From Brucella pituitosa (GTDB lineage Bacteria; Pseudomonadota; Alphaproteobacteria; Rhizobiales; Rhizobiaceae), in NCBI RefSeq assembly GCF_003049685.1, contig NZ_PYSY02000001.1:496001-560000 (forward strand): a stretch of 64,000 bases of DNA. The letters run 5' to 3'. The stretch's first letter is position 1. Every line of letters starts with the position of its first letter. The notes under the pieces are model-generated. The model was not told where the DNA came from. It made no database searches and saw only the letters and a program-made list of their open reading frames with translations. Positions 1 through 64,000 of this stretch are shown here, in pieces. A program made the position numbers and the translations under genes.

Positions 1-1
1 C

Positions 2-808
2 CTGAAGCATGCCCGCGCACGCCTTGATAACGGCTGCTCAAGCGTAACCCTGTTCGGCACCACCGGCGAAGGCTCTTCCATTGGTGACGCCGAGCGCGCA
101 GCGCTTCTCGATGCCTTCATTACGCAGGGCTTTGCTGCTTCCAACATCGTTGTTGGTGTGATGGAAAACTCGATTGCCGATGCGGTCGCACAGTCTGCCG
201 ATGCACTGCGTCGCGGCTGCAAGGCCATTCTTCTGGCGCCGCCTTCCTACTTCAAAAACCTCTCGGATGAAGGCCTGTTCAACTGGTTCTCGGCAGTCTT
301 CAAAGGTTTGGGTGACGATGCCCGCAGCATCATTCTCTACAACATCCCATCGGTGACAGCGGTTGAGCTTTCGGTCGATCTGATCACCCGTCTGCGCGCA
401 GCCTTTGGTGGCATCATTACTGGCGTGAAGGATTCTTCCGGCACCTGGGCCTATACGGAAAAGCTGCTTGCAGCCCACAAGGACATTGCGATCCTGATCG
501 GCGATGAGCGTGATCTTGCCGCCGGTGTACGTCTCGGTGGGCAGGGTGCGATTTCCGGCATGGCAAACCTGTTCCCGGATCGCCTTCTGCGCATGATCAA
601 TAACGGTCAGGACGATGCTGAACTGGTCGGCGCAGTACAGCAATTGCTGAACTATCCGGTCACGCCTGCGGTCAAGGCCATGGTGGCGCGTCATACGGGT
701 GACAAGGAGTGGCGTCGCGTACGCGCGCCGCTGATTTCACTGAATGATGCGGATTTCGATGCAATTGGCAGTGTATTTGACCGTTTGCATATGGCAAAAG
801 CAGCTTAA
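2..808 (+). CDS. DapA/NanA-family class I aldolase (5' partial)
   Basis: The reading frame is open from base 2, so the true start lies upstream of the window. It is a dihydrodipicolinate synthase/N-acetylneuraminate lyase-family TIM-barrel aldolase. Visible signatures are GTTGEGSS near the left edge (the phosphate/carboxylate-binding GTTGE motif), the catalytic tyrosine in YNIPS and the Schiff-base lysine in GVKDSSG. It ends at TAA 806-808. Next to a GntR/FCD regulator and an ABC sugar-type importer, it more likely cleaves or dehydrates a sugar-acid-type substrate than makes lysine. The substrate cannot be read from the sequence. Confidence 0.85.
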   Translation: MKHARARLDNGCSSVTLFGTTGEGSSIGDAERAALLDAFITQGFAASNIVVGVMENSIADAVAQSADALRRGCKAILLAPPSYFKNLSDEGLFNWFSAVFKGLGDDARSIILYNIPSVTAVELSVDLITRLRAAFGGIITGVKDSSGTWAYTEKLLAAHKDIAILIGDERDLAAGVRLGGQGAISGMANLFPDRLLRMINNGQDDAELVGAVQQLLNYPVTPAVKAMVARHTGDKEWRRVRAPLISLNDADFDAIGSVFDRLHMAKAA

Positions 809-846
809 GGGCGGCATAAGCAAGCGGGACTGAGAGGGGACAGGCT

Positions 847-1509
847 TTGGCGGACGATCACAACGAACCGGTAAAATTGCGGGACAAGGCTTATCAGAGC
901 TTCACCCAGCATTTGCTGGCGCGTGATTTTCATCCGGGCCAGTTCGTTTCGCAGCGCCAGCTTGTCACCATGACGGGCTTGCCGCTGGGTGCTATCCGCG
1001 AACTGATCCCGCGCCTTGAAGCGGAAGGTCTTATCAAGACCGTGCCGCAGCGCGGACTGCAGATCGCCCATATCGATCTCAATCTGATCCGCGAAGCGTT
1101 TCAGTTCCGCCTTTTCATCGAGAAAGAGGCGATTGCCATCTTCTGTCAGGCGGCTTCCGATGAGCTGTTGCGTTCGTTGCGCGCTGAGCATGAAGACACG
1201 CTCAATCGCGCAATGAGTGAGGGCGAAACACCAGAGCTCGAAGAGCAGGCGCAGAATATCGACTGGAGCTTGCATGATACAATTGTCGGCTCGCTCGACA
1301 ATGAAATCATCTGGCGCGCCTATCAGACCAATACGATCAAGATGCGCCTGATCAATCAGGAACGCTTCCGCATCACCGGGCGCGTTATCCCGGTCATGCA
1401 GGAGCATCTCGCTGTCCTTGCTGCAATCGAAACACGCGATCCGCAGACAGCCATGGATGCCATCGCCGTTCATATCAACAATGCACGGAAGCTGGCTTTG
1501 CACATCTAA
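847..1509 (+). CDS. GntR-family transcriptional regulator (FadR/FCD subfamily)
   Basis: A 220-residue regulator. The N-terminal winged helix (about residues 12-75) includes LPLGAIRELIPRLEAEGL followed by VPQRGLQI, the usual GntR recognition helix and wing. Residues about 80-215 form an all-helical FCD ligand domain with conserved Asp/His positions (for example WSLHDTIVG). The start is TTG at 847, preceded by GAGAGGGGA at 832-840. It lies 38 bp after the aldolase and 60 bp before the transporter operon, so it probably controls this cluster in response to the transported compound or an intermediate. Confidence 0.88.
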   Translation: MADDHNEPVKLRDKAYQSFTQHLLARDFHPGQFVSQRQLVTMTGLPLGAIRELIPRLEAEGLIKTVPQRGLQIAHIDLNLIREAFQFRLFIEKEAIAIFCQAASDELLRSLRAEHEDTLNRAMSEGETPELEEQAQNIDWSLHDTIVGSLDNEIIWRAYQTNTIKMRLINQERFRITGRVIPVMQEHLAVLAAIETRDPQTAMDAIAVHINNARKLALHI

Positions 1510-1569
1510 AGGCCATGGTCATGCGAGAGGAGTCGCCTGATCAGGAACACAACAGGGGAGGAGCATGTA

Positions 1570-2904
1570 ATGAATCTATTACGTCCAACACGTCGTCAGT
1601 TTCTGGCGGGAACAGCGGCCATTGCCGCTTCAGGTGTCACGGGCATCAGCCCATCATTCGCTCAGTCGGGTGTCGACTGGAAGAAGTATGCCGGGACCAC
1701 ACTTGAAGTAAACCTCATCAAGAGCCCGCGCGGCGAAATCCTTCAGAAATATCAGAAGGAATTCGAAGAACTCACTGGCATCAAGGTGAACTCCGAGCAG
1801 ACGCCGGAACAGCAGCAGCGCCAGAAGGCGGTGATCGAGCTGACTTCAGGCCGTCCGAGTTTCGACGTCATTCACATCAGCTATCACGTTCAGAAGCGCC
1901 AGTTTGAAAAGGGCGGTTGGCTTGCCGACCTCAACCCGTTCCTGAAAGACCCGACGCTGACCGATGCGTCACTCACAGAAGATGATTTCGCCAGTGCTGG
2001 TCTGACCTTCGCCAAGGATGCCAATGGCCGCTTCGGCGCGCTGCCGTTCTCGGTTGATTACTGGATCATCTACTGGAACAAGGATCTCTTTGCGGAGAAG
2101 GGCCTTGAATTCCCTAAGACGTTTGAAGAGCTGGTCACAACCGCTGAAGCCCTGACGGACCCATCAACCAGAACCTATGGTTTCGTTGCACGCGGCATGA
2201 AGAATGCCAATGCGCCGGTCTATACCAGCCTTCTGCTCGGTTATGGCAAGCAGTCGGTGGATGCGGACGGCAATGTCCAGACGGATTCTCCTGAAGGCAT
2301 TGAAGCCGCCAAACTTTACCAGCGTCTGATGACCAAATCAGCACCTCCCGGTGTTGCGGGCTTCAACTGGGCCGAATGCCAGTCGAACTTCCTTCAGGGC
2401 CGCGTTGGTATGTGGCTTGATGGTATCGGCTTTGCTCCACCGCTCGAAGATCCGAACAAGTCGCGCGTTGTTGGCAAGGTTGGCTATGGCGTCATGCCAG
2501 CAGGCCCGAATGCACAGGCAGCCCCGACCACCGGCGACGGTATCGGCGTGACCGAAGCTTCGAAAAACAAAGAAGCCGCATATCTTTATTGCCAGTGGGC
2601 TATTTCCAAGGAAATGGGCGCGCGTCTTCTGCAATCGGGATCGGGCGTTCCGTTCCGCAAGTCGATCATCGACGATGCAGAAGTCCGCAAGGGCGTCACC
2701 ATGCCGGAAGGCTGGGTAGAAGCGCTCTCGAAGTCTGCCCCGATCAGCCAGCTCTGCCTGCCAGTCATCGTGCCGGTCACGGAATTCCGCGACATTATCG
2801 GTGTTGGCCTCACCAATCTCTTGAACGGTGCTGACGCAGAAACTGAAATGAAACGCGCGACGGAAGAATTCCGTCCGGTCCTCGCACGGAGCGAAGGAAA
2901 ATGA
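1570..2904 (+). CDS. ABC transporter sugar-type substrate-binding protein
   Basis: A 444-residue periplasmic solute-binding protein of the extracellular family 1 (MalE/UgpB) type. It begins with an export signal containing a twin arginine (RRQFLAGTAAIAASG), cleaved near SFAQS, which suggests Tat export. The ATG is preceded by GGGGAGGA. The mature part shows family features such as PFSVDYWIIYWNKDLF and repeated Trp/Tyr residues typical of carbohydrate contacts. Its last 4 bp overlap the following permease. The substrate is not identifiable by eye. Confidence 0.9.
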   Translation: MNLLRPTRRQFLAGTAAIAASGVTGISPSFAQSGVDWKKYAGTTLEVNLIKSPRGEILQKYQKEFEELTGIKVNSEQTPEQQQRQKAVIELTSGRPSFDVIHISYHVQKRQFEKGGWLADLNPFLKDPTLTDASLTEDDFASAGLTFAKDANGRFGALPFSVDYWIIYWNKDLFAEKGLEFPKTFEELVTTAEALTDPSTRTYGFVARGMKNANAPVYTSLLLGYGKQSVDADGNVQTDSPEGIEAAKLYQRLMTKSAPPGVAGFNWAECQSNFLQGRVGMWLDGIGFAPPLEDPNKSRVVGKVGYGVMPAGPNAQAAPTTGDGIGVTEASKNKEAAYLYCQWAISKEMGARLLQSGSGVPFRKSIIDDAEVRKGVTMPEGWVEALSKSAPISQLCLPVIVPVTEFRDIIGVGLTNLLNGADAETEMKRATEEFRPVLARSEGK

Positions 2905-3836
2905 CATCTGCCGCCCCGATAGGTGCAAAAACAGGAACAGCGCAAGCTGTTCCTGCCACCAAGCCGGTCACAGGTCGCTTGCGGCCAAGCTACTGGCCGT
3001 TCGTTCTTCCAGCCTTGATTACCGTCGGGGCGGTGATCGTTTTCCCATGGGTGTTTACACTCTGGATGAGTGCCAACCAGTGGCAGCTCGGCGGTGAACA
3101 GAGCTTTGTCGGTTTCGACAATTATCTGCGTCTCGCCGCCGATATGCGCTTCTGGGAATCCATGTGGCACACGGTTGTCTATACGGTTCTCTCGGTCGTG
3201 GCTCCGATGATCTTGGGCACGATTGCGGCGCTGGTCTTTGACAGCAAATTGCCAATGCGCGGACTGTTGCGCGGTATTTTCGTGATGCCGATGATGGCAA
3301 CGCCAGTTGCGGTCGCCCTTGTCTGGACCATGATGTATCACCCGCAGCTGGGTGTGCTGAACTATCTTCTCTCGCTGATCGGCATTGCGCCGCAAGAGTG
3401 GATCTTTAATCAGAGCACGGTTATCCCGTCGCTGGTGCTGGTTGAAACCTGGCAGTGGACGCCGCTGGTGATGCTGATTGTGCTGGGCGGCCTTGCTTCC
3501 ATGCCGCGTGATCCGTTTGAAAGTGCGGAAATCGATGGTGCCAATGGTTGGCAGAAGTTCCGCTATATCACGCTTCCGATGATCCTGCCGTTTATCATGG
3601 TGGCCGTTATCATTCGCTCGATTGATGCGCTGAAAAGCTTCGACATCATCTATGCGATGACGCAGGGCGGTCCCGGAACGGCATCGGAAACCATCAATAT
3701 TTATCTCTATAACGTGGCGTTTTCCTATTACGACATTGGCTATGGATCGGCGATTGCCGTGGTGTTCTTCATTGTCATTATCGCCATGTCGATGGTTCTT
3801 CTGGCCCTGCGCCAGCGGACCAAGTGGAACTCGTGA
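2901..3836 (+). CDS. ABC transporter permease (MalF/UgpA type)
   Basis: A 311-residue inner-membrane permease with six predicted membrane segments and the EAA loop that docks on the ATPase (FESAEIDGANGWQKFRYITL, about residues 209-228). The ATG overlaps the stop of the binding-protein gene (ATGA), indicating translational coupling. It pairs with the second permease to form the membrane channel of the importer. Confidence 0.9.
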   Translation: MTSAAPIGAKTGTAQAVPATKPVTGRLRPSYWPFVLPALITVGAVIVFPWVFTLWMSANQWQLGGEQSFVGFDNYLRLAADMRFWESMWHTVVYTVLSVVAPMILGTIAALVFDSKLPMRGLLRGIFVMPMMATPVAVALVWTMMYHPQLGVLNYLLSLIGIAPQEWIFNQSTVIPSLVLVETWQWTPLVMLIVLGGLASMPRDPFESAEIDGANGWQKFRYITLPMILPFIMVAVIIRSIDALKSFDIIYAMTQGGPGTASETINIYLYNVAFSYYDIGYGSAIAVVFFIVIIAMSMVLLALRQRTKWNS

Positions 3837-3845
3837 GGACTGACC

Positions 3846-4664
3846 ATGGCACGCAAGTCAATTCTTTCCAAGCTTGGCACGGCACTCATGGTTTTCGTGA
3901 TCGTGTCGCCCGCAATCTTCTTCTTCGTCTGGATGCTGTCGCTTTCGTTGAAATATGAAATCGACAACGGCGCTTATCCGCCAATCCTCATCCCTGACCG
4001 CATCGCGTGGTCGAACTATACCGGAATTTTCGAGACCAACGACTTTCTGCTCTATTTCTGGAACAGTATCTTGGTCACCGGAACAGCCACCTTGCTGGCA
4101 TTGCTGGTCGGTGTTCCGGCGGGTTACGGTATCGCACGACTGCGCGCCAACAAGTCGGCAATCGTCATCATGATTGCGCGTATGACACCGGGCCTGTCTT
4201 ATTTGATCCCGCTGTTCCTGCTGTTCCAGACGCTGGGACTGCTCGGCACGCTCTGGCCGCAGATCATCATCCATCTCGTTGTGACTGTTCCAATCGTGAT
4301 CTGGATCATGATCGGCTATTTTGAGACGACCCCTATGGAGCTTGAAGAAGCCGCCATTATCGATGGTGCATCCTCGTGGCAGGTGTTCAGGAAAGTGGCA
4401 CTTCCCATCGCCAAGCCTGGCGTTGTGGTGTCGCTCATCCTTGCGGTGATCTTCTCGTGGAACAATTTCGTTTTCGGCATCGTGCTTGCAAGTCGCGAGA
4501 CACGCACCCTGCCGGTCGCAGTTTACAACATGCTGTCCTTTGAACAGGTCAGCTGGGGTCCGCTTGCCGCCGCAGCCCTTGTGGTCACATTGCCGGTCCT
4601 GTTGCTAACCGTTTTCGCACAGCGCCAGATCGTTGCAGGTCTGACAGCAGGCGCCGTCAAATAA
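3846..4664 (+). CDS. ABC transporter permease (MalG/UgpE type)
   Basis: A 272-residue second permease subunit with six hydrophobic segments and an EAA loop (MELEEAAIIDGASSWQVF, then KVALP). It starts 9 bp after the first permease with GAGGA upstream. The short length and position are standard for the MalG-type partner in CUT1-like importers. Confidence 0.9.
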   Translation: MARKSILSKLGTALMVFVIVSPAIFFFVWMLSLSLKYEIDNGAYPPILIPDRIAWSNYTGIFETNDFLLYFWNSILVTGTATLLALLVGVPAGYGIARLRANKSAIVIMIARMTPGLSYLIPLFLLFQTLGLLGTLWPQIIIHLVVTVPIVIWIMIGYFETTPMELEEAAIIDGASSWQVFRKVALPIAKPGVVVSLILAVIFSWNNFVFGIVLASRETRTLPVAVYNMLSFEQVSWGPLAAAALVVTLPVLLLTVFAQRQIVAGLTAGAVK

Positions 4665-4679
4665 GAGTTGAGGTTCAAG

Positions 4680-5738
4680 ATGGCATCTGTATCCATCCGA
4701 AATGCAATCAAGAAATATGGCAATGTCGGCGTGTTGCACGGCGTGTCCGTGGATATTCAGGACGGCGAATTTGTCGTGCTGGTCGGCCCATCGGGTTGTG
4801 GCAAGTCAACGCTTTTGCGCATGATCGCAGGGCTTGAGGAAATCAGCGACGGCGAAATCGCCATCGGTCCGCGTGTGGTCAATGACCTGCGCGCTAAAGA
4901 GCGCGATATTGCCATGGTGTTCCAGAATTATGCGCTCTATCCGCATATGACGGTGGCCGACAATATGGGCTTCGCGCTCATGCTGAAAAACGCGCCGAAG
5001 GAAGAACGCGACAGCCGCGTTAATCGTGCAGCCGAGATTCTCGGCCTCAACAAGTTGCTTGATCGTTTTCCGCGCCAGCTTTCTGGTGGCCAGCGCCAGC
5101 GTGTGGCCATGGGTCGTGCGATTGTTCGCGATCCGCAGGTGTTTTTGTTCGATGAGCCGCTTTCCAATCTCGACGCTAAATTGCGTGTGCAGATGCGCGG
5201 CGAAATCAAGGGTCTGCATCAGCGTCTGAAGACCACCACGATTTACGTGACCCACGATCAGATCGAAGCCATGACCATGGCTGATAAGATCGTCGTCATG
5301 CGTGATGGTCTAGTTGAACAGATCGGTGCGCCGCTCGATCTTTATGATCGCCCGGCCAACATGTTTGTCGCAGGCTTTATCGGTTCGCCATCAATGAATT
5401 TTGTGAATGGCAAGATCGAAGAAGGTTCGTTCGTGGCCGACGGCGGCTTCCGTATGCCGCTTCCGGAAGGCGATTATGCAAGTCTTTCGGGCAAGGCCGT
5501 TTATGGTATGCGCCCTGAACATATGAAGATTGCCGAGCAGGGCGTGCCGGTCACAGTCGAAATCGTTGAACCGACCGGTTCGGAAATCATGGTCATGGGC
5601 AAGCTCGGCGATCAGCCAGTCACCTGCTTGTTCCGCGAACGCTTGACAGTACGCCCGGGTGATGTGCTGACCATTGCGATTGATCCGGCAACAAGCCATG
5701 TGTTCGAGCCGGAAAAAGGCAAACGCGTCAGCCGTTAA
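4680..5738 (+). CDS. ABC transporter ATP-binding protein (MalK/UgpC type)
   Basis: A 352-residue ATPase. Walker A is GPSGCGKST, the Q-loop lies in VFQNYALYPHM, the signature is LSGGQRQR, Walker B is VFLFDEP, and the H-loop is in YVTHDQ. A C-terminal TOBE/MalK-type regulatory region follows (about residue 235 on). I take ATG 4680 rather than the in-frame TTG 12 bp upstream, because residues from MASVSIRNAIKKYG match the family start. It completes the binding protein-permease-permease-ATPase operon and is followed by a strong terminator. Confidence 0.92.
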   Translation: MASVSIRNAIKKYGNVGVLHGVSVDIQDGEFVVLVGPSGCGKSTLLRMIAGLEEISDGEIAIGPRVVNDLRAKERDIAMVFQNYALYPHMTVADNMGFALMLKNAPKEERDSRVNRAAEILGLNKLLDRFPRQLSGGQRQRVAMGRAIVRDPQVFLFDEPLSNLDAKLRVQMRGEIKGLHQRLKTTTIYVTHDQIEAMTMADKIVVMRDGLVEQIGAPLDLYDRPANMFVAGFIGSPSMNFVNGKIEEGSFVADGGFRMPLPEGDYASLSGKAVYGMRPEHMKIAEQGVPVTVEIVEPTGSEIMVMGKLGDQPVTCLFRERLTVRPGDVLTIAIDPATSHVFEPEKGKRVSR

Positions 5739-5757
5739 ATCATCTGTCAGCAATGAA

Positions 5758-5783
5758 AAACGCCGGGGTTTTCCCCGGCGTTT
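5758..5783. terminator. Bidirectional terminator between the ABC ATPase and preA
   Basis: A perfect hairpin: AAACGCCGGGG, loop TTTT, CCCCGGCGTTT, with A/T runs on both sides. It lies between two convergent genes ending at 5738 and 5789 and can serve both. Confidence 0.9.
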
Positions 5784-5788
5784 CTGTT

Positions 5789-7099
5789 TTACTCGGCTGC
5801 TTCCTTGACCGCCATCGGATTGTTCGGATGCGTGGTCCAGTTGGCATATTGTGCCGGGATCGGTGCCTTGGTGCGCGGATCGAAATCGCCGATCTGCTCC
5901 ATGGTGATGCAATCCTCAACCGGGCAGACATTGACGCAAAGATTGCAGCCAACGCATTCCTCATCGATCACCTCAAAGTGCCGCGCACCATTCACCAGAT
6001 TGGTGATTGCCTGATGCGAGGTATCTTCGCAGGCAATATGGCAACGACCACATTTGATGCAGGAATCCTGATCAATCCGCGCCTTGGTGACGTAATTGAG
6101 GTTGAGATACTGCCAGTCGCTGACATGTCCCACGGCCATGCCGCGGAAATCATCCAGCGTCTGATAGCCCTTGCTGTCCATCCAGTCGGAAAGGCCATCG
6201 ATCATTTCTTCAACGACCTTGAAGCCGTAGGTCATTGCAGCCGTACAAACCTGAACCGTGCCACAACCAAGTGCAATAAACTCAGCTGCATCGCGCCATG
6301 TGGTTATGCCACCAATGCCTGAAATCGGCAGGCCATAGGTTTCCGGATCACGCGCAATTTCCGCCACCATGTTGAGCGCAATCGGCTTGACCGCTGGTCC
6401 ACAATATCCGCCGTGACTGCCGCGACCATCAATGGACGGAACCGGCGACATGCTGTCGAGATCGACCGACACGATGGAATTGATCGTGTTGATCAGCGAT
6501 ACAGCATCGGTGCCATTGGCCTTTGCGCCGCGTGCTGGCTTGCGAATATCGGTGATGTTCGGCGTCAGCTTGGTGATCACCGGCATGCGGCTATATTGCT
6601 TGCACCATTTCACGACCATGCCGACATATTCCGGCACCTGACCGACAGCTGCACCCATGCCGCGCTCGCTCATGCCGTGCGGACAGCCGAAGTTCAGCTC
6701 AATGCCATCAGCGCCGGTTTCTTCTACCAGAGGCAGGATGGCTTTCCACGCTTCTTCTTCGCATGGCACCATGATCGAAGCGATCAGTGCGCGGTCGGGC
6801 CAGCGCATTTTCACTTCTTTCATTTCGCGCAGGTTCACTTCCAGCGGACGGTCGGTGATCAGCTCGATATTGTTAAGACCGAGCAACCGCCGATCAGCAC
6901 CATGGATCGCGCCATAGCGGGGGCCATTGACATTGACCACCGGCGGGCCTTCAGAGCCCAGTGTTTTCCAGACCACGCCACCCCAGCCAGCCTTGAAAGC
7001 TCGCTCGACATTGTACGCTTTGTCTGTCGGTGGGGCCGAAGCCAGCCAGAACGGGTTTGGAGATTTAATGCCGAGGAAGTTCGTTGAAAGATCAGCCAT
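5789..7099 (-). CDS. preA: NAD-dependent dihydropyrimidine dehydrogenase, subunit PreA
   Basis: A 436-residue subunit of the enzyme that reduces uracil and thymine to their dihydro forms, the first step of reductive pyrimidine breakdown. The N-terminal TIM-barrel FMN domain resembles dihydroorotate dehydrogenase (NFGCPHGMSERGMG with the catalytic cysteine; SGIGGITTWRDAAEF near the FMN phosphate). The C-terminus has two 4Fe-4S clusters, CIKCGRCHIAC and CVGCNLCVNVCP. It follows preT by 11 bp in one operon. The later genes (dihydropyrimidinase, beta-ureidopropionase) are not in the window. Confidence 0.93.
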   Translation of the reverse strand: MADLSTNFLGIKSPNPFWLASAPPTDKAYNVERAFKAGWGGVVWKTLGSEGPPVVNVNGPRYGAIHGADRRLLGLNNIELITDRPLEVNLREMKEVKMRWPDRALIASIMVPCEEEAWKAILPLVEETGADGIELNFGCPHGMSERGMGAAVGQVPEYVGMVVKWCKQYSRMPVITKLTPNITDIRKPARGAKANGTDAVSLINTINSIVSVDLDSMSPVPSIDGRGSHGGYCGPAVKPIALNMVAEIARDPETYGLPISGIGGITTWRDAAEFIALGCGTVQVCTAAMTYGFKVVEEMIDGLSDWMDSKGYQTLDDFRGMAVGHVSDWQYLNLNYVTKARIDQDSCIKCGRCHIACEDTSHQAITNLVNGARHFEVIDEECVGCNLCVNVCPVEDCITMEQIGDFDPRTKAPIPAQYANWTTHPNNPMAVKEAAE

Positions 7100-7110
7100 T
7101 TTTACTCTCC

Positions 7111-8613
7111 TCAGCCCTGTTCCTGGCCCAATGGCACACTGCGGTCACGCGAAGCAGACGGGGAGGGTGCATGAAGTGCGCCGCCCGACAACACCGCATC
7201 GGCAAAGCCTTCAATGGCTTCGGGACGTTTTGTCAGCGTCGCATGGATGGATTCTGCGGCAACCTTGCCGTCTTCCACCGATGCAACGGTCAGATCCTGA
7301 CCGCCCGCAACGCAGTCGCCCCCCGCCCATATGCCCTCAACGGATGTGCGACGATCTTCATCAACGCTGATGCGTCCTTTGGAAAGCCCGATGCCAGACC
7401 CGGCAATTGGCTCTGGTTCAAACTTCTGGCCGATAGCCTTGAACACCTGATCGGCTTCAAGAATGAGATATTCGCCGGTGCCGGAAAGCTTGCCGCTATC
7501 GGCATTGGTATATTCAAAGACCACGGCATTGACCGTGCCGTCTTCGTTCCGCTCAAGGGCATGCGGTTGCAACCAGTGACGGATCACCACGCCATGAATC
7601 TGTGCCAGTTCCTGCTCATAGGCGCTGGCATTCATGCTTTCCTGACCGCGACGATAAACGATTGTCACGTTTTCAGCGCCAAGCTTCTTGGTCTGAATGG
7701 CAACGTCTACAGCGGTCATGCCGCCGCCGATCACGACCACATTGCGGCCAACGGGGAGGGATGAGAGGTCTTTTGCCTGACGCAGATTGGCGATGTAATC
7801 CACAGCATCGATCACGTTGGGCGCATCTTCGCCGACTAGTGCCAGATCATTAACACCCGGCATGCCCATGCCGAGGAAAACTGCATCATAGCCAGCCTTC
7901 AGCGCTTCAATGGTGATGTCCTGACCGAGCGTCTGGTTATATTCGATATTGATCGCGCCGATTTTCAGCACGAATTCCAGTTCGCGCTGGGCGAAATTAT
8001 TGACCGTCTTATAGGCGGCAATACCATATTCATTCAGACCGCCGCCCTTGGGCCGCGCTTCAAAAATCGTCACCTGATGCCCATACATCGCAAGGCGATG
8101 TGCTGCGGAGATACCTGCCGGGCCCGCGCCAACGATTGCGATGTGCTTGCCGGTTTCGGGTGCGCGCTTGAAAGGATGATTGCCGGTTTCCATCAGAACA
8201 TCTGTGGCATAGCGCTGCAAATGACCGATCTTGACCGGTTTGCCTTCCGAAGTTTCGCGAACGCACACTTCTTCGCAGAGCGTTTCTGTCGGGCAGACGC
8301 GGGCGCACATGCCACCCAGAATGTTTTCCGATAGGATGGTCTTTGCCGCACCGATGGCGTTGCCAGTGTTAATCTGGCGAATGAAACGCGGAATATCGAT
8401 GCTGGTCGGACATGCATTCATGCAGGGCGCATCATAGCAATAATAGCAGCGGTCGGATTCAACGAGGGCTTCATGCTTGTTCAGCGGCGGATGCAGATCA
8501 TCGAAAACATGCGCATAGTCGGCCTTCTCAAGCCGCGAGCCGTGAATATCAGGCCCGTTCGCATGTCCCGGATTATCAATTGCATCAATAGGCGAATTCT
8601 CTGCTGATCTCAT
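7111..8613 (-). CDS. preT: NAD-dependent dihydropyrimidine dehydrogenase, subunit PreT
   Basis: A 500-residue FAD/NAD(P)H subunit of the GltD type that passes electrons to PreA. The N-terminal Fe-S domain carries CYYCYDAPCMNACP and CARVCPTETLCEEVC. The first Rossmann fold is VGAGPAGISAAHRL (FAD) and the second VIGGGMTAVDVA followed by YRRG (NAD(P)H). A GTG at 8664 and an ATG at 8622 are in frame upstream, but only ATG 8613 has a properly spaced ribosome site (GGGAG, 9 nt). The C-terminus after residue about 480 is low-complexity. Confidence 0.92.
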   Translation of the reverse strand: MRSAENSPIDAIDNPGHANGPDIHGSRLEKADYAHVFDDLHPPLNKHEALVESDRCYYCYDAPCMNACPTSIDIPRFIRQINTGNAIGAAKTILSENILGGMCARVCPTETLCEEVCVRETSEGKPVKIGHLQRYATDVLMETGNHPFKRAPETGKHIAIVGAGPAGISAAHRLAMYGHQVTIFEARPKGGGLNEYGIAAYKTVNNFAQRELEFVLKIGAINIEYNQTLGQDITIEALKAGYDAVFLGMGMPGVNDLALVGEDAPNVIDAVDYIANLRQAKDLSSLPVGRNVVVIGGGMTAVDVAIQTKKLGAENVTIVYRRGQESMNASAYEQELAQIHGVVIRHWLQPHALERNEDGTVNAVVFEYTNADSGKLSGTGEYLILEADQVFKAIGQKFEPEPIAGSGIGLSKGRISVDEDRRTSVEGIWAGGDCVAGGQDLTVASVEDGKVAAESIHATLTKRPEAIEGFADAVLSGGALHAPSPSASRDRSVPLGQEQG

Positions 8614-8741
8614 CGATCGCATCTCCCATTTTTGCTTGTTAAGGCGCGGGTTCCCTTTGCGCACCTTGAACTCTGTTCCGGGCTGCGATCTTTGCCGTCG
8701 CGTGGTGCCCGTTACTGATAGGATGACAGATTTTCACGGAA

Positions 8742-8767
8742 GGTCAAATTTTTTATCATCTGGTCAA
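8742..8767 (-). promoter_or_regulatory. Direct GGTCAA repeats upstream of preT (candidate operator)
   Basis: GGTCAA occurs at 8742-8747 and again at 8762-8767, exactly 20 bp apart (two helical turns), separated by an AT-rich stretch. Read toward preT these are two TTGACC elements. The position, 129-154 bp upstream of the preT start, suits a promoter/operator. Which regulator binds is unknown. Confidence 0.4.
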
Positions 8768-8797
8768 TTTATGAGAGTTAGGCACTAGAAATAGAGA

Positions 8798-8826
8798 AAG
8801 GCCCGGCTTTGGAAGCGCGGGCCTTT
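8798..8826 (-). terminator. Terminator of the EamA transporter gene
   Basis: A hairpin with arms AAAGGCCCG and CGGGCCTTT around a 10-11 nt loop, 22 bp beyond the stop of the minus-strand transporter. On that strand it is followed by the T-rich tail TTTCTCTATTT. Confidence 0.65.
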
Positions 8827-8848
8827 GACAGATGATCAGAGTGTGAAA

Positions 8849-9793
8849 TCAGATTGTCTCTGATTTGAGAATGTCATTGTCAGAGGTTTTCTCTGCTTCT
8901 GATTCCTGAAAAGCTTCCGCTTCTTTTGGCAGGGCAGGGCGCGAGCTCAGCACCAGAGCACAACCCGCAATGATGACGGCAGCACCGACAAACTGGATCA
9001 ACGAAAGCTGTTCTTTGAGGAACACCGCACCCACCAGAACCGCGATGACCGTTACCACGAATTCGACGCTGATGGCTTTGGTCGGTCCCACATTCCCGAC
9101 CAGTTTGAAATAAAGCACATAGGTAAGCGCACTCATCACGCAGGCTGAAACCAGCAGATAGATGAAGTCAACGAGCCCCGGTGTTGTTGGTACAGGAATG
9201 GCGAAAATCAGTGGCAAAGTCAGAATACCGCCAAACACGAATGCGCCGATGGTGGTTTCCCATGAGCCGGTTGTAGAAAGACGACGGCTTGCATAATTGC
9301 TGCCGAAAGCTGCCGAGAAGCAGGAGAAAAGCACGGCAATACAGCCCATGATAAATTCAGGCGTAACGGCAACGGCCGGGAAGCCAACCAGTAGCACGAT
9401 GCCGGTCACGCCGAGCAACAGGCCGATCAAGCCGCGTGAAGTGATGCGCTCAAGGCCCCAAAGCTGGCTGATAACCATCGAGAAAAACGGAATGGATGCA
9501 ACGCAGATCGCAGCCATTGCCGTGCCAATCAGCGGTGTGCCATAGGAAAGGCCGATCAGCTGGCCTGCAACGGTGGTTGCGCCAACCACGGCGAAGGGTT
9601 TCCAGCCCGCGTGAAAATCAAGCCTGCGTCCGGAGAGTTTCGCGATTACAAAAAGCGTTCCAGCCGCAATGAAGGAGCGGAAGGCAACCGCGCCGACCCA
9701 GCCAAAGGCTTCGACCACGCGCAACACGACGAGGAACGACAGCCCCCATGCTACAGCAAGAAAAATATAGGTGGCGGTATCTCTGGGTTTCAT
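8849..9793 (-). CDS. EamA/DMT-family metabolite exporter
   Basis: A 314-residue inner-membrane protein with about ten hydrophobic segments in two repeats of five, the drug/metabolite transporter (RhaT/EamA) plan, and a charged cytoplasmic tail rich in Glu/Ser. I prefer ATG 9793 (AAGG upstream) to an in-frame GTG at 9811 with no ribosome site. Substrate unknown; relatives export amino acids, sugars or purines. Confidence 0.85.
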   Translation of the reverse strand: MKPRDTATYIFLAVAWGLSFLVVLRVVEAFGWVGAVAFRSFIAAGTLFVIAKLSGRRLDFHAGWKPFAVVGATTVAGQLIGLSYGTPLIGTAMAAICVASIPFFSMVISQLWGLERITSRGLIGLLLGVTGIVLLVGFPAVAVTPEFIMGCIAVLFSCFSAAFGSNYASRRLSTTGSWETTIGAFVFGGILTLPLIFAIPVPTTPGLVDFIYLLVSACVMSALTYVLYFKLVGNVGPTKAISVEFVVTVIAVLVGAVFLKEQLSLIQFVGAAVIIAGCALVLSSRPALPKEAEAFQESEAEKTSDNDILKSETI

Positions 9794-9893
9794 GCCGATA
9801 GGCCTTGTCACGGTTTATGCGTTATCGACTATCTCATAAGGGCGAAAAGCAAAAACGCTTTCCCATCTATTCTCATACCATCTTGGAATGAAA

Positions 9894-10367
9894 TTATGCC
9901 GTTTTTGCAGCGGCATTTTCTGCCGCTTTTTGCGCGGCCGCAGCACCGATATTGGCAAAGAAGCGATCCGCGACCTTGCGTGCCACCGAGCCGAGCAGTT
10001 TCGAGCCGAGCTGGGCGATCTTGCCACCCGCATCACCCCTGATTGAGTATGTGAGGATCGTGCCGTCGCCGTCTGTGATTAGCGTCACGTCCGTATCACC
10101 ATGGGCGAAGCCCGCAATGGAACCTTCACCGCGTCCAGAGATCGTATAGGAGGCGGGCGGGTTCATGTTGGAAAGTTCGAGCATGCCGTGAAAGCGAACT
10201 TTAAGCACGCCGAGACTGACTTTCAGCGCTGCCCGTATTTCCGTGTCCGACAGACGTTCGAGATCTTCGCAGCCCGGAATGCAGTTTTTCAGCGTTTCAA
10301 TGTCGTTGAGCGCGTCCCATACGGCCTGCCGGGGTGCAGCGATTCTTTCTTCTCCGACGAGGTCCAT
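9894..10367 (-). CDS. CoxG-like SRPBCC-family protein
   Basis: A 157-residue protein of the carbon monoxide dehydrogenase subunit G (CoxG) family with a START-like lipid-binding fold. The start MDLVGEERIAAPRQAVWDALND and the motif IPGCEDLERLSD are typical. The C-terminal end is Ala-rich (AAAQKAAENAAAKTA), possibly a membrane-associating helix. No cox structural genes are nearby, so a role in CO oxidation is not supported here. Confidence 0.85.
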   Translation of the reverse strand: MDLVGEERIAAPRQAVWDALNDIETLKNCIPGCEDLERLSDTEIRAALKVSLGVLKVRFHGMLELSNMNPPASYTISGRGEGSIAGFAHGDTDVTLITDGDGTILTYSIRGDAGGKIAQLGSKLLGSVARKVADRFFANIGAAAAQKAAENAAAKTA

Positions 10368-10520
10368 GCTTTACACTGCTCCTGATCAACCTAAATTGAT
10401 GCATATCCCTATACGGAACGACATCAAAATGGAAAATTTCTGTAATTTAACGGATGCACTTCTCCACTAAAATGCTCTATTAAGACAATTAAATCGATTT
10501 GATTGACCGGGAGTACCATC

Positions 10521-12170
10521 ATGGCAAGAGACGCGGCGAAGCTTGAAGCAACGGTCGCACAGCTGAAAAAGCACTGGACGGACGCTGCACCAAAGGACAT
10601 GCGCGCAGCCTTTAAAGCCGATCCAGGCCGTTTTGAGCGCTATTCGCTATCTCTGGACGATCTTCTGTTTGACTGGTCGAAAGCACGTGTCAATGACGAG
10701 ACGGTTGCGCTTCTGACTGAAGTGGCCAAGGCTGCTGACGTGGAAGGTCGTCGCGCTGCAATGTTTGCAGGCGAGCACATCAACAATACTGAAGACCGCG
10801 CTGTGCTGCATGTGGCCCTTCGTGACACCACGTCCAAGGAAGTGCTGGTCGATGGCCATAACGTTCTGCCTGACGTGAAGGAAGTTCTCGACCGTATGGC
10901 TGCCTTCTCTGATGGCATCCGTTCAGGCTCGATCAAGGGTGCGACCGGCAAGAAGATCACCGACATCGTCAATATCGGTATCGGCGGCTCTGATCTCGGC
11001 CCAGTCATGGCAACGATCGCACTTTCGCCTTACCACGATGGCCCACGTGCGCATTATGTCTCGAACATCGATGGCGCACATATTGCCGACACGCTCAATG
11101 CGCTTGATCCGGCAACGACGCTCATCATCGTCGCCTCCAAGACCTTCACCACCATCGAAACCATGACCAACGCGCAGACCGCGCGCAAATGGATCGCCGA
11201 TGCACTGGGTGAAGACGCAGTTGGCGCGCATTTTGCTGCCGTTTCCACAGCCCTTGATAAGGTTGCAGCATTCGGCATTGGCGAAGAACGCGTCTTTGGC
11301 TTCTGGGATTGGGTTGGCGGCCGCTATTCGGTGTGGTCGGCGATTGGCCTGCCGGTGATGATCGCGATTGGTGCAGACAATTTCCGCAAATTCCTTGCGG
11401 GCGCGCATTCGATGGACGTGCATTTCCGCGATGCACCGCTGGAAAAGAATCTGCCAATCTGGCTCGGTCTTATCGGCTACTGGCACCGTGCAATTTGTGG
11501 CTATGGTAGCCGCGCTGTCATTCCTTATGATCAGCGTCTGGCGCGTGTTCCGGCCTATCTCCAGCAGCTCGATATGGAATCGAACGGCAAGAGCGTGACG
11601 GTCGACGGCAAGCCCGTTTCCGGCCCAACTGGTCCAGTTGTCTGGGGCGAGCCCGGCACCAATGGCCAGCACGCCTTCTTCCAGCTTCTGCACCAGGGCA
11701 CCGACACTATTCCACTCGAATTCATCGTTGCGGCAAAGGGCCATGAAAAGCACCTCGATCATCAGCATGAAATGCTGCTTGCCAATTGCCTTGCGCAGTC
11801 GGAAGCGCTGATGAAAGGCCGCACGCTGGATGAAGCCCGCGCGCAGTTAAAGAGCAAGAACCTTCCTGAAAGCGAAGTCGAGCGCATTGCACCGCATCGC
11901 GTGTTCTCGGGCAACCGTCCGTCGCTCACACTTGTTCACGACAAGCTCGACCCGTTTGCATTTGGTCGTCTGATCGCCCTTTACGAGCATCGCGTATTCG
12001 TCGAAGCGCAGATTTTCGGCATCAATGCGTTCGACCAGTGGGGCGTAGAGCTTGGCAAGGAACTGGCAACCGAGCTTCTGCCGGTGGTTTCCGGTGCTGA
12101 ATCGGCCGAAGGCAAAGACGCCTCAACAATCGGCCTCGTTGCGCATTTGCACGCACGCCGCAAAGCCTGA
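10521..12170 (+). CDS. pgi: Glucose-6-phosphate isomerase
   Basis: A 549-residue glycolytic/gluconeogenic enzyme interconverting glucose-6-phosphate and fructose-6-phosphate. Family signatures are [35 protein letters not shown] and the C-terminal [13 protein letters not shown]. The start is ATG 10521 with GGGAG at 10509-10513; a TTG 18 bp upstream is in frame but less likely. Transcribed alone, with a strong terminator behind it. Confidence 0.97.
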
Positions 12171-12194
12171 TACTACAAACAGGTGGATAAGGAT

Positions 12195-12223
12195 AAAGCC
12201 GGGTTTCACACCCGGCTTTTTTT
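12195..12223 (+). terminator. Intrinsic terminator of pgi
   Basis: Arms AAAGCCGGGT and ACCCGGCTTT around TTCAC, followed by a run of T, 25 bp after the pgi stop. Confidence 0.93.
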
Positions 12224-12263
12224 CCGTCTAGGTATGAAGTGCTGAATAAAAATGGGAACTGAA

Positions 12264-13325
12264 ATGAAGACCGAGATTATCGAGTTTGCCGGCGATGTAC
12301 CGGGTAACGCCATTGAACTGCGTGTGTTGCGTTTTGCAGGCAAAGACAGTGATGCGCCGACCGCTTATCTGCAATCCTCGTTGCATGGCGGTGAATTGCC
12401 GGGGCAGGCTGCTCTGCATTTTCTCGTTCCGATGCTGAAAAAGGCATCTGAAGAAGGCCGCATTCTTGGCAATATCACGGTTATCCCACAGGCAAATCCG
12501 ATTGGTTCGAACCAGTGGCAGGCACATCAGCATCTGGGTCGCTTCGAGTTTTTCTCGGCGGTCAATTTCAATCGCGCTTTCCCATTGCTGCCTGATTTCG
12601 ATACCAGTGAACTGCCCGACCCGGATGCGCCTGTCGCGCTTGCACAGCGTCTCAAGGCTACGCTTTTGAAGATGGCTCTTGCCAATGACATTGTGCTTGA
12701 TCTTCACTGCGATGATGAAAGCGAAAACTACGTCTATATCGCCAAGGAATTTGTGGAAGACATGAAGGATCTGGCCGTGGCGCTTGGCTCGACCGCGATC
12801 CTCGCATGGGACACGACAGCAGACGCTGCCTTCGAGGAAGCCTGTGCGCATCCGGTTCTGCAATTGCCTGCTGACCAGCGCAATATGAAACGCCGCGCCG
12901 TTACCACGGTCGAATTCCGTGGCCTCAGCGATGTCTATGCCGATATGGGCAAAGGTGATGCTGAAGGTCTCTACAAGTTTCTCGTCCATCGTGGCGTGAT
13001 TGTCGACAAAAGCGTGAAGCTCGATCTCGATTACAAGGGTCTGATAACGCCGCTTGAAAATGTGGAAATGCTGCGCGCACCGGAAGGTGGCATGGTGCTT
13101 TATCATGTTGCTCCCGGCGATGTGGTGGAAGCGGGTGCAAAGCTCGTAACGGTCGTCACGAAACCGGGTGAGCCGGAAGACGACATTACGCTGACCGCGC
13201 CACAGGCAGGCCGAATTCTGACTCGCCGCACGTTGCGCTATGTCCGCCGTGGCGATGATCTTTTAAAACTGCTTGCTGCAAAACCATCGGCAGTCAAGAA
13301 GCGTTCCGGCGCCTTAGAAGCATGA
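12264..13325 (+). CDS. Succinylglutamate desuccinylase/aspartoacylase-family zinc hydrolase
   Basis: A 353-residue M14-like amidohydrolase of the AstE/AspA type. The zinc ligands are visible as His and Glu in SLHGGELPGQ and His in VLDLHCDDES. The C-terminal part (APEGGMVLYHVAPGDVVEAG) looks like a biotinyl/lipoyl-type beta domain, common in this subgroup. ATG 12264 has GGGA upstream; another ATG 12 bp earlier has none. Its last 4 bp overlap the phosphatase gene. No arginine-catabolic ast genes are nearby, so the substrate is open. Confidence 0.85.
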   Translation: MKTEIIEFAGDVPGNAIELRVLRFAGKDSDAPTAYLQSSLHGGELPGQAALHFLVPMLKKASEEGRILGNITVIPQANPIGSNQWQAHQHLGRFEFFSAVNFNRAFPLLPDFDTSELPDPDAPVALAQRLKATLLKMALANDIVLDLHCDDESENYVYIAKEFVEDMKDLAVALGSTAILAWDTTADAAFEEACAHPVLQLPADQRNMKRRAVTTVEFRGLSDVYADMGKGDAEGLYKFLVHRGVIVDKSVKLDLDYKGLITPLENVEMLRAPEGGMVLYHVAPGDVVEAGAKLVTVVTKPGEPEDDITLTAPQAGRILTRRTLRYVRRGDDLLKLLAAKPSAVKKRSGALEA

Positions 13326-14050
13326 GTGCGCTGCCCGCTTCCGAAAAGCTGAAAGCGATCCGTGCCATCCTTTTCGACAAGGATGGTACATTGATCGATT
13401 TCGACCGCACGTGGTTTGCCGTGTCATGGAATCTTGCACAGCGCACCGCCAATGGTGATGAGCATCGCGCGCGTTCCTTGCTGGATGCGGGCGGCTATGA
13501 CTGGCAGGAAAAGCGCTTTCGCGCCAATTCCGTAATCGCTGCCGGAACAGTCGAAGACATTGTGCAGCTCTGGCACCCGGATATTGACGAGGCCGGTTTC
13601 AAAGCCAAGATCAGTGAGTTCGACGCCTATACGGTTGCCGAAGGTGCGCGTTCTGCTGTGGCGATCGAAGGCTTGCGGGAAACATTGGAAACCCTTCGCG
13701 CGATGGGTTTTATCCTTGGCATTGCCACCAATGATTCCGAAGCGGGTGCTCATGCGACCGCAAAGGCCTTAGGCATTGACCACTACTTTGATGTGGTGAT
13801 TGGGTATGATACAGCCGCACGTCCCAAGCCGTATCCGGACCCACTGCTCTATTTCGCAGAAAAAGTCGGCCTTGAACCAAGCGCCATCGCGATGGTAGGC
13901 GACAATCTGCACGATCTTGAAACGGCACAGGCTGCGAAGGCCGGTCTTGGCGTTGGTGTTTTGTCGGGCAACAGTCCACGCGAGGCGCTTGAGCCTCACG
14001 CCGATGTGGTGCTCGACTCCATCGCGGGCTTGCCTGACTTGCTCAAATGA
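13322..14050 (+). CDS. HAD-family hydrolase (phosphoglycolate phosphatase-like)
   Basis: A 242-residue haloacid dehalogenase-fold phosphatase. Motif I is FDKDGTLIDFD with the nucleophilic Asp, motif II lies in GIATND, motif III includes RPKPYPDPL, and motif IV is MVGDNLHD. The start overlaps the previous stop (ATGA), so the two are translationally coupled. Its last 55 bp overlap the convergent hydrolase gene. Confidence 0.88.
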   Translation: MSALPASEKLKAIRAILFDKDGTLIDFDRTWFAVSWNLAQRTANGDEHRARSLLDAGGYDWQEKRFRANSVIAAGTVEDIVQLWHPDIDEAGFKAKISEFDAYTVAEGARSAVAIEGLRETLETLRAMGFILGIATNDSEAGAHATAKALGIDHYFDVVIGYDTAARPKPYPDPLLYFAEKVGLEPSAIAMVGDNLHDLETAQAAKAGLGVGVLSGNSPREALEPHADVVLDSIAGLPDLLK

Positions 14051-14904
14051 TCCTGACTGGATGGTGAAACGCCATCCAGCAGCCATTCTGTCATTTCCGG
14101 CCACAGACTTTGTGCAAAGCGCGAGCGGAAAAAGCCAAGATGGCCGATTGGCTGGCCTTCGGCGTCTGCTGGCGAATACCAGAGCTGCTCAATCGGTGCG
14201 CTCGTGTGGTAGCTCAGAAAGTGGCTGACTGCGCGCCGCGTTCCCCACGGATCATCTTCAAGTCCCACAGACAAAATGGGTGTTTTGACCTTGGCAATAA
14301 GGTCAGCAGCACCAAGCTGCGGATCATCAAAAAAGTAGTTCTTCATCCGGCACCACCGCGCCCAATCCCGGAATACCGAGCCGGGAATTGGCTCGCCATT
14401 CATCCAGCGAGGCATACTGGGCGTGAGATAGGAGACCGGCACGCCGACAATGTTCATGCGCGGCCAGGCCCATTTATCATCCAGAAGATGCATTGCACCC
14501 GACATGGTAGCCACCATGCCATAGCGCGAAAAGGCGTCGGAGCTTCCAGACACGCCGAGCGCCTGTCCGCCGAAGGATTGGCCTATGCCGACCATTTCAT
14601 GTCCCGGCGCAACAGCTTGCAGGCGATGGAGTGCTGCGGGGAAATCCTGCACGGCCCAATCCCTGAAACGGATCTCGGGCACTGCTTTGCGGGCACGCCG
14701 CGAAGCTGCGACACCACGATAATCATAGGTAAGAACCGCGCGTGCACCTTCGGCAATCAGGTGCTTGGCGAAGGCTGCATAAAAGCCCTGCGGTACGGCT
14801 GTTGCTGATGAAATCAGCACCAATGGCTTGTTGCCACTGCCATGAAACAGCTTGCCCGAAAGCGGAAAGCCATCACTGGCCTCGAAGGTGATTTCTTCAA
14901 TCAT
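13996..14904 (-). CDS. Alpha/beta hydrolase (serine aminopeptidase-like)
   Basis: A 302-residue alpha/beta-fold hydrolase with the nucleophile elbow GIGQSFGG and an oxyanion region near LISSATAVPQGFY. The start at 14904 (MIEEITFEASDG) has AAGGAAA upstream; an ATG further up at 14970 would add 22 unlike residues. The 3' end overlaps the convergent HAD gene by 55 bp. Substrate unknown. Confidence 0.85.
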   Translation of the reverse strand: MIEEITFEASDGFPLSGKLFHGSGNKPLVLISSATAVPQGFYAAFAKHLIAEGARAVLTYDYRGVAASRRARKAVPEIRFRDWAVQDFPAALHRLQAVAPGHEMVGIGQSFGGQALGVSGSSDAFSRYGMVATMSGAMHLLDDKWAWPRMNIVGVPVSYLTPSMPRWMNGEPIPGSVFRDWARWCRMKNYFFDDPQLGAADLIAKVKTPILSVGLEDDPWGTRRAVSHFLSYHTSAPIEQLWYSPADAEGQPIGHLGFFRSRFAQSLWPEMTEWLLDGVSPSSQDHLSKSGKPAMESSTTSA

Positions 14905-14988
14905 CGTTCCATTTCCTTCGACACAAAGCTCCACCAGCTGCGGCTCAACAGAGCCGCAGCTTGCGATCATCTATAATCCTGAGACTGT

Positions 14989-16716
14989 TTAGTCCCTCAG
15001 TTCACGACGCAAAATCTTGCCGACATTGGTTTTCGGCAATGCATCGCGGAACTCCACTTCGCGCGGACGCTTGTAGTTGGTGAGACGCTGAGCGCAGAAG
15101 GACTTCACATCTTCTTCTGTGAGGTTCGGATCGCGACGCACCACGTAGAGCTTCACCACTTCGCCTGAATGCTCGTTGGGAATGCCCACAGCAGCCGATT
15201 CCACGATACCGGGATGCTCTGCAGCCACTTCTTCGATCTCATTTGGATAGACGTTGAAGCCGGAAACAAGGATCATGTCCTTCTTGCGGTCCACAATCTT
15301 GGTGAAGCCGTTTTCATCCATGAAGCCCATGTCGCCGGTGCGGAAGAAGCCGTCGGCCATGATGGCACGTTCGGTTTCATCAGGCCGGTTCCAGTAGCCG
15401 AGCATAACCTGTGGACCACGCACACAGATTTCGCCGACCTCGCCGAGCGGCAGATCCTTGCCGTCATCATCGCGAATGACGATATCCGTTGATGGCATTG
15501 GCAGGCCAATAGTGCCGCTGAATTCTGTCGCATCGAGCGCATTGGCAGAGGCAACGGGCGATGTCTCGGAAAGCCCATAGCCTTCAGTGATGTGACAGCC
15601 TGTCATTTGCTGCCAGCGTTCAGCGACGGGACGTTGCACGGCCATGCCGCCGCCGAGCGTGAGAATAAGTGGCTTGAAGTTGAGCGCCTTGAAGTCGTCA
15701 TTGTTCATCAAAGCGTTGAACAGGGTGTTGAGGCCAGGAAAGATATGGAACGGATACTTCTGCAGTTCTTTTACGAAGGCCGGAATATCGCGCGGGTTCG
15801 GAATGAGAATATTGCGCGCGCCCAGCTTGATGCCGATCATCGCATTCACGGTGAGAGCGAAGATGTGATAGAGCGGCAGGGCGCAGACGAAGTTGAGCTC
15901 CTTCGGCTTGCCTTTATTCTGGAATGCGACGTCCATCCAGGTATGCATCTGTTCGACATTGGCGAGAATATTGTTGTGGCTCAGCATTGCGCCCTTGGAC
16001 ACACCGGTTGTACCGCCGGTGTATTGCAGGAAGGCGAGATCGGAATTATTGACTGGGACCGGATTAAAGGACTTGCCGCGCCCCTGTGCCAGCGCATCCT
16101 TAAAACGCACATGATCGGGAATGCTCCAGGCTGGCACCAGTTTTTTCACCTTGCGCACCACAAGATTAATGATGTGGCCTTTCAATCCATGCATGTCACC
16201 CATAGAGGCAACGATAATGTTCGGCACGTGAATGGAAGCGAGTGACTTCTGGACGGTCGAGGCAAAGTTTTCGAGAACTATCAGCGCTTTGGCGCCTGAG
16301 TCATTTAATTGATGCTGAAGCTCGCGGGGTGTGTAAAGCGGATTGACGTTCACGACGACGAGGCCCGCCCGCAGGATTGCTGTAATCGCAATCGGGTACT
16401 GCAGGATATTGGGCATCATCACTGCAACGCGATCACCCTTGACCAGTCCACGTGATTGAAGCCATGCGGCGAGTGCGCGGGAGTTTTCGTCCAAATCCTT
16501 GTAGGACAAGTCCTTGCCCATACAGGTAAAGGCTGGCCTGTCAGCGAACTGGCGGCATGCGGCGGAGATCATGTCGCCAATAGATGTGGCTTTGCTCAGA
16601 TCGATCTCATGCGGCACGGCTTTCGGATAGGATTTCAGCCAAATCTTATTTGGTGCAGGCACAGTGGCTGTTGCCTTGCTCGACGTATTCTCAGTTTCGG
16701 TTGCCTTTTTCGCCAT
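14989..16716 (-). CDS. fadD: Long-chain fatty-acid-CoA ligase
   Basis: A 575-residue AMP-forming acyl-CoA synthetase that activates imported fatty acids. Signatures are YTGGTTGVSKGA (P-loop), GYGLSETSPV, FRTGDMGFMDENGF and VDRKKDMILVSGFNVYP, and the catalytic lysine lies in TNVGKILRREL at the end. The start is ATG 16716, preceded by GGGGAGAAAGC; an upstream in-frame start would add 20 residues. A LiuR-like box lies about 145 bp upstream. Confidence 0.95.
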   Translation of the reverse strand: MAKKATETENTSSKATATVPAPNKIWLKSYPKAVPHEIDLSKATSIGDMISAACRQFADRPAFTCMGKDLSYKDLDENSRALAAWLQSRGLVKGDRVAVMMPNILQYPIAITAILRAGLVVVNVNPLYTPRELQHQLNDSGAKALIVLENFASTVQKSLASIHVPNIIVASMGDMHGLKGHIINLVVRKVKKLVPAWSIPDHVRFKDALAQGRGKSFNPVPVNNSDLAFLQYTGGTTGVSKGAMLSHNNILANVEQMHTWMDVAFQNKGKPKELNFVCALPLYHIFALTVNAMIGIKLGARNILIPNPRDIPAFVKELQKYPFHIFPGLNTLFNALMNNDDFKALNFKPLILTLGGGMAVQRPVAERWQQMTGCHITEGYGLSETSPVASANALDATEFSGTIGLPMPSTDIVIRDDDGKDLPLGEVGEICVRGPQVMLGYWNRPDETERAIMADGFFRTGDMGFMDENGFTKIVDRKKDMILVSGFNVYPNEIEEVAAEHPGIVESAAVGIPNEHSGEVVKLYVVRRDPNLTEEDVKSFCAQRLTNYKRPREVEFRDALPKTNVGKILRRELRD

Positions 16717-16858
16717 GCTTTCTCCCCGGATTGCTCCGTCCTTTGTTTGAGTAGCAAGCCGCCACCCTTCTCCCAATGCTGCCTGATTCAGAAAGACTGA
16801 CAGGCGTGCTCCTCAGAAATTAATGTGGGCGACTTTCGTCGTAATCGCAAGAGTTACA

Positions 16859-16874
16859 TTGACGTAAGCGTAAA
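16859..16874 (-). promoter_or_regulatory. Possible MerR-type (LiuR-like) box upstream of fadD
   Basis: Read on the fadD strand the site is TTTACGCTTACGTCAA. From memory it resembles the TTTACG-TTTACGT-AA motif of LiuR-type MerR regulators that control acyl-CoA and branched-chain amino acid breakdown in proteobacteria. It sits 143 bp before the fadD start. The assignment is tentative. Confidence 0.35.
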
Positions 16875-16983
16875 TTAAAATGCTGTTGATCGTCTTTCCT
16901 AACTTTGTGGGTTGGGCGCATCCGCACGCGGCAAACGCTCTGTATCGGTGATAAGGCGGTCCCGTTACGATATCAGGCGGACA

Positions 16984-17613
16984 CTAGCTAACGGCGAATT
17001 GTTCGCTGCGCATAGACTGTATCATTGTTTTGATAGCCTTGCTGCCTGAACCGACAAGATCGAAGCTACGCTCGCTTCTGAGCCACTCATTGAGCAGCCC
17101 GCCCAGAACAGCAAGCAGAATTTGTGCTGCTGTATAAGATGTCCATTCTCTGGAAAGTTCTCCGCGACGTTCTGCGACTTCAAGCAGCCCTATGAAAAGA
17201 GACAGCACATTGGTGCGTGCTTCATTCAGATGTTCAACGACCGGGGCGTTCTCACCAACATACTCGCAGCGCTGGTGAATGATCGTGAAAACATTCTGCT
17301 GACGTTCATTGGTAATGAAGAGTTCCATCGCCGTTAGGATCGATTGTTCAAGGACATAGAGAGGATTGGGGTGGTCACAGGCCGCCGCCTGTAGCATAAT
17401 CTCTTCGTGTGGAAAACGAGTACGGCTGATGAGCGCTTGAAAAACGTCGAGTTTGTCGTGAAAATGAAAATAGATCGCACCCCGTGTCACACCGGCATGG
17501 CTTGCGATTTCCATTAATGTAGACTGAGTTACGCCGCGTTCCAGAAAGACATGCTCGGCGGCCGTGAGAATGGCGTCGCGTGTTTCCGCGGCCTCGGCTT
17601 TGGTCCTGCGCAT
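16984..17613 (-). CDS. bepR: TetR/AcrR-family repressor of the BepDE efflux pump
   Basis: A 209-residue regulator. The N-terminal helix-turn-helix spans residues about 10-58 (STLMEIASHAGVTRGAIYFHF) with the AcrR-type FHDKLDVFQAL after it, and the C-terminal domain resembles AcrR/TtgR ligand-binding domains. It is divergent from bepD-bepE, as in Brucella, where BepR represses the pump. An AcrR-like palindrome lies in the shared intergenic region and probably controls bepD and perhaps bepR itself. Confidence 0.88.
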   Translation of the reverse strand: MRRTKAEAAETRDAILTAAEHVFLERGVTQSTLMEIASHAGVTRGAIYFHFHDKLDVFQALISRTRFPHEEIMLQAAACDHPNPLYVLEQSILTAMELFITNERQQNVFTIIHQRCEYVGENAPVVEHLNEARTNVLSLFIGLLEVAERRGELSREWTSYTAAQILLAVLGGLLNEWLRSERSFDLVGSGSKAIKTMIQSMRSEQFAVS

Positions 17614-17714
17614 TCGGGTTCTTTCGATATTCCAAAGTGAAAAGTTTCCAAAACCTCTTCAGGTTTTTACTTTAAAATTGGGATAACTCATTCGTGATAT
17701 GTAACATTAGGTGA

Positions 17715-17742
17715 TTGACTATAACACGGTAATTCGTATTTA
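17715..17742 (+). promoter_or_regulatory. Candidate promoter of bepDE
   Basis: TTGACT at 17715-17720 and TATTTA at 17737-17742 with a 16-nt spacer. The -10 element abuts the AcrR-like operator, so a bound repressor would block initiation. Confidence 0.55.
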
Positions 17743-17764
17743 CAAACATTCGTGTATGTTTATT
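17741..17764. promoter_or_regulatory. AcrR-like 24-bp operator in the bepR-bepD intergenic region
   Basis: The palindromic core is AAACAT (17744-17749), TCGTGT, ATGTTT (17756-17761). The whole site matches about 18 of 24 positions of the E. coli AcrR box as I remember it, including TACA at the left edge, ACATT and the central GTG. It overlaps the -10 element of the bepDE promoter. Confidence 0.65.
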
Positions 17765-17800
17765 CGGCCGCACCGTGCGACATCAAGGGCAACTCCCATT

Positions 17801-19003
17801 ATGACCATGAACCGTTCTATTCGGCTTTTTGCGGCGGGAGCCGCATTTTTCATCATTGCAGGACAGTCTGCATTCGCGCAGGCTCCGGGAGGCGCTACGC
17901 CACCGCCCCCTCCAGTCACTGTTACAGAAATCAAGGCGCAGAACGTTTCCGTCCCTTACGAATATGCAGCTCGGGTGAGTGCATATCGTGATGTTCAGGT
18001 GCGCGCTCGTGTCGGCGGCATTCTTCTGCACCGCAATTTCGTAGAAGGCACTGTAGTCAAAGCTGGCGACGTGCTTTTTGAGATCGATCCGGCGCCGTAT
18101 GAGGCGGAACTGGCTCGTGCGCAGGCACAGGTCGCTCAGGCTGAAGCTCAGTATCAGCAGTCGATCCGCGATGCAGAACGTGCCGAACAGCTCGTTCAGC
18201 AAAAGGTGCAAAGTGCGGCTGCCCGCGATACTGCTTTTGCAACCCGCGATCTTAACAAGGCCGCTGTTGCAGCCACCAAAGCACAGTTGCGGACGGCAGA
18301 ACTCAATCTGAGCTATACCAAAGTCACTGCGCCGATCAGCGGCATCACCAGCCTTGAACAGGTTTCTGAAGGCAGCCTTATCGGTACAGATTCGACATCG
18401 AGTCTGTTGACCTCGATCACCCAGATCAATCCGGTCTACATCAATTTCTCCTTCACCGACACGGAAGCTGCGGAAATCCGCAAGCTGCGCGAGGCTAGGG
18501 GCGCGACGGGTCAGGACGCCGATCGTCTGCGCATCAAGATTCTGTTTGGTGACGGACAGGCTTATGATCATGAAGGCACTATCGACTTCACGTCTTCATC
18601 GCTCGATACCGAAACTGGTACACTGGGCGCGCGCGCTGTCGTGGAAAATCCTGATCAGCGTCTGATCCCTGGCCAGTTTGTGCGTGCAGCTATTCTTGGC
18701 GTTACCATCGACAATGCAATTCTGGTTCCAAAAGCAGCATTGATGCAGAGCCCGCAGGGGCAGTTCGTCTATGTTGTGAACAAGGACAACGTTGCGGAAG
18801 TTCGCCCCGTTACGATTTCGCGTGAACTGACGGACGCATGGCTCGTAAGCGACGGCTTGCAGGCTGGCGACCGCATCATCACCGAAGGCGTGATTAAAGC
18901 TGCTCCAGGCAAGACGGTTAAGCCGGTTGACGCTTCGGCTGAGAAGGCTGCAGGCGATGCAGGAGCAGAGGCTGGTAAAGAACAGGCGGCAGACAAGAAA
19001 TGA
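17801..19003 (+). CDS. bepD: RND efflux periplasmic adaptor BepD
   Basis: A 400-residue membrane-fusion protein joining the inner-membrane RND pump to an outer-membrane channel. It has an N-terminal signal peptide (to about AFAQA, then a proline-rich [12 protein letters not shown] linker), a barrel-sandwich domain ([20 protein letters not shown]), a coiled-coil hairpin rich in Ala/Gln (about residues 100-165) and a C-terminal Ala/Glu/Lys-rich tail. I chose ATG 17801; an upstream in-frame start at 17711 would lie inside the promoter and operator. It overlaps bepE by 4 bp. Confidence 0.92.
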
Positions 19004-22000
19004 ATAGATTCTTCGTCGACCGCCCGGTTTTCGCGGCGGTTATCTCTATCGTCATTGTGCTGGCAGGCCTCATCTCGATGCGGATCCTGCCTATCGCACA
19101 ATATCCTGAGCTGACGCCGCCACAGGTGGTCGTCAGTGCGACCTATCCGGGCGCAAGCGCGGAAACGGTGACGCAGACCGTTGCGGCGCCGCTTGAGCAG
19201 CAGATCAATGGCGTCGAGAACATGCTCTATATGCAGTCCTCGAGCCTTGGCAGCGGCACCATGCAGCTGACCGTGACCTTTGCTCTGGGTACCGATCCGG
19301 ATCAGGCGACCATCAACGTTAACAACCGTGTGCAGCGTGCGACTTCATCCCTGCCGCAGGAAGTGCAGCGTCTCGGCGTTACCGTCGACAAACGTTCGAG
19401 CACGATTCTCGGCATGGTGGCGATGTTCTCGACCACCGACCGTTACGACCGTACTTATGTCGGTAACTATGCGCTTCTGAACGTCATTGACGATCTCAAG
19501 CGTCTTACGGGCGTGGGTGACGTTCAGCTTCTCGGCAATATCGATTATTCGATGCGTGTCTGGCTGCGTCCTGATAAGCTTGCACAATATAATCTGACGC
19601 CTTCGGACGTTCAGACGGCTATTCAGGAGCAGAACGCACAGTTTGCAGCGGGTCGTTTTGGCGATCAGCCTGACCCGCAGGCGGGACCATTCACCTATAC
19701 TGCGACAACGCAGGGCCGTCTGCCAGATGCATCGGCATTCGAGAATATCATTCTGCGTTCTGACAAGAATGCTGCAACGCTTCGGCTCAAGGATGTCGCG
19801 CGCGTAGAACTGGGGACAGAGAGCTATCTCGTCGACAGTGCTCTCAATGGCACACCCGCGGTTCCGATTGCGATCTATCTGCAGCCGGGTGCCAACGCGC
19901 TCAATACGATGGAACTCATTCAGAACCGCATGGCGGAGTTGAAGACGAGCTTCCCTGAAGGCATCGACTATTCGGTTCCATTCGATACGACCAAGTTCAT
20001 TAAGGTCTCCGTCGAGGAAGTGGTCCATACTTTCATCGAGGCGATTATCCTCGTGGTTCTGGTGGTCTTTATCTTCCTTCAGAACTGGCGTGCGACACTG
20101 ATCCCGGTTATCGCGGTTCCAATCTCGATCATCGGTACATTTGCGGGCATGTATGTGCTTGGCTTCTCCATTAACCTGCTGACATTGTTCGGTCTGGTTC
20201 TCGCCATCGGTATCGTCGTGGACGACGCCATCGTGGTGCTGGAAAACGTCGAACGTATCATGACGACGGAAAAACTGCCGCCGCGTGAAGCTGCCATCAA
20301 GGCAATGAGCGAGGTGACGGGGCCTGTTATCGCGATTGTTCTCGTGCTTTGCGCCGTGTTTATTCCGGTCGCCTTCATGGGCGGTCTGGTCGGCGAAATG
20401 TATAAGCAGTTCGCTGTTACGATCGCGATTTCGGTGACGATTTCCGGTATTGTGGCTTTGACGCTCACACCTGCATTGTGCGCGCTGATCCTTAAGCCAG
20501 GCCATCATGAGCCTATGCTGCCGTTCCGCATCTTCAATCGCTTCTTTGATCGTTTGACGCGCGGCTATACCAGTGGTGTGCGCTTCTTCCTGAAACGTGC
20601 TTCCATCGGTTTGCTTATTTTCGCAGGTCTGTTGGGCGCTACATATTATCTCTTTGAGAAAGTGCCGAGCTCGCTTCTGCCGGATGAAGATCAGGGCTTC
20701 CTGTTCAGTGTGGCCATCCTGCCGCCAGCGGCATCGCTGGAACGCACGACGGCAGTTCTTCATGAGGCCAGCAGCAATATTCGCAAGCATCCTGCTGTCG
20801 AAAGCGTGTTTGAAGTCTCCGGCTTCGATCTGCTCTCGGGTGGTCTGAAGACCAGTGCCGGTACGATGTTCATCATGCTCAAGGACTGGAAAGAACGCAC
20901 GACACCTGATGTCGATGCGCGTAATCTGCCCGGTGCTATCATGGGTATGAATGCGGGCATTCAGGACGGTCTGGTTCTGGCATTCAATCCACCTCCGATC
21001 ATGGGACTGAGCACGACGGGCGGTTTTGAACTCTACGTACAGGATCGTACGGGTGGTGGTGTTGAATCGCTGACCAATGCGACCAAGCTTTTGACAGACG
21101 CCGCAGCCAAGCGCCCGGAACTGACAGGCGTACGTACAACATTCGATCCGAATGTGCCGCAATATGACATTCAGCTCGACCGCGAAAAAGCCAAGGCGAT
21201 GGGTGTGCCGATCAACTCGGTATTCACCGCGATGCAGGCGACCTTCGGTAGCGTTTATGTCAACGACTTTACGCTTTATGGCCGAAACTATCAGGTCAAC
21301 TTGCAGTCGGAGGCTGAGTTCCGCCGTGATCCGAGCGATTTGAAGCATGTGTTTGTGCGCGCCGACTCTGGCAGCATGATCCCGCTCAGCGCATTGGTGA
21401 CGGTAAAGCGCGTCGTCGGTCCTGATCAGCTCGAACGATTCAATGCGTTCAATGCTGCAAAGGTCACCGGTAATCCAGCGCCGGGTTACACGTCAGGTGA
21501 CTCTATCAAGGCGATGCAGGAAGTTGCGGCTGAAGTGCTTCCGCAGGGTTACCAGATTGCCTGGACGGGCTCTGCCTATCAGGAAGTCTCGACGAGCGGC
21601 AGTGGCAATCAGGCTATGATCTTCGGTTTGATCATGGTGTTTCTGATCCTCGCCGCCCAGTATGAGCGCTGGAGCCTTCCGCTGGCGGTTATTACAGCTG
21701 TGCCCTTCGCTATCTTCGGTGCGCTTCTTGCGACCGATCTGCGTGGTCTTACCAATGACGTTTACTTCCAGATTGGTATGGTGACGCTGATAGGTCTTGC
21801 GGCGAAAAACGCGATCCTGATCGTGGAGTTCGCGGTATTGCAACGTGAAGAGGGCAAGTCGGCTATTGAGGCTGCTGCTGAAGCTGCGCGTCTGCGTTTC
21901 CGCCCGATTGTGATGACGTCGCTGGCGTTCATCCTTGGTGTGGTTCCGCTGGCAATCAGCTCGGGCGCAGGCTCGGCAAGCCGTCACTCGATCGGTACAG

Positions 22001-22167
22001 GCGTTATCGGTGGTATGTTGGCTGCGACCTTTATCGCAACCTTCTTCATCCCGATGTTCTACAGCCTGATCGCTCGCAAGCCGCCTAAGAAGCGTCCCGA
22101 CGATGTGGCTGCCACCCCAGCTCCGGCGCAGACTGCTCCGGACGAGGGAAATGGCCCTGCTCACTGA
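19000..22167 (+). CDS. bepE: RND multidrug efflux permease BepE
   Basis: A 1055-residue inner-membrane proton-drug antiporter of the HAE1/AcrB family, typical length, with twelve predicted membrane segments and two large periplasmic loops. The start [16 protein letters not shown] and the proton-relay pair in [17 protein letters not shown] are diagnostic, and the second-half helix [14 protein letters not shown] is as in AcrB. It is coupled to bepD by a 4-bp overlap. No outer-membrane channel gene follows, so the pump presumably uses a TolC-type protein encoded elsewhere (BepC in Brucella). Confidence 0.95.
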
Positions 22168-22199
22168 TCCGGTGTCCTCGCGCAGCCTATAAGAGTAAT

Positions 22200-22219
22200 G
22201 TGCGCCCTATCGGGCGCAC
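22200..22219 (+). terminator. Hairpin after bepE
   Basis: Arms GTGCGCCC and GGGCGCAC around TATC, 32 bp after the bepE stop. There is no T-run, so it may act as a 3' stabiliser or a weak terminator. Confidence 0.45.
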
Positions 22220-22228
22220 AAAGGCCGC

Positions 22229-22296
22229 TCTAACCGTTTGTTCTAACGCGTATCTTTTCCGAAAACCGTTTCACACTTTTCGGGATGCGCTCTAAG
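22229..22296. repeat. Bru-RS/RIME-like palindromic repeat, half copy (module A)
   Basis: Contains CCGAAAACCGTTTCACAC and TTTTCGGGATGCGCTCTAA, matching the right half of the full copy at 52982-53086. It lies between bepE and a terminator. Confidence 0.85.
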
Positions 22297-22355
22297 CTGG
22301 TCACGCTTAAGGAATTATGCAGTAGGCTGTGTGTGGCGCTCAGGACCGAAAAAGG

Positions 22356-22382
22356 AAAACCCGCCAATTGGCGGGCTTTTTG
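22356..22382 (+). terminator. Intrinsic terminator downstream of the bepE repeat
   Basis: CCCGCC, loop AATT, GGCGGG, followed by CTTTTTG and preceded by AAAA, so it could work in both directions. Probably ends bepDE read-through. Bases 22383-22555 beyond it hold nothing I can support. Confidence 0.75.
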
Positions 22383-22555
22383 TTAAACTGCAGACAACAT
22401 GCGATGGATTTAATGACACCTGCACATGTTGGGTCATATTTATGAGCAAGCCTCCCCAGGCGCCGCTCGCGCCTTCTCGTCACGCTCTCCATACACTCAC
22501 ATCAACGACCGTTGCTTGACGTCTCGGCAATATACAGCGAGATCGCCTGACTTTT

Positions 22556-22720
22556 CTAGAAATGCGTCATTATGCTTTGAGCGATTGCCCAAAGAATGAT
22601 TGCCGCAGGAACTGTCAGGCACGCCAGAAAGATACCGAAGAACACGTAGGTTGCTTCATTCGGTGACCTTTGGGTCTGTGCAGGAGTCTTGTGCCAATGA
22701 GTGCTAATGCCTTGGTACAT
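22556..22720 (-). CDS. Small single-span membrane protein, 54 residues
   Basis: A short reading frame starting at ATG 22720 and ending at TAG 22556-22558. It has a strong ribosome site (AAGGAGGA, about 7 nt spacing) and a good promoter immediately upstream. The polar N-terminus (MYQGISTHWHKTPAQTQ) is followed by one long hydrophobic stretch, about residues 24-49 (ATYVFFGIFLACLTVPAAII and on), and ends in MTHF. The layout recalls small single-helix subunits such as NapE, but I do not recognise the family and there are no nap genes here. Confidence 0.72.
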   Translation of the reverse strand: MYQGISTHWHKTPAQTQRSPNEATYVFFGIFLACLTVPAAIILWAIAQSIMTHF

Positions 22721-22748
22721 GTATAATTCCTCCTTCTCCTCGATTTTG

Positions 22749-22776
22749 ATTATCGATTAAAAGAAGAAATCTTCAA
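22749..22776 (-). promoter_or_regulatory. Promoter of the 54-residue membrane protein gene
   Basis: On the minus strand TTGAAG (22776-22771), a 16-nt spacer and GATAAT (22754-22749). Transcription would begin about 20 nt before the ATG, just enough for the ribosome site. Confidence 0.6.
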
Positions 22777-22904
22777 GCTCAAATAAACGGCTGGATTTAT
22801 TGACGAAATATGATAAAAGCGACACGAAAGTTACGAGGGTGCGAGCGTAAGTGCACCGAATATTTTCAACAAATCCCACACAATATTCTGATTTCAAATA
22901 ATTT

Positions 22905-22923
22905 TACTTACGTACTGTAAGTA
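22905..22923. promoter_or_regulatory. Orphan 19-bp palindrome (operator-like)
   Basis: TACTTAC, GTACT, GTAAGTA: perfect 7-bp arms with a 5-bp centre, the form of a TetR- or MarR-type operator. It lies in the 423-bp gap 22721-23143, about 185 bp upstream of the small membrane gene. Apart from this site and the small-gene promoter I see no gene or RNA in that gap, which is AT-richer than the surroundings. Confidence 0.4.
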
Positions 22924-23143
22924 TCGAATAATCGGAAGTTTCAAAAATCACTGAAAACTCAGTTTGTGGCGCACGCTTTGGTGCGACAAAATGGCACGAA
23001 ATTGGCTCGTGTTCGAACAGGCTTGGCTTTGGCAATGGCGCATTTCCGGATCAATCAGCTTAATTTAAGTTAGCTGCTGAACGGCGCATTCGGCGCGTGT
23101 CGGGGAGAGCGGTTCCAATTAAGCCCGAGCTGTTGAGACTGCT

Positions 23144-23989
23144 CTAATAAAAGCTGTTCGGAAAATAGCGCAGATAAAGCTCTGTGAGTTTTCCCTGCTG
23201 TTGCAGTGATTGAAGTGCGCTGTTGAAAGCGCTCGCTAGCGCTGCATTTTTAGGTGCTACAGCTATACTTAAACCGGGGCCAAGGTATTGCGGCGCAAGA
23301 TAAGGCCCATCGACAAAGCTGCAGCAATCATTGGCCTGATCACTCTCCAGCCAGAACGATAGAGCCATTCCGTCATCGAATGCTGCATCCACTTCGCTTT
23401 TTTGCAATGCGGTCAGTAGTGCTGCGCGATCGGGATAAGGTTTGGCGAGGGCTTGCGGGAAATAAGCTTTTAGAAGCTGCTCGTGTGCCGTTCCTGCAAT
23501 GACGCCGACATTCTTGCCGCGTACAGCGATAGAAGCGGGCTCAGAGAAACGGTTTGCTTTCATTGTAGCGAAGCGGGCAGGAAGACGCATATAAGCGCGG
23601 GTGAAGACAAATTTCTCGCGGTTTTGTGGATTGGCACTGAAGCCTGCAATGATGGCGTCGGCATCTCCGCTTTCAAGCCTGGCTTCAAGCTCGTTCCAAG
23701 GCACAGCTTCAATCTGGCAGATGTCACTCAATCCCATCTGATTGCAAAGCGCTTTGGCGAGATCAACATTATAACCGGAAAGCTGCCCAGCCTCGTTCAG
23801 TGCATTAAAGGGTGGAAAGTCGAGCGTCGTTACAAAGCGAAGCCTGCTGAGGCCCTGGAGAGACGGCAACGCCAGCCTTTCCTTCTGATTGAAGAAGTCA
23901 GGTGCCTTGGGTGCGGATTGTGCGTCGGCGGGAAGGCTGTTCAAAAGCCAACAAGCTGCAACCGCTATGCTCAAAAGGTGCCGTTTCAT
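23144..23989 (-). CDS. Periplasmic amino-acid-type substrate-binding protein
   Basis: A 281-residue solute-binding protein of family 3 (polar amino acid type). A signal peptide covers about residues 1-23 (SIAVAACWLLNSLPADAQ). The family-3 pattern is clear: LRFVTTLDFPPFNALNEAG, then GYNVDLAKALC and VDAAFDDGMALSFWL. It stands alone, without permease or ATPase genes, so it may serve a transporter encoded elsewhere or act as a sensor. Confidence 0.85.
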   Translation of the reverse strand: MKRHLLSIAVAACWLLNSLPADAQSAPKAPDFFNQKERLALPSLQGLSRLRFVTTLDFPPFNALNEAGQLSGYNVDLAKALCNQMGLSDICQIEAVPWNELEARLESGDADAIIAGFSANPQNREKFVFTRAYMRLPARFATMKANRFSEPASIAVRGKNVGVIAGTAHEQLLKAYFPQALAKPYPDRAALLTALQKSEVDAAFDDGMALSFWLESDQANDCCSFVDGPYLAPQYLGPGLSIAVAPKNAALASAFNSALQSLQQQGKLTELYLRYFPNSFY

Positions 23990-24270
23990 CGGTGCTTTGT
24001 CTAAGCAATATCTTATAATTTCACGTTAATAGAGCCTGTGTGGGAAAATATGCAATGATTTTGAATGGGTTGGCCCAACAGGACGTAAAAATAAAATAAC
24101 TTCTATTTGAAGTGAATAATTCTGTTTCTATTTTAAATAGAATGAAATAAATATCTATATGTGGGATTATTTAATAAATACATAAATTAGCATTGTAAAT
24201 AAACCACATCATGAATTGAATTTAATATTAGTAATAATTGAAAATAATCCAGTAGTAGTGCGGGGGTACT

Positions 24271-26166
24271 ATGAGTAATGGATCGATTGCGTTCGATCTG
24301 GGGATATGCACTGCCATATCCGCCAGATTGGAGCGCCGTGGCGTGCCGCGTGATTGCCTGAAGCAGGCATATGAAGCGGCTATCATAAACGGGACAAGTT
24401 TCTGCGATGAAGTTGCACATCAGCAGGGTGTTTCAGAAGCACTGCTTTTCGAAGCGATAGCCGATTATCTTGAACTGACATTTACAGAAGAGGTTCTATC
24501 GTCCCGGGTCTTTGTCACGGGCGAAGAGACATCGGCCATTTTCACTGAGCCTGGCCAGTTGATGGTGCTCGGCCGAGACGGCACTTCCTATCTTTATCTG
24601 GCACCAACTGAAAATCGCATCGCGAAATTGCGGGATCATATTTGTCAGTCGCCGGACCTGCGGGATCGGATCAGGATTTGCACGCCCTCATTCATAAAGA
24701 GAATTTTGCGGCAGCGTCATCAGAAAGATCTCATTGCGCGAGCGCATGCGATGACGCCGCAGCTTTTTTCTGCGTCCCGTGTTCTTGAGACACCTCAGGC
24801 ATTCATCATAGCGATGGGGCTCTATGCATTTATCGCCAGTATCGTGAACTGGCCGACAGAAACCATTCTGGCCTTACATGTGTGTCTGACATTGTTCTTT
24901 TTCGGTTGTGTGCTTATTCGTCTTTTTGCAGCCATTGGCAGCCGACGTTTGCGTTTTCCCGAGATTATGTCTTTCAAGCGACGTGACTTGCCAGTCTACT
25001 CAGTTCTGGTGCCTCTCTATCGCGAGCAGGCCGTGGTCGGGCAGTTGCTGGCCTCGCTTGAGCGGCTCAACTGGCCGCGCAGCAAGCTGGATATCAAGCT
25101 TGTGTGTGAGAAAGACGATTTCGATACGATTGCTGAGATCAGAGGAAGGACGCTGCCTTCCAATTATGAACTGGTTCTCGTGCCCTCGGGCGGGCCGCGC
25201 ACCAAGCCTAAGGCATTGAACTACGCGCTTCAGTTTGCGCGCGGAGAAATAGTTGCGGTTTTTGACGCAGAGGACCGCCCGCATCCTGACCAGTTGCTTG
25301 AGGCATGGCAGGCATTTCAGCGGGGAGGCAAGCAACTCGCTTGCGTTCAGGCACCGCTCATTATTGGAAATTTTCGGCAGAATTTGCTCACGCGTATGTT
25401 CGCATTCGAATATGCGACCCTGTTCCGGGGCCTGCTGCCATGGCTCGCCTCGCAGGGGCTTGTCATTCCGTTAGGCGGCACCTCCAATCATTTTCGCCGC
25501 TCCTGTCTCGATCAGGTTGGCGGATGGGACGCGTATAATGTGACGGAGGATGCCGATCTTGGTATGCGGCTCGCCCGCTTTGGCTATGGCATTGATGTTA
25601 TCACCCGCGGCACGGTTGAGGATGCGCCGGTGGATTATTCCGTCTGGCACAAACAGCGGACGCGCTGGATCAAGGGGTGGATGCAGACGTGGCTTGTGCA
25701 TGGCCGAAACCCCTACATGACCTGGCGTGAGCTCGGCTGGTGGCGGTTCGTGGTCAACCAGATTTATACGCTCGGTATTATCGGTTCAGCGCTTTTGCAT
25801 CCATTCATGCTTATGACGGTGGCTGTACTTGTCGCTATGATGCTCGTCGGACCGCTTGGCTCGGAAAATCTGTGGCTGTTGCGCATTGATCTCGTCAATA
25901 TCATGCTGGCTTATCTGAGCTTTTACGTGCTTGGTTCCAAAACGATGGAACCGACGGAACTGGGTGGTTACGCTTATATTCTGGCTATTCCTGCCTATTG
26001 GGTCCTGATCTCCATTTCAGCCTGGCGTGCGCTTTGGCAGCTGGTGCGAAAGCCGCATCTCTGGGAGAAAACTCCGCACCAGCCAAGTGTGTTCTATTTG
26101 TTGGAGGATGAAGGGGTGGGTGTTTTAGATGCGAGGAACTCGGCCCCACGCCCGATAATGGATTGA
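24271..26166 (+). CDS. Membrane glycosyltransferase family 2 with N-terminal GspE/MshEN-like domain
   Basis: A 631-residue processive-type GT2 enzyme. Residues about 15-130 resemble the N-terminal domain of type II secretion ATPases. Two hydrophobic segments follow (about 170-215), then the catalytic domain with [16 protein letters not shown], the acidic pair in [21 protein letters not shown] and the QxxRW signature in [10 protein letters not shown], and finally several membrane spans (about 490-600). The closest family I can name is the XagB-like rhizobial enzymes for surface polysaccharide. The upstream 280 bp (23990-24270) are strikingly AT-rich and contain no gene. The 3' end overlaps ppk2 by 73 bp tail to tail. 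Confidence 0.85.
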
Positions 26167-27053
26167 TCTTCGGGGCCAATGGCTTCCAGATCACGTCCTT
26201 CATAGGGCAAGCTCAGCAAAACGCGCCGGATTGCAGCAAGTCTGGCGCGTCGCTTGTCATTGGAGCGGATGATTGTCCATGGCGCATAGCCTGTATCAGT
26301 GCGTTCCAGCATTGTATGCAAAGCAGTGGAATAATCGTCCCAGCGTGAAATGCCTGCCACATCCATGGGCGAGAACTTCCAGTTCTTGAGCGGGCTGTGG
26401 CGGCGTTCATGGAAGCGTTTGAGCTGCATTTCCTGACCAATATCGAGCCAGAACTTAAACAGGTGAATGCCATCAGTGACAATCATTCGCTCGAAATCCG
26501 GGGTTTCCGTCAGGAATGTCTCAATTTGCTCTGGCGTGCAGAATTGCATGACGCGCTCAACACCGGCACGGTTATACCAGGAGCGGTCGAAGGTGACGAA
26601 TTCGCCGGTCGTTGGGAAAAGCTGCACATAGCGCTGGAAATACCATTGGCCACGTTCGGTTTCAGTTGGCTTGGGCAGCGCGACGTTGCGTGCAGTACGT
26701 GGGTTCATGAATTGACGGATTGTGAAGATCGTACCGCCTTTGCCGGCGGCATCGCGTCCTTCAAACACTGAAATTACGCGCCCACCTGTGCTTTGCAACC
26801 AGTACTGCATCTTGACGAGTTCGATCTGAAGACGCTCCAGCGTTTCCTCATATTCCTTCGTTTTCATCTTTTCAGCATAGGGATAGCCGCCGGACTGCAG
26901 AGCCCGGTCATCTATCCAATCTGGAAGCTTCGGATCATTGATATCGAACTTGTGGGTATCGCCATCGATTTTGATCTTCAAGGGCTTGTCAGTGGATTTC
27001 GAATTGTCCTTTTCTGTTTTCTTTTTGTTAGCTGTCTTTGAACTGTCACCCAC
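26094..27053 (-). CDS. ppk2: Polyphosphate kinase 2 (PPK2 family)
   Basis: A 319-residue kinase using polyphosphate to phosphorylate nucleoside diphosphates (or the reverse). Walker A is [10 protein letters not shown] (residues 99-108), Walker B is [14 protein letters not shown], and the family motif [19 protein letters not shown] is present. I choose GTG 27053 because AAGGAG lies 6 nt upstream; an in-frame ATG at 27101 has no ribosome site. The N-terminal 25 residues are Lys/Ser/Asp-rich and probably disordered. The 3' end overlaps the convergent GT2 gene. Confidence 0.92.
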
Positions 27054-27177
27054 GGCAAGCTCCTTTGGTTTATAGAGAGGCACGCTACGAAAAGTGCCCA
27101 TATCGCATTATGCATGATATGGGCTGTTTATAAGCCGCGTAAAGGATCGCTTACTCGCTTTTGGGACAATGACTTGG

Positions 27178-27284
27178 CTAAAGCATGTCACGGAAAAATG
27201 GGGGGCCGGTTCTTCGTTAACGACGTGCGTGAAAACAAATAGTTAGAGCGCCGATCTGATTCAATCAGATCGAAACGCGTTCCA
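27178..27284. repeat. Bru-RS/RIME-like palindromic repeat, diverged full copy
   Basis: Module A is diverged (TAAAGCATGTCACGG to GTGCGTGAAAACAAATAG). Module B is clear: GCGCCGATCTGATT and AATCAGATCGAAACGCG form a hairpin. It lies between divergent ppk2 and phoR. Confidence 0.8.
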
Positions 27285-27326
27285 GGGTAAATTGCTTGCG
27301 CGGTGCAATAAGTGAGAGATGTCAGA

Positions 27327-28616
27327 ATGAGTGAAAACAGCAACCAGCCTTCGCCCGGTTCCGAGCCAGAGGAACCCCTCTTCGCTCCGCTTCTCAGGGT
27401 CAAAGGCGTGCTCATTGCCAGCATAGTACTGGTAGTCTGCATCATGGTGCTGGAATTGCCGTTATGGTTCCGTATCGCTTTGATGGTTCTGATCATCATA
27501 GGGGCTATCTGGGTTGCCAGTGCGACGCGCGAAGATGCCATCGAGGATAAGCCGCAGGGCGTGCATTCAACCAATGAAATGGCTGATGTTTCGGGCGAAC
27601 GGCTGGCAGAGCTGTTAACCGATCCGATGATCGTTTTCGATCAGCGTGGAACTGTGCTTTTTACCAATGCCGCCGCTCTTGATGCATTTCAATCTCTTGA
27701 AAAGGACACGGGCCTTTATCTGCGTTTTCGTGCGCCGGAAATGCATGCGCTCATCCAGGGGGTGATTGCAGACGGCGAACCGCGCAGCATCGACTATTTT
27801 GAGCGCGTGCCGATTGATCGCTGGTATAAGGCGATGGTCAAGGCGCTGCGTGATGCTGACGGCAAGCCAGAGCTGTTTGTTCTTCTTTTCCGCGATCAGA
27901 GCGAAACACGGCGCATTGACCGTATGCGTTCGGACTTCATTGCCAATGCCAGTCACGAACTGCGCACCCCGCTTGCCTCACTGCTGGGCTTTATCGAAAC
28001 GCTGCAGGGACCTGCGCGCAACGATGCAGCAGCGCGTGACAGGTTTCTCGTCATCATGCAGAAACAGGCTGAGCGCATGTCGCGCCTGATAGATGATCTC
28101 CTGTCGTTGTCACGCCTTGAAATGCGTGCCCATCTGGCTGTGAATGAATGCGTGGATATGACGGCTGTGCTCAATCATGTGGCAGATACGCTAAGCCCGC
28201 TGGCCGCGGGGTTGGATGTCACGATTGAACGCCATTTGCCGGATCATCCGGTCAACGTGACGGGGACGCGCGATGAACTGATTCAGGTGTTCCAGAATCT
28301 GGTTGAGAATGCCTGTAAATATGGGCAGGGCGGTAAGCGCGTTATTCTGAAATTGGACGAAGAGAACAATGGCGGTGCATCCGAGGCTGTGGCTTCCATA
28401 CAGGATTTTGGTCCGGGTATTGCCGCTGAACATCTGCCACGTCTCACAGAGCGCTTCTATCGTATCGATGTTGAAACCAGCCGTGCGCAAAAGGGAACAG
28501 GGTTGGGGCTTGCGATCGTCAAGCACATTCTGGCGCGCCATCGCGGGCGACTGGTTGTGCGTTCGCAGCTGGGCGAAGGTTCAACCTTTCTGGTGCGCCT
28601 GCCCAAGCGGGCTTGA
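27327..28616 (+). CDS. phoR: Phosphate-regulon-type sensor histidine kinase PhoR
   Basis: A 429-residue membrane sensor kinase. Two adjacent hydrophobic segments (about residues 25-70) precede a PAS-like domain (SGERLAELLTDPMIVFDQRG and on), the HisKA box FIANASHELRTPLASLLGF with the phospho-His, and an HATPase domain with QNLVENACKYG, FGPGI and GTGLGLAIVKHIL. The domain order matches PhoR. ATG 27327 is preferred to a GTG 15 bp earlier. No phoB, phoU or pst genes are adjacent, so the pairing with PhoB is by homology only. Confidence 0.85.
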   Translation: MSENSNQPSPGSEPEEPLFAPLLRVKGVLIASIVLVVCIMVLELPLWFRIALMVLIIIGAIWVASATREDAIEDKPQGVHSTNEMADVSGERLAELLTDPMIVFDQRGTVLFTNAAALDAFQSLEKDTGLYLRFRAPEMHALIQGVIADGEPRSIDYFERVPIDRWYKAMVKALRDADGKPELFVLLFRDQSETRRIDRMRSDFIANASHELRTPLASLLGFIETLQGPARNDAAARDRFLVIMQKQAERMSRLIDDLLSLSRLEMRAHLAVNECVDMTAVLNHVADTLSPLAAGLDVTIERHLPDHPVNVTGTRDELIQVFQNLVENACKYGQGGKRVILKLDEENNGGASEAVASIQDFGPGIAAEHLPRLTERFYRIDVETSRAQKGTGLGLAIVKHILARHRGRLVVRSQLGEGSTFLVRLPKRA

Positions 28617-28719
28617 GTTAGAGCATTTCCAGCAAAAGTGCGAAGCGGTTTTGCGCAGGATAATGCGACGAAACAAATACTTAGAGCACCGATCTGTTTC
28701 CATCGGATCGGTGCTCTAA
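28617..28719. repeat. Bru-RS/RIME-like palindromic repeat, full copy
   Basis: Begins TTAGAGCATTTCCAGC two bases after the phoR stop and ends with a perfect 14-bp inverted repeat: TTAGAGCACCGATC (28681-28694) and GATCGGTGCTCTAA (28706-28719). A degenerate second half copy continues to about 28800. Confidence 0.88.
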
Positions 28720-28822
28720 GAGATCATCCCGGAACGATTTCGGGGTGGGTCAGATCGGCGCGCTCGTTATTTGTTTTTACACTCTTTGGGATGTGCTCGA
28801 AGAACAAGACTGCTGCAAACGA

Positions 28823-28853
28823 AAGCCCCGGCAGCGTTTCCGCTCCGGGGCTT
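28823..28853. terminator. Hairpin between phoR and gcrA
   Basis: Arms AAGCCCCGG and CCGGGGCTT around a 13-nt loop, then AGATTTTTG on the plus strand, 29 bp from the gcrA stop. May terminate either convergent gene. Confidence 0.55.
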
Positions 28854-28881
28854 AGATTTTTGCGATTTGGCTTATCGTCGT

Positions 28882-29436
28882 TCAGCGTGCCCGGCGACGT
28901 TCTGCCGTTGGCTGGAAAGCCAGTTTCGAATGATATCCGCAATAGGGGCTGGATTCACCGGATTCACTGCCGCAGAAGTGGAAATCTTCATTGAGCGGAT
29001 CGCCGATTGGCCACTTGCAGGTGCGTTCGCTAAGCTGCAGCAAGGTCAGCTTGCGGGAAATAGGTACAACAACGTCCGAGGCTGGTCTTACGACCCGTTC
29101 AGTCACTGCGTCGGCCACATATTCCATCTGAAGTGCGGTTGCACCGACGGTTTGTGTAACGGTTGCAGTGCGGATGGTCGTTGTCGCCTGAGGGCGGCTG
29201 ATGCCGCCATTCGTCTGGGTTGCAGTAGGACGTGGAGTGGCCGCAACAGTATTGACTTTTTTACTGCGCGGAGCAGCCGTGGTGGTTTTGCCACGGCCCG
29301 AAAGCTTCAAACGATGCACTTTGCCGATCACTGCATTGCGGCTCACGCCGCCAAGCTGTGCTGCGATCTGGCTTGCGCTCAAGCCCTCGTTCCATAATTT
29401 CTTCAGCAGTTCGACGCGCTCATCTGTCCAGTTCAT
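28882..29436 (-). CDS. gcrA: Cell-cycle regulator GcrA
   Basis: A 184-residue alphaproteobacterial global regulator that works with sigma-70 RNA polymerase at promoters carrying CcrM-methylated GANTC. The N-terminal helix-turn-helix is diagnostic (MNWTDERVELLKKLW, then GLSASQIAAQLGGVSRNAVI). A basic linker follows, and the C-terminal part carries CKWPIGDPLNEDFHFCG and PYCGYH. ATG 29436 is taken over an upstream in-frame start that adds five residues. Confidence 0.95.
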   Translation of the reverse strand: MNWTDERVELLKKLWNEGLSASQIAAQLGGVSRNAVIGKVHRLKLSGRGKTTTAAPRSKKVNTVAATPRPTATQTNGGISRPQATTTIRTATVTQTVGATALQMEYVADAVTERVVRPASDVVVPISRKLTLLQLSERTCKWPIGDPLNEDFHFCGSESGESSPYCGYHSKLAFQPTAERRRAR

Positions 29437-29468
29437 CGCCCTGGGCTCCAATCAGTTTTCGTTATCCG

Positions 29469-29671
29469 GAATCCGCCAGTGCTCCCGGATTGCTCCAGGC
29501 ACAAACACTATATCTATCCGGGTGACTAGGTCCGTCGCACGAAATGTAGTTTTTTGCTTTGAATAGAAACTACATTAATCAACGACTCCATGACAAGGGA
29601 TAGCCCTGTCAGGCGGATTCCATTTTTATGGTTTTCCCCAACTTGGGTGCAAAAGACGGTTTTTCTGAGTC
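29469..29671 (-). promoter_or_regulatory. GANTC (CcrM) cluster upstream of gcrA
   Basis: Four GANTC sites lie in 203 bp: GAATC 29469, GACTC 29584, GATTC 29616 and GAGTC 29667; fewer than one is expected by chance. The first overlaps TTATCCGGA (29462-29470), which resembles a DnaA box at 7 of 9 positions. Consistent with methylation- and replication-timed gcrA expression. The remaining gap up to the argD leader (29672-29866) holds nothing else I can support. Confidence 0.5.
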
Positions 29672-29866
29672 AGTTGCGCGTATTTTGCAGCAGCTTTTCA
29701 GGGTGACATCCCGTCAGGGAGAACATCTGGTGTCTATATATCGACCCGATCTGCAAAATGCCACCCCTCCGACTGCATAGGTGCCATCTTAATCCCGCTC
29801 TTTATAATGTGAGCTTCCCGCATGAACTCATGCATAAAGATGCATGATTATCCGGGTGGGCTTTGA

Positions 29867-29895
29867 TTGACATTTTTTTTGTGAACGCCAATATA
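29867..29895 (+). promoter_or_regulatory. Candidate promoter of the argD leader
   Basis: A consensus TTGACA at 29867-29872 and AATATA at 29890-29895 with a 17-nt spacer. Transcription would begin near 29902, directly before the leader hairpins. Confidence 0.6.
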
Positions 29896-29910
29896 CGCGC
29901 GGGATTAAAT

Positions 29911-29936
29911 ATTGCCGCCCTGAGGGCGGTTTTTTA
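29911..29936 (+). terminator. Terminator/attenuator hairpin in the argD leader
   Basis: CCGCCC, loop TGA, GGGCGG followed by TTTTTTATTT, starting only about 12 nt after the predicted transcription start. It is placed to stop transcription before argD or to define a very short RNA. Confidence 0.75.
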
Positions 29937-29948
29937 TTTCCGCCGGGA

Positions 29949-30054
29949 GGATCATGCAAAGACATGTGATCCCCGACCCGCCTGCGAACGATTGCGTTCA
30001 TGTGCGGGACATCAACACAATGGGAAACGCTGCCTGACCGGCTTGGCCGGAGGC
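29949..30054 (+). other. Structured argD 5' leader
   Basis: Three further hairpins follow the terminator: GGATCA...TGATCC (29949-29972), GAACG-ATTG-CGTTC (29986-29999) and GCCTGACCGGC-TTG-GCCGGAGGC (30032-30054). I recall an alphaproteobacterial small-RNA family (alpha-r45) described next to argD in rhizobia, but cannot confirm that this is a member. Confidence 0.45.
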
Positions 30055-30089
30055 GCTGCATTTACAAGGCTTATGGAGGCCTGACTGCA

Positions 30090-31301
30090 ATGACCGACGT
30101 TACGACTGTGCAACCGCTCTACGACACCTATAATCGTGCGGTTCTGCGCTTCGAGCGAGGTGAGGGCATCTGGCTGATTACCGAAGGCGGCGACCGTTAT
30201 CTTGATTTTGCTGCAGGCATTGCAGTCAATTCGCTGGGCCATTCCCATCCGCATCTGGTCAATACACTCAAAGATCAGGCTGACAAGCTGTGGCATCTGT
30301 CCAATCTCTACGAGGTTCCGGGACAGGAGAAGCTCGGTCGTCGTCTGGTTGAGGCGACTTTCGCTGATAAAGTGTTCTTTACCAATTCCGGTGCCGAGGC
30401 TCTGGAATGCGCGATCAAGACCGCGCGCCGTTATCATTATGTCAACAGCAATCCTGAGCGCTTCCGCATCATCACCTTTGAAGGGGCATTCCACGGTCGC
30501 ACATTGGCAACGATTGCTGCTGGTGGTCAGGCCAAGTATCTCGAAGGGTTCGGCCCGAAGGTCGACGGCTTCGATCAGGTGCCATTTGGCGATGAAGCAG
30601 CGCTGCGTGCTGCAATCACCGATGAAACGGCTGCTATTCTGCTTGAGCCTGTGCAGGGCGAAGGCGGTCTGCGCGGCTTCCCGGAAGAATTCATGCGTCT
30701 TATTCGCAAGATCTGCGACGACAAGGGCCTTCTTCTGATCCTTGACGAAGTGCAGACTGGCGTTGGCCGTACCGGCAAACTGTTTGCCCATGAATGGTCG
30801 GGCATCACGCCGGACATTATGGCAGTCGCCAAGGGTATCGGCGGCGGCTTCCCTATGGGCGCCTGTCTTGCAACGGCTGAAGCAGCCAAGGGCATGACCG
30901 CTGGCGTGCATGGCACCACCTATGGCGGCAACCCGCTGGCCATGGCTGTGGGCAATGCCGTGCTTGATGTGGTGTTGGCTGACGGCTTCCTCGAAAACGT
31001 GCAGGAAACAGCATTGACCATGAAGCAGGGTCTTGCATCGATTATTGATCGCTATCCCAGTGTCGTGTCTGAAGTCCGTGGCCGCGGCCTTCTGATGGGC
31101 ATCAAATGCGTTGTGCCAAACGTGACGCTTATTCAGGCTCTGCGCGACGAGCATTTCCTGAGCGTCGGCGCTGGTGACAACGTCATCCGACTTCTTCCGC
31201 CACTGGTCACGACGCCTGAAGAGGCTCGTGAAGCATTGAAGCGTATTGAGATGGCCGTAGAGCGGCTTGCAATCGCAAATCCGACCAGCAAGACGGCGTG
31301 A
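30090..31301 (+). CDS. argD: Acetylornithine aminotransferase
   Basis: A 403-residue class III PLP aminotransferase of arginine synthesis. The cofactor lysine lies in [15 protein letters not shown], and [20 protein letters not shown] and [13 protein letters not shown] are family signatures. The start is ATG 30090 with GGAGG 10 nt upstream; an in-frame ATG at 30000 lies inside the structured leader and is rejected. It is followed 4 bp later by argF and then hslO. Confidence 0.95.
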
Positions 31302-31305
31302 GATT

Positions 31306-32232
31306 ATGGCGAACAATAACGGTATCAAGCACTTCATCGACCTTTCAACCGTACCAGCCGGTGAACTCCGCGCCATTATGGAAGATGCCAAGGCGCGCAA
31401 GGCTCGGCTGAAGGCTGGCGAAATCGAAAAGCCTTTTGCCGGCAAGGTGCTGGCAATGATTTTCGAGAAGCCGTCCACACGTACCCGCGTCTCGTTTGAT
31501 GTAGGCATGCGCCAGCTTGGTGGTGAGACGATCATGCTCACGGGTTCGGAAATGCAGCTCGGCCGCAGCGAGACCATTGCAGACACCGCAAAGGTGCTTT
31601 CGCGCTATGTGGATGCGATCATGATCCGCACAACATCGCATGATCGTATGCTGGAATTGGCCGAATATGCGACCGTTCCTGTAATTAATGCACTGACCGA
31701 TGACACACACCCTTGTCAGATCATGGCTGACGTTCTTACATATGAGGAACATCGCGGCTCGATCAAAGGCAAGACCTTTGCCTGGATGGGGGACGGTAAC
31801 AACGTTCTTCATTCGCTTGTGGAAGCTGCGGCGCGTTTTGATTTCAACGTCAATATCGCAACGCCGGAAGGCAGCGAGCCGAAGCAGCAATATATCGATT
31901 GGGCAAAGGCAAACGGCGCGAACATCATGTCCACAGCGGACCCGGACAAGGCGGTAAGCGGTGCGGATTGCATCGTCACCGACACATGGGTTTCGATGGG
32001 GCAGGAAGATCATGCCCGTGGCCATAATGTTTTCATGCCCTATCAGGTCAATGCACGTCTGATGGCTAATGCTGACCCTAAGGCGCTTTTCATGCACTGC
32101 CTGCCCGCGCATCGCGGTGAGGAAGTGACCGACGAAGTGATCGACGGCCCACAATCGGTCGTATTCGATGAAGCTGAAAACAGGCTCCACGCCCAGAAGG
32201 CCATTCTGGCATGGTGCCTGCAAAACAGCTGA
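31306..32232 (+). CDS. argF: Ornithine carbamoyltransferase
   Basis: A 308-residue enzyme making citrulline from ornithine and carbamoyl phosphate. Signatures are [12 protein letters not shown] (carbamoyl-phosphate binding), [21 protein letters not shown] and [12 protein letters not shown] with the catalytic Cys. Starts 4 bp after argD. Arginine-pathway operon. Confidence 0.96.
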
Positions 32233-32245
32233 TTGGGAGCATAAT

Positions 32246-33268
32246 TTGTCTGACAAGATCAGCAATGAGCAAATCGAAGTCGAAGACATCCAGATCGCTC
32301 TGGAAGACCTCGACTTCGCCGGCGACGATGCCGTTGTGCCCTTCCAGGTGGAGGGGCTCGACGTGCGTGGTCGCGCCGTACAATTGGGCGGCAGCATTGA
32401 CGCTATTCTGAAACGCCACGACTATCCGGAACATGTCGCCCGCCTTCTGGCCGAAGCAACGGTTCTGACTGTTCTTCTTGGCACGTCTTTGAAATTCGAC
32501 GGCAAGTTTATCTTCCAGACCCAGTCCGATGGTCCTGTCGATATGCTGGTCGTCGATTTCCGCACGCCGCGTTCCGTGCGCGCCTATGCACGCTTTGATG
32601 CCGAACGCGTCAGGGAAGCCGTGAGCACAGGCAAAACTCGTCCTGAAGAGCTGCTCGGTCGTGGCACGCTTGCCTTCACGGTCGATCAGGGCGCGCATAC
32701 ACAACGCTATCAGGGCATTGTTGCGCTTGATGGATCGACGCTGGAAGAAATTGCACGTACCTATTTCCGTCAGTCCGAACAGATTGCAACCGACATGAAG
32801 CTGAGCGTTGCGAAGCTTGTCGAACGGGGTAGCGATGGCAAACTGGTCGAGCGTTGGCGCGCTGGTGGTCTGATGATTCAGTTTCTGCCAGAATCCGAAA
32901 TACGCTCGCGCATGCCGGACCTTCCGGGTGGTGATGGTGACGAGAACACCGCTATTCTCGGTCCTGAAGACGACGGCTGGGATGAAGCGCGTTCGCTGGT
33001 CGGAACGATCGAAAGCTCCGAACTGACCGATCCGCAGGTCGGTTCAGAGCGCTTGCTCTATCGTCTGTTCCACGAGCGTGGCGTGCGCATCTATGAAGCG
33101 ATCCGCGTTGAGGATGATTGCTCATGCTCGCGAGATAAGATCGAAGGCGTGTTCAATAATTTCTCGGCTGAAGAAATTCAGGACAGCGTTAAGGACGGCA
33201 AGATTTCGGTGACATGCGAATTCTGCTCCACGACCTATGAGTTCGATCCCGAGCAGTTTGCGAAGTGA
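32246..33268 (+). CDS. hslO: Redox-regulated chaperone Hsp33
   Basis: A 340-residue cytosolic holdase chaperone activated by oxidation. The C-terminal zinc/redox centre is present: CSC in EDDCSCSRDKIEGV and CEFC in VTCEFCSTTYEFD. The start is TTG 32246 with GGGAG at 32234-32238. It is 13 bp behind argF, so probably in the argD operon, and ends at a strong terminator. Confidence 0.93.
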   Translation: MSDKISNEQIEVEDIQIALEDLDFAGDDAVVPFQVEGLDVRGRAVQLGGSIDAILKRHDYPEHVARLLAEATVLTVLLGTSLKFDGKFIFQTQSDGPVDMLVVDFRTPRSVRAYARFDAERVREAVSTGKTRPEELLGRGTLAFTVDQGAHTQRYQGIVALDGSTLEEIARTYFRQSEQIATDMKLSVAKLVERGSDGKLVERWRAGGLMIQFLPESEIRSRMPDLPGGDGDENTAILGPEDDGWDEARSLVGTIESSELTDPQVGSERLLYRLFHERGVRIYEAIRVEDDCSCSRDKIEGVFNNFSAEEIQDSVKDGKISVTCEFCSTTYEFDPEQFAK

Positions 33269-33270
33269 TG

Positions 33271-33302
33271 AAAAAAGGCGCTTCTTTTGAAGCGCCTTTT
33301 TT
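33271..33302. terminator. Bidirectional terminator between hslO and apaG
   Basis: A perfect palindrome: AAAAAAGGCGCTTC, loop TTTT, GAAGCGCCTTTTTT. It touches the apaG stop codon and lies 2 bp after the hslO stop, serving both convergent genes. Confidence 0.93.
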
Positions 33303-33694
33303 CAGTTCAGTGTGCGGCGTGTTTCGGGAATATCGAGCGAGAAGGCCGGAATATCGACTTCAAAAGCTTTTCCATCAGAAGCCTGCATCTGATAGCGCCC
33401 CACCATCACACCGGATGTGGTGGTGAGTGGGCAGCCTGAAGAATACTGATAGGAGTCGCCGGGGTTCAGCGTTGGCTGATCGCCGATAACGCCATCTCCC
33501 TGCACTTCTTCTATCTGACCATTCCCATCCGTGATCTGCCAGTAACGCGAGCGCAACTGTACGGTATCGGAAGAATTATTGGCGATCGTGATCCGGTAAC
33601 CCCAGACGTAGCGGTTTTCTTCAGGCTCAGACTGATCTTCAAGATAAAAGGGCTCGGCCGTTACTTCGATACCCCGCGTTACCGCTCTGTACAT
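33302..33694 (-). CDS. apaG: ApaG (Co2+/Mg2+ efflux-associated protein)
   Basis: A 130-residue single-domain immunoglobulin-like protein. Signatures are [25 protein letters not shown] and [17 protein letters not shown]. The usual family start ([11 protein letters not shown]) fits ATG 33694; ten extra residues upstream would need ATG 33724. Molecular role not firmly established. Confidence 0.93.
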
Positions 33695-33884
33695 ACGCAC
33701 CCGCCTTTGAATCGCATCAAACACACTTCACAAAGCTATCGCCAAAGTTGCGCGAGAGGTCAACGATTTGAAGCGGACAATTATGCCGCAATTGCCGAAA
33801 TGTTCCGGCAATTGCGTTGTTTATGCATCATTTTGCGATCAAAAGACGCTGGATTAGTACAATCGTATTAACGAGCGGCGCTTT

Positions 33885-33984
33885 TAAGCGCATCCCGAAA
33901 AGTGTGAAACGGTTTTCGGATAAGATGCGCGGTAAAAAAGAAGAGAGAGCGCCGATCTGATTAAATCAGATCGAAACGCGCTCT
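33885..33984. repeat. Bru-RS/RIME-like palindromic repeat overlapping the metZ 3' end
   Basis: Module A: GCGCATCCCGAAAAGTGTG and CGGTTTTCGGATAAGATGCG. Module B: GAGCGCCGATCTGATT / AATCAGATCGAAACGCGCTC. The last five codons and the stop of metZ lie inside module B. Confidence 0.9.
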
Positions 33985-35162
33985 AGCGCTTCCAGGACAT
34001 CCTCAACCAGATCGTCCGTATCCTCAAGGCCCACCGAGATACGCAGCATACCGTCAGAAATGCCAAGCTCTGCGCGGGCTTCATCGGTGAGGCTCTGGTG
34101 CGTGGTTGTGGCGGGGTGCGTGATGATGCTCTTTGCATCACCCAGATTGTTGGAAATGCTGAAGACCTGAAGCGCATTTTCAAACTTGAAGGCCGCTTCC
34201 TTGCCGCCTTCGAGTTCCAGCGCGATCAGCGTCGAGCCGCCAGTCATCTGCTTGGCGATGATGTCGGCCTGCGGGTGGTCGGCGCGGCCGGGATAAATGA
34301 CCTGCTTCACACCTGCCTGACCGGCAAGCGCATCGGCAACGGCTGCAGCCGACTGCGTCTGCTGACGCACGCGAACGCCAAGCGTTTCAAGGCCTTTCAG
34401 CATGATCCAGGCGTTGAATGGGCTCATGCCCGGACCGGTATGACGGAAGTAAGGTTGCAGAACTTCCTCGGTCCATTCCTGATCGGAAAGGATGATGCCG
34501 CCAAGACAGCGACCCTGACCGTCGATGTGTTTGGTTGTGGAATAGACGATGATATGCGCACCGAGTTCCAGCGGCTTCTGGTAAAGTGGCGTTGCAAACA
34601 CGTTGTCGACGATGAGCTTTGCGCCGATCTCATTGGCAATTTCTGCTACAGCCGCAATGTCGATAACCTCAAGTGTCGGGTTCGACGGGCTTTCGAGCAG
34701 CATCACCTTGGTATTCGGGCGAACCGCAGCTTTCCAGTTTTCAATCTTCGAACCGTCGATGATCGAAAACTCCACGCCATAGCGTGGCAGCAGGGTTTCA
34801 ATAATATAGCGCGACGATCCGAAGACGGCGCGTGCACAGATGACGTGCTCGCCTGCCTGTACCTGACAGAGAATGGACGCAGCAACCGCTGCCATGCCGG
34901 ATGTGAAGGCGCGTGCATCTTCTGCACCTTCAAGTGCGCACATGCGCTTTTCAAACATGTCGGTGGTTGGGTTGGCATAACGCGAATAGATGAACCCCGG
35001 GTCTTCGCCTGTGAAGCGAGCTTCGGCGGCTTCTGCCGTCGGGTAGAGGAAGCCCTGCGTCAGATAGAGGGCTTCAGACAACTCTGCAAAGCCCGAACGC
35101 AGCGATCCTGCATGAACGAGTTGAGTTGCCGGGCGGAACTTGCGGGTAGTCTCATTCGTCAT
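33966..35162 (-). CDS. metZ: O-succinylhomoserine sulfhydrylase
   Basis: A 398-residue Cys/Met-metabolism PLP enzyme making homocysteine from O-succinylhomoserine and sulfide. The PLP lysine is in VYSTTKHIDGQGR, with YSRYANPTTDMFEKRM and LLESPSNPTLEVIDI as family motifs. ATG 35162 (MTNETTRKFRPATQ) is the true start; the longer open frame to 35372 runs through the SAM-II riboswitch. The last codons (ERVSI, stop TGA) come from an intergenic repeat. A SAM-II aptamer plus terminator upstream implies repression by S-adenosylmethionine. Confidence 0.94.
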   Translation of the reverse strand: MTNETTRKFRPATQLVHAGSLRSGFAELSEALYLTQGFLYPTAEAAEARFTGEDPGFIYSRYANPTTDMFEKRMCALEGAEDARAFTSGMAAVAASILCQVQAGEHVICARAVFGSSRYIIETLLPRYGVEFSIIDGSKIENWKAAVRPNTKVMLLESPSNPTLEVIDIAAVAEIANEIGAKLIVDNVFATPLYQKPLELGAHIIVYSTTKHIDGQGRCLGGIILSDQEWTEEVLQPYFRHTGPGMSPFNAWIMLKGLETLGVRVRQQTQSAAAVADALAGQAGVKQVIYPGRADHPQADIIAKQMTGGSTLIALELEGGKEAAFKFENALQVFSISNNLGDAKSIITHPATTTHQSLTDEARAELGISDGMLRISVGLEDTDDLVEDVLEALERVSI

Positions 35163-35216
35163 TTTTCCAACCTGTCGAAAGCTGGTCGGCCGGGGCACGG
35201 AGGCGCCTCGGCGGCC

Positions 35217-35252
35217 AATAAAAAACCGGCCTTGCGAAAACGCAAAAGGCCG
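35217..35252 (-). terminator. Terminator of the SAM-II riboswitch (expression platform)
   Basis: On the minus strand CCGGCCTTTTGCG, TTTT, CGCAAGGCCGG followed by TTTTTTATT. It lies between the aptamer and metZ, so ligand binding can abort transcription. Confidence 0.85.
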
Positions 35253-35264
35253 GTAACGAACCGC

Positions 35265-35325
35265 GGCCTCATTTAGCGAATTCTTTAACGTGGCTGCAAG
35301 CCGGCCGGCCAAATCACCACGGAAC
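35265..35325 (-). ncRNA. SAM-II riboswitch upstream of metZ
   Basis: On the minus strand the RNA reads CCGTGGTGATTTGGCCGG, then GCTTGCAGCCACGTTAAAG, then TTCGCTAAATGAGG. This matches the SAM-II consensus: stem P1 from GTGG pairing with CCAC, the conserved UGAUUU strand, GUUAAAG and the 3' GCUAAA that closes the pseudoknot. Transcription would begin at its 5' edge from the promoter at 35332-35360. Confidence 0.93.
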
Positions 35326-35331
35326 ACTTTT

Positions 35332-35360
35332 TCCTTATGCCTCTTGGCCGGGGTCGTCAA
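35332..35360 (-). promoter_or_regulatory. Promoter of the metZ riboswitch transcript
   Basis: On the minus strand TTGACG (35360-35355), a 17-nt spacer and TAAGGA (35337-35332), placing the start about 7 nt downstream at the edge of the aptamer. Confidence 0.6.
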
Positions 35361-35524
35361 TGCTTGGAACATCAGTTTTCAGGAAAACCGCTGCCTGCCA
35401 AAGCTCTGATAGCTGTGATTCCTGCGGAAAACCCGCAAACTGCGGGGTTTCAGGGTTGGCATTGGTGTCGGGAGCGGTCAATGGTCATAGACCAAAAATT
35501 AAGTAAGTCACGGAGTTCAGTGTT

Positions 35525-36616
35525 ATGACGCAGAGGGATGCAGGAATTCTGGCAGATGCGGATATCGCTGCGCTGTTTGAAAGCGGTTTGCTCAAATCTG
35601 CGCGTCCATTGGATGTGGATCAGATTCAGCCTGCCAGCCTTGATCTGCGGTTGGGTGCGAAAGCCTATCGTGTGCGTGCATCCTTCATGCCTGGCCCTGG
35701 TACACCAGTTATCGACAAGCTCGAACGCCTCAAGCTGCACGAGATTGATCTGACCGCTGGTGCCGTGCTTGAAACCGGCTGTGTCTACATTGTGCCATTG
35801 CTCGAAAGCCTGTCACTTTCGCCAGAGCTGTCAGCGTCAGCCAATCCCAAGAGTTCAACCGGTCGTCTTGATATCTTCACGCGCGTCATCACAGACGGGG
35901 CGCAGGAGTTCGACAAGGTTCCGGCTGGTTACAAAGGTCCACTTTATCTCGAAGTCAGCCCGCGTACCTTCCCGATTGTGGCCCGCACCGGTTCACGCCT
36001 GTCGCAAATCCGTTTCCGCAAGGGTCGTGCGCAACTGAGCGAAGCAGAACTCGCGACCCTTCATCAGAATGAAACGCTGGTCGCTTCTGAAATGCCGAAT
36101 ATTTCGGGTGGTGGTATCGCACTTTCGGTCGATCTGTCAGGTGGTGAAGACAAGCTCATCGGCTATCGCGGTAAGCACCATACGGCTGTTGTCGATGTCG
36201 ATAAGCGCGCCGCGCATGACGTGCTGGATTTCTGGGAGCCTATCTATGATCGCGGGTCACGAGAGCTCGTGCTCGATCCTGATGAGTTCTATATTCTGGT
36301 TTCGCGTGAAGCCGTGCATGTGCCGCCGCTTTTCGCAGCTGAAATGACGCCTTTCGACCCGCTGGTCGGCGAATTCCGTGTGCATTATGCGGGCTTCTTT
36401 GATCCCGGTTTCGGTCACAGCTCCGCTGGTGGCACCGGAAGCCGTGCGGTTCTGGAAGTGCGCAGTCATGAAGTCCCGTTCATTCTCGAACATGGCCAGA
36501 TTGTCGGCCGTCTTGTTTATGAGCATATGTTGAATCGCCCGAAGGCGCTCTACGGCGTTGATCTCGGATCGAACTATCAGGCGCAGCAACTCAAGCTCTC
36601 TAAGCATTTCCGGTGA
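35525..36616 (+). CDS. dcd: 2'-deoxycytidine 5'-triphosphate deaminase, long alphaproteobacterial form
   Basis: A 363-residue protein, about twice the length of E. coli Dcd, typical of alphaproteobacteria where two Dcd/dUTPase-like units are fused. The start shows DQIQPASLDLRLGAKAY, the middle SANPKSSTGRLDIFTRVI, and the C-terminal half GFFDPGFGHSSAGGTGSRAV and FILEHGQIVGRLVYE. It supplies dUMP precursors for dTTP. Monocistronic, 41 bp before the next regulator gene. Confidence 0.9.
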   Translation: MTQRDAGILADADIAALFESGLLKSARPLDVDQIQPASLDLRLGAKAYRVRASFMPGPGTPVIDKLERLKLHEIDLTAGAVLETGCVYIVPLLESLSLSPELSASANPKSSTGRLDIFTRVITDGAQEFDKVPAGYKGPLYLEVSPRTFPIVARTGSRLSQIRFRKGRAQLSEAELATLHQNETLVASEMPNISGGGIALSVDLSGGEDKLIGYRGKHHTAVVDVDKRAAHDVLDFWEPIYDRGSRELVLDPDEFYILVSREAVHVPPLFAAEMTPFDPLVGEFRVHYAGFFDPGFGHSSAGGTGSRAVLEVRSHEVPFILEHGQIVGRLVYEHMLNRPKALYGVDLGSNYQAQQLKLSKHFR

Positions 36617-36657
36617 TTGCACTCTTCCTGATCCCGCTTTTATAAACGAGGGATGAA

Positions 36658-37674
36658 GTGGAGGAGACCGGAAGAGTGAAGCATGGGAAGGACGAGGTAC
36701 GGGAAAACACAGTAGATCTGCCAAAGCAGCGTCTATTGGTGGGCATCGTTGCGCTACCGGGCTTTACACTGACGGCACTCAGTCTGTTTCTTGATCCGTT
36801 TCGACTGGCAGCCGATGACCGTGACAAGAGCCGTCAGATCCGGTGTGGGTGGAAAATCTGCACATTGTCAGGCGATCCGGTCACGTCCAGTTCCGGCATG
36901 GTCATTGAGCCGACCGCTCCCATCGGCGAACTTGATGAATGTGACTATGTGGCTGTGGTTGGCGGTTTGCTTGCACAATATCGCCCGCGTCAGCAGGCGC
37001 TGATTGATCTGATCAAACGAGCCGACAAACGGGGCAAAACGGTAGTAGGCCTTTGCACGGCGGCGTTCCTTCTGGCCGAGGGCGGCTTGCTGGATGATCG
37101 CAATTGCTGTGTCAGTTGGTTTCACCGCGACGATTTCGTCGATCTTTTCGATGGCCATACGGCTGACACGACCAGCCTTTTTCACCGTAGCGGTCGGCAC
37201 TATACCTGCGCAGGTGGGCTGGGCGCAGCCTCCTTGTCTCTATCGATCATCCAGAATGAAATCTCGGAGGAACTGGCGCGCAAAAGCGCGTCCATCCTGA
37301 TGATCCCCTATGAGCTGGTGCGATCAGAGCAGCCAGCGCTCAGCTTCAATGGCGTTCGCTCGCCGATGATCCGCAAGGCAATCCGTATTTTCGAAGAAAC
37401 GCTGGAAGAGCCGGTGCCGATGATCGATGTGGCGCGCAAGCTCGGCATTTCTGTACGCCAGATGGAGCGTGGTTTCCGCATGGCAGTAGGGCGAACAGCA
37501 TTTGAGGTGCGCGAGGAGTTGCGGGTCAAGAAGGCGCGGGAACTGTTATCGGAAACCGGGCTGTCGCTTCTGGAAGTGGCCGTTGCCAGCGGCTTTACCG
37601 ATACACGCAGCATGAACCGTTCGTTTATCAGGCAGAAGCAAAAAGCCCCGCGCGAATATCGTAAACAGCACTGA
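36658..37674 (+). CDS. GlxA-family transcriptional regulator (DJ-1/PfpI + AraC)
   Basis: A 338-residue regulator. An N-terminal class I glutamine amidotransferase-like (DJ-1/PfpI) sensor domain covers about residues 22-200, with the nucleophile-elbow cysteine in VVGLCTAAFLLAEGG. The C-terminal AraC HTH pair (about 235-335) includes PMIDVARKLGISVRQMER and LLEVAVASGFTDTRSMNRSF. The start is GTG 36658 with GAGGG upstream; GTG 36676 is possible. Relatives control choline, carnitine or amino-acid catabolism, but no such genes are here. Confidence 0.87.
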   Translation: MEETGRVKHGKDEVRENTVDLPKQRLLVGIVALPGFTLTALSLFLDPFRLAADDRDKSRQIRCGWKICTLSGDPVTSSSGMVIEPTAPIGELDECDYVAVVGGLLAQYRPRQQALIDLIKRADKRGKTVVGLCTAAFLLAEGGLLDDRNCCVSWFHRDDFVDLFDGHTADTTSLFHRSGRHYTCAGGLGAASLSLSIIQNEISEELARKSASILMIPYELVRSEQPALSFNGVRSPMIRKAIRIFEETLEEPVPMIDVARKLGISVRQMERGFRMAVGRTAFEVREELRVKKARELLSETGLSLLEVAVASGFTDTRSMNRSFIRQKQKAPREYRKQH

Positions 37675-37769
37675 ATTCCCGAGATAACTTGCGAATCCCG
37701 CACCGACCTCCTATTTTCCGCGACGAAACTGCCGCTCTGGCAGAAGATGAAGCTTTCGTTCTTTTTACA

Positions 37770-37816
37770 CATGTCTTAGCGGAAAACCGGTTCCCACTTT
37801 TCCGAGACATGCTTTG
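37770..37816. repeat. Bru-RS/RIME-like repeat, module A variant
   Basis: CATGTCTTAGCGGAAAACCG and GTTCCCACTTTTCCGAGACA: an inverted, diverged version of module A, ending just before the next gene's ribosome site. Confidence 0.75.
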
Positions 37817-37831
37817 ACGCAGGAGATTTGC

Positions 37832-38098
37832 ATGTCTGATGGTGTAAACCGTTTTCTTGGCGATACGCCAGCGCGTGTACTGATCAAGCTTGTGCTGATC
37901 TCGCTTGTGGTTGGCGTGGTAATGAGCGCATTCCATTGGACACCGTATGATATTCTTTACGGCATCCGCGATTTCGTGCTGCGTCTGTGGAATATGGGCT
38001 TCTCAGCAATTGCCGGTTTTGCTGATTATCTCATTCTTGGTGCGGCAGTCGTCATTCCTGCCTTTATTTTGCTCCGTATCCTGAGTTACCGGAAATAA
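37832..38098 (+). CDS. Small membrane protein (DUF6460-like)
   Basis: An 88-residue protein with two hydrophobic segments (about residues 15-35 and 60-85) separated by WTPYDILYGIRDFVLRLW. ATG 37832 has AGGAG 6 nt upstream. The pattern fits a rhizobial family of unknown function (I believe DUF6460), but I cannot check this. Confidence 0.78.
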   Translation: MSDGVNRFLGDTPARVLIKLVLISLVVGVVMSAFHWTPYDILYGIRDFVLRLWNMGFSAIAGFADYLILGAAVVIPAFILLRILSYRK

Positions 38099-38177
38099 TC
38101 AGAGCATTTGAGCCAAAACTGCGCTGCATTTTTGTGCCGACCAATGCTTCAATTTGAACCGCTCAGAAATCGGACAA

Positions 38178-38660
38178 ATGCAGCAGAACGACACATTTAT
38201 TCTTTCCCGGCGTGGATTTTTGGTCTTCGCCGGTGGTGCACTGGCTTTCGCCGCCTTGCCTGCAGGTTTTGCGGATGCCGCAGCAGACGTCGATCCGACA
38301 GAACTGTTCAATCAAATCCGCAAGGCCAACGGCCTGTCGTTGATGGCGACTGACAGCAAGCTCGAACAGGCCGCGCTTTATCAGGCAAGGCGTATGGCGA
38401 GCCACGGCAAGATCGGCCACTCGGTTGGCTGGGGCAATGGGTTCGTGTCACGGCTGAAACAGGCAGGCATTCGCGGTCCCGCTGCGGAAAATGTCGCCGC
38501 TGGTCAGCCCAATACACAAACCGTCTTCGATGCCTGGATGAAATCGCCCGGTCATCGCAAAAACATGCTCGATCCGACTTTTCAGCATTACGGCCTTGCC
38601 TGGGCAACGCCTGAAAATAATCCGCGTCGCATTTACTGGGCGATAATGCTTGGACTTTAG
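38178..38660 (+). CDS. Secreted CAP-domain (SCP/PR-1-like) protein
   Basis: A 160-residue protein with a Tat-type signal (SRRGFLVFAGGALAFAALPA) and one CAP domain. Family positions are NQIRKANGLSLMATDSKLEQ, the His of GKIGHSVGW, ENVAAG and WMKSPGHRKNML with FQHYGLAW. ATG 38178 is preferred to TTG 38154. Its TAG stop is supplied by the adjoining palindromic repeat. Role of bacterial CAP proteins unclear. Confidence 0.87.
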   Translation: MQQNDTFILSRRGFLVFAGGALAFAALPAGFADAAADVDPTELFNQIRKANGLSLMATDSKLEQAALYQARRMASHGKIGHSVGWGNGFVSRLKQAGIRGPAAENVAAGQPNTQTVFDAWMKSPGHRKNMLDPTFQHYGLAWATPENNPRRIYWAIMLGL

Positions 38661-38733
38661 AGCACGTCTCCCAAAAGTGGGAACCGGTTTTGGGAGACAT
38701 GCTAAAAATAACAGTTAAAGCGACACGCTTTAA
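38657..38733. repeat. Bru-RS/RIME-like repeat supplying the CAP-protein stop codon
   Basis: TTAGAGCACGTCTCCCAAAA, then GTGGGAACCGGTTTTGGGAG and ACATGCT; the stem is GTCTCCCAAAA/TTTTGGGAGAC. TAG 38658-38660 is the stop of the upstream gene. Confidence 0.85.
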
Positions 38734-38848
38734 CCTACTGACATAATGCTGTCAGACCTGCGACAATGCGGTGGCCGAATTTTCTGTCGTTTCCGGAAAT
38801 TCCAGAGTAGAGCTTCCTCTTATTGCTAATCAGTTGTCGGGGTCAGCC

Positions 38849-40222
38849 ATGGATCAGATGCTGCACGAAAAAGGCATCGTTTCCAGACCATTTGAAGTGA
38901 CCAATCGCATGGTGATGATGATCGCCGTGCCGATGACGCTGGCCGCTATCACTACGCCTCTGCTGGGGCTGGTGGATATGGGCGTGGTCGGGCAGATGGG
39001 GCAGGCCGAACTGATTGGCGGACTGGCAATCGGTGCGCTGGTTTTCGATTTTCTGCTGACGATGTTCAGCTTCCTGCGTTCCGGTACGACCGGCCTTGTG
39101 GCACAAGCCATGGGTGCGGAGGATAAGGCGGAAGAACAGGCGATTTTCTGGCGCGCAATCATCATAGCAATCGTTGCCGGTTGTCTGATGATCCTGAGCC
39201 TGCCGCTTGTCCTCACTATCGCATCTGATTTTATTCATCCAACGCCCGCAACACAGGCAGCGATGGTGAGCTATGTTTCCATTCGCATGTTGTCGGCACC
39301 TGTCGCGCTGATCAATTATTCAGTGCTTGGTTTGCTGCTTGGCCGGGGGCAGGGTGTGCTCGGGTTGAGCCTTCAGGTGCTTATCAATGGCATCAATATT
39401 GTACTCTGTATCGTGCTCGGCCTGGAACTGGGTTGGGGTGTCGAAGGCGTTGCCTGGGCAACTGTGACCGGCGAAACGGTGGCCGCTATTGTCGGGCTGT
39501 TTCTTGTTATGCGGCATTTCCACAGGCAAACGGGACGCCATCCGGATATCAGGCACATTCTGCACAAGGCTGGCATTGTGCGGATGATCGCGCTCAATCG
39601 CGACATCATGATCCGCTCGATCCTGCTTTTGACGGCGTTTGCTTTCTTCACACGCGCTGGCTCGGAGCTTGGACCTGTGACGCTTGCAGCAAATGCGGTG
39701 CTGATGAATTTCTTCCTCATCTGCGGTTTCTTCCTTGATGGAATGGCCGCAGCTGTTGAGCAGATTGTTGGGCGTTCGGTCGGTGCACGTCACAGCCCCG
39801 CTTTCGTGCGTGGTGCCAAGCTGACCTTTGTCTGGGGGCTGGTCATGGCCAGTGCGATTGCACTGATCCTGATGGTGTTTGGTGATGCCATTATCGGCCT
39901 GCTGTCAAAGGCTGCGGACGTGCGTGATGAGGCGATCAAATATCTGCCGTGGGCGGCACTCACGGGCCTCACGGGCCTGCTCGCCTTTCATATGGACGGC
40001 GTCTATATCGGTGCAACATGGTCGCGCGACATGCGCAATATGATGTTCTTCTCGCTGATATTTTTTCTGGCGGTACTTTATGCAGCAAAGCCCGTGATGG
40101 GCAATCACGGGCTTTGGCTGGCAATCAATCTGTTTCTGTCGATCCGAGGTATAACACTTCTGACATTGCTGCCGCGCAGATACAGGTCTGAGTTTTTTGG
40201 AGCATGCTCAAGCAAAGTTTAA
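38849..40222 (+). CDS. MATE-family efflux transporter (DinF-like)
   Basis: A 457-residue inner-membrane exporter with about twelve hydrophobic segments in two halves. The MATE start PMTLAAITTPLLGLVDMGVV and FLRSGTTGLVAQAMGAED are characteristic of the DinF branch. ATG 38849 (GGGG upstream) is preferred to an in-frame GTG at 38771 that adds 26 polar residues. The last 4 bp overlap the convergent pyrD stop. Confidence 0.9.
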   Translation: MDQMLHEKGIVSRPFEVTNRMVMMIAVPMTLAAITTPLLGLVDMGVVGQMGQAELIGGLAIGALVFDFLLTMFSFLRSGTTGLVAQAMGAEDKAEEQAIFWRAIIIAIVAGCLMILSLPLVLTIASDFIHPTPATQAAMVSYVSIRMLSAPVALINYSVLGLLLGRGQGVLGLSLQVLINGINIVLCIVLGLELGWGVEGVAWATVTGETVAAIVGLFLVMRHFHRQTGRHPDIRHILHKAGIVRMIALNRDIMIRSILLLTAFAFFTRAGSELGPVTLAANAVLMNFFLICGFFLDGMAAAVEQIVGRSVGARHSPAFVRGAKLTFVWGLVMASAIALILMVFGDAIIGLLSKAADVRDEAIKYLPWAALTGLTGLLAFHMDGVYIGATWSRDMRNMMFFSLIFFLAVLYAAKPVMGNHGLWLAINLFLSIRGITLLTLLPRRYRSEFFGACSSKV

Positions 40223-41313
40223 TCAGGCAGGCGGCGTTCGGCCCATTCCTTCGTGTCGCGGTCACGCAGCGCGGCAATGTTTGCCACACCCTCGGCTTGT
40301 ACGGCTTTGGAAAGCCCGCGCAGGATTTCTGATGCGAGGCCCGGCCCGCGATAGATCATGCCAGTATAAAGCTGCACGAGATCGGCACCAGCCTTGATCT
40401 TGGTGAGTGCTGTTTCGGTGCTGTCGATGCCGCCCACGCCGATCAGAGGCATGTCAGGGCCGACACGTTCGCGCATACGGGCCAGAATGATGGTCGAACG
40501 CTCGAAAAGCGGTGCGCCGGAAAGCCCACCGGTTTCTTCGCGGTTCTCAGTGCTTTTCAGGCCAGTACGTGAAAGCGTGGTGTTGGAAACGATGATGCCG
40601 TCGAGCTTCTGCGCTTTAGCTTCCGCCGCGATATCATCCAGTTCTTCGTCAGAAAGATCAGGCGCGATCTTGAGGAAGACAGGTCGTTTCAGCGTGCACA
40701 TCTTGCCTTCTTCGTCACGCGCTTCAAGTACGCGCGAAAGCAGTTCTCGCAATGCCTCGCGCGACTGAAGATTGCGCAGGCCCGGCGTGTTGGGCGACGA
40801 AATGTTGACGGTGAAATAGCGCGCAAGCTGATAGAACTTACGGATGCCGGCCACATAATCACCGATACGATCTTCGGTATCCTTATTGGCACCGATATTG
40901 ACGCCGACGATACCACTTTTGCCTGCACGCTGGGACAGTCGCTTGAAAGCCGCATCATGACCTTCATTGTTGAAGCCAAGGCGGTTGATGACGCCGCGAT
41001 CGTCTACCAGGCGGAAGATGCGTGGACGCGGATTGCCGCTTTGTGGACGCGGGGTGATTGTGCCGACTTCTGTGAAGCCAAAACCGATTTTCAGAAGCGC
41101 GTCCGGCACTTCGGCATTCTTGTCATAGCCCGCAGCCATGCCCAGCGGATTCGGGAATTGCAGTCCCGCAATCTTGACCGAAAGTGCAGGGTCATTGGGG
41201 CAGTTGCATGTGACGATACCGGTTTTAAGACCAGCAATGGACAAACCATGCGCCTGCTCGGCATCGAACGAGAACAATGCCCGTCGCCCGATAAGTTCAA
41301 AAAGCCCGCTCAT
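40219..41313 (-). CDS. pyrD: Dihydroorotate dehydrogenase (quinone), class 2
   Basis: A 364-residue membrane-associated FMN enzyme of de novo pyrimidine synthesis. Signatures are PNPLGMAAGYDKNAEVPDAL, VNISSPNTPGLRNLQ with the catalytic Ser region, IIVSNTTLSR and LIGVGGIDSTETALTKIKAG. The N-terminal helices (FELIGRRALFSFDAEQAH) are the class 2 membrane anchor. It overlaps the upstream DUF952 gene by 4 bp, so the two are translationally coupled. Confidence 0.96.
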   Translation of the reverse strand: MSGLFELIGRRALFSFDAEQAHGLSIAGLKTGIVTCNCPNDPALSVKIAGLQFPNPLGMAAGYDKNAEVPDALLKIGFGFTEVGTITPRPQSGNPRPRIFRLVDDRGVINRLGFNNEGHDAAFKRLSQRAGKSGIVGVNIGANKDTEDRIGDYVAGIRKFYQLARYFTVNISSPNTPGLRNLQSREALRELLSRVLEARDEEGKMCTLKRPVFLKIAPDLSDEELDDIAAEAKAQKLDGIIVSNTTLSRTGLKSTENREETGGLSGAPLFERSTIILARMRERVGPDMPLIGVGGIDSTETALTKIKAGADLVQLYTGMIYRGPGLASEILRGLSKAVQAEGVANIAALRDRDTKEWAERRLPD

Positions 41314-41663
41314 TTATCCTCAAGCTCCGGAAAGATATGGAGTCCATCTTTGTCGAGCGGCAATGGCTCAACTTTCGTGACTGCAGACATTGGCAGTGTC
41401 GCATAAAGATGCGGAAACAGTGCCCCGCCGCGCGAGGCTTCATATTTCAGTGCATCGCCTAAGGCAGTCACATCCACGCTTACCAGCAGCAGATCCGTTT
41501 GCCCGGCAAAATGTTTGGCGGCTGTTTCGCGCACCTGTGTATAGGTGGAGAAATGGATATAGCCATCGGCAATATCAACCGGTGTCCCGGTAAAAATGCC
41601 AGCCTCTTCTGCCTGCGCCCAGAGATCGCGCGGGGCGATCTTGTAGATGGTCGTTTTGGTCAT
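41310..41663 (-). CDS. DUF952-family protein
   Basis: A 117-residue protein. The motifs IYKIAPRDLWAQAEEAG, DGYIHFSTYTQVRETAAKHF and PHLYATLPMSAVTKVEPLPL are typical of DUF952, which resembles an ADP-ribosyltransferase-like fold. Located immediately upstream of pyrD with a 4-bp overlap. Function unknown. Confidence 0.88.
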   Translation of the reverse strand: MTKTTIYKIAPRDLWAQAEEAGIFTGTPVDIADGYIHFSTYTQVRETAAKHFAGQTDLLLVSVDVTALGDALKYEASRGGALFPHLYATLPMSAVTKVEPLPLDKDGLHIFPELEDK

Positions 41664-41749
41664 GGCTGCTCTCTAGACCGAATTAACCAGAAAATCAAAG
41701 CATGACATGTTCGTTTTTCTTGCATAGCTCCCATATGTTGGGTGGAAGC

Positions 41750-41810
41750 TTAAAGTGCATCCCGAAAAGTGTGAAACGGTTTTCGGGCAAGATGTGCTTA
41801 AAATATGCTC
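41750..41810. repeat. Bru-RS/RIME-like repeat, module A
   Basis: TAAAGTGCATCCCGAAAAGT, then GTGAAACGGTTTTCGGGCAA and GATGTGCTTA. It ends just before the ribosome site of the next gene. Confidence 0.88.
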
Positions 41811-41826
41811 TGAAGGAGATCGAACC

Positions 41827-42282
41827 ATGTCTGGCAACACCATGCCGCTATTTCGCACACTCGCAGCCGTTTCATTGCTGGGTACAAGCTTTGTTGCAAG
41901 CGGGGCCTATGCTGAGGAAAATGGGCGTTATCGCCTTGAAGGCACCGAAACTGGTTATGTTCGGCTCGATACGCGCACCGGTGCACTGTCGGTTTGCAAT
42001 GAGCAACAGGGACAGCTTATCTGCAAGATGGCGACCGAGGATCGGGAAGCTTACGAAAACGATCTTTCTGATTTGCAGGATCGGGTGAAGAAGCTCGAGG
42101 ACAAGGTTACAGCCCTTGAAGCAGGTGGTGCATCAGCAACAGCGTCCAAGCTGCCAACAGATGCAGAGTTTGAGCAGTCTCTTGGCTATATGGAACGTTT
42201 CATGCGTCGCTTCATGGACGTTACGAAGAGTTTCGACAGCGAAGCCGATAAGCCTACTGAGCGTACGGCGCCCGCTCAGTAA
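41827..42282 (+). CDS. Secreted coiled-coil protein of unknown function
   Basis: A 151-residue protein with a signal peptide (cleavage near GAYAEE, residue about 30), a small beta-rich segment with two cysteines (57 and 66, possible disulfide; YRLEGTETGYVRLDTRTG) and a heptad-type coiled coil about residues 74-98 (LSDLQDRVKKLEDKVTALEA). AAGGAG precedes ATG 41827. No family recognised; the N-terminal part is widespread in Rhizobiales in my recollection. Confidence 0.8.
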   Translation: MSGNTMPLFRTLAAVSLLGTSFVASGAYAEENGRYRLEGTETGYVRLDTRTGALSVCNEQQGQLICKMATEDREAYENDLSDLQDRVKKLEDKVTALEAGGASATASKLPTDAEFEQSLGYMERFMRRFMDVTKSFDSEADKPTERTAPAQ

Positions 42283-42388
42283 CGAGTTGATAATATGGTG
42301 GGCCTTGCGCGCTACCTATGAAAATGCTTGCCTTCCCATGTCTGCTTCCTCCAATTAGTGGGGAGCAGCAGGGGAGGATGGTCCGGCA

Positions 42389-45300
42389 ATGCAGGGCTGG
42401 GGAATTATAGGCGCGGCATTTTTATATCTGTTGATGTTGTTTGCGGTTGCAAGCATCGGCGACAGGCGCGCCGCACGCTGGAGCAGCGCTCCACGCCCCT
42501 ATATTTACGCACTCAGTCTCGCGGTTTACTGCACGTCATGGACATTCTTCGGTTCGGTTGGCCTCTCGGCGCAGCGTGGACTCGAGTTTCTGGGCATCTA
42601 TATCGGTCCAATTCTGGTCTTCACGCTCGGCAATCGCCTGTTGCGCCACATCGTACGATTGGCGAAGTCAGAACACATCACCTCCATCGCTGACTTTCTG
42701 GCTGCCCGTTATGGCAAGAGCTTTGGCGTGGCTTCACTTGCAACCTGTATCGCAGCAGTCGGCTCCATTCCCTATATCGCGCTGCAACTTAAAGCCGTTT
42801 CCGGCAGCGTCGGGCTGGTGATGGAGCATTATGGCTCGGCCTTTGATCCGTCCTCGTTTGTCTTTGGCGATATTTCCCTGCCGGTGGCTGCCGTTCTGGC
42901 AGTCTTCGCCATTCTGTTCGGCACGCGTCACACAGATGCGACCGAACATCAGAACGGCCTTATACTGGCGGTTGCACTTGAATCAGTGATCAAACTTTCC
43001 GCATTTCTTGCAGTTGGTTTTGCCTGCACCTTCTTTGTTTTTGGCTCGCCGGGAGAATTGATCGAGAAGATTTCGCAATCGCCAGCGGCCCTTGATGCCT
43101 TTCACTATGAAACCTCAATCGGTACGTGGATCGTGCATACGACGTTGAGTGCTGCCGCCATCATCATGCTGCCGCGCCAGTTTCATGTGACGGTTGTTGA
43201 AAGCCGCAGTGAGAAAGAACTGCGTACCGCCTCATGGCTGTTTCCGCTTTATCTGATCCTGATCAATATTTTCGTTTTCCCGATTGCGCTCATCGGCGTC
43301 ATGACGCTTGGCAATACAGTCAGTGGCGATCTTTATGTGCTGGCACTGCCACTATCAGCCGGTGCCCACTGGCTTGCGCTGATAGCCTTTCTCGGCGGGC
43401 TTTCAGCAGCCACGGCTATGGTTATCGTTGCTTGCGTGGCGCTGGCGATCATGATCTCCAATCACCTTGTGCTGCCGCTTATCATTCGCAGGCTCGCTGT
43501 TCGCCATCCGACTGAACAGCGCGATCTGACGATGATCATTCTCAATACGCGGCGACTGACGATCATCGGCATTCTGGCGCTGGCATTCGTCTATTACCGC
43601 ATGGCGTCCAATAATATTCACCTCGCATCCATCGGTCTGATATCTTTTGCAGCCATTGCGCAGTTTATGCCCTCGTTTATCGGCGGGTTGTTCTGGCGCA
43701 ATGCCAATGGACGTGGCGCAATGCTCGGCCTGTCTGCTGGCTTTCTGATCTGGTCCTATACGTTGCTTCTGCCAACCATGGCTCCGGAAGACGCGGAGAT
43801 CCTGCGCGAAGGCTTTCTTGGTTTTACCGCCTTACGGCCTGAGGCCTTGTTTGGCACCGATGCTTTGCCTTTGACCAATGGCGTCATGTGGAGCCTTGCG
43901 GCCAACACCTTGTTTTACATTCTTGGCTCGCTTTCACGTGCCTCCACACCGCTTGAACGTATTCAGGCAAGTATTTTTCTGCCGCGCTATTTTATTGGTA
44001 CGCCGACCCTCAAGCGCTTTCGGACAACGGTTACGGTCGCAGAACTCAAAGCAACCATGGCCCGCTATCTCGGAGCCGAACGTGTTGAGCGGGCTTTCCT
44101 TCGTTTTGAAGGGCGAGAGCAGCGCAGGCTCGATCCCGGCATGACGGTGGACACACCGTTGATCCGCTATGCGGAGCAATTGCTGGGCACTGCTGTCGGT
44201 TCCTCGTCGGCGCGTCTCGTCCTGTCGTTGCTTCTCCAACGCAACGATGCCTCTGCGCGTGACGCACGGCAATTGCTTGATGATGCGTCTGTCGCCCTGC
44301 AACAAAATCGGGATCTTCTGCAAATTGCGCTCGATCAGATGGATCAGGGCATAACGGTGCTCGACAAGGATCTGCGGCTGACATGCTGGAACCGTCAGTT
44401 CCGTGCTCATTTTGATCTGCCGGATGAAGTGATGCAGGTCGGTATTCCGGTGTCCGAAATTGTCGAGCATCTGGCCAGCAGCGGCGATCTTGCCGTCAAC
44501 GCGCAGCATTCGGTTATACGGTCTCTTGCAACCCTCAGACAGCCATGGCGCATGACGCTGAAATCGACCGGAAAGGTGCTGGAGATCAATTCTAATCCCA
44601 TGCCGGATGGGGGGCTTGTCGCAACCTATACAGACATTACTGCCGAAGTTGAGGCCGATCTGATGCGCCAGAAGGCGGCCGAAGTTCTTGAACAGCGCGT
44701 CGCGGATCGTACTGCCGAGCTGACGCACGTGAACCAGAAGCTTGCAAAGGCACAATCCGCAGCCGAAGAAGCAAACCTTGGCAAGACACGGTTTCTGGCT
44801 GCAGCTGGCCATGACATTTTGCAGCCTCTCAATGCTGCACGGCTTTACAGTACAGCGCTGACAGAAAAGCTTGGACGTGCAGAAACCAGCCAGCTCGCCC
44901 GCAACATCGATTCTTCACTTGAATCGGTCGAGGCTATCCTGGGCATGGTGCTCGATATATCGCGGCTCGATACGGGCGCACTCAAGCCGGAAGTTTCGGT
45001 CTTCCGTCTCGATAAGCTTCTAAGTCAGATTGCGACAGATTTCACACCGATGGCTCGTAAAAAGGGGCTTAAACTGCGGGTGGTGCCGTCGAGTATCGTG
45101 GTGAAGACAGACCGCAACATGCTGCGACGCCTCATCCAGAATCTGGTTTCAAATGCAATCAAGTATAGCCGTAAGGGTGGCATTCTGTTTGGTGTTCGCC
45201 GACGTGGCGATTTTATTGAATTGCAAGTGCTTGATACCGGGATTGGCATCCCGCAGCAGAAACTGAAACTGGTTTTCCGTGAGTTTACGCGTCTTGATGA

Positions 45301-45904
45301 AGGCATGCGTGAGGCGGAAGGCCTTGGTTTGGGCCTTTCCATTGTCGATCGTATTGCACGTGTATTGTCGCTGCCCCTGACACTATCCTCAACGCCAGGG
45401 AAAGGCAGCGTTTTCACGCTGCGCATTCCAATCAGCGCAGCACCTGCTCCTATGGAAGAGGTTGCAAGCCGCACGGGCGTGAAGCGTGCGTCGAGCCTCA
45501 CCGGCCTTGATGTGCTTTGTATCGACAACGACGCCAATATTCTGGCCGGGATGGAAACGCTTCTGACTGGCTGGGGCTGCAATGTAACCACGTTGCGTGG
45601 CGGTTCCGAGCTGAAGGTATTCTGTGTCGAGCGGGAAGTGCCACCGGATATTATCGTCGCCGACTATCATCTCGATAATGAAAACGGGCTGGACATGATC
45701 GGCTTTGCGCGGGAAAGCTTCAAACATGAAATTTCGGCTATTCTGCTGACAGCTGATCGCTCCAAGGAAGTTCGCAAGCGGGCTGACGATGAAAATGTCA
45801 TCGTCCTGCACAAGCCATTGCGCCCGGCAGCATTGCGCTCGCTTCTATCGAGCGCGTTGCATCAGCGTGAAGTCGCTTCCAGCCGTCCAACAGCCGCAGA
45901 GTGA
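42389..45904 (+). CDS. Symporter-linked hybrid sensor kinase (SSS + PAS + HK + receiver)
   Basis: An 1171-residue protein. Residues about 1-500 are a sodium/solute-symporter-like domain with some twelve membrane spans. Then come a PAS domain (LLQIALDQMDQGITVLDKDL), a coiled coil, the HisKA box FLAAAGHDILQPLNAARLYS, an HATPase domain (NLVSNAIKYSRKGG, DTGIGIPQQKLK, GLGLGLSIVDRIA) and a C-terminal receiver with phospho-Asp in IIVADYHLDNENG. It resembles CbrA and NahK/ErcS-type kinases. The convergent LuxR-type response regulator at 46018-46668 is a plausible partner. Confidence 0.92.
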   Translation: MQGWGIIGAAFLYLLMLFAVASIGDRRAARWSSAPRPYIYALSLAVYCTSWTFFGSVGLSAQRGLEFLGIYIGPILVFTLGNRLLRHIVRLAKSEHITSIADFLAARYGKSFGVASLATCIAAVGSIPYIALQLKAVSGSVGLVMEHYGSAFDPSSFVFGDISLPVAAVLAVFAILFGTRHTDATEHQNGLILAVALESVIKLSAFLAVGFACTFFVFGSPGELIEKISQSPAALDAFHYETSIGTWIVHTTLSAAAIIMLPRQFHVTVVESRSEKELRTASWLFPLYLILINIFVFPIALIGVMTLGNTVSGDLYVLALPLSAGAHWLALIAFLGGLSAATAMVIVACVALAIMISNHLVLPLIIRRLAVRHPTEQRDLTMIILNTRRLTIIGILALAFVYYRMASNNIHLASIGLISFAAIAQFMPSFIGGLFWRNANGRGAMLGLSAGFLIWSYTLLLPTMAPEDAEILREGFLGFTALRPEALFGTDALPLTNGVMWSLAANTLFYILGSLSRASTPLERIQASIFLPRYFIGTPTLKRFRTTVTVAELKATMARYLGAERVERAFLRFEGREQRRLDPGMTVDTPLIRYAEQLLGTAVGSSSARLVLSLLLQRNDASARDARQLLDDASVALQQNRDLLQIALDQMDQGITVLDKDLRLTCWNRQFRAHFDLPDEVMQVGIPVSEIVEHLASSGDLAVNAQHSVIRSLATLRQPWRMTLKSTGKVLEINSNPMPDGGLVATYTDITAEVEADLMRQKAAEVLEQRVADRTAELTHVNQKLAKAQSAAEEANLGKTRFLAAAGHDILQPLNAARLYSTALTEKLGRAETSQLARNIDSSLESVEAILGMVLDISRLDTGALKPEVSVFRLDKLLSQIATDFTPMARKKGLKLRVVPSSIVVKTDRNMLRRLIQNLVSNAIKYSRKGGILFGVRRRGDFIELQVLDTGIGIPQQKLKLVFREFTRLDEGMREAEGLGLGLSIVDRIARVLSLPLTLSSTPGKGSVFTLRIPISAAPAPMEEVASRTGVKRASSLTGLDVLCIDNDANILAGMETLLTGWGCNVTTLRGGSELKVFCVEREVPPDIIVADYHLDNENGLDMIGFARESFKHEISAILLTADRSKEVRKRADDENVIVLHKPLRPAALRSLLSSALHQREVASSRPTAAE

Positions 45905-45907
45905 CTT

Positions 45908-46017
45908 ATTAGCATTTCCAGCAAAAGTGCGAAGCGCCTACGCGGGGAAATCAGTCCACTGGACTGATTTCTTATCCCGCTTCGATGCGTGAGGTAAATG
46001 CGTAAAAACAAATAGTT
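45908..46017. repeat. Bru-RS/RIME-like repeat between kinase and regulator genes
   Basis: Starts TTAGCATTTCCAGC like the copy at 28617. It contains a perfect 23-bp palindrome, AAATCAGTCCA-C-TGGACTGATTT (45948-45970), which could also terminate both convergent genes. Confidence 0.82.
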
Positions 46018-46668
46018 TCAGCTGGCTTCTGAGGTCAGTGCGTCGCTGCCTATGCGCGACAAAAGGATGACCGCCTGTGTGCGACTATCAACGCCGAGCT
46101 TTTGCAGAACGGCGGAGACATGCGCTTTGACCGTCGCTTCTGATACATTCAGTTCGTAGGCGATCTGCTTGTTGAGCAGGCCTTCGGCAAGCATGGTCAA
46201 TACGCGTGTCTGCTGGGGTGTGAGTGTTCTTATCTTGTTGATGAGCGCTTCGATTTCAGGATCATGTGCCTGATCGAGATCAATGTCGGACGGTGTCCAG
46301 ATATCGCCTGCGATCACGGCGTGCACAGCCTCGCCGATGGTTTCCATACTTGCGGATTTCGAGATGAAGCCTGATGCACCTAATTCGACCGCGTGCCTGA
46401 TTGTTGCTGCGTCATCGGTGCCTGATACAATAATGACCGGCAAAGCAGGCTGAAGTGCTTTCAACGTGACCAGGCCAGAAAGGCCAGTCCCGCCAGGCAT
46501 GGTCAGATCAAGCAAAAGCAAGTCGATATCGTCGCGTTCTACGACGAGCTTTTTCGCTGCATCGAAATCGCCGACTTCAAGGATTTCTGCTTCTTCAGGA
46601 AGGCTTGACAGAGCCTGTCGCAACGCACCTCTGAAAAGCGGATGGTCGTCAGCGATAATGAATTGCAT
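46018..46668 (-). CDS. LuxR/NarL-family response regulator
   Basis: A 216-residue regulator. The receiver domain has the acidic pair in FIIADDHPLFRGALRQAL, phospho-Asp in LLLLDLTMPGGTGL and the conserved Lys in GFISKSA. The C-terminal HTH is LTPQQTRVLTMLAEGLLNKQ, with VSEATVKAHVSAVLQKLGV. ATG 46668 has GAGG upstream. Convergent to the hybrid kinase, whose receiver may pass phosphate to it, possibly through a phosphotransfer protein. Confidence 0.92.
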   Translation of the reverse strand: MQFIIADDHPLFRGALRQALSSLPEEAEILEVGDFDAAKKLVVERDDIDLLLLDLTMPGGTGLSGLVTLKALQPALPVIIVSGTDDAATIRHAVELGASGFISKSASMETIGEAVHAVIAGDIWTPSDIDLDQAHDPEIEALINKIRTLTPQQTRVLTMLAEGLLNKQIAYELNVSEATVKAHVSAVLQKLGVDSRTQAVILLSRIGSDALTSEAS

Positions 46669-46867
46669 AAGCCTCGCACGCCATTCTGAAAGTCCTCCCC
46701 ATGCGCTGCACTTTACATGCAGCCTTTCCGTTTTATGCCGATTTTTGTTCCGGGCAACCAAAAATAGCATTGCTTAGCTGGATTCATATGTCGCATTGCC
46801 GCCTTCTGGCCGTATTGTGTGCTAATTTCAGTGATGAACAAGAGCCTTCCCGGCAAAACAGGGAATG

Positions 46868-46974
46868 CTCCAGAGCGCATCCCGAAAAGTGTGAAGCGGT
46901 TTTCGGAACAAGATGCGCTTAAACAAAGAGACAGAACATTTCTAACAATTCAGTTTAAACTGGAAATGCTCCAG
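46868..46974. repeat. Bru-RS/RIME-like repeat, full-length mosaic copy
   Basis: GCGCATCCCGAAAAGTGTGA and AGCGGTTTTCGGAACAAGAT, then a diverged second module ending CTGGAAATGCTCCAG. It lies just upstream of pip. Confidence 0.85.
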
Positions 46975-46994
46975 CGGGAACGAAAAGGCATTAA

Positions 46995-47945
46995 ATGACG
47001 CGCAATACGCTTTATCCGGAAATCCAGCCCTTCAAGGAAGAGATGCTGCAGGTTTCGTCATTACACCGCATCCATGTCGAGCAGTGCGGCAATCCTGATG
47101 GCAAACCTGTGATCATGATCCATGGTGGGCCGGGCGGCGGCATCACGCCCGCCATGCGTCGCCTGCATGATCCAGAGAAATACCGCATCATCCTTTTTGA
47201 TCAGCGCGGCTGCGGTCGCTCTACACCGCATGCAGAATTGCGCGAGAATACCACCTGGGATCTGGTGGCCGATATGGAGCATATTCGTGCACATCTGGGC
47301 ATCGACAAGTGGCAGGTTTTCGGTGGCTCATGGGGCTCGACGCTGGGCCTTGCCTATGCGGAAACCCATCCGGAACGCGTGTCGGAAATCATCTTACGCG
47401 GCATTTTCATGGTGCGCCGGTTTGAAGTCGACTGGATGTATTCCAACGGTGCTAGCATCATTTTCCCCGATCACTTCGAGGCCTATCAGGAGCATATCCC
47501 TGAGGAAGAACGCGGCGATATGATCGCAGCTTATTACAAGCGTCTGACCGATCGCGATCCGCAGGTGCAGCTTGCAGCTGCCCGTCTATGGGCGCGATGG
47601 GAAGGTTCAGTGCTCTCGGTGCAGCCTGATCCTGCTCGTGTTGAAGCTTTTGGAGAAGATCATCACGCCATCGCCTTTGCGCGTATCGAATGCCACTATT
47701 TCCAGAACGGTGGTTTCCTTGAAAGCGATGACCAGCTTCTGCGGAATGTTGAACGTGTCCGGCAGATTCCGGGCGTGATCGTCCATGGCCGCTATGATAT
47801 CTGCACGCCATTCATCAATGCATGGCAGCTTAAGAAGATGTGGCCAGAAGCTGATCTCAAAATTGTTGAAGACAGCGGTCACGCGGTGACCGAGCCCGGA
47901 ATTACGCATGAGTTGATTGAAGCAACCAAGCGGTTTGCTGCTTAA
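46995..47945 (+). CDS. pip: Proline iminopeptidase
   Basis: A 316-residue alpha/beta-fold S33 peptidase releasing N-terminal proline from peptides. The oxyanion motif is MIHGGPGGG, then LFDQRGCGRSTPH, the nucleophile in FGGSWGSTLGLAYA, Asp in HGRYDICTP and His in DSGHAV. ATG 46995 has AAAGG upstream. Confidence 0.94.
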   Translation: MTRNTLYPEIQPFKEEMLQVSSLHRIHVEQCGNPDGKPVIMIHGGPGGGITPAMRRLHDPEKYRIILFDQRGCGRSTPHAELRENTTWDLVADMEHIRAHLGIDKWQVFGGSWGSTLGLAYAETHPERVSEIILRGIFMVRRFEVDWMYSNGASIIFPDHFEAYQEHIPEEERGDMIAAYYKRLTDRDPQVQLAAARLWARWEGSVLSVQPDPARVEAFGEDHHAIAFARIECHYFQNGGFLESDDQLLRNVERVRQIPGVIVHGRYDICTPFINAWQLKKMWPEADLKIVEDSGHAVTEPGITHELIEATKRFAA

Positions 47946-47955
47946 ATTTGTTTTA

Positions 47956-47978
47956 GGAGACGCATCTTTTGCGTCTCC
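47956..47978 (+). terminator. Hairpin after pip
   Basis: GGAGACGC, ATCTTTT, GCGTCTCC, 10 bp after the pip stop. It has no strong T-run, so efficiency is uncertain. Nothing else supported up to mscL at 48196. Confidence 0.5.
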
Positions 47979-48195
47979 AGCTCCCAAACATTAGCAAATT
48001 CAAAAAAAGACACTTCTAAACGGTGCATTTTGCACAGTTCATCTTTTCTTCGGTTATTTTAGCCTACAAACTAGCGAGTGAACATTTGTGATCATCCCTG
48101 ATCTCATCGGTTCACAGCGAGAAGTTTATCTGGCGAACCTTATCCGCAGCAAAGACGGCCCGGTTTGAGTTCGTGTTCGAGAGGGATACAGGCTA

Positions 48196-48618
48196 ATGTT
48201 GAAAGAATTCAGAGAATTTGCTCTCAAGGGCAATATGGTCGATCTGGCCATCGGTGTTATCATCGGCGGGGCGTTCGGTGGCCTCGTCAATTCCATCGTC
48301 AATGACATTATCATGCCGATCATCGGTTTGTTGACGGGTGGTATCGATTTCTCCAATATGTTTATTCAGCTTGCTGGGGATCCGAAGACCACGCTGGCTG
48401 CAGCTCGTGAAGCCGGTGCGACCATCGCTTACGGCAATTTCGTTACGCTGCTTATCAACTTCCTGATCATTGCATGGGTTCTGTTCCTCGTCGTCAAGGG
48501 CATGAACAGGCTCAAGAAGAAGGAAGAAGCCAAGCCGGAAGCTGCTGCAGAGCTGCCGCGCGACGAAGTGCTGCTCGCCGAAATCCGCGATCTCCTCGCA
48601 AAGCAGAGCAAAGCCTGA
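48196..48618 (+). CDS. mscL: Large-conductance mechanosensitive channel
   Basis: A 140-residue inner-membrane channel that opens under hypo-osmotic stress. The N-terminal helix and TM1 ([20 protein letters not shown], then [11 protein letters not shown]) and TM2 (about residues 78-100) are typical. The C-terminal bundle is Lys/Glu/Ala-rich ([28 protein letters not shown]). Confidence 0.96.
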
Positions 48619-48657
48619 TTTTTCCCAGAATAGGCGACCCAAAATTTTTGACAAACG

Positions 48658-48684
48658 ACGGAGCCTTCATGGCTCCGTTTTTTG
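48658..48684 (+). terminator. Intrinsic terminator of mscL
   Basis: ACGGAGCC, TTCAT, GGCTCCGT then TTTTTTG, 40 bp after the stop. Confidence 0.88.
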
Positions 48685-48818
48685 TGCGCGCCTTCCCAAG
48701 GTGAGAACCGGTTCGACCCATCAATGTGGTTGATCGGATCATCACAAAATGCCACGTGATTTCATGATTGCTCCTTGCTAAGCAGGTGTAATCAAAATCG
48801 AATTTTATGTGGGAACAA

Positions 48819-49985
48819 ATGACGCTTATCGCCAATCTTCGCCGTGAAGCAGCTCAATCACCTGAAAGCGGCATTGTTGCCGTTGCCAATCACGGTCGTG
48901 GCAAAGAGGGCCTGATTCCGTTGTGGGTCGGTGAGGGCGATCTTTCCACGCCGGATTTCATCCGCGAGGCAGCTCAGAAGGGAATTGCCGACGGCGAAAC
49001 CTTCTACACATGGCAGGCTGGTATTCCTGATCTGCGCGAGGCTCTTGCTCGCTATCATGCGCGCCATTTTTCTCAATCCTTCACGCCCGATAACTTCTAT
49101 GTCACTGGTTCGGGCATGCACGCCATCGAGATGGCGCTGAAGGCAACAACGGGTGCAGGTGAAGAAGCGATTTATCTCTCACCGGCCTGGCCCAATTTTG
49201 TTGGCGCAGCGGGACTTGCCGGTGCGGTTCCAGTGCCCGTGGAACTTGAATTCGGTGCCAATGGCTGGGTGCTTGATCCTGAGAAGATCGCCGCAGCCGT
49301 CACCCCACGCACGCGCGCGATATTTATCAATACGCCATCCAATCCGACCGGATGGACTGCGGATCGCGAAACACTGCGCTTTATTCTCGAGATGGCGCGC
49401 GAGAAGGGCATCTGGATCATTGCCGACGAGATTTACACCCATTTCTATTACGGTGGCGGACGCGCACCTTCTTTCATGGACATCATGGAACCCGACGACC
49501 GCATCATCTTCGTCAATTCGTTTTCCAAAAACTGGGCGATGACTGGCTGGCGCGTGGGTTGGATGACCGTTCATCCTTCGATTGGCCCCGTTGTTGAAAA
49601 TATGATCCAGTATTCTAATTCCGGTGTTGCGCAGTTCATGCAGCGCGGTGCGGTTGCGGCGCTCGACCACGGCGATGATTTTATTGCCATGCAGGTTGAA
49701 CGCGCGCGCTCAACACGAGATCATCTCTGCGCAACTTTGCAAAGCACTGGAAAGGTCCGTCTCACGCCGCCGCAGGGGGCTTTCTATCTGTTCTTCGGTG
49801 TGGATGGTGTGACGGATTCGGTCAAGGCTGCAATCGACATGGTTGATAATGCCAATGTAGGCCTTGCACCGGGCAGTGCATTCGGGCTTGGCGGCGAAGG
49901 CTTTTTCCGCCTCTGCTTCTGTCGCGATCAGCAGCAGGTGGATGAGGCCGCTGCAAGATTGGTTCGCTGGATTAATGATCTCTAA
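48819..49985 (+). CDS. PLP-dependent aminotransferase, class I/II
   Basis: A 388-residue fold-type I aminotransferase. The cofactor lysine is in NSFSKNWAMTGWRVGWM, with FINTPSNPTGW and WIIADEIYTHFYY around the PLP-binding Asn and Asp. ATG 48819 has GGGA at suitable spacing, while ATG 48807 has none. Related enzymes act on aspartate, aromatic or other amino acids; the exact substrate is not readable. Confidence 0.88.
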   Translation: MTLIANLRREAAQSPESGIVAVANHGRGKEGLIPLWVGEGDLSTPDFIREAAQKGIADGETFYTWQAGIPDLREALARYHARHFSQSFTPDNFYVTGSGMHAIEMALKATTGAGEEAIYLSPAWPNFVGAAGLAGAVPVPVELEFGANGWVLDPEKIAAAVTPRTRAIFINTPSNPTGWTADRETLRFILEMAREKGIWIIADEIYTHFYYGGGRAPSFMDIMEPDDRIIFVNSFSKNWAMTGWRVGWMTVHPSIGPVVENMIQYSNSGVAQFMQRGAVAALDHGDDFIAMQVERARSTRDHLCATLQSTGKVRLTPPQGAFYLFFGVDGVTDSVKAAIDMVDNANVGLAPGSAFGLGGEGFFRLCFCRDQQQVDEAAARLVRWINDL

Positions 49986-49990
49986 AAACC

Positions 49991-50018
49991 AAAAAGGCCG
50001 GTTTTTACCGGCCTTTTT
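49991..50018. terminator. Bidirectional terminator between aminotransferase gene and hemA
   Basis: AAAAAGGCCGGT, TTTT, ACCGGCCTTTTT; 5 bp after one stop and 21 bp from the convergent hemA stop. Confidence 0.93.
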
Positions 50019-50039
50019 CAATTCTATATACTGTGTTTA

Positions 50040-51317
50040 TCAGCCGCCTGCTTTTGAAACCATCAGCGGAATAACGCGGTCGGAATTTGCAGCTTTTGGT
50101 GCATCCGGTTCAGCAAATGGAATGCCGAGCGTATTCCATACTTCCAGCAACGCATCCTTGAGGCCGTCTATCAGCAGGTCGTCATGCAATGGCGACGGTG
50201 TGATGCGAAGGCGTTCTGTGCCGCGTGGCACAGTCGGATAGTTGATCGGCTGGATATAGATGCCGTGTACGTCGAGAAGACGGTCGCTGGCTTTCTTGCA
50301 CAGTTCAGGATCGCCAACCAGAATTGGCACGATGTGGGTTTCCGACGGCATGACCGGGAAACCGGCAGCCGAAAGAACATCCTTGGCGCGCTGCGACTGG
50401 CGCTGCTGACCATCGCGCTCGACCTGCGAAACCTTCAGGTGACGGATCGCAGCGGTAGCGGAAGCGGCAACTGCCGGCGGAAGTGATGTTGTGAAGATGA
50501 AGCCCGGCGCATAGGAGCGAACGGCATCGATGATAGCGCGTGAACCGGTAATATAACCGCCCAGTGCTCCGAATGCCTTGGCAAGCGTGCCTTCGATAAT
50601 ATCCATGCGATGTGCAAGACCGTCGCGTTCGGTAATGCCGCCGCCGCGCACGCCATACATGCCAACTGCATGAACTTCATCGATATAGGTCATGGCGTTA
50701 TACTTGTCGGCCAGATCGGCAATCTTCTCGATCGGCGCAATGTCGCCATCCATCGAATAGACAGATTCAAACACGATCAGCTTGGCGCGGGAATGGTCTG
50801 CGGCCTTGAGCAACTGTTCCAGATGCTCGACGTCATTGTGACGGAAAATCTTCTTTTCTGCACCCGAACGACGCACACCTTCGATCATCGAAGCGTGGTT
50901 CAGTTCGTCAGAAAGGATCAGGCAGTTTGGAAGCAAACGTGCAATGGTCGAAATCGAGGCTTCGTTGGACACAAAACCGGACGTGAAAACGAGGCCAGCT
51001 TCCTTGCCATGCAGGTCAGCAAGTTCGGCTTCAAGTTCTACAAGTGGGTGATTGTTGCCCGAAATATTGCGGGTGCCGCCTGCGCCGGAACCAGTGCTGT
51101 TGGCGGTCTCGCACATCGCCTTAATCACATCAGGATGGTGCCCCATGCCAAGATAGTCGTTCGAGCACCAGACGGTGATCTCACGTGCAATGCCATTGTT
51201 GCGCCAGGTAGCTCGGGGGAAACGTCCAACAATGCGTTCAAGATCGGCAAAAACGCGGTAACGCTTCTCGGCGTGCAGCTGGTCGATCGCTTCTTCAAAA
51301 AACCGGCGATAGTCCAT
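50040..51317 (-). CDS. hemA: 5-aminolevulinate synthase
   Basis: A 425-residue PLP enzyme condensing glycine and succinyl-CoA, the first step of haem synthesis in alphaproteobacteria. The start [20 protein letters not shown], the glycine-rich [26 protein letters not shown] and the cofactor lysine in [16 protein letters not shown] are all present. The upstream 146 bp hold its promoter region, in which I could not assign boxes with confidence. Confidence 0.96.
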
Positions 51318-51463
51318 TATACGCTCCTTGTTATTGCTCTAGTACCGCTTTTGCGTGTTTGCGTCCATGGCGCAATGGCGGGCAATTTGCCACGCTTTCG
51401 TGAAGCTGCATTGATCAAAATCAAACAAATAGCCGGTTTTCAGCGCTTGGATGAAAAAGTTGG

Positions 51464-52165
51464 TCATTTCGTCATGAGGCGGAAAATGAATTTGGGTGCC
51501 ATATCTCTGCGGCGAACATAAACGCGCGGCATGCCGAAGCGATCGTCGCTTGCACGCGCCCGTGCATGAACGGTCGTTGTCGCAGTTTCAAAACCAGCGT
51601 CGCGGCACATGTCGCGGTGGGTCTGGTGATTCCCACCATAGGGATAAGCGAAGTTTGTCACTTCTGATCCGAGCATGTCTTCAAGCATGGTTTTGGACTG
51701 CACGATCTGTCGACGAGCTTCTTCTTCGGGCGTCTTTTCCAGATTAACATGGTCGACTGTATGTGCACCGACTTCATGACCCAAGGCCGCCCATTCGCGC
51801 ATCTGTGTCACCGACATGCAGGGTGTCGAGGGAACACCCATGGCCTGATCCCAAATATTGCTGCCGCCAACCTGATTTGCGACGAAGTAATTGGTTGCGG
51901 TAAAGTTGAACTCCGCAAGAACCGGCAGGGCATTCTCATAATTATTGAGAAACCCGTCATCGAAGGTGATGACTGCAACCTTCCCGATCTTCTCGCCTTT
52001 GATATAGGGCATAGCGTTTCGCAGCGAGAGGCCCTGATAGCCGAGCCGTTTCAGCCACGCCATCTGGCTGCGGAACTTGTCCGGATGAACCCAAAGGCCG
52101 CGAAACGGGATCTTCTTGTGCGGCAGAGGTGCAATCTGGTGATAAAGAAGAACGGGGACCGCCAT
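51464..52165 (-). CDS. Polysaccharide deacetylase-family protein (NodB-like)
   Basis: A 233-residue carbohydrate esterase family 4 protein. The NodB motif 1 is AVITFDDGFLNNYENALPVL with the catalytic and metal Asp; motif 2 is HTVDHVNL with the two metal His. No signal peptide is evident, so it may act on a cytoplasmic lipid-linked sugar. ATG 52165 lies just past the stop of the GT25 gene (an overlapping GTG at 52174 is also possible), so the two are coupled and probably share a surface-glycan pathway. Confidence 0.87.
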   Translation of the reverse strand: MAVPVLLYHQIAPLPHKKIPFRGLWVHPDKFRSQMAWLKRLGYQGLSLRNAMPYIKGEKIGKVAVITFDDGFLNNYENALPVLAEFNFTATNYFVANQVGGSNIWDQAMGVPSTPCMSVTQMREWAALGHEVGAHTVDHVNLEKTPEEEARRQIVQSKTMLEDMLGSEVTNFAYPYGGNHQTHRDMCRDAGFETATTTVHARARASDDRFGMPRVYVRRRDMAPKFIFRLMTK

Positions 52166-52170
52166 TTGTC

Positions 52171-52896
52171 TCACTTCGATCTTGAGGAGAAGCCGCGCAC
52201 ACGCATCCGGTAGATAGGGCGCATGATTTCCCTTTTAAGCTTATCGGAAAGGGATTTCTTGTGCTGAATGGTCGTGCCGCCAAGCTGCGCAGAAATTTCT
52301 TTCACGCCACCAGGAATGACTGCGAGCGGCTGTAAATCAGTAACCCAACGCATCTGAATTGACGTGTCGACAGGACGATCAAATCGTTCTGTGATTGCAA
52401 GCAGCTTTTTAGCAGCATCGAAACTTACAAGCTGTGCGACCATGCCAAGCCCAATCGGGTTTGGAATGATGATACGCACTTCATTGTTACGGAAAACTTC
52501 GCGTCCATCCTCGCGGTCATCGCGGAATGTAAAGCGTACGAAACTGCCGGGCTCAAAATGATTGCTGACCGCATGGAAGGCAGCATTGAAAACATCAGTG
52601 AGTTCAATATCGTCTTCAATGACGAAGCCTGCGTCCAGTTGTTGGTCGACGATGGCCTGCCATGCTTTGCGATGGGACAGGAAGCAGGCAATTTCGTTCT
52701 TGCTAAGCTCAAACGGATAGCGCGGTGCATGAAGCTTGTGTTTGTAAACGCGGCCTATCTCAGCGTCTGTGAGGGTGCGGCTATCAACAGCATCGATTAC
52801 TTCCGTTTTTACTGGCAGCTCGTGAATGAGTTTATCCACTTGCGGCTTGCGGTCAGTCGCGCGCGTCAAATGAATGATGAAAGCCTTGATGTTCAT
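52171..52896 (-). CDS. Glycosyltransferase family 25 (LPS core-type)
   Basis: A 241-residue cytoplasmic enzyme. The family start is MNIKAFIIHLTRATDRKP, with NEIACFLSHRKAWQAIVDQQ and the metal-binding acidic motif FVIEDDIEL. GT25 enzymes often add galactose or glucose to lipooligosaccharide. It forms an operon with the deacetylase and is separated from the GT29-like gene by a palindromic repeat. Confidence 0.88.
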   Translation of the reverse strand: MNIKAFIIHLTRATDRKPQVDKLIHELPVKTEVIDAVDSRTLTDAEIGRVYKHKLHAPRYPFELSKNEIACFLSHRKAWQAIVDQQLDAGFVIEDDIELTDVFNAAFHAVSNHFEPGSFVRFTFRDDREDGREVFRNNEVRIIIPNPIGLGMVAQLVSFDAAKKLLAITERFDRPVDTSIQMRWVTDLQPLAVIPGGVKEISAQLGGTTIQHKKSLSDKLKREIMRPIYRMRVRGFSSRSK

Positions 52897-52981
52897 GTAA
52901 AACCTGAGCGCGCAAAAAGTAATTTCAGCCGAAGCGGATTTCTATATCTGCCATGCGCATGATTTTCGCAAGTCGCACTTA

Positions 52982-53086
52982 TTAGAGCGCGTTTCGATCT
53001 GATTGAATCAGGTCGGCGCTCCAATCATTTGTTTTCACGCGCATCTTGTCCGAAAACCGTTTCACACTTTTCGGGATGCGCTCTAA
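52982..53086. repeat. Complete 105-bp Bru-RS/RIME-like palindromic repeat
   Basis: The most complete copy in the window. Terminal inverted repeats are TTAGAGCGC (52982-52990) and GCGCTCTAA (53078-53086). The left half has GATCTGATTGAATCAGGTC, the right half CCGAAAACCGTTTCACAC and TTTTCGGGATGCG. The stop codon of the GT29-like gene lies in the right terminus. Confidence 0.92.
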
Positions 53087-53697
53087 CCTACTTTATGAAG
53101 AAGCCCCGCGGCGATCTTTTCTTCAATCCATTTTCGTTCGGCATTCCAGTCATGGCGCTTCCAGCCTTCCCAGCTGAATCCGCAAATCTTGATATCCCAC
53201 TCGGGCTGCGAGTATTTGCGTAAAGCCAGCCAGATGCCAAAGAACCCAGTGCTTGGGAAAACCTCTTTCATCCGATCGGCGCTGATACCAAGCTCGTCGC
53301 AAACAGCAAAATAGTCCTGCGATGGCATGATGCGGATTTTCTTGCCAGCCCGGCCGAAATAGTCAATCGCCTCATTGGTCCAGTCGGCGCGGCGACCTTT
53401 GAGCCGTGACAGAATGTTTGGGTGATGATGAAACCGTTTGATGATGCTTGGGTGGAAGGCAAACAGCATTTCCGGGGTATTGCGAACAATTTCCGAATTG
53501 ATGAAGGCTGGATCCTTGATCCACTGTTCCATCTGCTTGCTCGAGGTGGCGAGCATAAGCATGTCGGTCTTTGTACCGCTCATTCCGAGAGAGACGCGCG
53601 GTTCATTGAAACGAAGGACAAGATCGGCAGCGTCAATTTCAGCGGACAAATCATGGTCAAGGGGGCCATTGCCGACAATAAATATCGTTTTGTTCAT
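53083..53697 (-). CDS. GT29 (sialyltransferase)-like glycosyltransferase
   Basis: A 204-residue protein. Three motifs line up with the animal and bacterial GT29 sialylmotifs: an L-like region at about residues 5-48 (IFIVGNGP, ADLVLRFNEP, GTKTDMLML), an S-like region FPSTGFFGIWLALR at 147-160 with DIKICGF at 168-174, and a VS-like H-x4-E at His182 and Glu187 (HDWNAE). It is shorter than most GT29 enzymes. Similar proteins have been labelled 'urease operon accessory protein' in rhizobial genomes. The neighbourhood of GT25 and deacetylase genes supports surface-sugar work. The stop TAG comes from the adjoining repeat. Confidence 0.7.
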   Translation of the reverse strand: MNKTIFIVGNGPLDHDLSAEIDAADLVLRFNEPRVSLGMSGTKTDMLMLATSSKQMEQWIKDPAFINSEIVRNTPEMLFAFHPSIIKRFHHHPNILSRLKGRRADWTNEAIDYFGRAGKKIRIMPSQDYFAVCDELGISADRMKEVFPSTGFFGIWLALRKYSQPEWDIKICGFSWEGWKRHDWNAERKWIEEKIAAGLLHKVG

Positions 53698-53949
53698 ATG
53701 TTAGGGAATCTTATCCTGTTAAGTCAGATAGGTAGATTTAATTAAAATTGGAAGATTACAAGTTTCTAAGCCTCTCCCAACTGATATGAGGCCTGTTTTA
53801 ATGATCACTTTTTCGCGCAAGATAACGAACTGCGTTACCTATCTGCTCTTTTAAGGTGGCGGGTTTGGCATTGCAGCCATGCAGTTTATGCACTTCTCAA
53901 AACGATTGAAAAGGCGGAAACTTCATATTGGGAGGAAGGTAAAAAAGCA

Positions 53950-53976
53950 CAGCACATCCTGAAAAGAGGTGTGCTG
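53950..53976 (+). other. Hairpin upstream of the DUF1127 gene
   Basis: CAGCACA (53950-53956) and TGTGCTG (53970-53976) around a 13-nt loop, ending 20 bp before the ATG, so it would sit in the 5' leader. The rest of the 298-bp gap 53698-53995 is AT-rich and holds no gene I can support. Confidence 0.45.
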
Positions 53977-53995
53977 CACATAAGGGGATACCATC

Positions 53996-54145
53996 ATGAA
54001 CAACCTTCGTACCCAGTTTTCCCGTTGGATGCAGTATCGCGAAAATCTGCGCGAACTCAGTGGCTGCAGCGACCGCGAGCTTTATGATCTCGGTCTGTCA
54101 CGTACCGATATTCACCGCGTTGCACGCGAGGCAGCCTTCGCCTGA
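53996..54145 (+). CDS. DUF1127-family small protein, 49 residues
   Basis: A short gene starting at ATG 53996 with AAGGGG upstream and ending at TGA 54143. The sequence is typical of DUF1127: an Arg-rich start (MNNLRTQFSRWMQYRENL) and the conserved SDRELYDLGLSRTDIHRVAR. In other alphaproteobacteria such proteins act as small RNA-binding or stress-related regulators (CcaF1 in Rhodobacter). Confidence 0.88.
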   Translation: MNNLRTQFSRWMQYRENLRELSGCSDRELYDLGLSRTDIHRVAREAAFA

Positions 54146-54183
54146 TTTCTCAGACGAAACTTTCTCCAGGATGTCTGCAGGTT

Positions 54184-54369
54184 TCAAACGTCACCTGGTC
54201 GCTTAAAGCGGATGTGGATGCTGTCGTCGGCAAGATCGAAGCCGGCATAGTTGCGCTGGAAGGCGATGAGTGCGTCGTTGACGCCTTTTGAATAGTCGTC
54301 TTCCTGCACCTCAACGTGGTGCCGGTAAATGATCCTGTCGCCCTTATAGAATATAACCTGACCTTCCAT
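54184..54369 (-). CDS. Small conserved protein, 61 residues
   Basis: Begins at ATG 54369 with an excellent ribosome site (AAGAGGAGG, 5 nt spacing). The sequence starts MEGQVIFYKGDRIIYRHHVE and ends HIRFKRPGDV; charged, no membrane segment or signal. I recognise no family. The ribosome site and balanced composition argue that it is real. Confidence 0.7.
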   Translation of the reverse strand: MEGQVIFYKGDRIIYRHHVEVQEDDYSKGVNDALIAFQRNYAGFDLADDSIHIRFKRPGDV

Positions 54370-54464
54370 GATGGCCTCCTCTTAAAGCCGTATGGGTGAT
54401 GGGCGCATTATAGCTCCCCTTGGCGTCGGTGTATTCAATTGAGATAGGCGCGCGGGTGCGGGTT

Positions 54465-55355
54465 TCAAGCCTCGTGATGGGTGTTTTCATGCTTGCATAG
54501 CGTGAGCCAGGCCCGTGCGGCATGGGATAAAAACGCACCCTTTCGCCATATCAGGGCCATGTCCCAGTTCAGTTCCGCGCCTTTGATCTTATGGATGCGG
54601 ACATCGGGGTGCTTGCGCTGTTCAGCAATCATTTGTGGCAGAAAGCCAATACCCATACCAGCGGCTACCAGTTCCACGATAAAATCGATCTGGCTGGAAC
54701 GCATGGCAATGTTCGGGGACAATCCGTGCTGATGGCATGCATCGAGAATGATATGATTGAGGGCGAAGCCGCTTTCAAACAGAATGAAGGGCAGACTGGC
54801 AATGTCTTGCAAAGGGATGCCGCCATTATCGGCGAAGGTGTGGCTGGCAGGAAGCAGTGCCACCACCGGCTCCCGACGCACCGCCTGCCATTCAAAATTG
54901 CTTTCGAGCGACAGAAGCGAAGCGGCAAGTTCGATATCGCCTGCAAGAAGCAATTCCTCCAGCCGCCTGCTACCATGCTCGACGAGCTGAATGTCGATAT
55001 CCGGGTAAAGTTTGGTAAAGGTCGCAAAGACCGGGGCGAACAATACACTCGAACCGATGGGTGGCAATCCGAGGCGCAAAAGACCGCGCTTCAGCCCGCG
55101 CAACTCGCCAAGCTCAGTCAGCATGTCGTCCTTTTCCGTCAGCATAGCCAGTGCGCGCCGATAGACGATTTCACCTGCGCTTGTCAGACGGGGAGGGGTG
55201 GTTTCGCGGTCCAGCAGAATGATTTCGAGTTCGTCTTCGAGCTGCCGCACCGTCTTGCTGACGGTCGATTGTGTAGCATTGATGGTACGGGCCGCGGCGG
55301 AAAAGCCGCCCTGCCGCACCACTTCCACGAATGCCTGAAAGCCACGTAAGTTCAT
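54465..55355 (-). CDS. LysR-family regulator (CidR-like)
   Basis: A 296-residue LysR regulator. The N-terminal winged HTH is residues about 1-60 (FSAAARTINATQSTVSKTVR, then QLEDELEIILLDR), followed by a periplasmic-binding-protein-like effector domain. It diverges from the CidA/LrgB genes with 97 bp between, the same arrangement as CidR and cidAB in other bacteria, so it probably activates them. Confidence 0.87.
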   Translation of the reverse strand: MNLRGFQAFVEVVRQGGFSAAARTINATQSTVSKTVRQLEDELEIILLDRETTPPRLTSAGEIVYRRALAMLTEKDDMLTELGELRGLKRGLLRLGLPPIGSSVLFAPVFATFTKLYPDIDIQLVEHGSRRLEELLLAGDIELAASLLSLESNFEWQAVRREPVVALLPASHTFADNGGIPLQDIASLPFILFESGFALNHIILDACHQHGLSPNIAMRSSQIDFIVELVAAGMGIGFLPQMIAEQRKHPDVRIHKIKGAELNWDMALIWRKGAFLSHAARAWLTLCKHENTHHEA

Positions 55356-55356
55356 A

Positions 55357-55379
55357 AGCTATTCTATAATGGAATAGCT
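55357..55379. promoter_or_regulatory. LysR-type palindrome in the divergent LysR/cidA promoter
   Basis: AGCTATTC (55357-55364), a 7-bp centre TATAATG, GAATAGCT (55372-55379). It lies immediately upstream of the LysR gene start, as expected for an autoregulatory recognition site. Confidence 0.6.
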
Positions 55380-55452
55380 GCAATGAAATCAATTCATTTC
55401 TGGAATATCGATTTCGGGCCTATATTGGTTTCACAAATACCAGCATTGGAAC

Positions 55453-55866
55453 ATGACCATGAATGCCCATAACCTGATGATCCGTTTTCGCTATGCGCTG
55501 CACAACAGCCGCTTGATGCAGATTGCGACGCTGGTCGGTTTCTGGTTGGCCGGTGAGGCGTTTGTTCGTTTAAGCGGTCTGCCACTGCCTGGCGGCATTG
55601 TTGGTATGGCGCTGGTTTTGGCGTTGCTTCTGAGTGGACGTGTAAGCCTATTCAGCATGAAGCGCGGTGCTGAATGGTTTCTTGCTGAAATGCTGCTGTT
55701 CTTTGTGCCTGCAGTTCTGGCAGTTCTGGAACATCAGGAACTGCTCGGTATGCTGGGTGTGAAGATTATGGCGGTCATTCTGGTTGGAACTCTGACCGTT
55801 ATGACTGTGACGGCACTGACTGTAGACTTCTGCTATCGTCTGAGCGCTCGCTATGCCACTAAGTAA
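55453..55866 (+). CDS. CidA/LrgA-family holin-like protein
   Basis: A 137-residue inner-membrane protein with four hydrophobic segments. The family stretch is GLPLPGGIVGMALVLALLLS and the end of the third helix FFVPAVLAVLEH. It overlaps the next gene by 14 bp, indicating coupling. Relatives affect murein hydrolase activity, cell death or export of small metabolites such as pyruvate. Confidence 0.88.
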   Translation: MTMNAHNLMIRFRYALHNSRLMQIATLVGFWLAGEAFVRLSGLPLPGGIVGMALVLALLLSGRVSLFSMKRGAEWFLAEMLLFFVPAVLAVLEHQELLGMLGVKIMAVILVGTLTVMTVTALTVDFCYRLSARYATK

Positions 55867-56548
55867 CCCCTATGTGGCGACACTATTCTGGTCGGCGGCT
55901 ACGATCCTTCTCTATCTTGCTGCAAAGCGCGTTTATCGCCGTTTTCCCATGTGGTGGCTGACGCCGCTTGCGATCACTCCACTGCTGCTGATGGCCTTGC
56001 TTATCGGCCTTAATGAAAACTACCGCGGCTATTTCAGTGCGACGCATTGGCTGGTCGCGCTCCTTGGCCCGGCAACGGTGGCCTTTGCCATTCCCATCTA
56101 TCAGCAACGCGCAACTATTCGTCGTTACTGGCCGGTTCTGCTGGTTGGTGTCGTGGTTGGCAGCTCTTCTGCGATGCTTTCGGCCTGGGGGCTTGCGCAT
56201 CTTCTTGGATTGAATGACGCTATAAGCCTCAGCCTGATGCCGCGCTCCATGAGTACACCTTTCGCCATGACGGTTTCCGGCGATATTGGCGGGACGCCTG
56301 ATTTGACAGCCATCTTCGTGGTGCTGACCGGTGTATTCGGTGCAGCGCTGGGTGAGGTGATGCTCAACTGGTTGCCGCTTCGCTCGGCTCTCGCGCGCGG
56401 CGCACTGTTCGGTATGGGCGCGCATGGGGCTGGTGTTGCCAAGGCCCATCAGATCGGCAGCGAGGAAGGCTCGATTGCAGGTCTCGTCATGGTTCTGGTC
56501 GGTTTGGTCAATGTTTTGGCTGCGCCGTTCATCGCCCAGCTTCTCTGA
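55853..56548 (+). CDS. LrgB/CidB-family membrane protein
   Basis: A 231-residue membrane protein with about seven segments. Diagnostic residues are PATVAFAIPIYQQR, LMPRSMSTPFAMTVS, GGTPDLTAIFVVLTG and GMGAHGAGVAKAHQIG. Partner of the CidA-like protein in the same operon. Confidence 0.9.
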   Translation: MPLSNPYVATLFWSAATILLYLAAKRVYRRFPMWWLTPLAITPLLLMALLIGLNENYRGYFSATHWLVALLGPATVAFAIPIYQQRATIRRYWPVLLVGVVVGSSSAMLSAWGLAHLLGLNDAISLSLMPRSMSTPFAMTVSGDIGGTPDLTAIFVVLTGVFGAALGEVMLNWLPLRSALARGALFGMGAHGAGVAKAHQIGSEEGSIAGLVMVLVGLVNVLAAPFIAQLL

Positions 56549-56550
56549 AG

Positions 56551-56602
56551 TGCTGATTTTTCAGCATATTTTGTTCAATATGCTTATAATATAAGCATAT
56601 TG
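56551..56602. repeat. Overlapping palindromes after the LrgB gene
   Basis: Three nested inverted repeats share arms: TGCTGA-TTTT-TCAGCA (56551-56566), AGCATATT-TTGTTC-AATATGCT (56563-56584), and a perfect 12-bp-arm palindrome CAATATGCTTAT-AAT-ATAAGCATATTG (56576-56602). The first, followed by TATTTTG, could terminate the operon. The rest may be an operator array. Confidence 0.6.
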
Positions 56603-56675
56603 TGTGCGTTTGTGTTTCTGCAACAATCTTAAGCATCGGCGTATTTGCATAACTGATATGCGTTATTGACCGTTG

Positions 56676-56705
56676 TTGAATAAAGAGGCTGCGGGTAATT
56701 ATTAG
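56676..56705 (+). promoter_or_regulatory. Candidate promoter of the CCUCCUCCC small RNA
   Basis: TTGAAT at 56676-56681 and TATTAG at 56700-56705 with an 18-nt spacer, placing transcription start at about 56711, the first base of hairpin 1. A second choice is TTGACC at 56666. Confidence 0.45.
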
Positions 56706-56710
56706 TCATC

Positions 56711-56816
56711 GGGTTCACTCCTCCTCCCAGAACCCGATGCGGGATACGGCACTCCTCCTCCCAGCCGTATTCAAGATCAGGCCGCGCATCCTCCTCCCGC
56801 GCGGCCTTTTTCTTTT
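56711..56816 (+). ncRNA. Small RNA with three CCUCCUCCC-loop hairpins (cuckoo/alpha-r14-like)
   Basis: Three consecutive hairpins each show the same loop. Hairpin 1: GGGTTC (56711-56716), loop ACTCCTCCTCCCA, GAACCC (56730-56735). Hairpin 2: ATACGGC (56744-56750), the identical loop, GCCGTAT (56764-56770). Hairpin 3: GGCCGCGC (56780-56787), loop ATCCTCCTCCC, GCGCGGCC (56799-56806), then TTTTTCTTTT as terminator. The loops are perfect anti-Shine-Dalgarno sequences, the mark of the alphaproteobacterial cuckoo RNAs (CcsR, alpha-r14/NfeR1), which bind ribosome sites of many mRNAs. No reading frame overlaps it. The remaining parts of the 424-bp gap hold nothing else supported. Confidence 0.87.
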
Positions 56817-56972
56817 CTGAACCTCCCCAAATGCTGAACTGTTAACAGTGCGTCGCCGCACAGCCCCATGGGCATTCGAGCCAATGTGAACTATCTCTCG
56901 GGTAACTTCACATTTGCGGTGATTGTCTCCGTCTGAGAGACTTGCCGCCACGAAACGCGGGAGATTGCAATC

Positions 56973-58523
56973 ATGACCAGTGGGATCCATCACCTCACGC
57001 TGATTACGCGCAAGGTTCAGGCCAATGTCGACTTCTATGCTGGCTTTCTCGGTCTGCGTATAGTCAAGCGGACAGGTGGATTTGAAGATGCGGAACAGCT
57101 GCACCTGTTCTATGGCGACCGTTCTGGAACGCCGGGGTCTTTGATCACTTTCCTCGTCTGGGAAGATGGTGCAAGGGGCCGTGTCGGTCATGGTCAGGTT
57201 AGCGAAATTGCCCTTGCGATCGACCGCACCTCGGTCGGCTTTTGGCTGGAGCGGGCATTGCGCTATCACGTGCAGTCTGAAGGTCCGGTACAGGAATTTG
57301 GCGAGCCGGTGCTTCGCTTGCGCGATCCGGATGGCGTTATCGTCAAGCTGGTCGGCAGCGATCTTGCAGCCAATGACGCATGGGTTTCAGGCGATATTCC
57401 TGCGGAACATGTTGTGCGCCGGATACGCTCGGCAACCATTTTGTCTGAGGCACCAGAACAGACAGTTGGCTTCATCGAACGCTATTTCGGTTTCCGCGCT
57501 CAGGCCAGGGAAGGCACGATTGATCGTCTGGTCTCTGATTCAGGCGATGTGATTGACGTTCGCGATGCAAGTGGCTTCTGGCCGGGTATTCCCGGAACAG
57601 GCATTGCTGACCACGTGGCGTTTCGTGCGGCTATAACGGATGATGTGACAAAGCTTGAGAAGGAGCTTTCAAAGCTTAACTCCAGTGAAGTCAACGTACA
57701 TGACCGTAAATACTTCACGTCGCTCTATGTCCGTGAGCCGGGCGGAACCCTGTTTGAATTTGCCACCGATGCTCCCGGCTTTACCCTGGATGAACCAGTG
57801 GAATCGCTGGGTCGGGTTCTGTTCGTGCCACCGGGCAACGAGCAGCAGGCGGATGCGATCCGATCCCGTATGCCGCAATTTGGCTTGCCGGGTGAGGAAA
57901 GGGTGATCTATCGCGATTTGCCTTTTGTGCATCGTATCCATCAGCCGGAAAACCCGGATGGCAGTACGCTTGTTCTGCTGCATGGCACCGGCGGCAATGA
58001 AAACGACCTCATGCCGCTTGCTCGTCTGGCTGCACCGCGCGCAACGCTTCTGGGTGTTCGGGGACGCAGCACGGAAGAAGGCATTCAGCGCTGGTTTCGC
58101 CGTTTCGATCTGAAACGGTTCGACCAGGAGGACATTCGGTCTGAGGCCGAGGCTTTCGAGGCTTTTGTCGAAGGTGCGATTGTTGCCTACGGTATTGATC
58201 CGGAACGGACTGCGTTCATTGGAAACTCCAACGGCGCCAATCTGCTTGCGGCCTTTATGCGGCTCCATCCACATGTCGTACGCAAAGCCGTGTTGTTGCG
58301 TGCAACGGACGTTCTGGAAGAGCAACCGGTTGCGGACCTTTCGGATGCTAAGATTCTGTTGCTCAACGGGATTGGCGATCCGTTTGGCGATGCATCCGGC
58401 AAACTGGAGCAAGCCTTGCGGGCTGATGGTGCAGAACTTGATGTTCTCTCCACCGAAGGTGGTCATGGACTGACAGATGAAGATGTTCGTCTGGCTGGTG
58501 AATGGCTGCAGCGCAAGCTCTGA
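56973..58523 (+). CDS. Fused VOC ring-cleaving dioxygenase and alpha/beta hydrolase
   Basis: A 516-residue fusion. Residues about 1-310 are a two-module VOC extradiol dioxygenase (MhqO-like): a metal His in SGIHHLTLI, a second His in IADHVAFRA and Glu in TLFEFATDAPGF. Residues about 320-516 are a carboxylesterase/phospholipase-type hydrolase (MhqD-like) with LLHGTGGNENDLMPLA, the nucleophile in FIGNSNGANL, Asp in NGIGDPFG and His in EGGHGLT. In Bacillus the two activities are separate genes in the hydroquinone-response regulon. The fused form may open a quinol ring and hydrolyse the product. Confidence 0.85.
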   Translation: MTSGIHHLTLITRKVQANVDFYAGFLGLRIVKRTGGFEDAEQLHLFYGDRSGTPGSLITFLVWEDGARGRVGHGQVSEIALAIDRTSVGFWLERALRYHVQSEGPVQEFGEPVLRLRDPDGVIVKLVGSDLAANDAWVSGDIPAEHVVRRIRSATILSEAPEQTVGFIERYFGFRAQAREGTIDRLVSDSGDVIDVRDASGFWPGIPGTGIADHVAFRAAITDDVTKLEKELSKLNSSEVNVHDRKYFTSLYVREPGGTLFEFATDAPGFTLDEPVESLGRVLFVPPGNEQQADAIRSRMPQFGLPGEERVIYRDLPFVHRIHQPENPDGSTLVLLHGTGGNENDLMPLARLAAPRATLLGVRGRSTEEGIQRWFRRFDLKRFDQEDIRSEAEAFEAFVEGAIVAYGIDPERTAFIGNSNGANLLAAFMRLHPHVVRKAVLLRATDVLEEQPVADLSDAKILLLNGIGDPFGDASGKLEQALRADGAELDVLSTEGGHGLTDEDVRLAGEWLQRKL

Positions 58524-58544
58524 CCTCTGTATGTTAAACCCCAA

Positions 58545-58576
58545 AAAAGGCCGCCGGAGAAATCCGGCGGCCTTTT
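58545..58576. terminator. Bidirectional terminator between the two dioxygenase genes
   Basis: AAAAGGCCGCCGGA, loop GAAA, TCCGGCGGCCTTTT; it sits between convergent stops at 58523 and 58580. Confidence 0.93.
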
Positions 58577-58579
58577 GTA

Positions 58580-59545
58580 TTAATCAAGTGGCTTCAAGCC
58601 CTTTTCAATTGCCTGGCGCTTTCCTTCAAGGAAGGGTGGTAGCGACAGGTTCTCTCCGAGACTTTCCAGCGGTTCATCAACTGCAAAGCCGGGACCATCA
58701 GTTGCAATTTCAAACAGCACACCATTGGGTTCACGGAAGTAGAGCGAGCGGAAGTAATAGCGCTCGACTTCACCGCTGGATGGGATGCGGAAAGCCCGGA
58801 GGCGATCCACCCATTCCTGCATGGTTTCCTGATCCGGTGTGCGGAATGCAACATGGTGCACGGCACCTGCGCCCTGACCGGCTGGTGATAGATTGGGCTG
58901 CACGGCGATATGCAGTTCTGCGCCGGCACCACCTGAGCCCATTTCAAACACGTGGACATGGCCTTCGCCATCGGGCGAAGCATAGTCACCGGCTTCACGC
59001 ATGTTCATTACCTTTTCCAGCACGATTTTTGTCGGTGCCAGATCGGGAACGCTTAGCGTAATGGGACCAAGGCCGCGTATCTGCCGCTCAGCAGGAACCG
59101 GACTTTTCTCCCAGCTATGTGCTGCACCGGTGCCTCCATCATCGGTCAAACGCAGGCGCTGACCTTCCGGATCCTCAAAATCGAGCACTGCGCGACCAGC
59201 AACTTCGAATATATCGCCGGTTTCGATGCCCTTTTCATTGAGGTGGTTGCGCCACCAGTCGAGGCTTTCAACGCCGTTTACGCGCAATCCGGTACGGGAA
59301 ACGCTATGCGTGCCACGCCGTTCACGCTGTACGGGCCAGTCGAAGAACGTGATGTCGGTTCCTGGAGATGCCAGTCCATCGGCGTAAAACAGATGGTAGG
59401 CGCTGGTATCGTCCTGATTGACCGTCTTCTTGACGAGGCGAAGACCAAGCGTGTCTGTATAGAAGCGCCTGTTGCCAGGTGCATCTGCGGTGATGGCTGT
59501 CAGATGATGCAGCCCTGTGAGTTGTGGGGTAAGGTCTGAAGTCAT
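58580..59545 (-). CDS. VOC ring-cleaving dioxygenase (MhqO-like)
   Basis: A 321-residue two-module extradiol-type dioxygenase. Metal ligands are in [19 protein letters not shown] and [13 protein letters not shown]. It is a clear paralogue of the N-terminal part of the facing fusion gene. Start at ATG 59545 with AGGAGG upstream. Probable role: opening hydroquinone or catechol-type rings during quinone detoxification. Confidence 0.88.
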
Positions 59546-59590
59546 TTTGTGTCCTCCTGCGCATAAATGAAATTGTTTGCACTGTTGGTT

Positions 59591-59649
59591 CCAATATTGG
59601 GCGCAAGAGGCGTGCGGGAAAGTGTTGGTTACGGAAACAGTGTGTAACC
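59591..59649 (-). promoter_or_regulatory. Palindromes upstream of the MhqO-like gene
   Basis: A perfect 10-bp palindrome CCAATATTGG (59591-59600) and GGTTAC-N11-GTAACC (59627-59649) lie 46-104 bp upstream of the start. They are candidate operators, for example for a MarR- or LysR-type regulator not in the window. Confidence 0.4.
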
Positions 59650-59791
59650 GAGAAGCCGCAGCAACAGCATCTTTCCACAGGCCCTGACAATTAGGACTTG
59701 GCTTATCCTCTCAGGTAAAGAATATATTAACTGCACGCCTCGCCTTGGATTGGCGTTATCTGGGTTTGGATTTTGTCAGGAGAGTTGGGTT

Positions 59792-61033
59792 TTGCGGAGC
59801 ATCATTCGTCGTACTGCCCCGGCATTGCTTGTCTGTCTGACCCTGATCGCGGGCTGTGCCAGCCGTCCTGACGGCGTCCTTATTCCAGTTGCGGAAAGTG
59901 TGCCGGGCGCATCGAAGGTCGATCTTATGGTGGCGACGACCCGTGCACCGTCCGGTAATCCCGGAACGCTGTTTTCCGGTGAACGTGATCAGGAAATTAG
60001 CCTGACGGAGATTATGGTTTCCATCCCGCCAGAAAAGAACCGCAAGGTTGGTGAGGTTCAGTGGCCTAAAAAGCTGCCAGCCAATCCGCTGAAGGATTTC
60101 ACGACCGTTGAAGTAAAAGCGATCAACACGGAAACCGGCGCGCGACAATGGCTTGATCATAGCCTGCCGAAATCCCGTCGGGTCATGGTTTTTGTTCACG
60201 GCTTCAATAATACTTATGAGGACTCGGTCTATCGCTTTGCGCAGATCGTGCACGATTCTGGCGCTGAAGTAGCGCCCGTCATTTTCACATGGCCGTCGCG
60301 CGGTAGCGTGTTCGATTATAATTACGACAAGGAAAGCACGAATTATTCGCGCGATGCGCTGGAAACGACCCTGCGCAAAATCGCCGAAGATCCGCGTGTG
60401 AAAGACATCACCGTCATGGCCCACTCCATGGGCAGCTGGCTGACGGTTGAGGCGCTGCGTCAGATGGCGATCCGCGATAAGCGTGTCAATCCGAAGATTT
60501 CCGACGTCATTCTTGCGTCGCCTGATCTTGATGTGGATGTATTCAATAAGCAGTTCAGCGCCATGGGTAAGGACCACCCACGGTTCACGCTTTTCACGTC
60601 ACGCGATGACCGTGCACTGCGCGCTTCACGCTTCATCTCCGGCAATGTTGACCGACTTGGGCAGATTGATCCTTCGGTTGAGCCGTACAGGTCACAGCTT
60701 GAAAAGGCTGGCATAACTGTTATCGATCTGACCCAGCTTAAAGCCGGTGACAGGCTCAATCACGGCAAGTTTGCATCAAGTCCTGAGGTTGTTCAGCTGA
60801 TCGGTCAACGTCTCGTAACAGGCCAGACTATCACCGATTCTGATATCGGGTTGGGCGAACGGCTGGGTGCTGTTGCACTTGGTACTGCGCAAGGCGTGGG
60901 CAGTGCCGCCTCGCTCGTCGTGAGTGCGCCGATTGCAGTCTTTGATCCGAATACGCGCCGAACCTATGATGAGCAGATTGATAGGTTTGGTAGAACGGTT
61001 AGCAATACGGTGAGCGGTACAGTCGGAAACTGA
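59792..61033 (+). CDS. Alpha/beta hydrolase (DUF900-type) lipoprotein
   Basis: A 413-residue protein with a lipoprotein signal: the hydrophobic stretch ALLVCLTLIAGC with the lipobox cysteine, then SRPDG. The hydrolase core has VMVFVHGFNNTYEDS and the nucleophile in VMAHSMGSWL; the Asp/His of the triad should be in LASPDLDVDVF and later residues. The start is TTG 59792 with GGAGAG upstream. Probably anchored in the periplasm; substrate unknown. Confidence 0.83.
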   Translation: MRSIIRRTAPALLVCLTLIAGCASRPDGVLIPVAESVPGASKVDLMVATTRAPSGNPGTLFSGERDQEISLTEIMVSIPPEKNRKVGEVQWPKKLPANPLKDFTTVEVKAINTETGARQWLDHSLPKSRRVMVFVHGFNNTYEDSVYRFAQIVHDSGAEVAPVIFTWPSRGSVFDYNYDKESTNYSRDALETTLRKIAEDPRVKDITVMAHSMGSWLTVEALRQMAIRDKRVNPKISDVILASPDLDVDVFNKQFSAMGKDHPRFTLFTSRDDRALRASRFISGNVDRLGQIDPSVEPYRSQLEKAGITVIDLTQLKAGDRLNHGKFASSPEVVQLIGQRLVTGQTITDSDIGLGERLGAVALGTAQGVGSAASLVVSAPIAVFDPNTRRTYDEQIDRFGRTVSNTVSGTVGN

Positions 61034-61140
61034 GGTTTTTCGCTCTTCTCGGATATTCACTAACAAAAGTGCTGTTGTCATATTTGAGGGCGCGCTATAG
61101 GACTGGCGACTAAAATCCGGTTGCTGGCAGGGAGATCCTC

Positions 61141-62010
61141 ATGCAGATCATCCATACGATTGAAGATTTGCGGCAGGCGCTTGGCGCCGCACGCAAGAGC
61201 GGTAAAACCATCGGTCTCGTGCCGACGATGGGCTATCTTCACAAAGGGCATCTCGAACTTGTTCGCCGTTCACGTGCGGAAAATGACGTCACGGTCGTTT
61301 CGATTTTCGTCAATCCGCTGCAATTCGGCGCCAATGAAGATCTCGACAAGTATCCGCGTGATCTCGAACGTGACGCAAATCTGCTGCGCCATGCAAATGT
61401 GGATTTCCTTTTTGCACCTGCGGTGTCGGATATGTATCCGCGCCCGATGCAGACCGTGGTGGACGTGCCGACACTTGGCAACCAGATGGAAGGTGAGGCG
61501 CGCCCCGGCCATTTTGCAGGCGTCGCAACAGTTGTCAGCAAGCTTTTCAACATTGTCGGCTCTGACGCTGCTTATTTTGGCGAGAAGGATTTTCAGCAAC
61601 TCGTCATCATTCGCCACATGGTCGAGGATATGGCGATCCCTGTGCGTGTGGTTGGTGTTGAAACCGTGCGTGAAGATGATGGGCTCGCCTGTTCGTCACG
61701 CAACGTCTATCTGACATCCGAGCAACGCGCGGCTGCGATCATCGTGCCAAAGGCACTGGACGAAGCTGAGCGACTTTATCGTTCCGGCATCGACGATCCG
61801 GAAGCATTTGAGGCTGCAATCCGTGTGTTCATTGAAACGGAATCGCTGGCGACACCGGAAGTCATCGCATTACGCGATCCTGAAACGCTGGAGCGTCTGA
61901 CCTCGGTACAGGGCAGGCCGGTCCTGGTGGCGCTTTTTGTGCGGCTCGGTTCAACGCGCCTTCTTGATAATCGGGTGATAGCGCTTAAAGCGCAGGAAAA
62001 GGCGGCCTGA
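61141..62010 (+). CDS. panC: Pantothenate synthetase
   Basis: A 289-residue enzyme joining pantoate and beta-alanine. Signatures are [18 protein letters not shown] (nucleotide-binding HxGH), [21 protein letters not shown] and [13 protein letters not shown] 61141 has GGGAG upstream. One base separates its stop from the panB start. Confidence 0.97.
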
Positions 62011-62011
62011 A

Positions 62012-62833
62012 ATGAGCGCGACTGTTAAAAAGAAGCGCCTTTCGCCAAAGGCGATTGAAGCGATGAAGGGTGAGCGCCCGATTGTCAGCCTCACGGCCTA
62101 CACGACGCCAATTGCGCGCCTGCTCGATCCACATTGCGATTTGCTTCTGGTGGGCGACTCGCTTGGCATGGTGCTTTACGGAATGGATTCGACCCTTGGC
62201 GTTACGCTCGACATGATGATTGCGCATGGGCAGGCGGTTATGCGTGGCGTCGAGCATGCTTGTGTAATTGTCGATATGCCATTTGGTTCTTATCAGGAAT
62301 CGAAAGAACAAGCGTTCCACAACGCAGCGCGCATCATGCAGGAAACAGGCTGCGACGGCGTGAAGCTTGAGGGTGGCGAGGAAATGGCCGAGACGGTTGA
62401 ATTCCTCGTCAAACGTGGCATTCCGGTCTTCGGCCATGTCGGGCTGATGCCACAACAGGTCAATACGGTCGGCGGCTTTCGCTCGCTGGGCCGCGATGAT
62501 GAGGAAGCCAATCAAATTCGCCGCGATGCACAGGCAATTGCCGATGCAGGTGCTTTTGCGCTGGTAATAGAAGGCACTTTCGAGCCATTGGCTCGTGAGC
62601 TCACTAAGACGCTGACAATTCCAACAATTGGTATTGGTGCGTCATCCGCCTGCGATGGCCAAATCCTTGTATCAGATGATATGCTGGGACTGTTTCAGGA
62701 TTTTACACCGCGTTTCGTCAAGCGCTTTGCCGAGCTTGCTCCGCAGGTTTCTGAAGCCGCAAAATCCTATGCGGAAGAAGTGCGCGCGCGGTCTTTTCCG
62801 GGGCCTGAACATGTGTTTGGCGTTAAGAAATAG
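62012..62833 (+). CDS. panB: 3-methyl-2-oxobutanoate hydroxymethyltransferase
   Basis: A 273-residue enzyme making ketopantoate. Signatures are [41 protein letters not shown] and [18 protein letters not shown], with the Mg-binding Asp in VGDSLG. Forms the pantothenate operon with panC. Confidence 0.97.
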
Positions 62834-62839
62834 CTGAGC

Positions 62840-63436
62840 CTAAGATCTGACTGCTTTCAAAAACAGATCCTGCACGCCGCGAACCATTTCATCGCGTTCT
62901 GCGATGTTTGAGCGGATGATGAAGTCGTCGACCGCGCCATGCAATGCATGGAAGAGAAGCGTTGCCAGCAAGCGTGTGTTATCGATTTTCCAGATTCCCG
63001 CAGCTTGACCATCTCTCAGAAGTTTTTCAAGTCGAAGGACGGCCGGGTTTTCCTGCTTCACATGCCGCATGGGTGGGTGAAAATCATAAAAAACCAGATC
63101 ATGCACGCGGTAATTATCGAGATAGCCTGCGACCCCGGTCGCGGCCCAGGCCGAAAGACGCCCGTTCCAGTCACCCATCGGTACTGCGTCCAATTCCCTG
63201 TCGAGGTCTTCGCAATAGGATGTAACAAACCGCTCACGCAGAGCGGTCAGAATATCATCCTTGCTGCGAAAATGCAGATAGAATGTGCCCTTGGCAACAT
63301 CGGCTTTGCGTACGATCTCATCGACGCTTGTTGCCGCAAAGCCTTTTTCCAGAAAGATCGTTTCAGCAGCCGCCATCAGCTCGCTACGGCGTATCTCGGC
63401 CGGTTTCGTGCGGGGCTTGGGCTTGGCTGCTGGCAA
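62840..63436 (-). CDS. TetR-family regulator
   Basis: A 198-residue regulator with a basic N-terminus (KPKPRTKPAEIRRSEL), an HTH at about residues 14-60 (TSVDEIVRKADVAKGTFYLH, then FRSKDDIL) and a helical ligand domain. The start is TTG 63436 with GGAG 7 nt upstream, 2 bp after the stop of the preceding gene, so the two are co-transcribed. Confidence 0.88.
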   Translation of the reverse strand: MPAAKPKPRTKPAEIRRSELMAAAETIFLEKGFAATSVDEIVRKADVAKGTFYLHFRSKDDILTALRERFVTSYCEDLDRELDAVPMGDWNGRLSAWAATGVAGYLDNYRVHDLVFYDFHPPMRHVKQENPAVLRLEKLLRDGQAAGIWKIDNTRLLATLLFHALHGAVDDFIIRSNIAERDEMVRGVQDLFLKAVRS

Positions 63437-63438
63437 AT

Positions 63439-63867
63439 CTATGTCTCCAGTTTTGCGCGGATCGCTACTCTGTCAAAGGCAAGCTGATTGGGACGCACAA
63501 CTCTGTCTTCGAGCCAGTGCAGTGCTGCATCCACATTAGAAAATGTTCCTGCTGGCACGCGAAACAGCTTTTCCGCATCCATACGACTTAATTCCTCATA
63601 CACGGATTCTGGTACGATGCTAATCATCGCCATAACCTGATTGCGGATACGTTCGGCATTTTGCTGAAACCATTGTTTGATTTCGCGTGGAGCGCCATCT
63701 GGATGAACGAGTGCTGCCTCGTCAACAAAGCGACGAATGGCAATGAACGGCTTTCCTTCATCCAGCCATGCGTTCCAGCTGTCGAAAAATGCACGCACGT
63801 CTTCAATCGTAGAGGGGCCTTTGGCAATGGTAACGATGTAAGGCCATTGTTCTGTATCGTGAAACAT
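63439..63867 (-). CDS. Conserved protein of unknown function upstream of the TetR gene
   Basis: A 142-residue soluble protein, starting MFHDTEQWPYIVTIAKGPST and containing FFDSWNAWLDEGKPFIAIRR and ALHWLEDRV. The layout (short beta-alpha units, a conserved Trp-rich helix) recalls SpoIIAA/STAS-like or DUF-type small proteins, but I cannot name a family. It is the first gene of a two-gene unit with the TetR regulator. Confidence 0.78.
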   Translation of the reverse strand: MFHDTEQWPYIVTIAKGPSTIEDVRAFFDSWNAWLDEGKPFIAIRRFVDEAALVHPDGAPREIKQWFQQNAERIRNQVMAMISIVPESVYEELSRMDAEKLFRVPAGTFSNVDAALHWLEDRVVRPNQLAFDRVAIRAKLET

Positions 63868-63893
63868 AGGATCTCGCTTCTGCCGCAGCAGTC

Positions 63894-63943
63894 TTGGAGC
63901 GCATCCCGAAAAGTGTGAAACGGTTTTCGGAGAAGATGCGCGT
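63894..63943. repeat. Bru-RS/RIME-like repeat, module A (first of a tandem pair)
   Basis: GGAGCGCATCCCGAAAAGTG and TGAAACGGTTTTCGGAGAAG, ending GATGCGCG. It lies upstream of the 142-residue protein gene. Confidence 0.9.
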
Positions 63944-63955
63944 TAACATTGGACC

Positions 63956-64000
63956 GTGCGCATCCCGAAAAGTGTGAGATGATTTCGGGATAACACGCTA
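63956..64000. repeat. Bru-RS/RIME-like repeat, module A (second copy, runs to the window edge)
   Basis: GTGCGCATCCCGAAAAGTGT, then GAGATGATTTCGGGATAACA. Direct tandem to the previous copy and somewhat diverged. Confidence 0.85.

What the first reader, a model, noticed from the sequence alone, without database searches (positions are those of the whole stretch)
56711..56816. Small RNA with three identical anti-Shine-Dalgarno hairpin loops
Three strong hairpins in 106 nt each expose CTCCTCCC, and the third doubles as the terminator. The loops of the first two are identical over 13 nt while their stems are unrelated in sequence, so loop and pairing have been kept and the stem bases have not. The cuckoo/alpha-r14/CcsR RNAs are known to carry such loops, usually on two hairpins by my recollection; a triple version would be a stronger ribosome-site decoy or a three-target regulator.
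Basis: partly seen in the sequence, partly recalled or inferred. Interest (0 to 1): 0.8.

Follow-up and report, generated by a model that had tools for sequence, protein, structure and literature searches.

The report
Known-family bacterial small RNA (αr14)
This is one more copy of a known alphaproteobacterial small RNA, αr14/NfeR1, whose three C-rich loops are thought to block the ribosome-binding sites of nutrient-transporter messages; three loops are normal for the family.

Summary
Window 56706-56812 (+) folds into three strong hairpins, each exposing TCCTCCTCCC, the last followed by a T-run. It is a full-length match to Rfam RF02344 (ar14): 85.2 bits, cutoff 58.8. The genome, near Brucella (Ochrobactrum) grignonensis, has seven copies. 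This copy is kept in all 23 closest loci fetched, with near-invariant loops. Most likely it represses translation by pairing with Shine-Dalgarno sequences, often of solute-binding proteins, with redundant loops. The addition here is promoter evidence. A VtlR/LsrB box (GCAT-N3-TG-N3-T) lies at 56647-56659, -61 to -49 from the inferred start, and in all 24 orthologs. Of 109 genus copies examined, the box precedes 56 of 63 free-standing RNAs and the DUF1127 gene of the other 46, suggesting one regulator drives most of the set. This is inference without expression data. Verdict: new member of a known kind, low interest.

The parts
56706..56812 (+). αr14 sRNA gene copy; Rfam match spans 56701-56812; inferred transcript about 56708-56812, ~105 nt
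   Evidence: RF02344 85.2 bits against gathering 58.8; fold z -6.89; 24-ortholog alignment
56716..56730 (+). loop 1 region CACTCCTCCTCCCAG, identical to loop 2
   Evidence: invariant in 24 of 24 orthologs apart from one inserted C in L050
56750..56764 (+). loop 2 region CACTCCTCCTCCCAG
   Evidence: one C-to-T (L057) and an inserted T or A in some of the 24 orthologs
56788..56798 (+). loop 3, ATCCTCCTCCC, of the terminator-like hairpin
   Evidence: invariant in 24 of 24
56779..56812 (+). hairpin 3 and following T-run: presumed intrinsic terminator
   Evidence: fold; sequence; no terminator scan was run
56673..56701 (+). candidate sigma-70 promoter TTGTTG-N17-TAATTA
   Evidence: read by eye; the -10-like block is better kept in the 24-ortholog alignment than the -35
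56647..56659 (+). candidate VtlR/LsrB box GCATAACTGATAT (GCAT-N3-TG-N3-T), -61 to -49 from the inferred start
   Evidence: consensus from PMC7486931 and PMC8844928 passages
53996..54145 (+). small DUF1127 protein gene, 49 aa, a possible co-member of the same regulon
   Evidence: Pfam PF06568 51.6 bits; ORF
53870..53882 (-). VtlR-type box upstream of the DUF1127 gene; by eye the surrounding sequence matches 14 of 15 bases of the VtlR motif quoted in PMC12595884
1556..1572 (+). predicted target site GGGAGGAG...ATG of a solute-binding protein ORF (about 1570-2904)

Best explanation
This is a free-standing copy of the alpha-r14 (NfeR1-type) small RNA. It is transcribed as a ~105-nt RNA from its own promoter, probably activated by the LysR-type regulator VtlR/LsrB. 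The three CCUCCUCCC loops, unpaired in the predicted fold, pair with extended Shine-Dalgarno sequences (GGGAGGAG) of mRNAs and block ribosome loading. The favoured targets are mRNAs for solute-binding proteins and other parts of nutrient uptake. The three loops are most likely redundant, giving more binding sites per RNA rather than three separate target sets. Shown here: family membership, predicted structure, conservation, the box and its position, and complementarity to candidate targets. Inferred: transcription, VtlR control, and translational repression, by analogy with S. meliloti NfeR1 and AbcR1.
For: Rfam ar14, 85.2 bits over a cutoff of 58.8. Fold z -6.89. 7 copies in the genome, and matches in 23 of 23 other genus genomes searched. 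The sRNA lies beside the same gene, with near-invariant loops, in the 23 closest of 80 loci kept; 2 of 27 pairs show compensatory changes. VtlR/LsrB box in 24 of 24 orthologs at an almost fixed place, with the -61/-49 spacing that PMC8844928 reports for S. meliloti PabcR1 (passage); the start used for that comparison is inferred. A LysR regulator follows trxB in this genome, the published place of vtlR in Agrobacterium. GGGAGGAG-N3-9-ATG occurs 23 times in the genome against 2 for the reversed pattern. Of 15 downstream ORFs of at least 100 aa, 6 are solute-binding proteins and 8 are transport components. In 33 control ORFs with an AAGGAGAA site the figures are 3 and 4; Fisher p 0.018 and 0.0042, or 0.012 for transport if an antiporter-type control ORF is counted too.
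Against: No transcript data. The promoter lacks the CTTAGAC-N17-CTATAT signature reported for NfeR1 homologs, and the -35 is weak. The box is short: 48 of 1278 112-nt stretches of the window hold one. 7 of 63 free-standing genus copies lack the exact box. ntrB, a tested NfeR1 target in S. meliloti, has little complementarity here (-6.6 kcal/mol against -17 to -27 for the pattern sites). The target pattern was chosen for complementarity, so those energies test nothing by themselves. 8 of the 23 pattern sites have no ORF of 100 aa, and one of these (L223) is the complement of another alpha-r14 copy. The control set is small and one of many possible.
Confidence: 0.8

Rival explanations
1. General decoy: the loops mimic the 16S 3' end and soak up Shine-Dalgarno sequences or initiation factors broadly, lowering translation globally instead of selecting targets.
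For: The loops contain CCUCCU (that this is the 16S core is recalled, not from a call); 7 copies per genome would raise the dose.
Against: The published NfeR1 action is on particular mRNAs via these loops (PMC10746234). Sites with the full GGGAGGAG are few (23 in 5.5 Mb) and lean to transport genes.
Confidence: 0.1
2. Protein-binding or sponge RNA: the loops are binding sites for an RNA-binding protein such as a DUF1127 protein (as CcaF1 with CcsR RNAs in Rhodobacter), which the RNA titrates.
For: 46 of 109 genus copies lie just downstream of a DUF1127 gene; [quoted passage not shown] A DUF1127 gene lies 2.6 kb upstream here.
Against: None of the 21 genus copies of this group, this one included, has a DUF1127 gene directly upstream; the loop sequence is an exact complement of extended Shine-Dalgarno sites.
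Confidence: 0.07
3. The hairpins are only terminators or a chance antisense part of an overlapping minus-strand ORF (56715-57269, 184 aa).
For: The ORF is open in the window.
Against: In 23 of 23 orthologous loci the frame is interrupted: 14-97 codons open out of 165-228. Three hairpins, compensatory changes and an Rfam match argue for an RNA.
Confidence: 0.02

Closest known systems
αr14 family / NfeR1 of Sinorhizobium meliloti (Rfam RF02344 ar14; SmelA075 is the matching three-hairpin RNA of PMC3927594)
   Same: Three hairpins, CCUCCUCCC in each loop, stems that differ, last hairpin followed by T-run, several copies per genome, full-length covariance match.
   Different: Promoter is not the reported CTTAGAC-N17-CTATAT; the LsrB-type box sits at -61/-49 from an inferred start (as in PabcR1), not -72/-60; ntrB pairing is weak here. 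About 105 nt against 123 or 115 nt reported for NfeR1.
Cuckoo / CcsR1-4 (RS0680a) RNAs of Rhodobacter with DUF1127 protein CcaF1
   Same: Same kind of loop motif; other copies in this genus do lie behind DUF1127 genes.
   Different: RS0680a has two hairpins and the CcsR RNAs are co-transcribed with a DUF1127 gene; this copy is free-standing with three hairpins.
SmelA099 four-hairpin RNAs
   Same: Same module repeated; copies with four motifs exist in this genome (L004) and genus.
   Different: This copy has three hairpins.
AbcR1/AbcR2 (αr15)
   Same: CUCCCA anti-SD seed, ABC-transporter targets, and VtlR/LsrB control of one of the two (PMC9751625, PMC8844928 passages).
   Different: Another family; Hfq-binding; two distinct motifs rather than three identical ones.

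Membership tests
αr14 (Rfam RF02344) | covariance-model score over the curated cutoff, full length | tested here: met
   85.2 bits against 58.8, model 1-123
αr14 (Rfam RF02344) | three hairpins each with an unpaired CCUCCUCCC loop | tested here: met
   predicted fold and motif positions
αr14 (Rfam RF02344) | stems differ in sequence while loops are kept | tested here: met
   between hairpins and paralogs; 2 of 27 pairs compensatory among orthologs
αr14 (Rfam RF02344) | several copies per genome | tested here: met
   7 in the genome; 3-8 matches at E<=0.001 in each of 23 other genus genomes
αr14 (Rfam RF02344) | expressed, Hfq-independent trans-acting RNA repressing mRNAs via the loops | not testable with these tools
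   no expression or mutant data
NfeR1 ortholog proper | CTTAGAC-N17-CTATAT promoter | tested here: not met
   TTGTTG-N17-TAATTA by eye; published signature
NfeR1 ortholog proper | pairing with the ntrB start region | tested here: not met
   -6.6 kcal/mol, no GGAGG at the start of the ORF after dusB
NfeR1 ortholog proper | LsrB-type box upstream | tested here: inconclusive
   box present in 24 of 24 orthologs but about one helical turn closer to the inferred start than reported for NfeR1
CcsR/cuckoo (CIN1) type | located behind a DUF1127 gene | tested here: not met
   no DUF1127 frame within 420 nt upstream in any of the 21 copies of this group
CcsR/cuckoo (CIN1) type | RpoHI/RpoHII promoter and RNase E processing | not tested
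   -

The most novel reading that the evidence does not exclude
In Brucella/Ochrobactrum nearly every alpha-r14 copy, whether free-standing or in the 3' region of a DUF1127 gene, is wired to VtlR/LsrB through a box at a set distance. If so, VtlR would act largely by releasing a multicopy pool of interchangeable anti-Shine-Dalgarno RNAs together with DUF1127 proteins, a redundant layer that single-gene deletions would miss.
Probability: 0.45. Interest if true: 0.5.

Novelty: new member of a known kind. Interest (0 to 1): 0.22.

Why it matters
By itself it adds one copy of a known regulatory RNA. The wider pattern gives a testable account of why changing known VtlR targets has had little effect. 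Passages of PMC12595884 report that restoring three DUF1127 genes and abcR2 did not rescue the vtlR mutant, and cite work in which deleting them, singly or together, had no effect on virulence. A set of redundant αr14 copies in the same regulon would be natural missing members; the passages seen do not mention them.

Tried and rejected
Antisense ORF 56715-57269: rejected, interrupted in 23 of 23 orthologous loci. ntrB as a conserved target: not supported. DUF1127 host gene for this copy: absent. NfeR1-type promoter: not seen. The cuckoo-family paper (PMC4615179) is not held, so that family is known here only through other papers. Plasmid search: 30 records, all at 60-80% identity; the 20 listed match the flanking genes. 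Literature searches on αr14-type RNAs and VtlR/LsrB listed no paper whose listing or passages state VtlR control of αr14 copies in Brucella/Ochrobactrum; most were seen as listings only. PMC10746234 does report a conserved upstream stretch shared with Brucella NfeR1 homologs, so part of the link is in print. Eisfeld et al. (a LysR regulator and numerous sRNAs in Agrobacterium) was seen only as a reference entry.

Limits of the counts. The 109 arrays come from loci L001-L030 and L117-L216 (own genome and 23 unnamed genus genomes), collapsed by identical core. Copies with fewer than two exact CTCCTCCC motifs within 65 nt (such as L005, L006, L197) were dropped, and not every match was fetched. 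Copies are related, so they are not independent. In one search, L215 was given a wrong start codon (box at -53); the other 45 lie at -93 to -116. The 1% chance figure is from shuffles; in real sequence it is 3.8% (window) to 6.3% (L117-L216, true boxes included) per 112 nt. Target sites: 23, of which 8 were dropped for ORFs under 100 aa. Control sites: 48, of which 14 were dropped for ORFs under 100 aa and L251 as a near-copy of L277, leaving 33. In the control, one search shows 25 of 72 families without naming members; 18 of the 33 were then scanned by name, and the families of the other 15 were assigned and their first residues. One control ORF with an antiporter-type domain was not counted as transport; counting it gives p 0.012.

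Full report
What is there. The stretch 56706-56812 (+) lies between lrgAB (LrgA and LrgB Pfam matches at 55453-55863 and 55853-56545) and a glyoxalase/esterase-type fusion gene (56973-58523). It folds into three hairpins with 13-, 13- and 11-nt loops. Each loop carries TCCTCCTCCC (56719, 56753, 56789), and loop regions 1 and 2 share 15 identical bases. The energy of 56700-56830 is -48.8 kcal/mol against a shuffle mean of -27.6 (z -6.89, 0 of 200).

Family. cmscan of the window against Rfam puts RF02344 (ar14) on 56701-56812 at 85.2 bits, cutoff 58.8, over the full model. The model consensus itself has the C-rich motif in three hairpin loops. In print: PMC3927594 (passages and section 2.7) describes three-hairpin SmelA075 and four-hairpin SmelA099 as derivatives of a single family, and the two-hairpin RS0680a of Rhodobacter as a shorter version. 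PMC10746234 (abstract, introduction and two results sections) describes NfeR1 as the founding αr14 member, with three redundant anti-Shine-Dalgarno motifs that silence two transporter mRNAs and ntrB. So three loops is the ordinary state.

Organism and distribution. The neighbouring 516-aa protein is 97% identical to that of Brucella (formerly Ochrobactrum) grignonensis (records very near the window's genome may be left out there; the former genus name is recalled). The genome holds 7 ar14 matches over the cutoff. All 23 other genus genomes searched have matches over the cutoff; of the 16 genomes from other families in that one search have a match at E <= 0.001, 1 of them over the cutoff. In a wider draw, 63 of 199 genomes of the order, own included, have a match and 29 of 199 are over the cutoff (stricter filters lose weak matches).

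Conservation of this copy. One search found 145 loci encoding a relative of the neighbouring protein and kept 80. The 23 closest by identity and name (75-97%: Brucella, Ochrobactrum, Falsochrobactrum and two unnamed Rhizobiales isolates) all carry the sRNA 199-390 nt upstream; the other 57 (67% or less) have no array of two or more CCTCCTCC motifs. In the two Falsochrobactrum loci the sequence further upstream differs, so lrgB is not the neighbour there. The alignment of 24 has near-invariant loops: one C-to-T in L057 loop 2, and single-base insertions next to the motif. 2 of 27 pairs show two-sided changes, one of them (A-U to G-C) in 7 of 24 sequences.

Promoter. A TTGTTG-N17-TAATTA core (56673-56701) predicts a start near 56708 and an RNA of about 105 nt; this was read by eye. 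The best-kept upstream block is around TTTGCATAACTGATATGC. It contains GCAT-N3-TG-N3-T, the VtlR/LsrB consensus quoted in PMC7486931 and PMC8844928 (passages), at -61 to -49. PMC8844928 reports the same positions for the S. meliloti abcR1 promoter. All 24 orthologs have the box, L050 in the opposite orientation, at an almost fixed distance from the first stem. A LysR gene stands next to trxB in this genome, where the Agrobacterium paper places vtlR.

A genus-wide pattern. Among 109 distinct arrays from the own and 23 other genus genomes, 63 are free-standing and 46 lie behind a DUF1127 gene. The box is within about 100 nt upstream in 56 of the 63, and in 0 of the 46. It is upstream of the DUF1127 start codon in 46 of 46: 93-116 nt in 45, and 53 nt in one whose start was misassigned. 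The seven without an exact box mostly show a near form, by eye. The background is 3.8% per 112 nt in the window and 6.3% in the genus loci. Copies are related, so this is suggestive rather than a count of independent events. VtlR activation of DUF1127 genes is already in print for Brucella (PMC12595884 passages), as is LsrB activation of NfeR1 (PMC10746234). The window itself holds a DUF1127 gene (53996-54145; 51.6 bits) with a box at 53870 that closely matches the published VtlR motif.

Targets. GGGAGGAG-N3-9-ATG occurs 23 times in the genome, the reversed pattern twice. Of 15 downstream ORFs of at least 100 aa, 6 are solute-binding proteins and 2 are transporter membrane parts. The other 7 match DUF779, a demethylubiquinone-methyltransferase-type domain, GFO/IDH/MocA, GutM, FGGY kinase, hydroxyisobutyrate-dehydrogenase-type and aldehyde dehydrogenase families. 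One of the solute-binding proteins is in the window (site at 1556). Among 33 ORFs behind AAGGAGAA sites, 3 are solute-binding proteins and one is a permease (assignment explained under Tried and rejected). Fisher p is 0.018 and 0.0042, or 0.012 for transport with an antiporter-type ORF counted. This agrees with the published lean of NfeR1 towards ABC transporters. Against a fully conserved circuit, ntrB here lacks a matching site (-6.6 kcal/mol).

Mechanism. Most likely VtlR/LsrB turns on the RNA, and its loops pair with extended Shine-Dalgarno sequences and block translation of uptake genes. Redundant loops raise the number of seeds per RNA. Transcription, regulation and repression are inferred. 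The general-decoy and protein-sponge readings are not excluded. A minus-strand ORF over the region is not conserved.

Verdict. The find is real and correctly read as an sRNA, but it belongs to a known family and is not an unusual form of it. The shared-regulator pattern is the part that goes beyond what I saw in print, and it needs expression data.

Noticed in passing
window 53870-54145: A 49-aa DUF1127 protein gene with a VtlR-type box about 115-125 nt upstream of its start; no anti-Shine-Dalgarno hairpins follow it, by eye.
   Followed up: partly
window 35251-35330 (-): SAM_alpha riboswitch (alphaproteobacterial SAM riboswitch), 81 bits, cutoff 36.
   Followed up: no
L004, L005, L006, L007: Other αr14 copies of the same genome lie behind DUF1127 frames, L004 with four motifs; L005 and L006 have the same score and the same sequence in the stretch printed and look like two copies of one element on contig C10.
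   Followed up: partly
L165, L168, L173, L176, L179, L182, L187, L188: Two αr14 genes in divergent orientation less than 1 kb apart in several genus genomes; 15 of these 16 copies have an exact box of their own, one in L173 does not.
   Followed up: no
L036: Two arrays of three CCTCCTCC motifs with wider spacing (39-48 nt) in a member of another family of the order, scoring below the Rfam cutoff: possibly a diverged branch.
   Followed up: no
window 54465-55355 (-): LysR-type regulator divergent from lrgAB, not the trxB-linked one.
   Followed up: no
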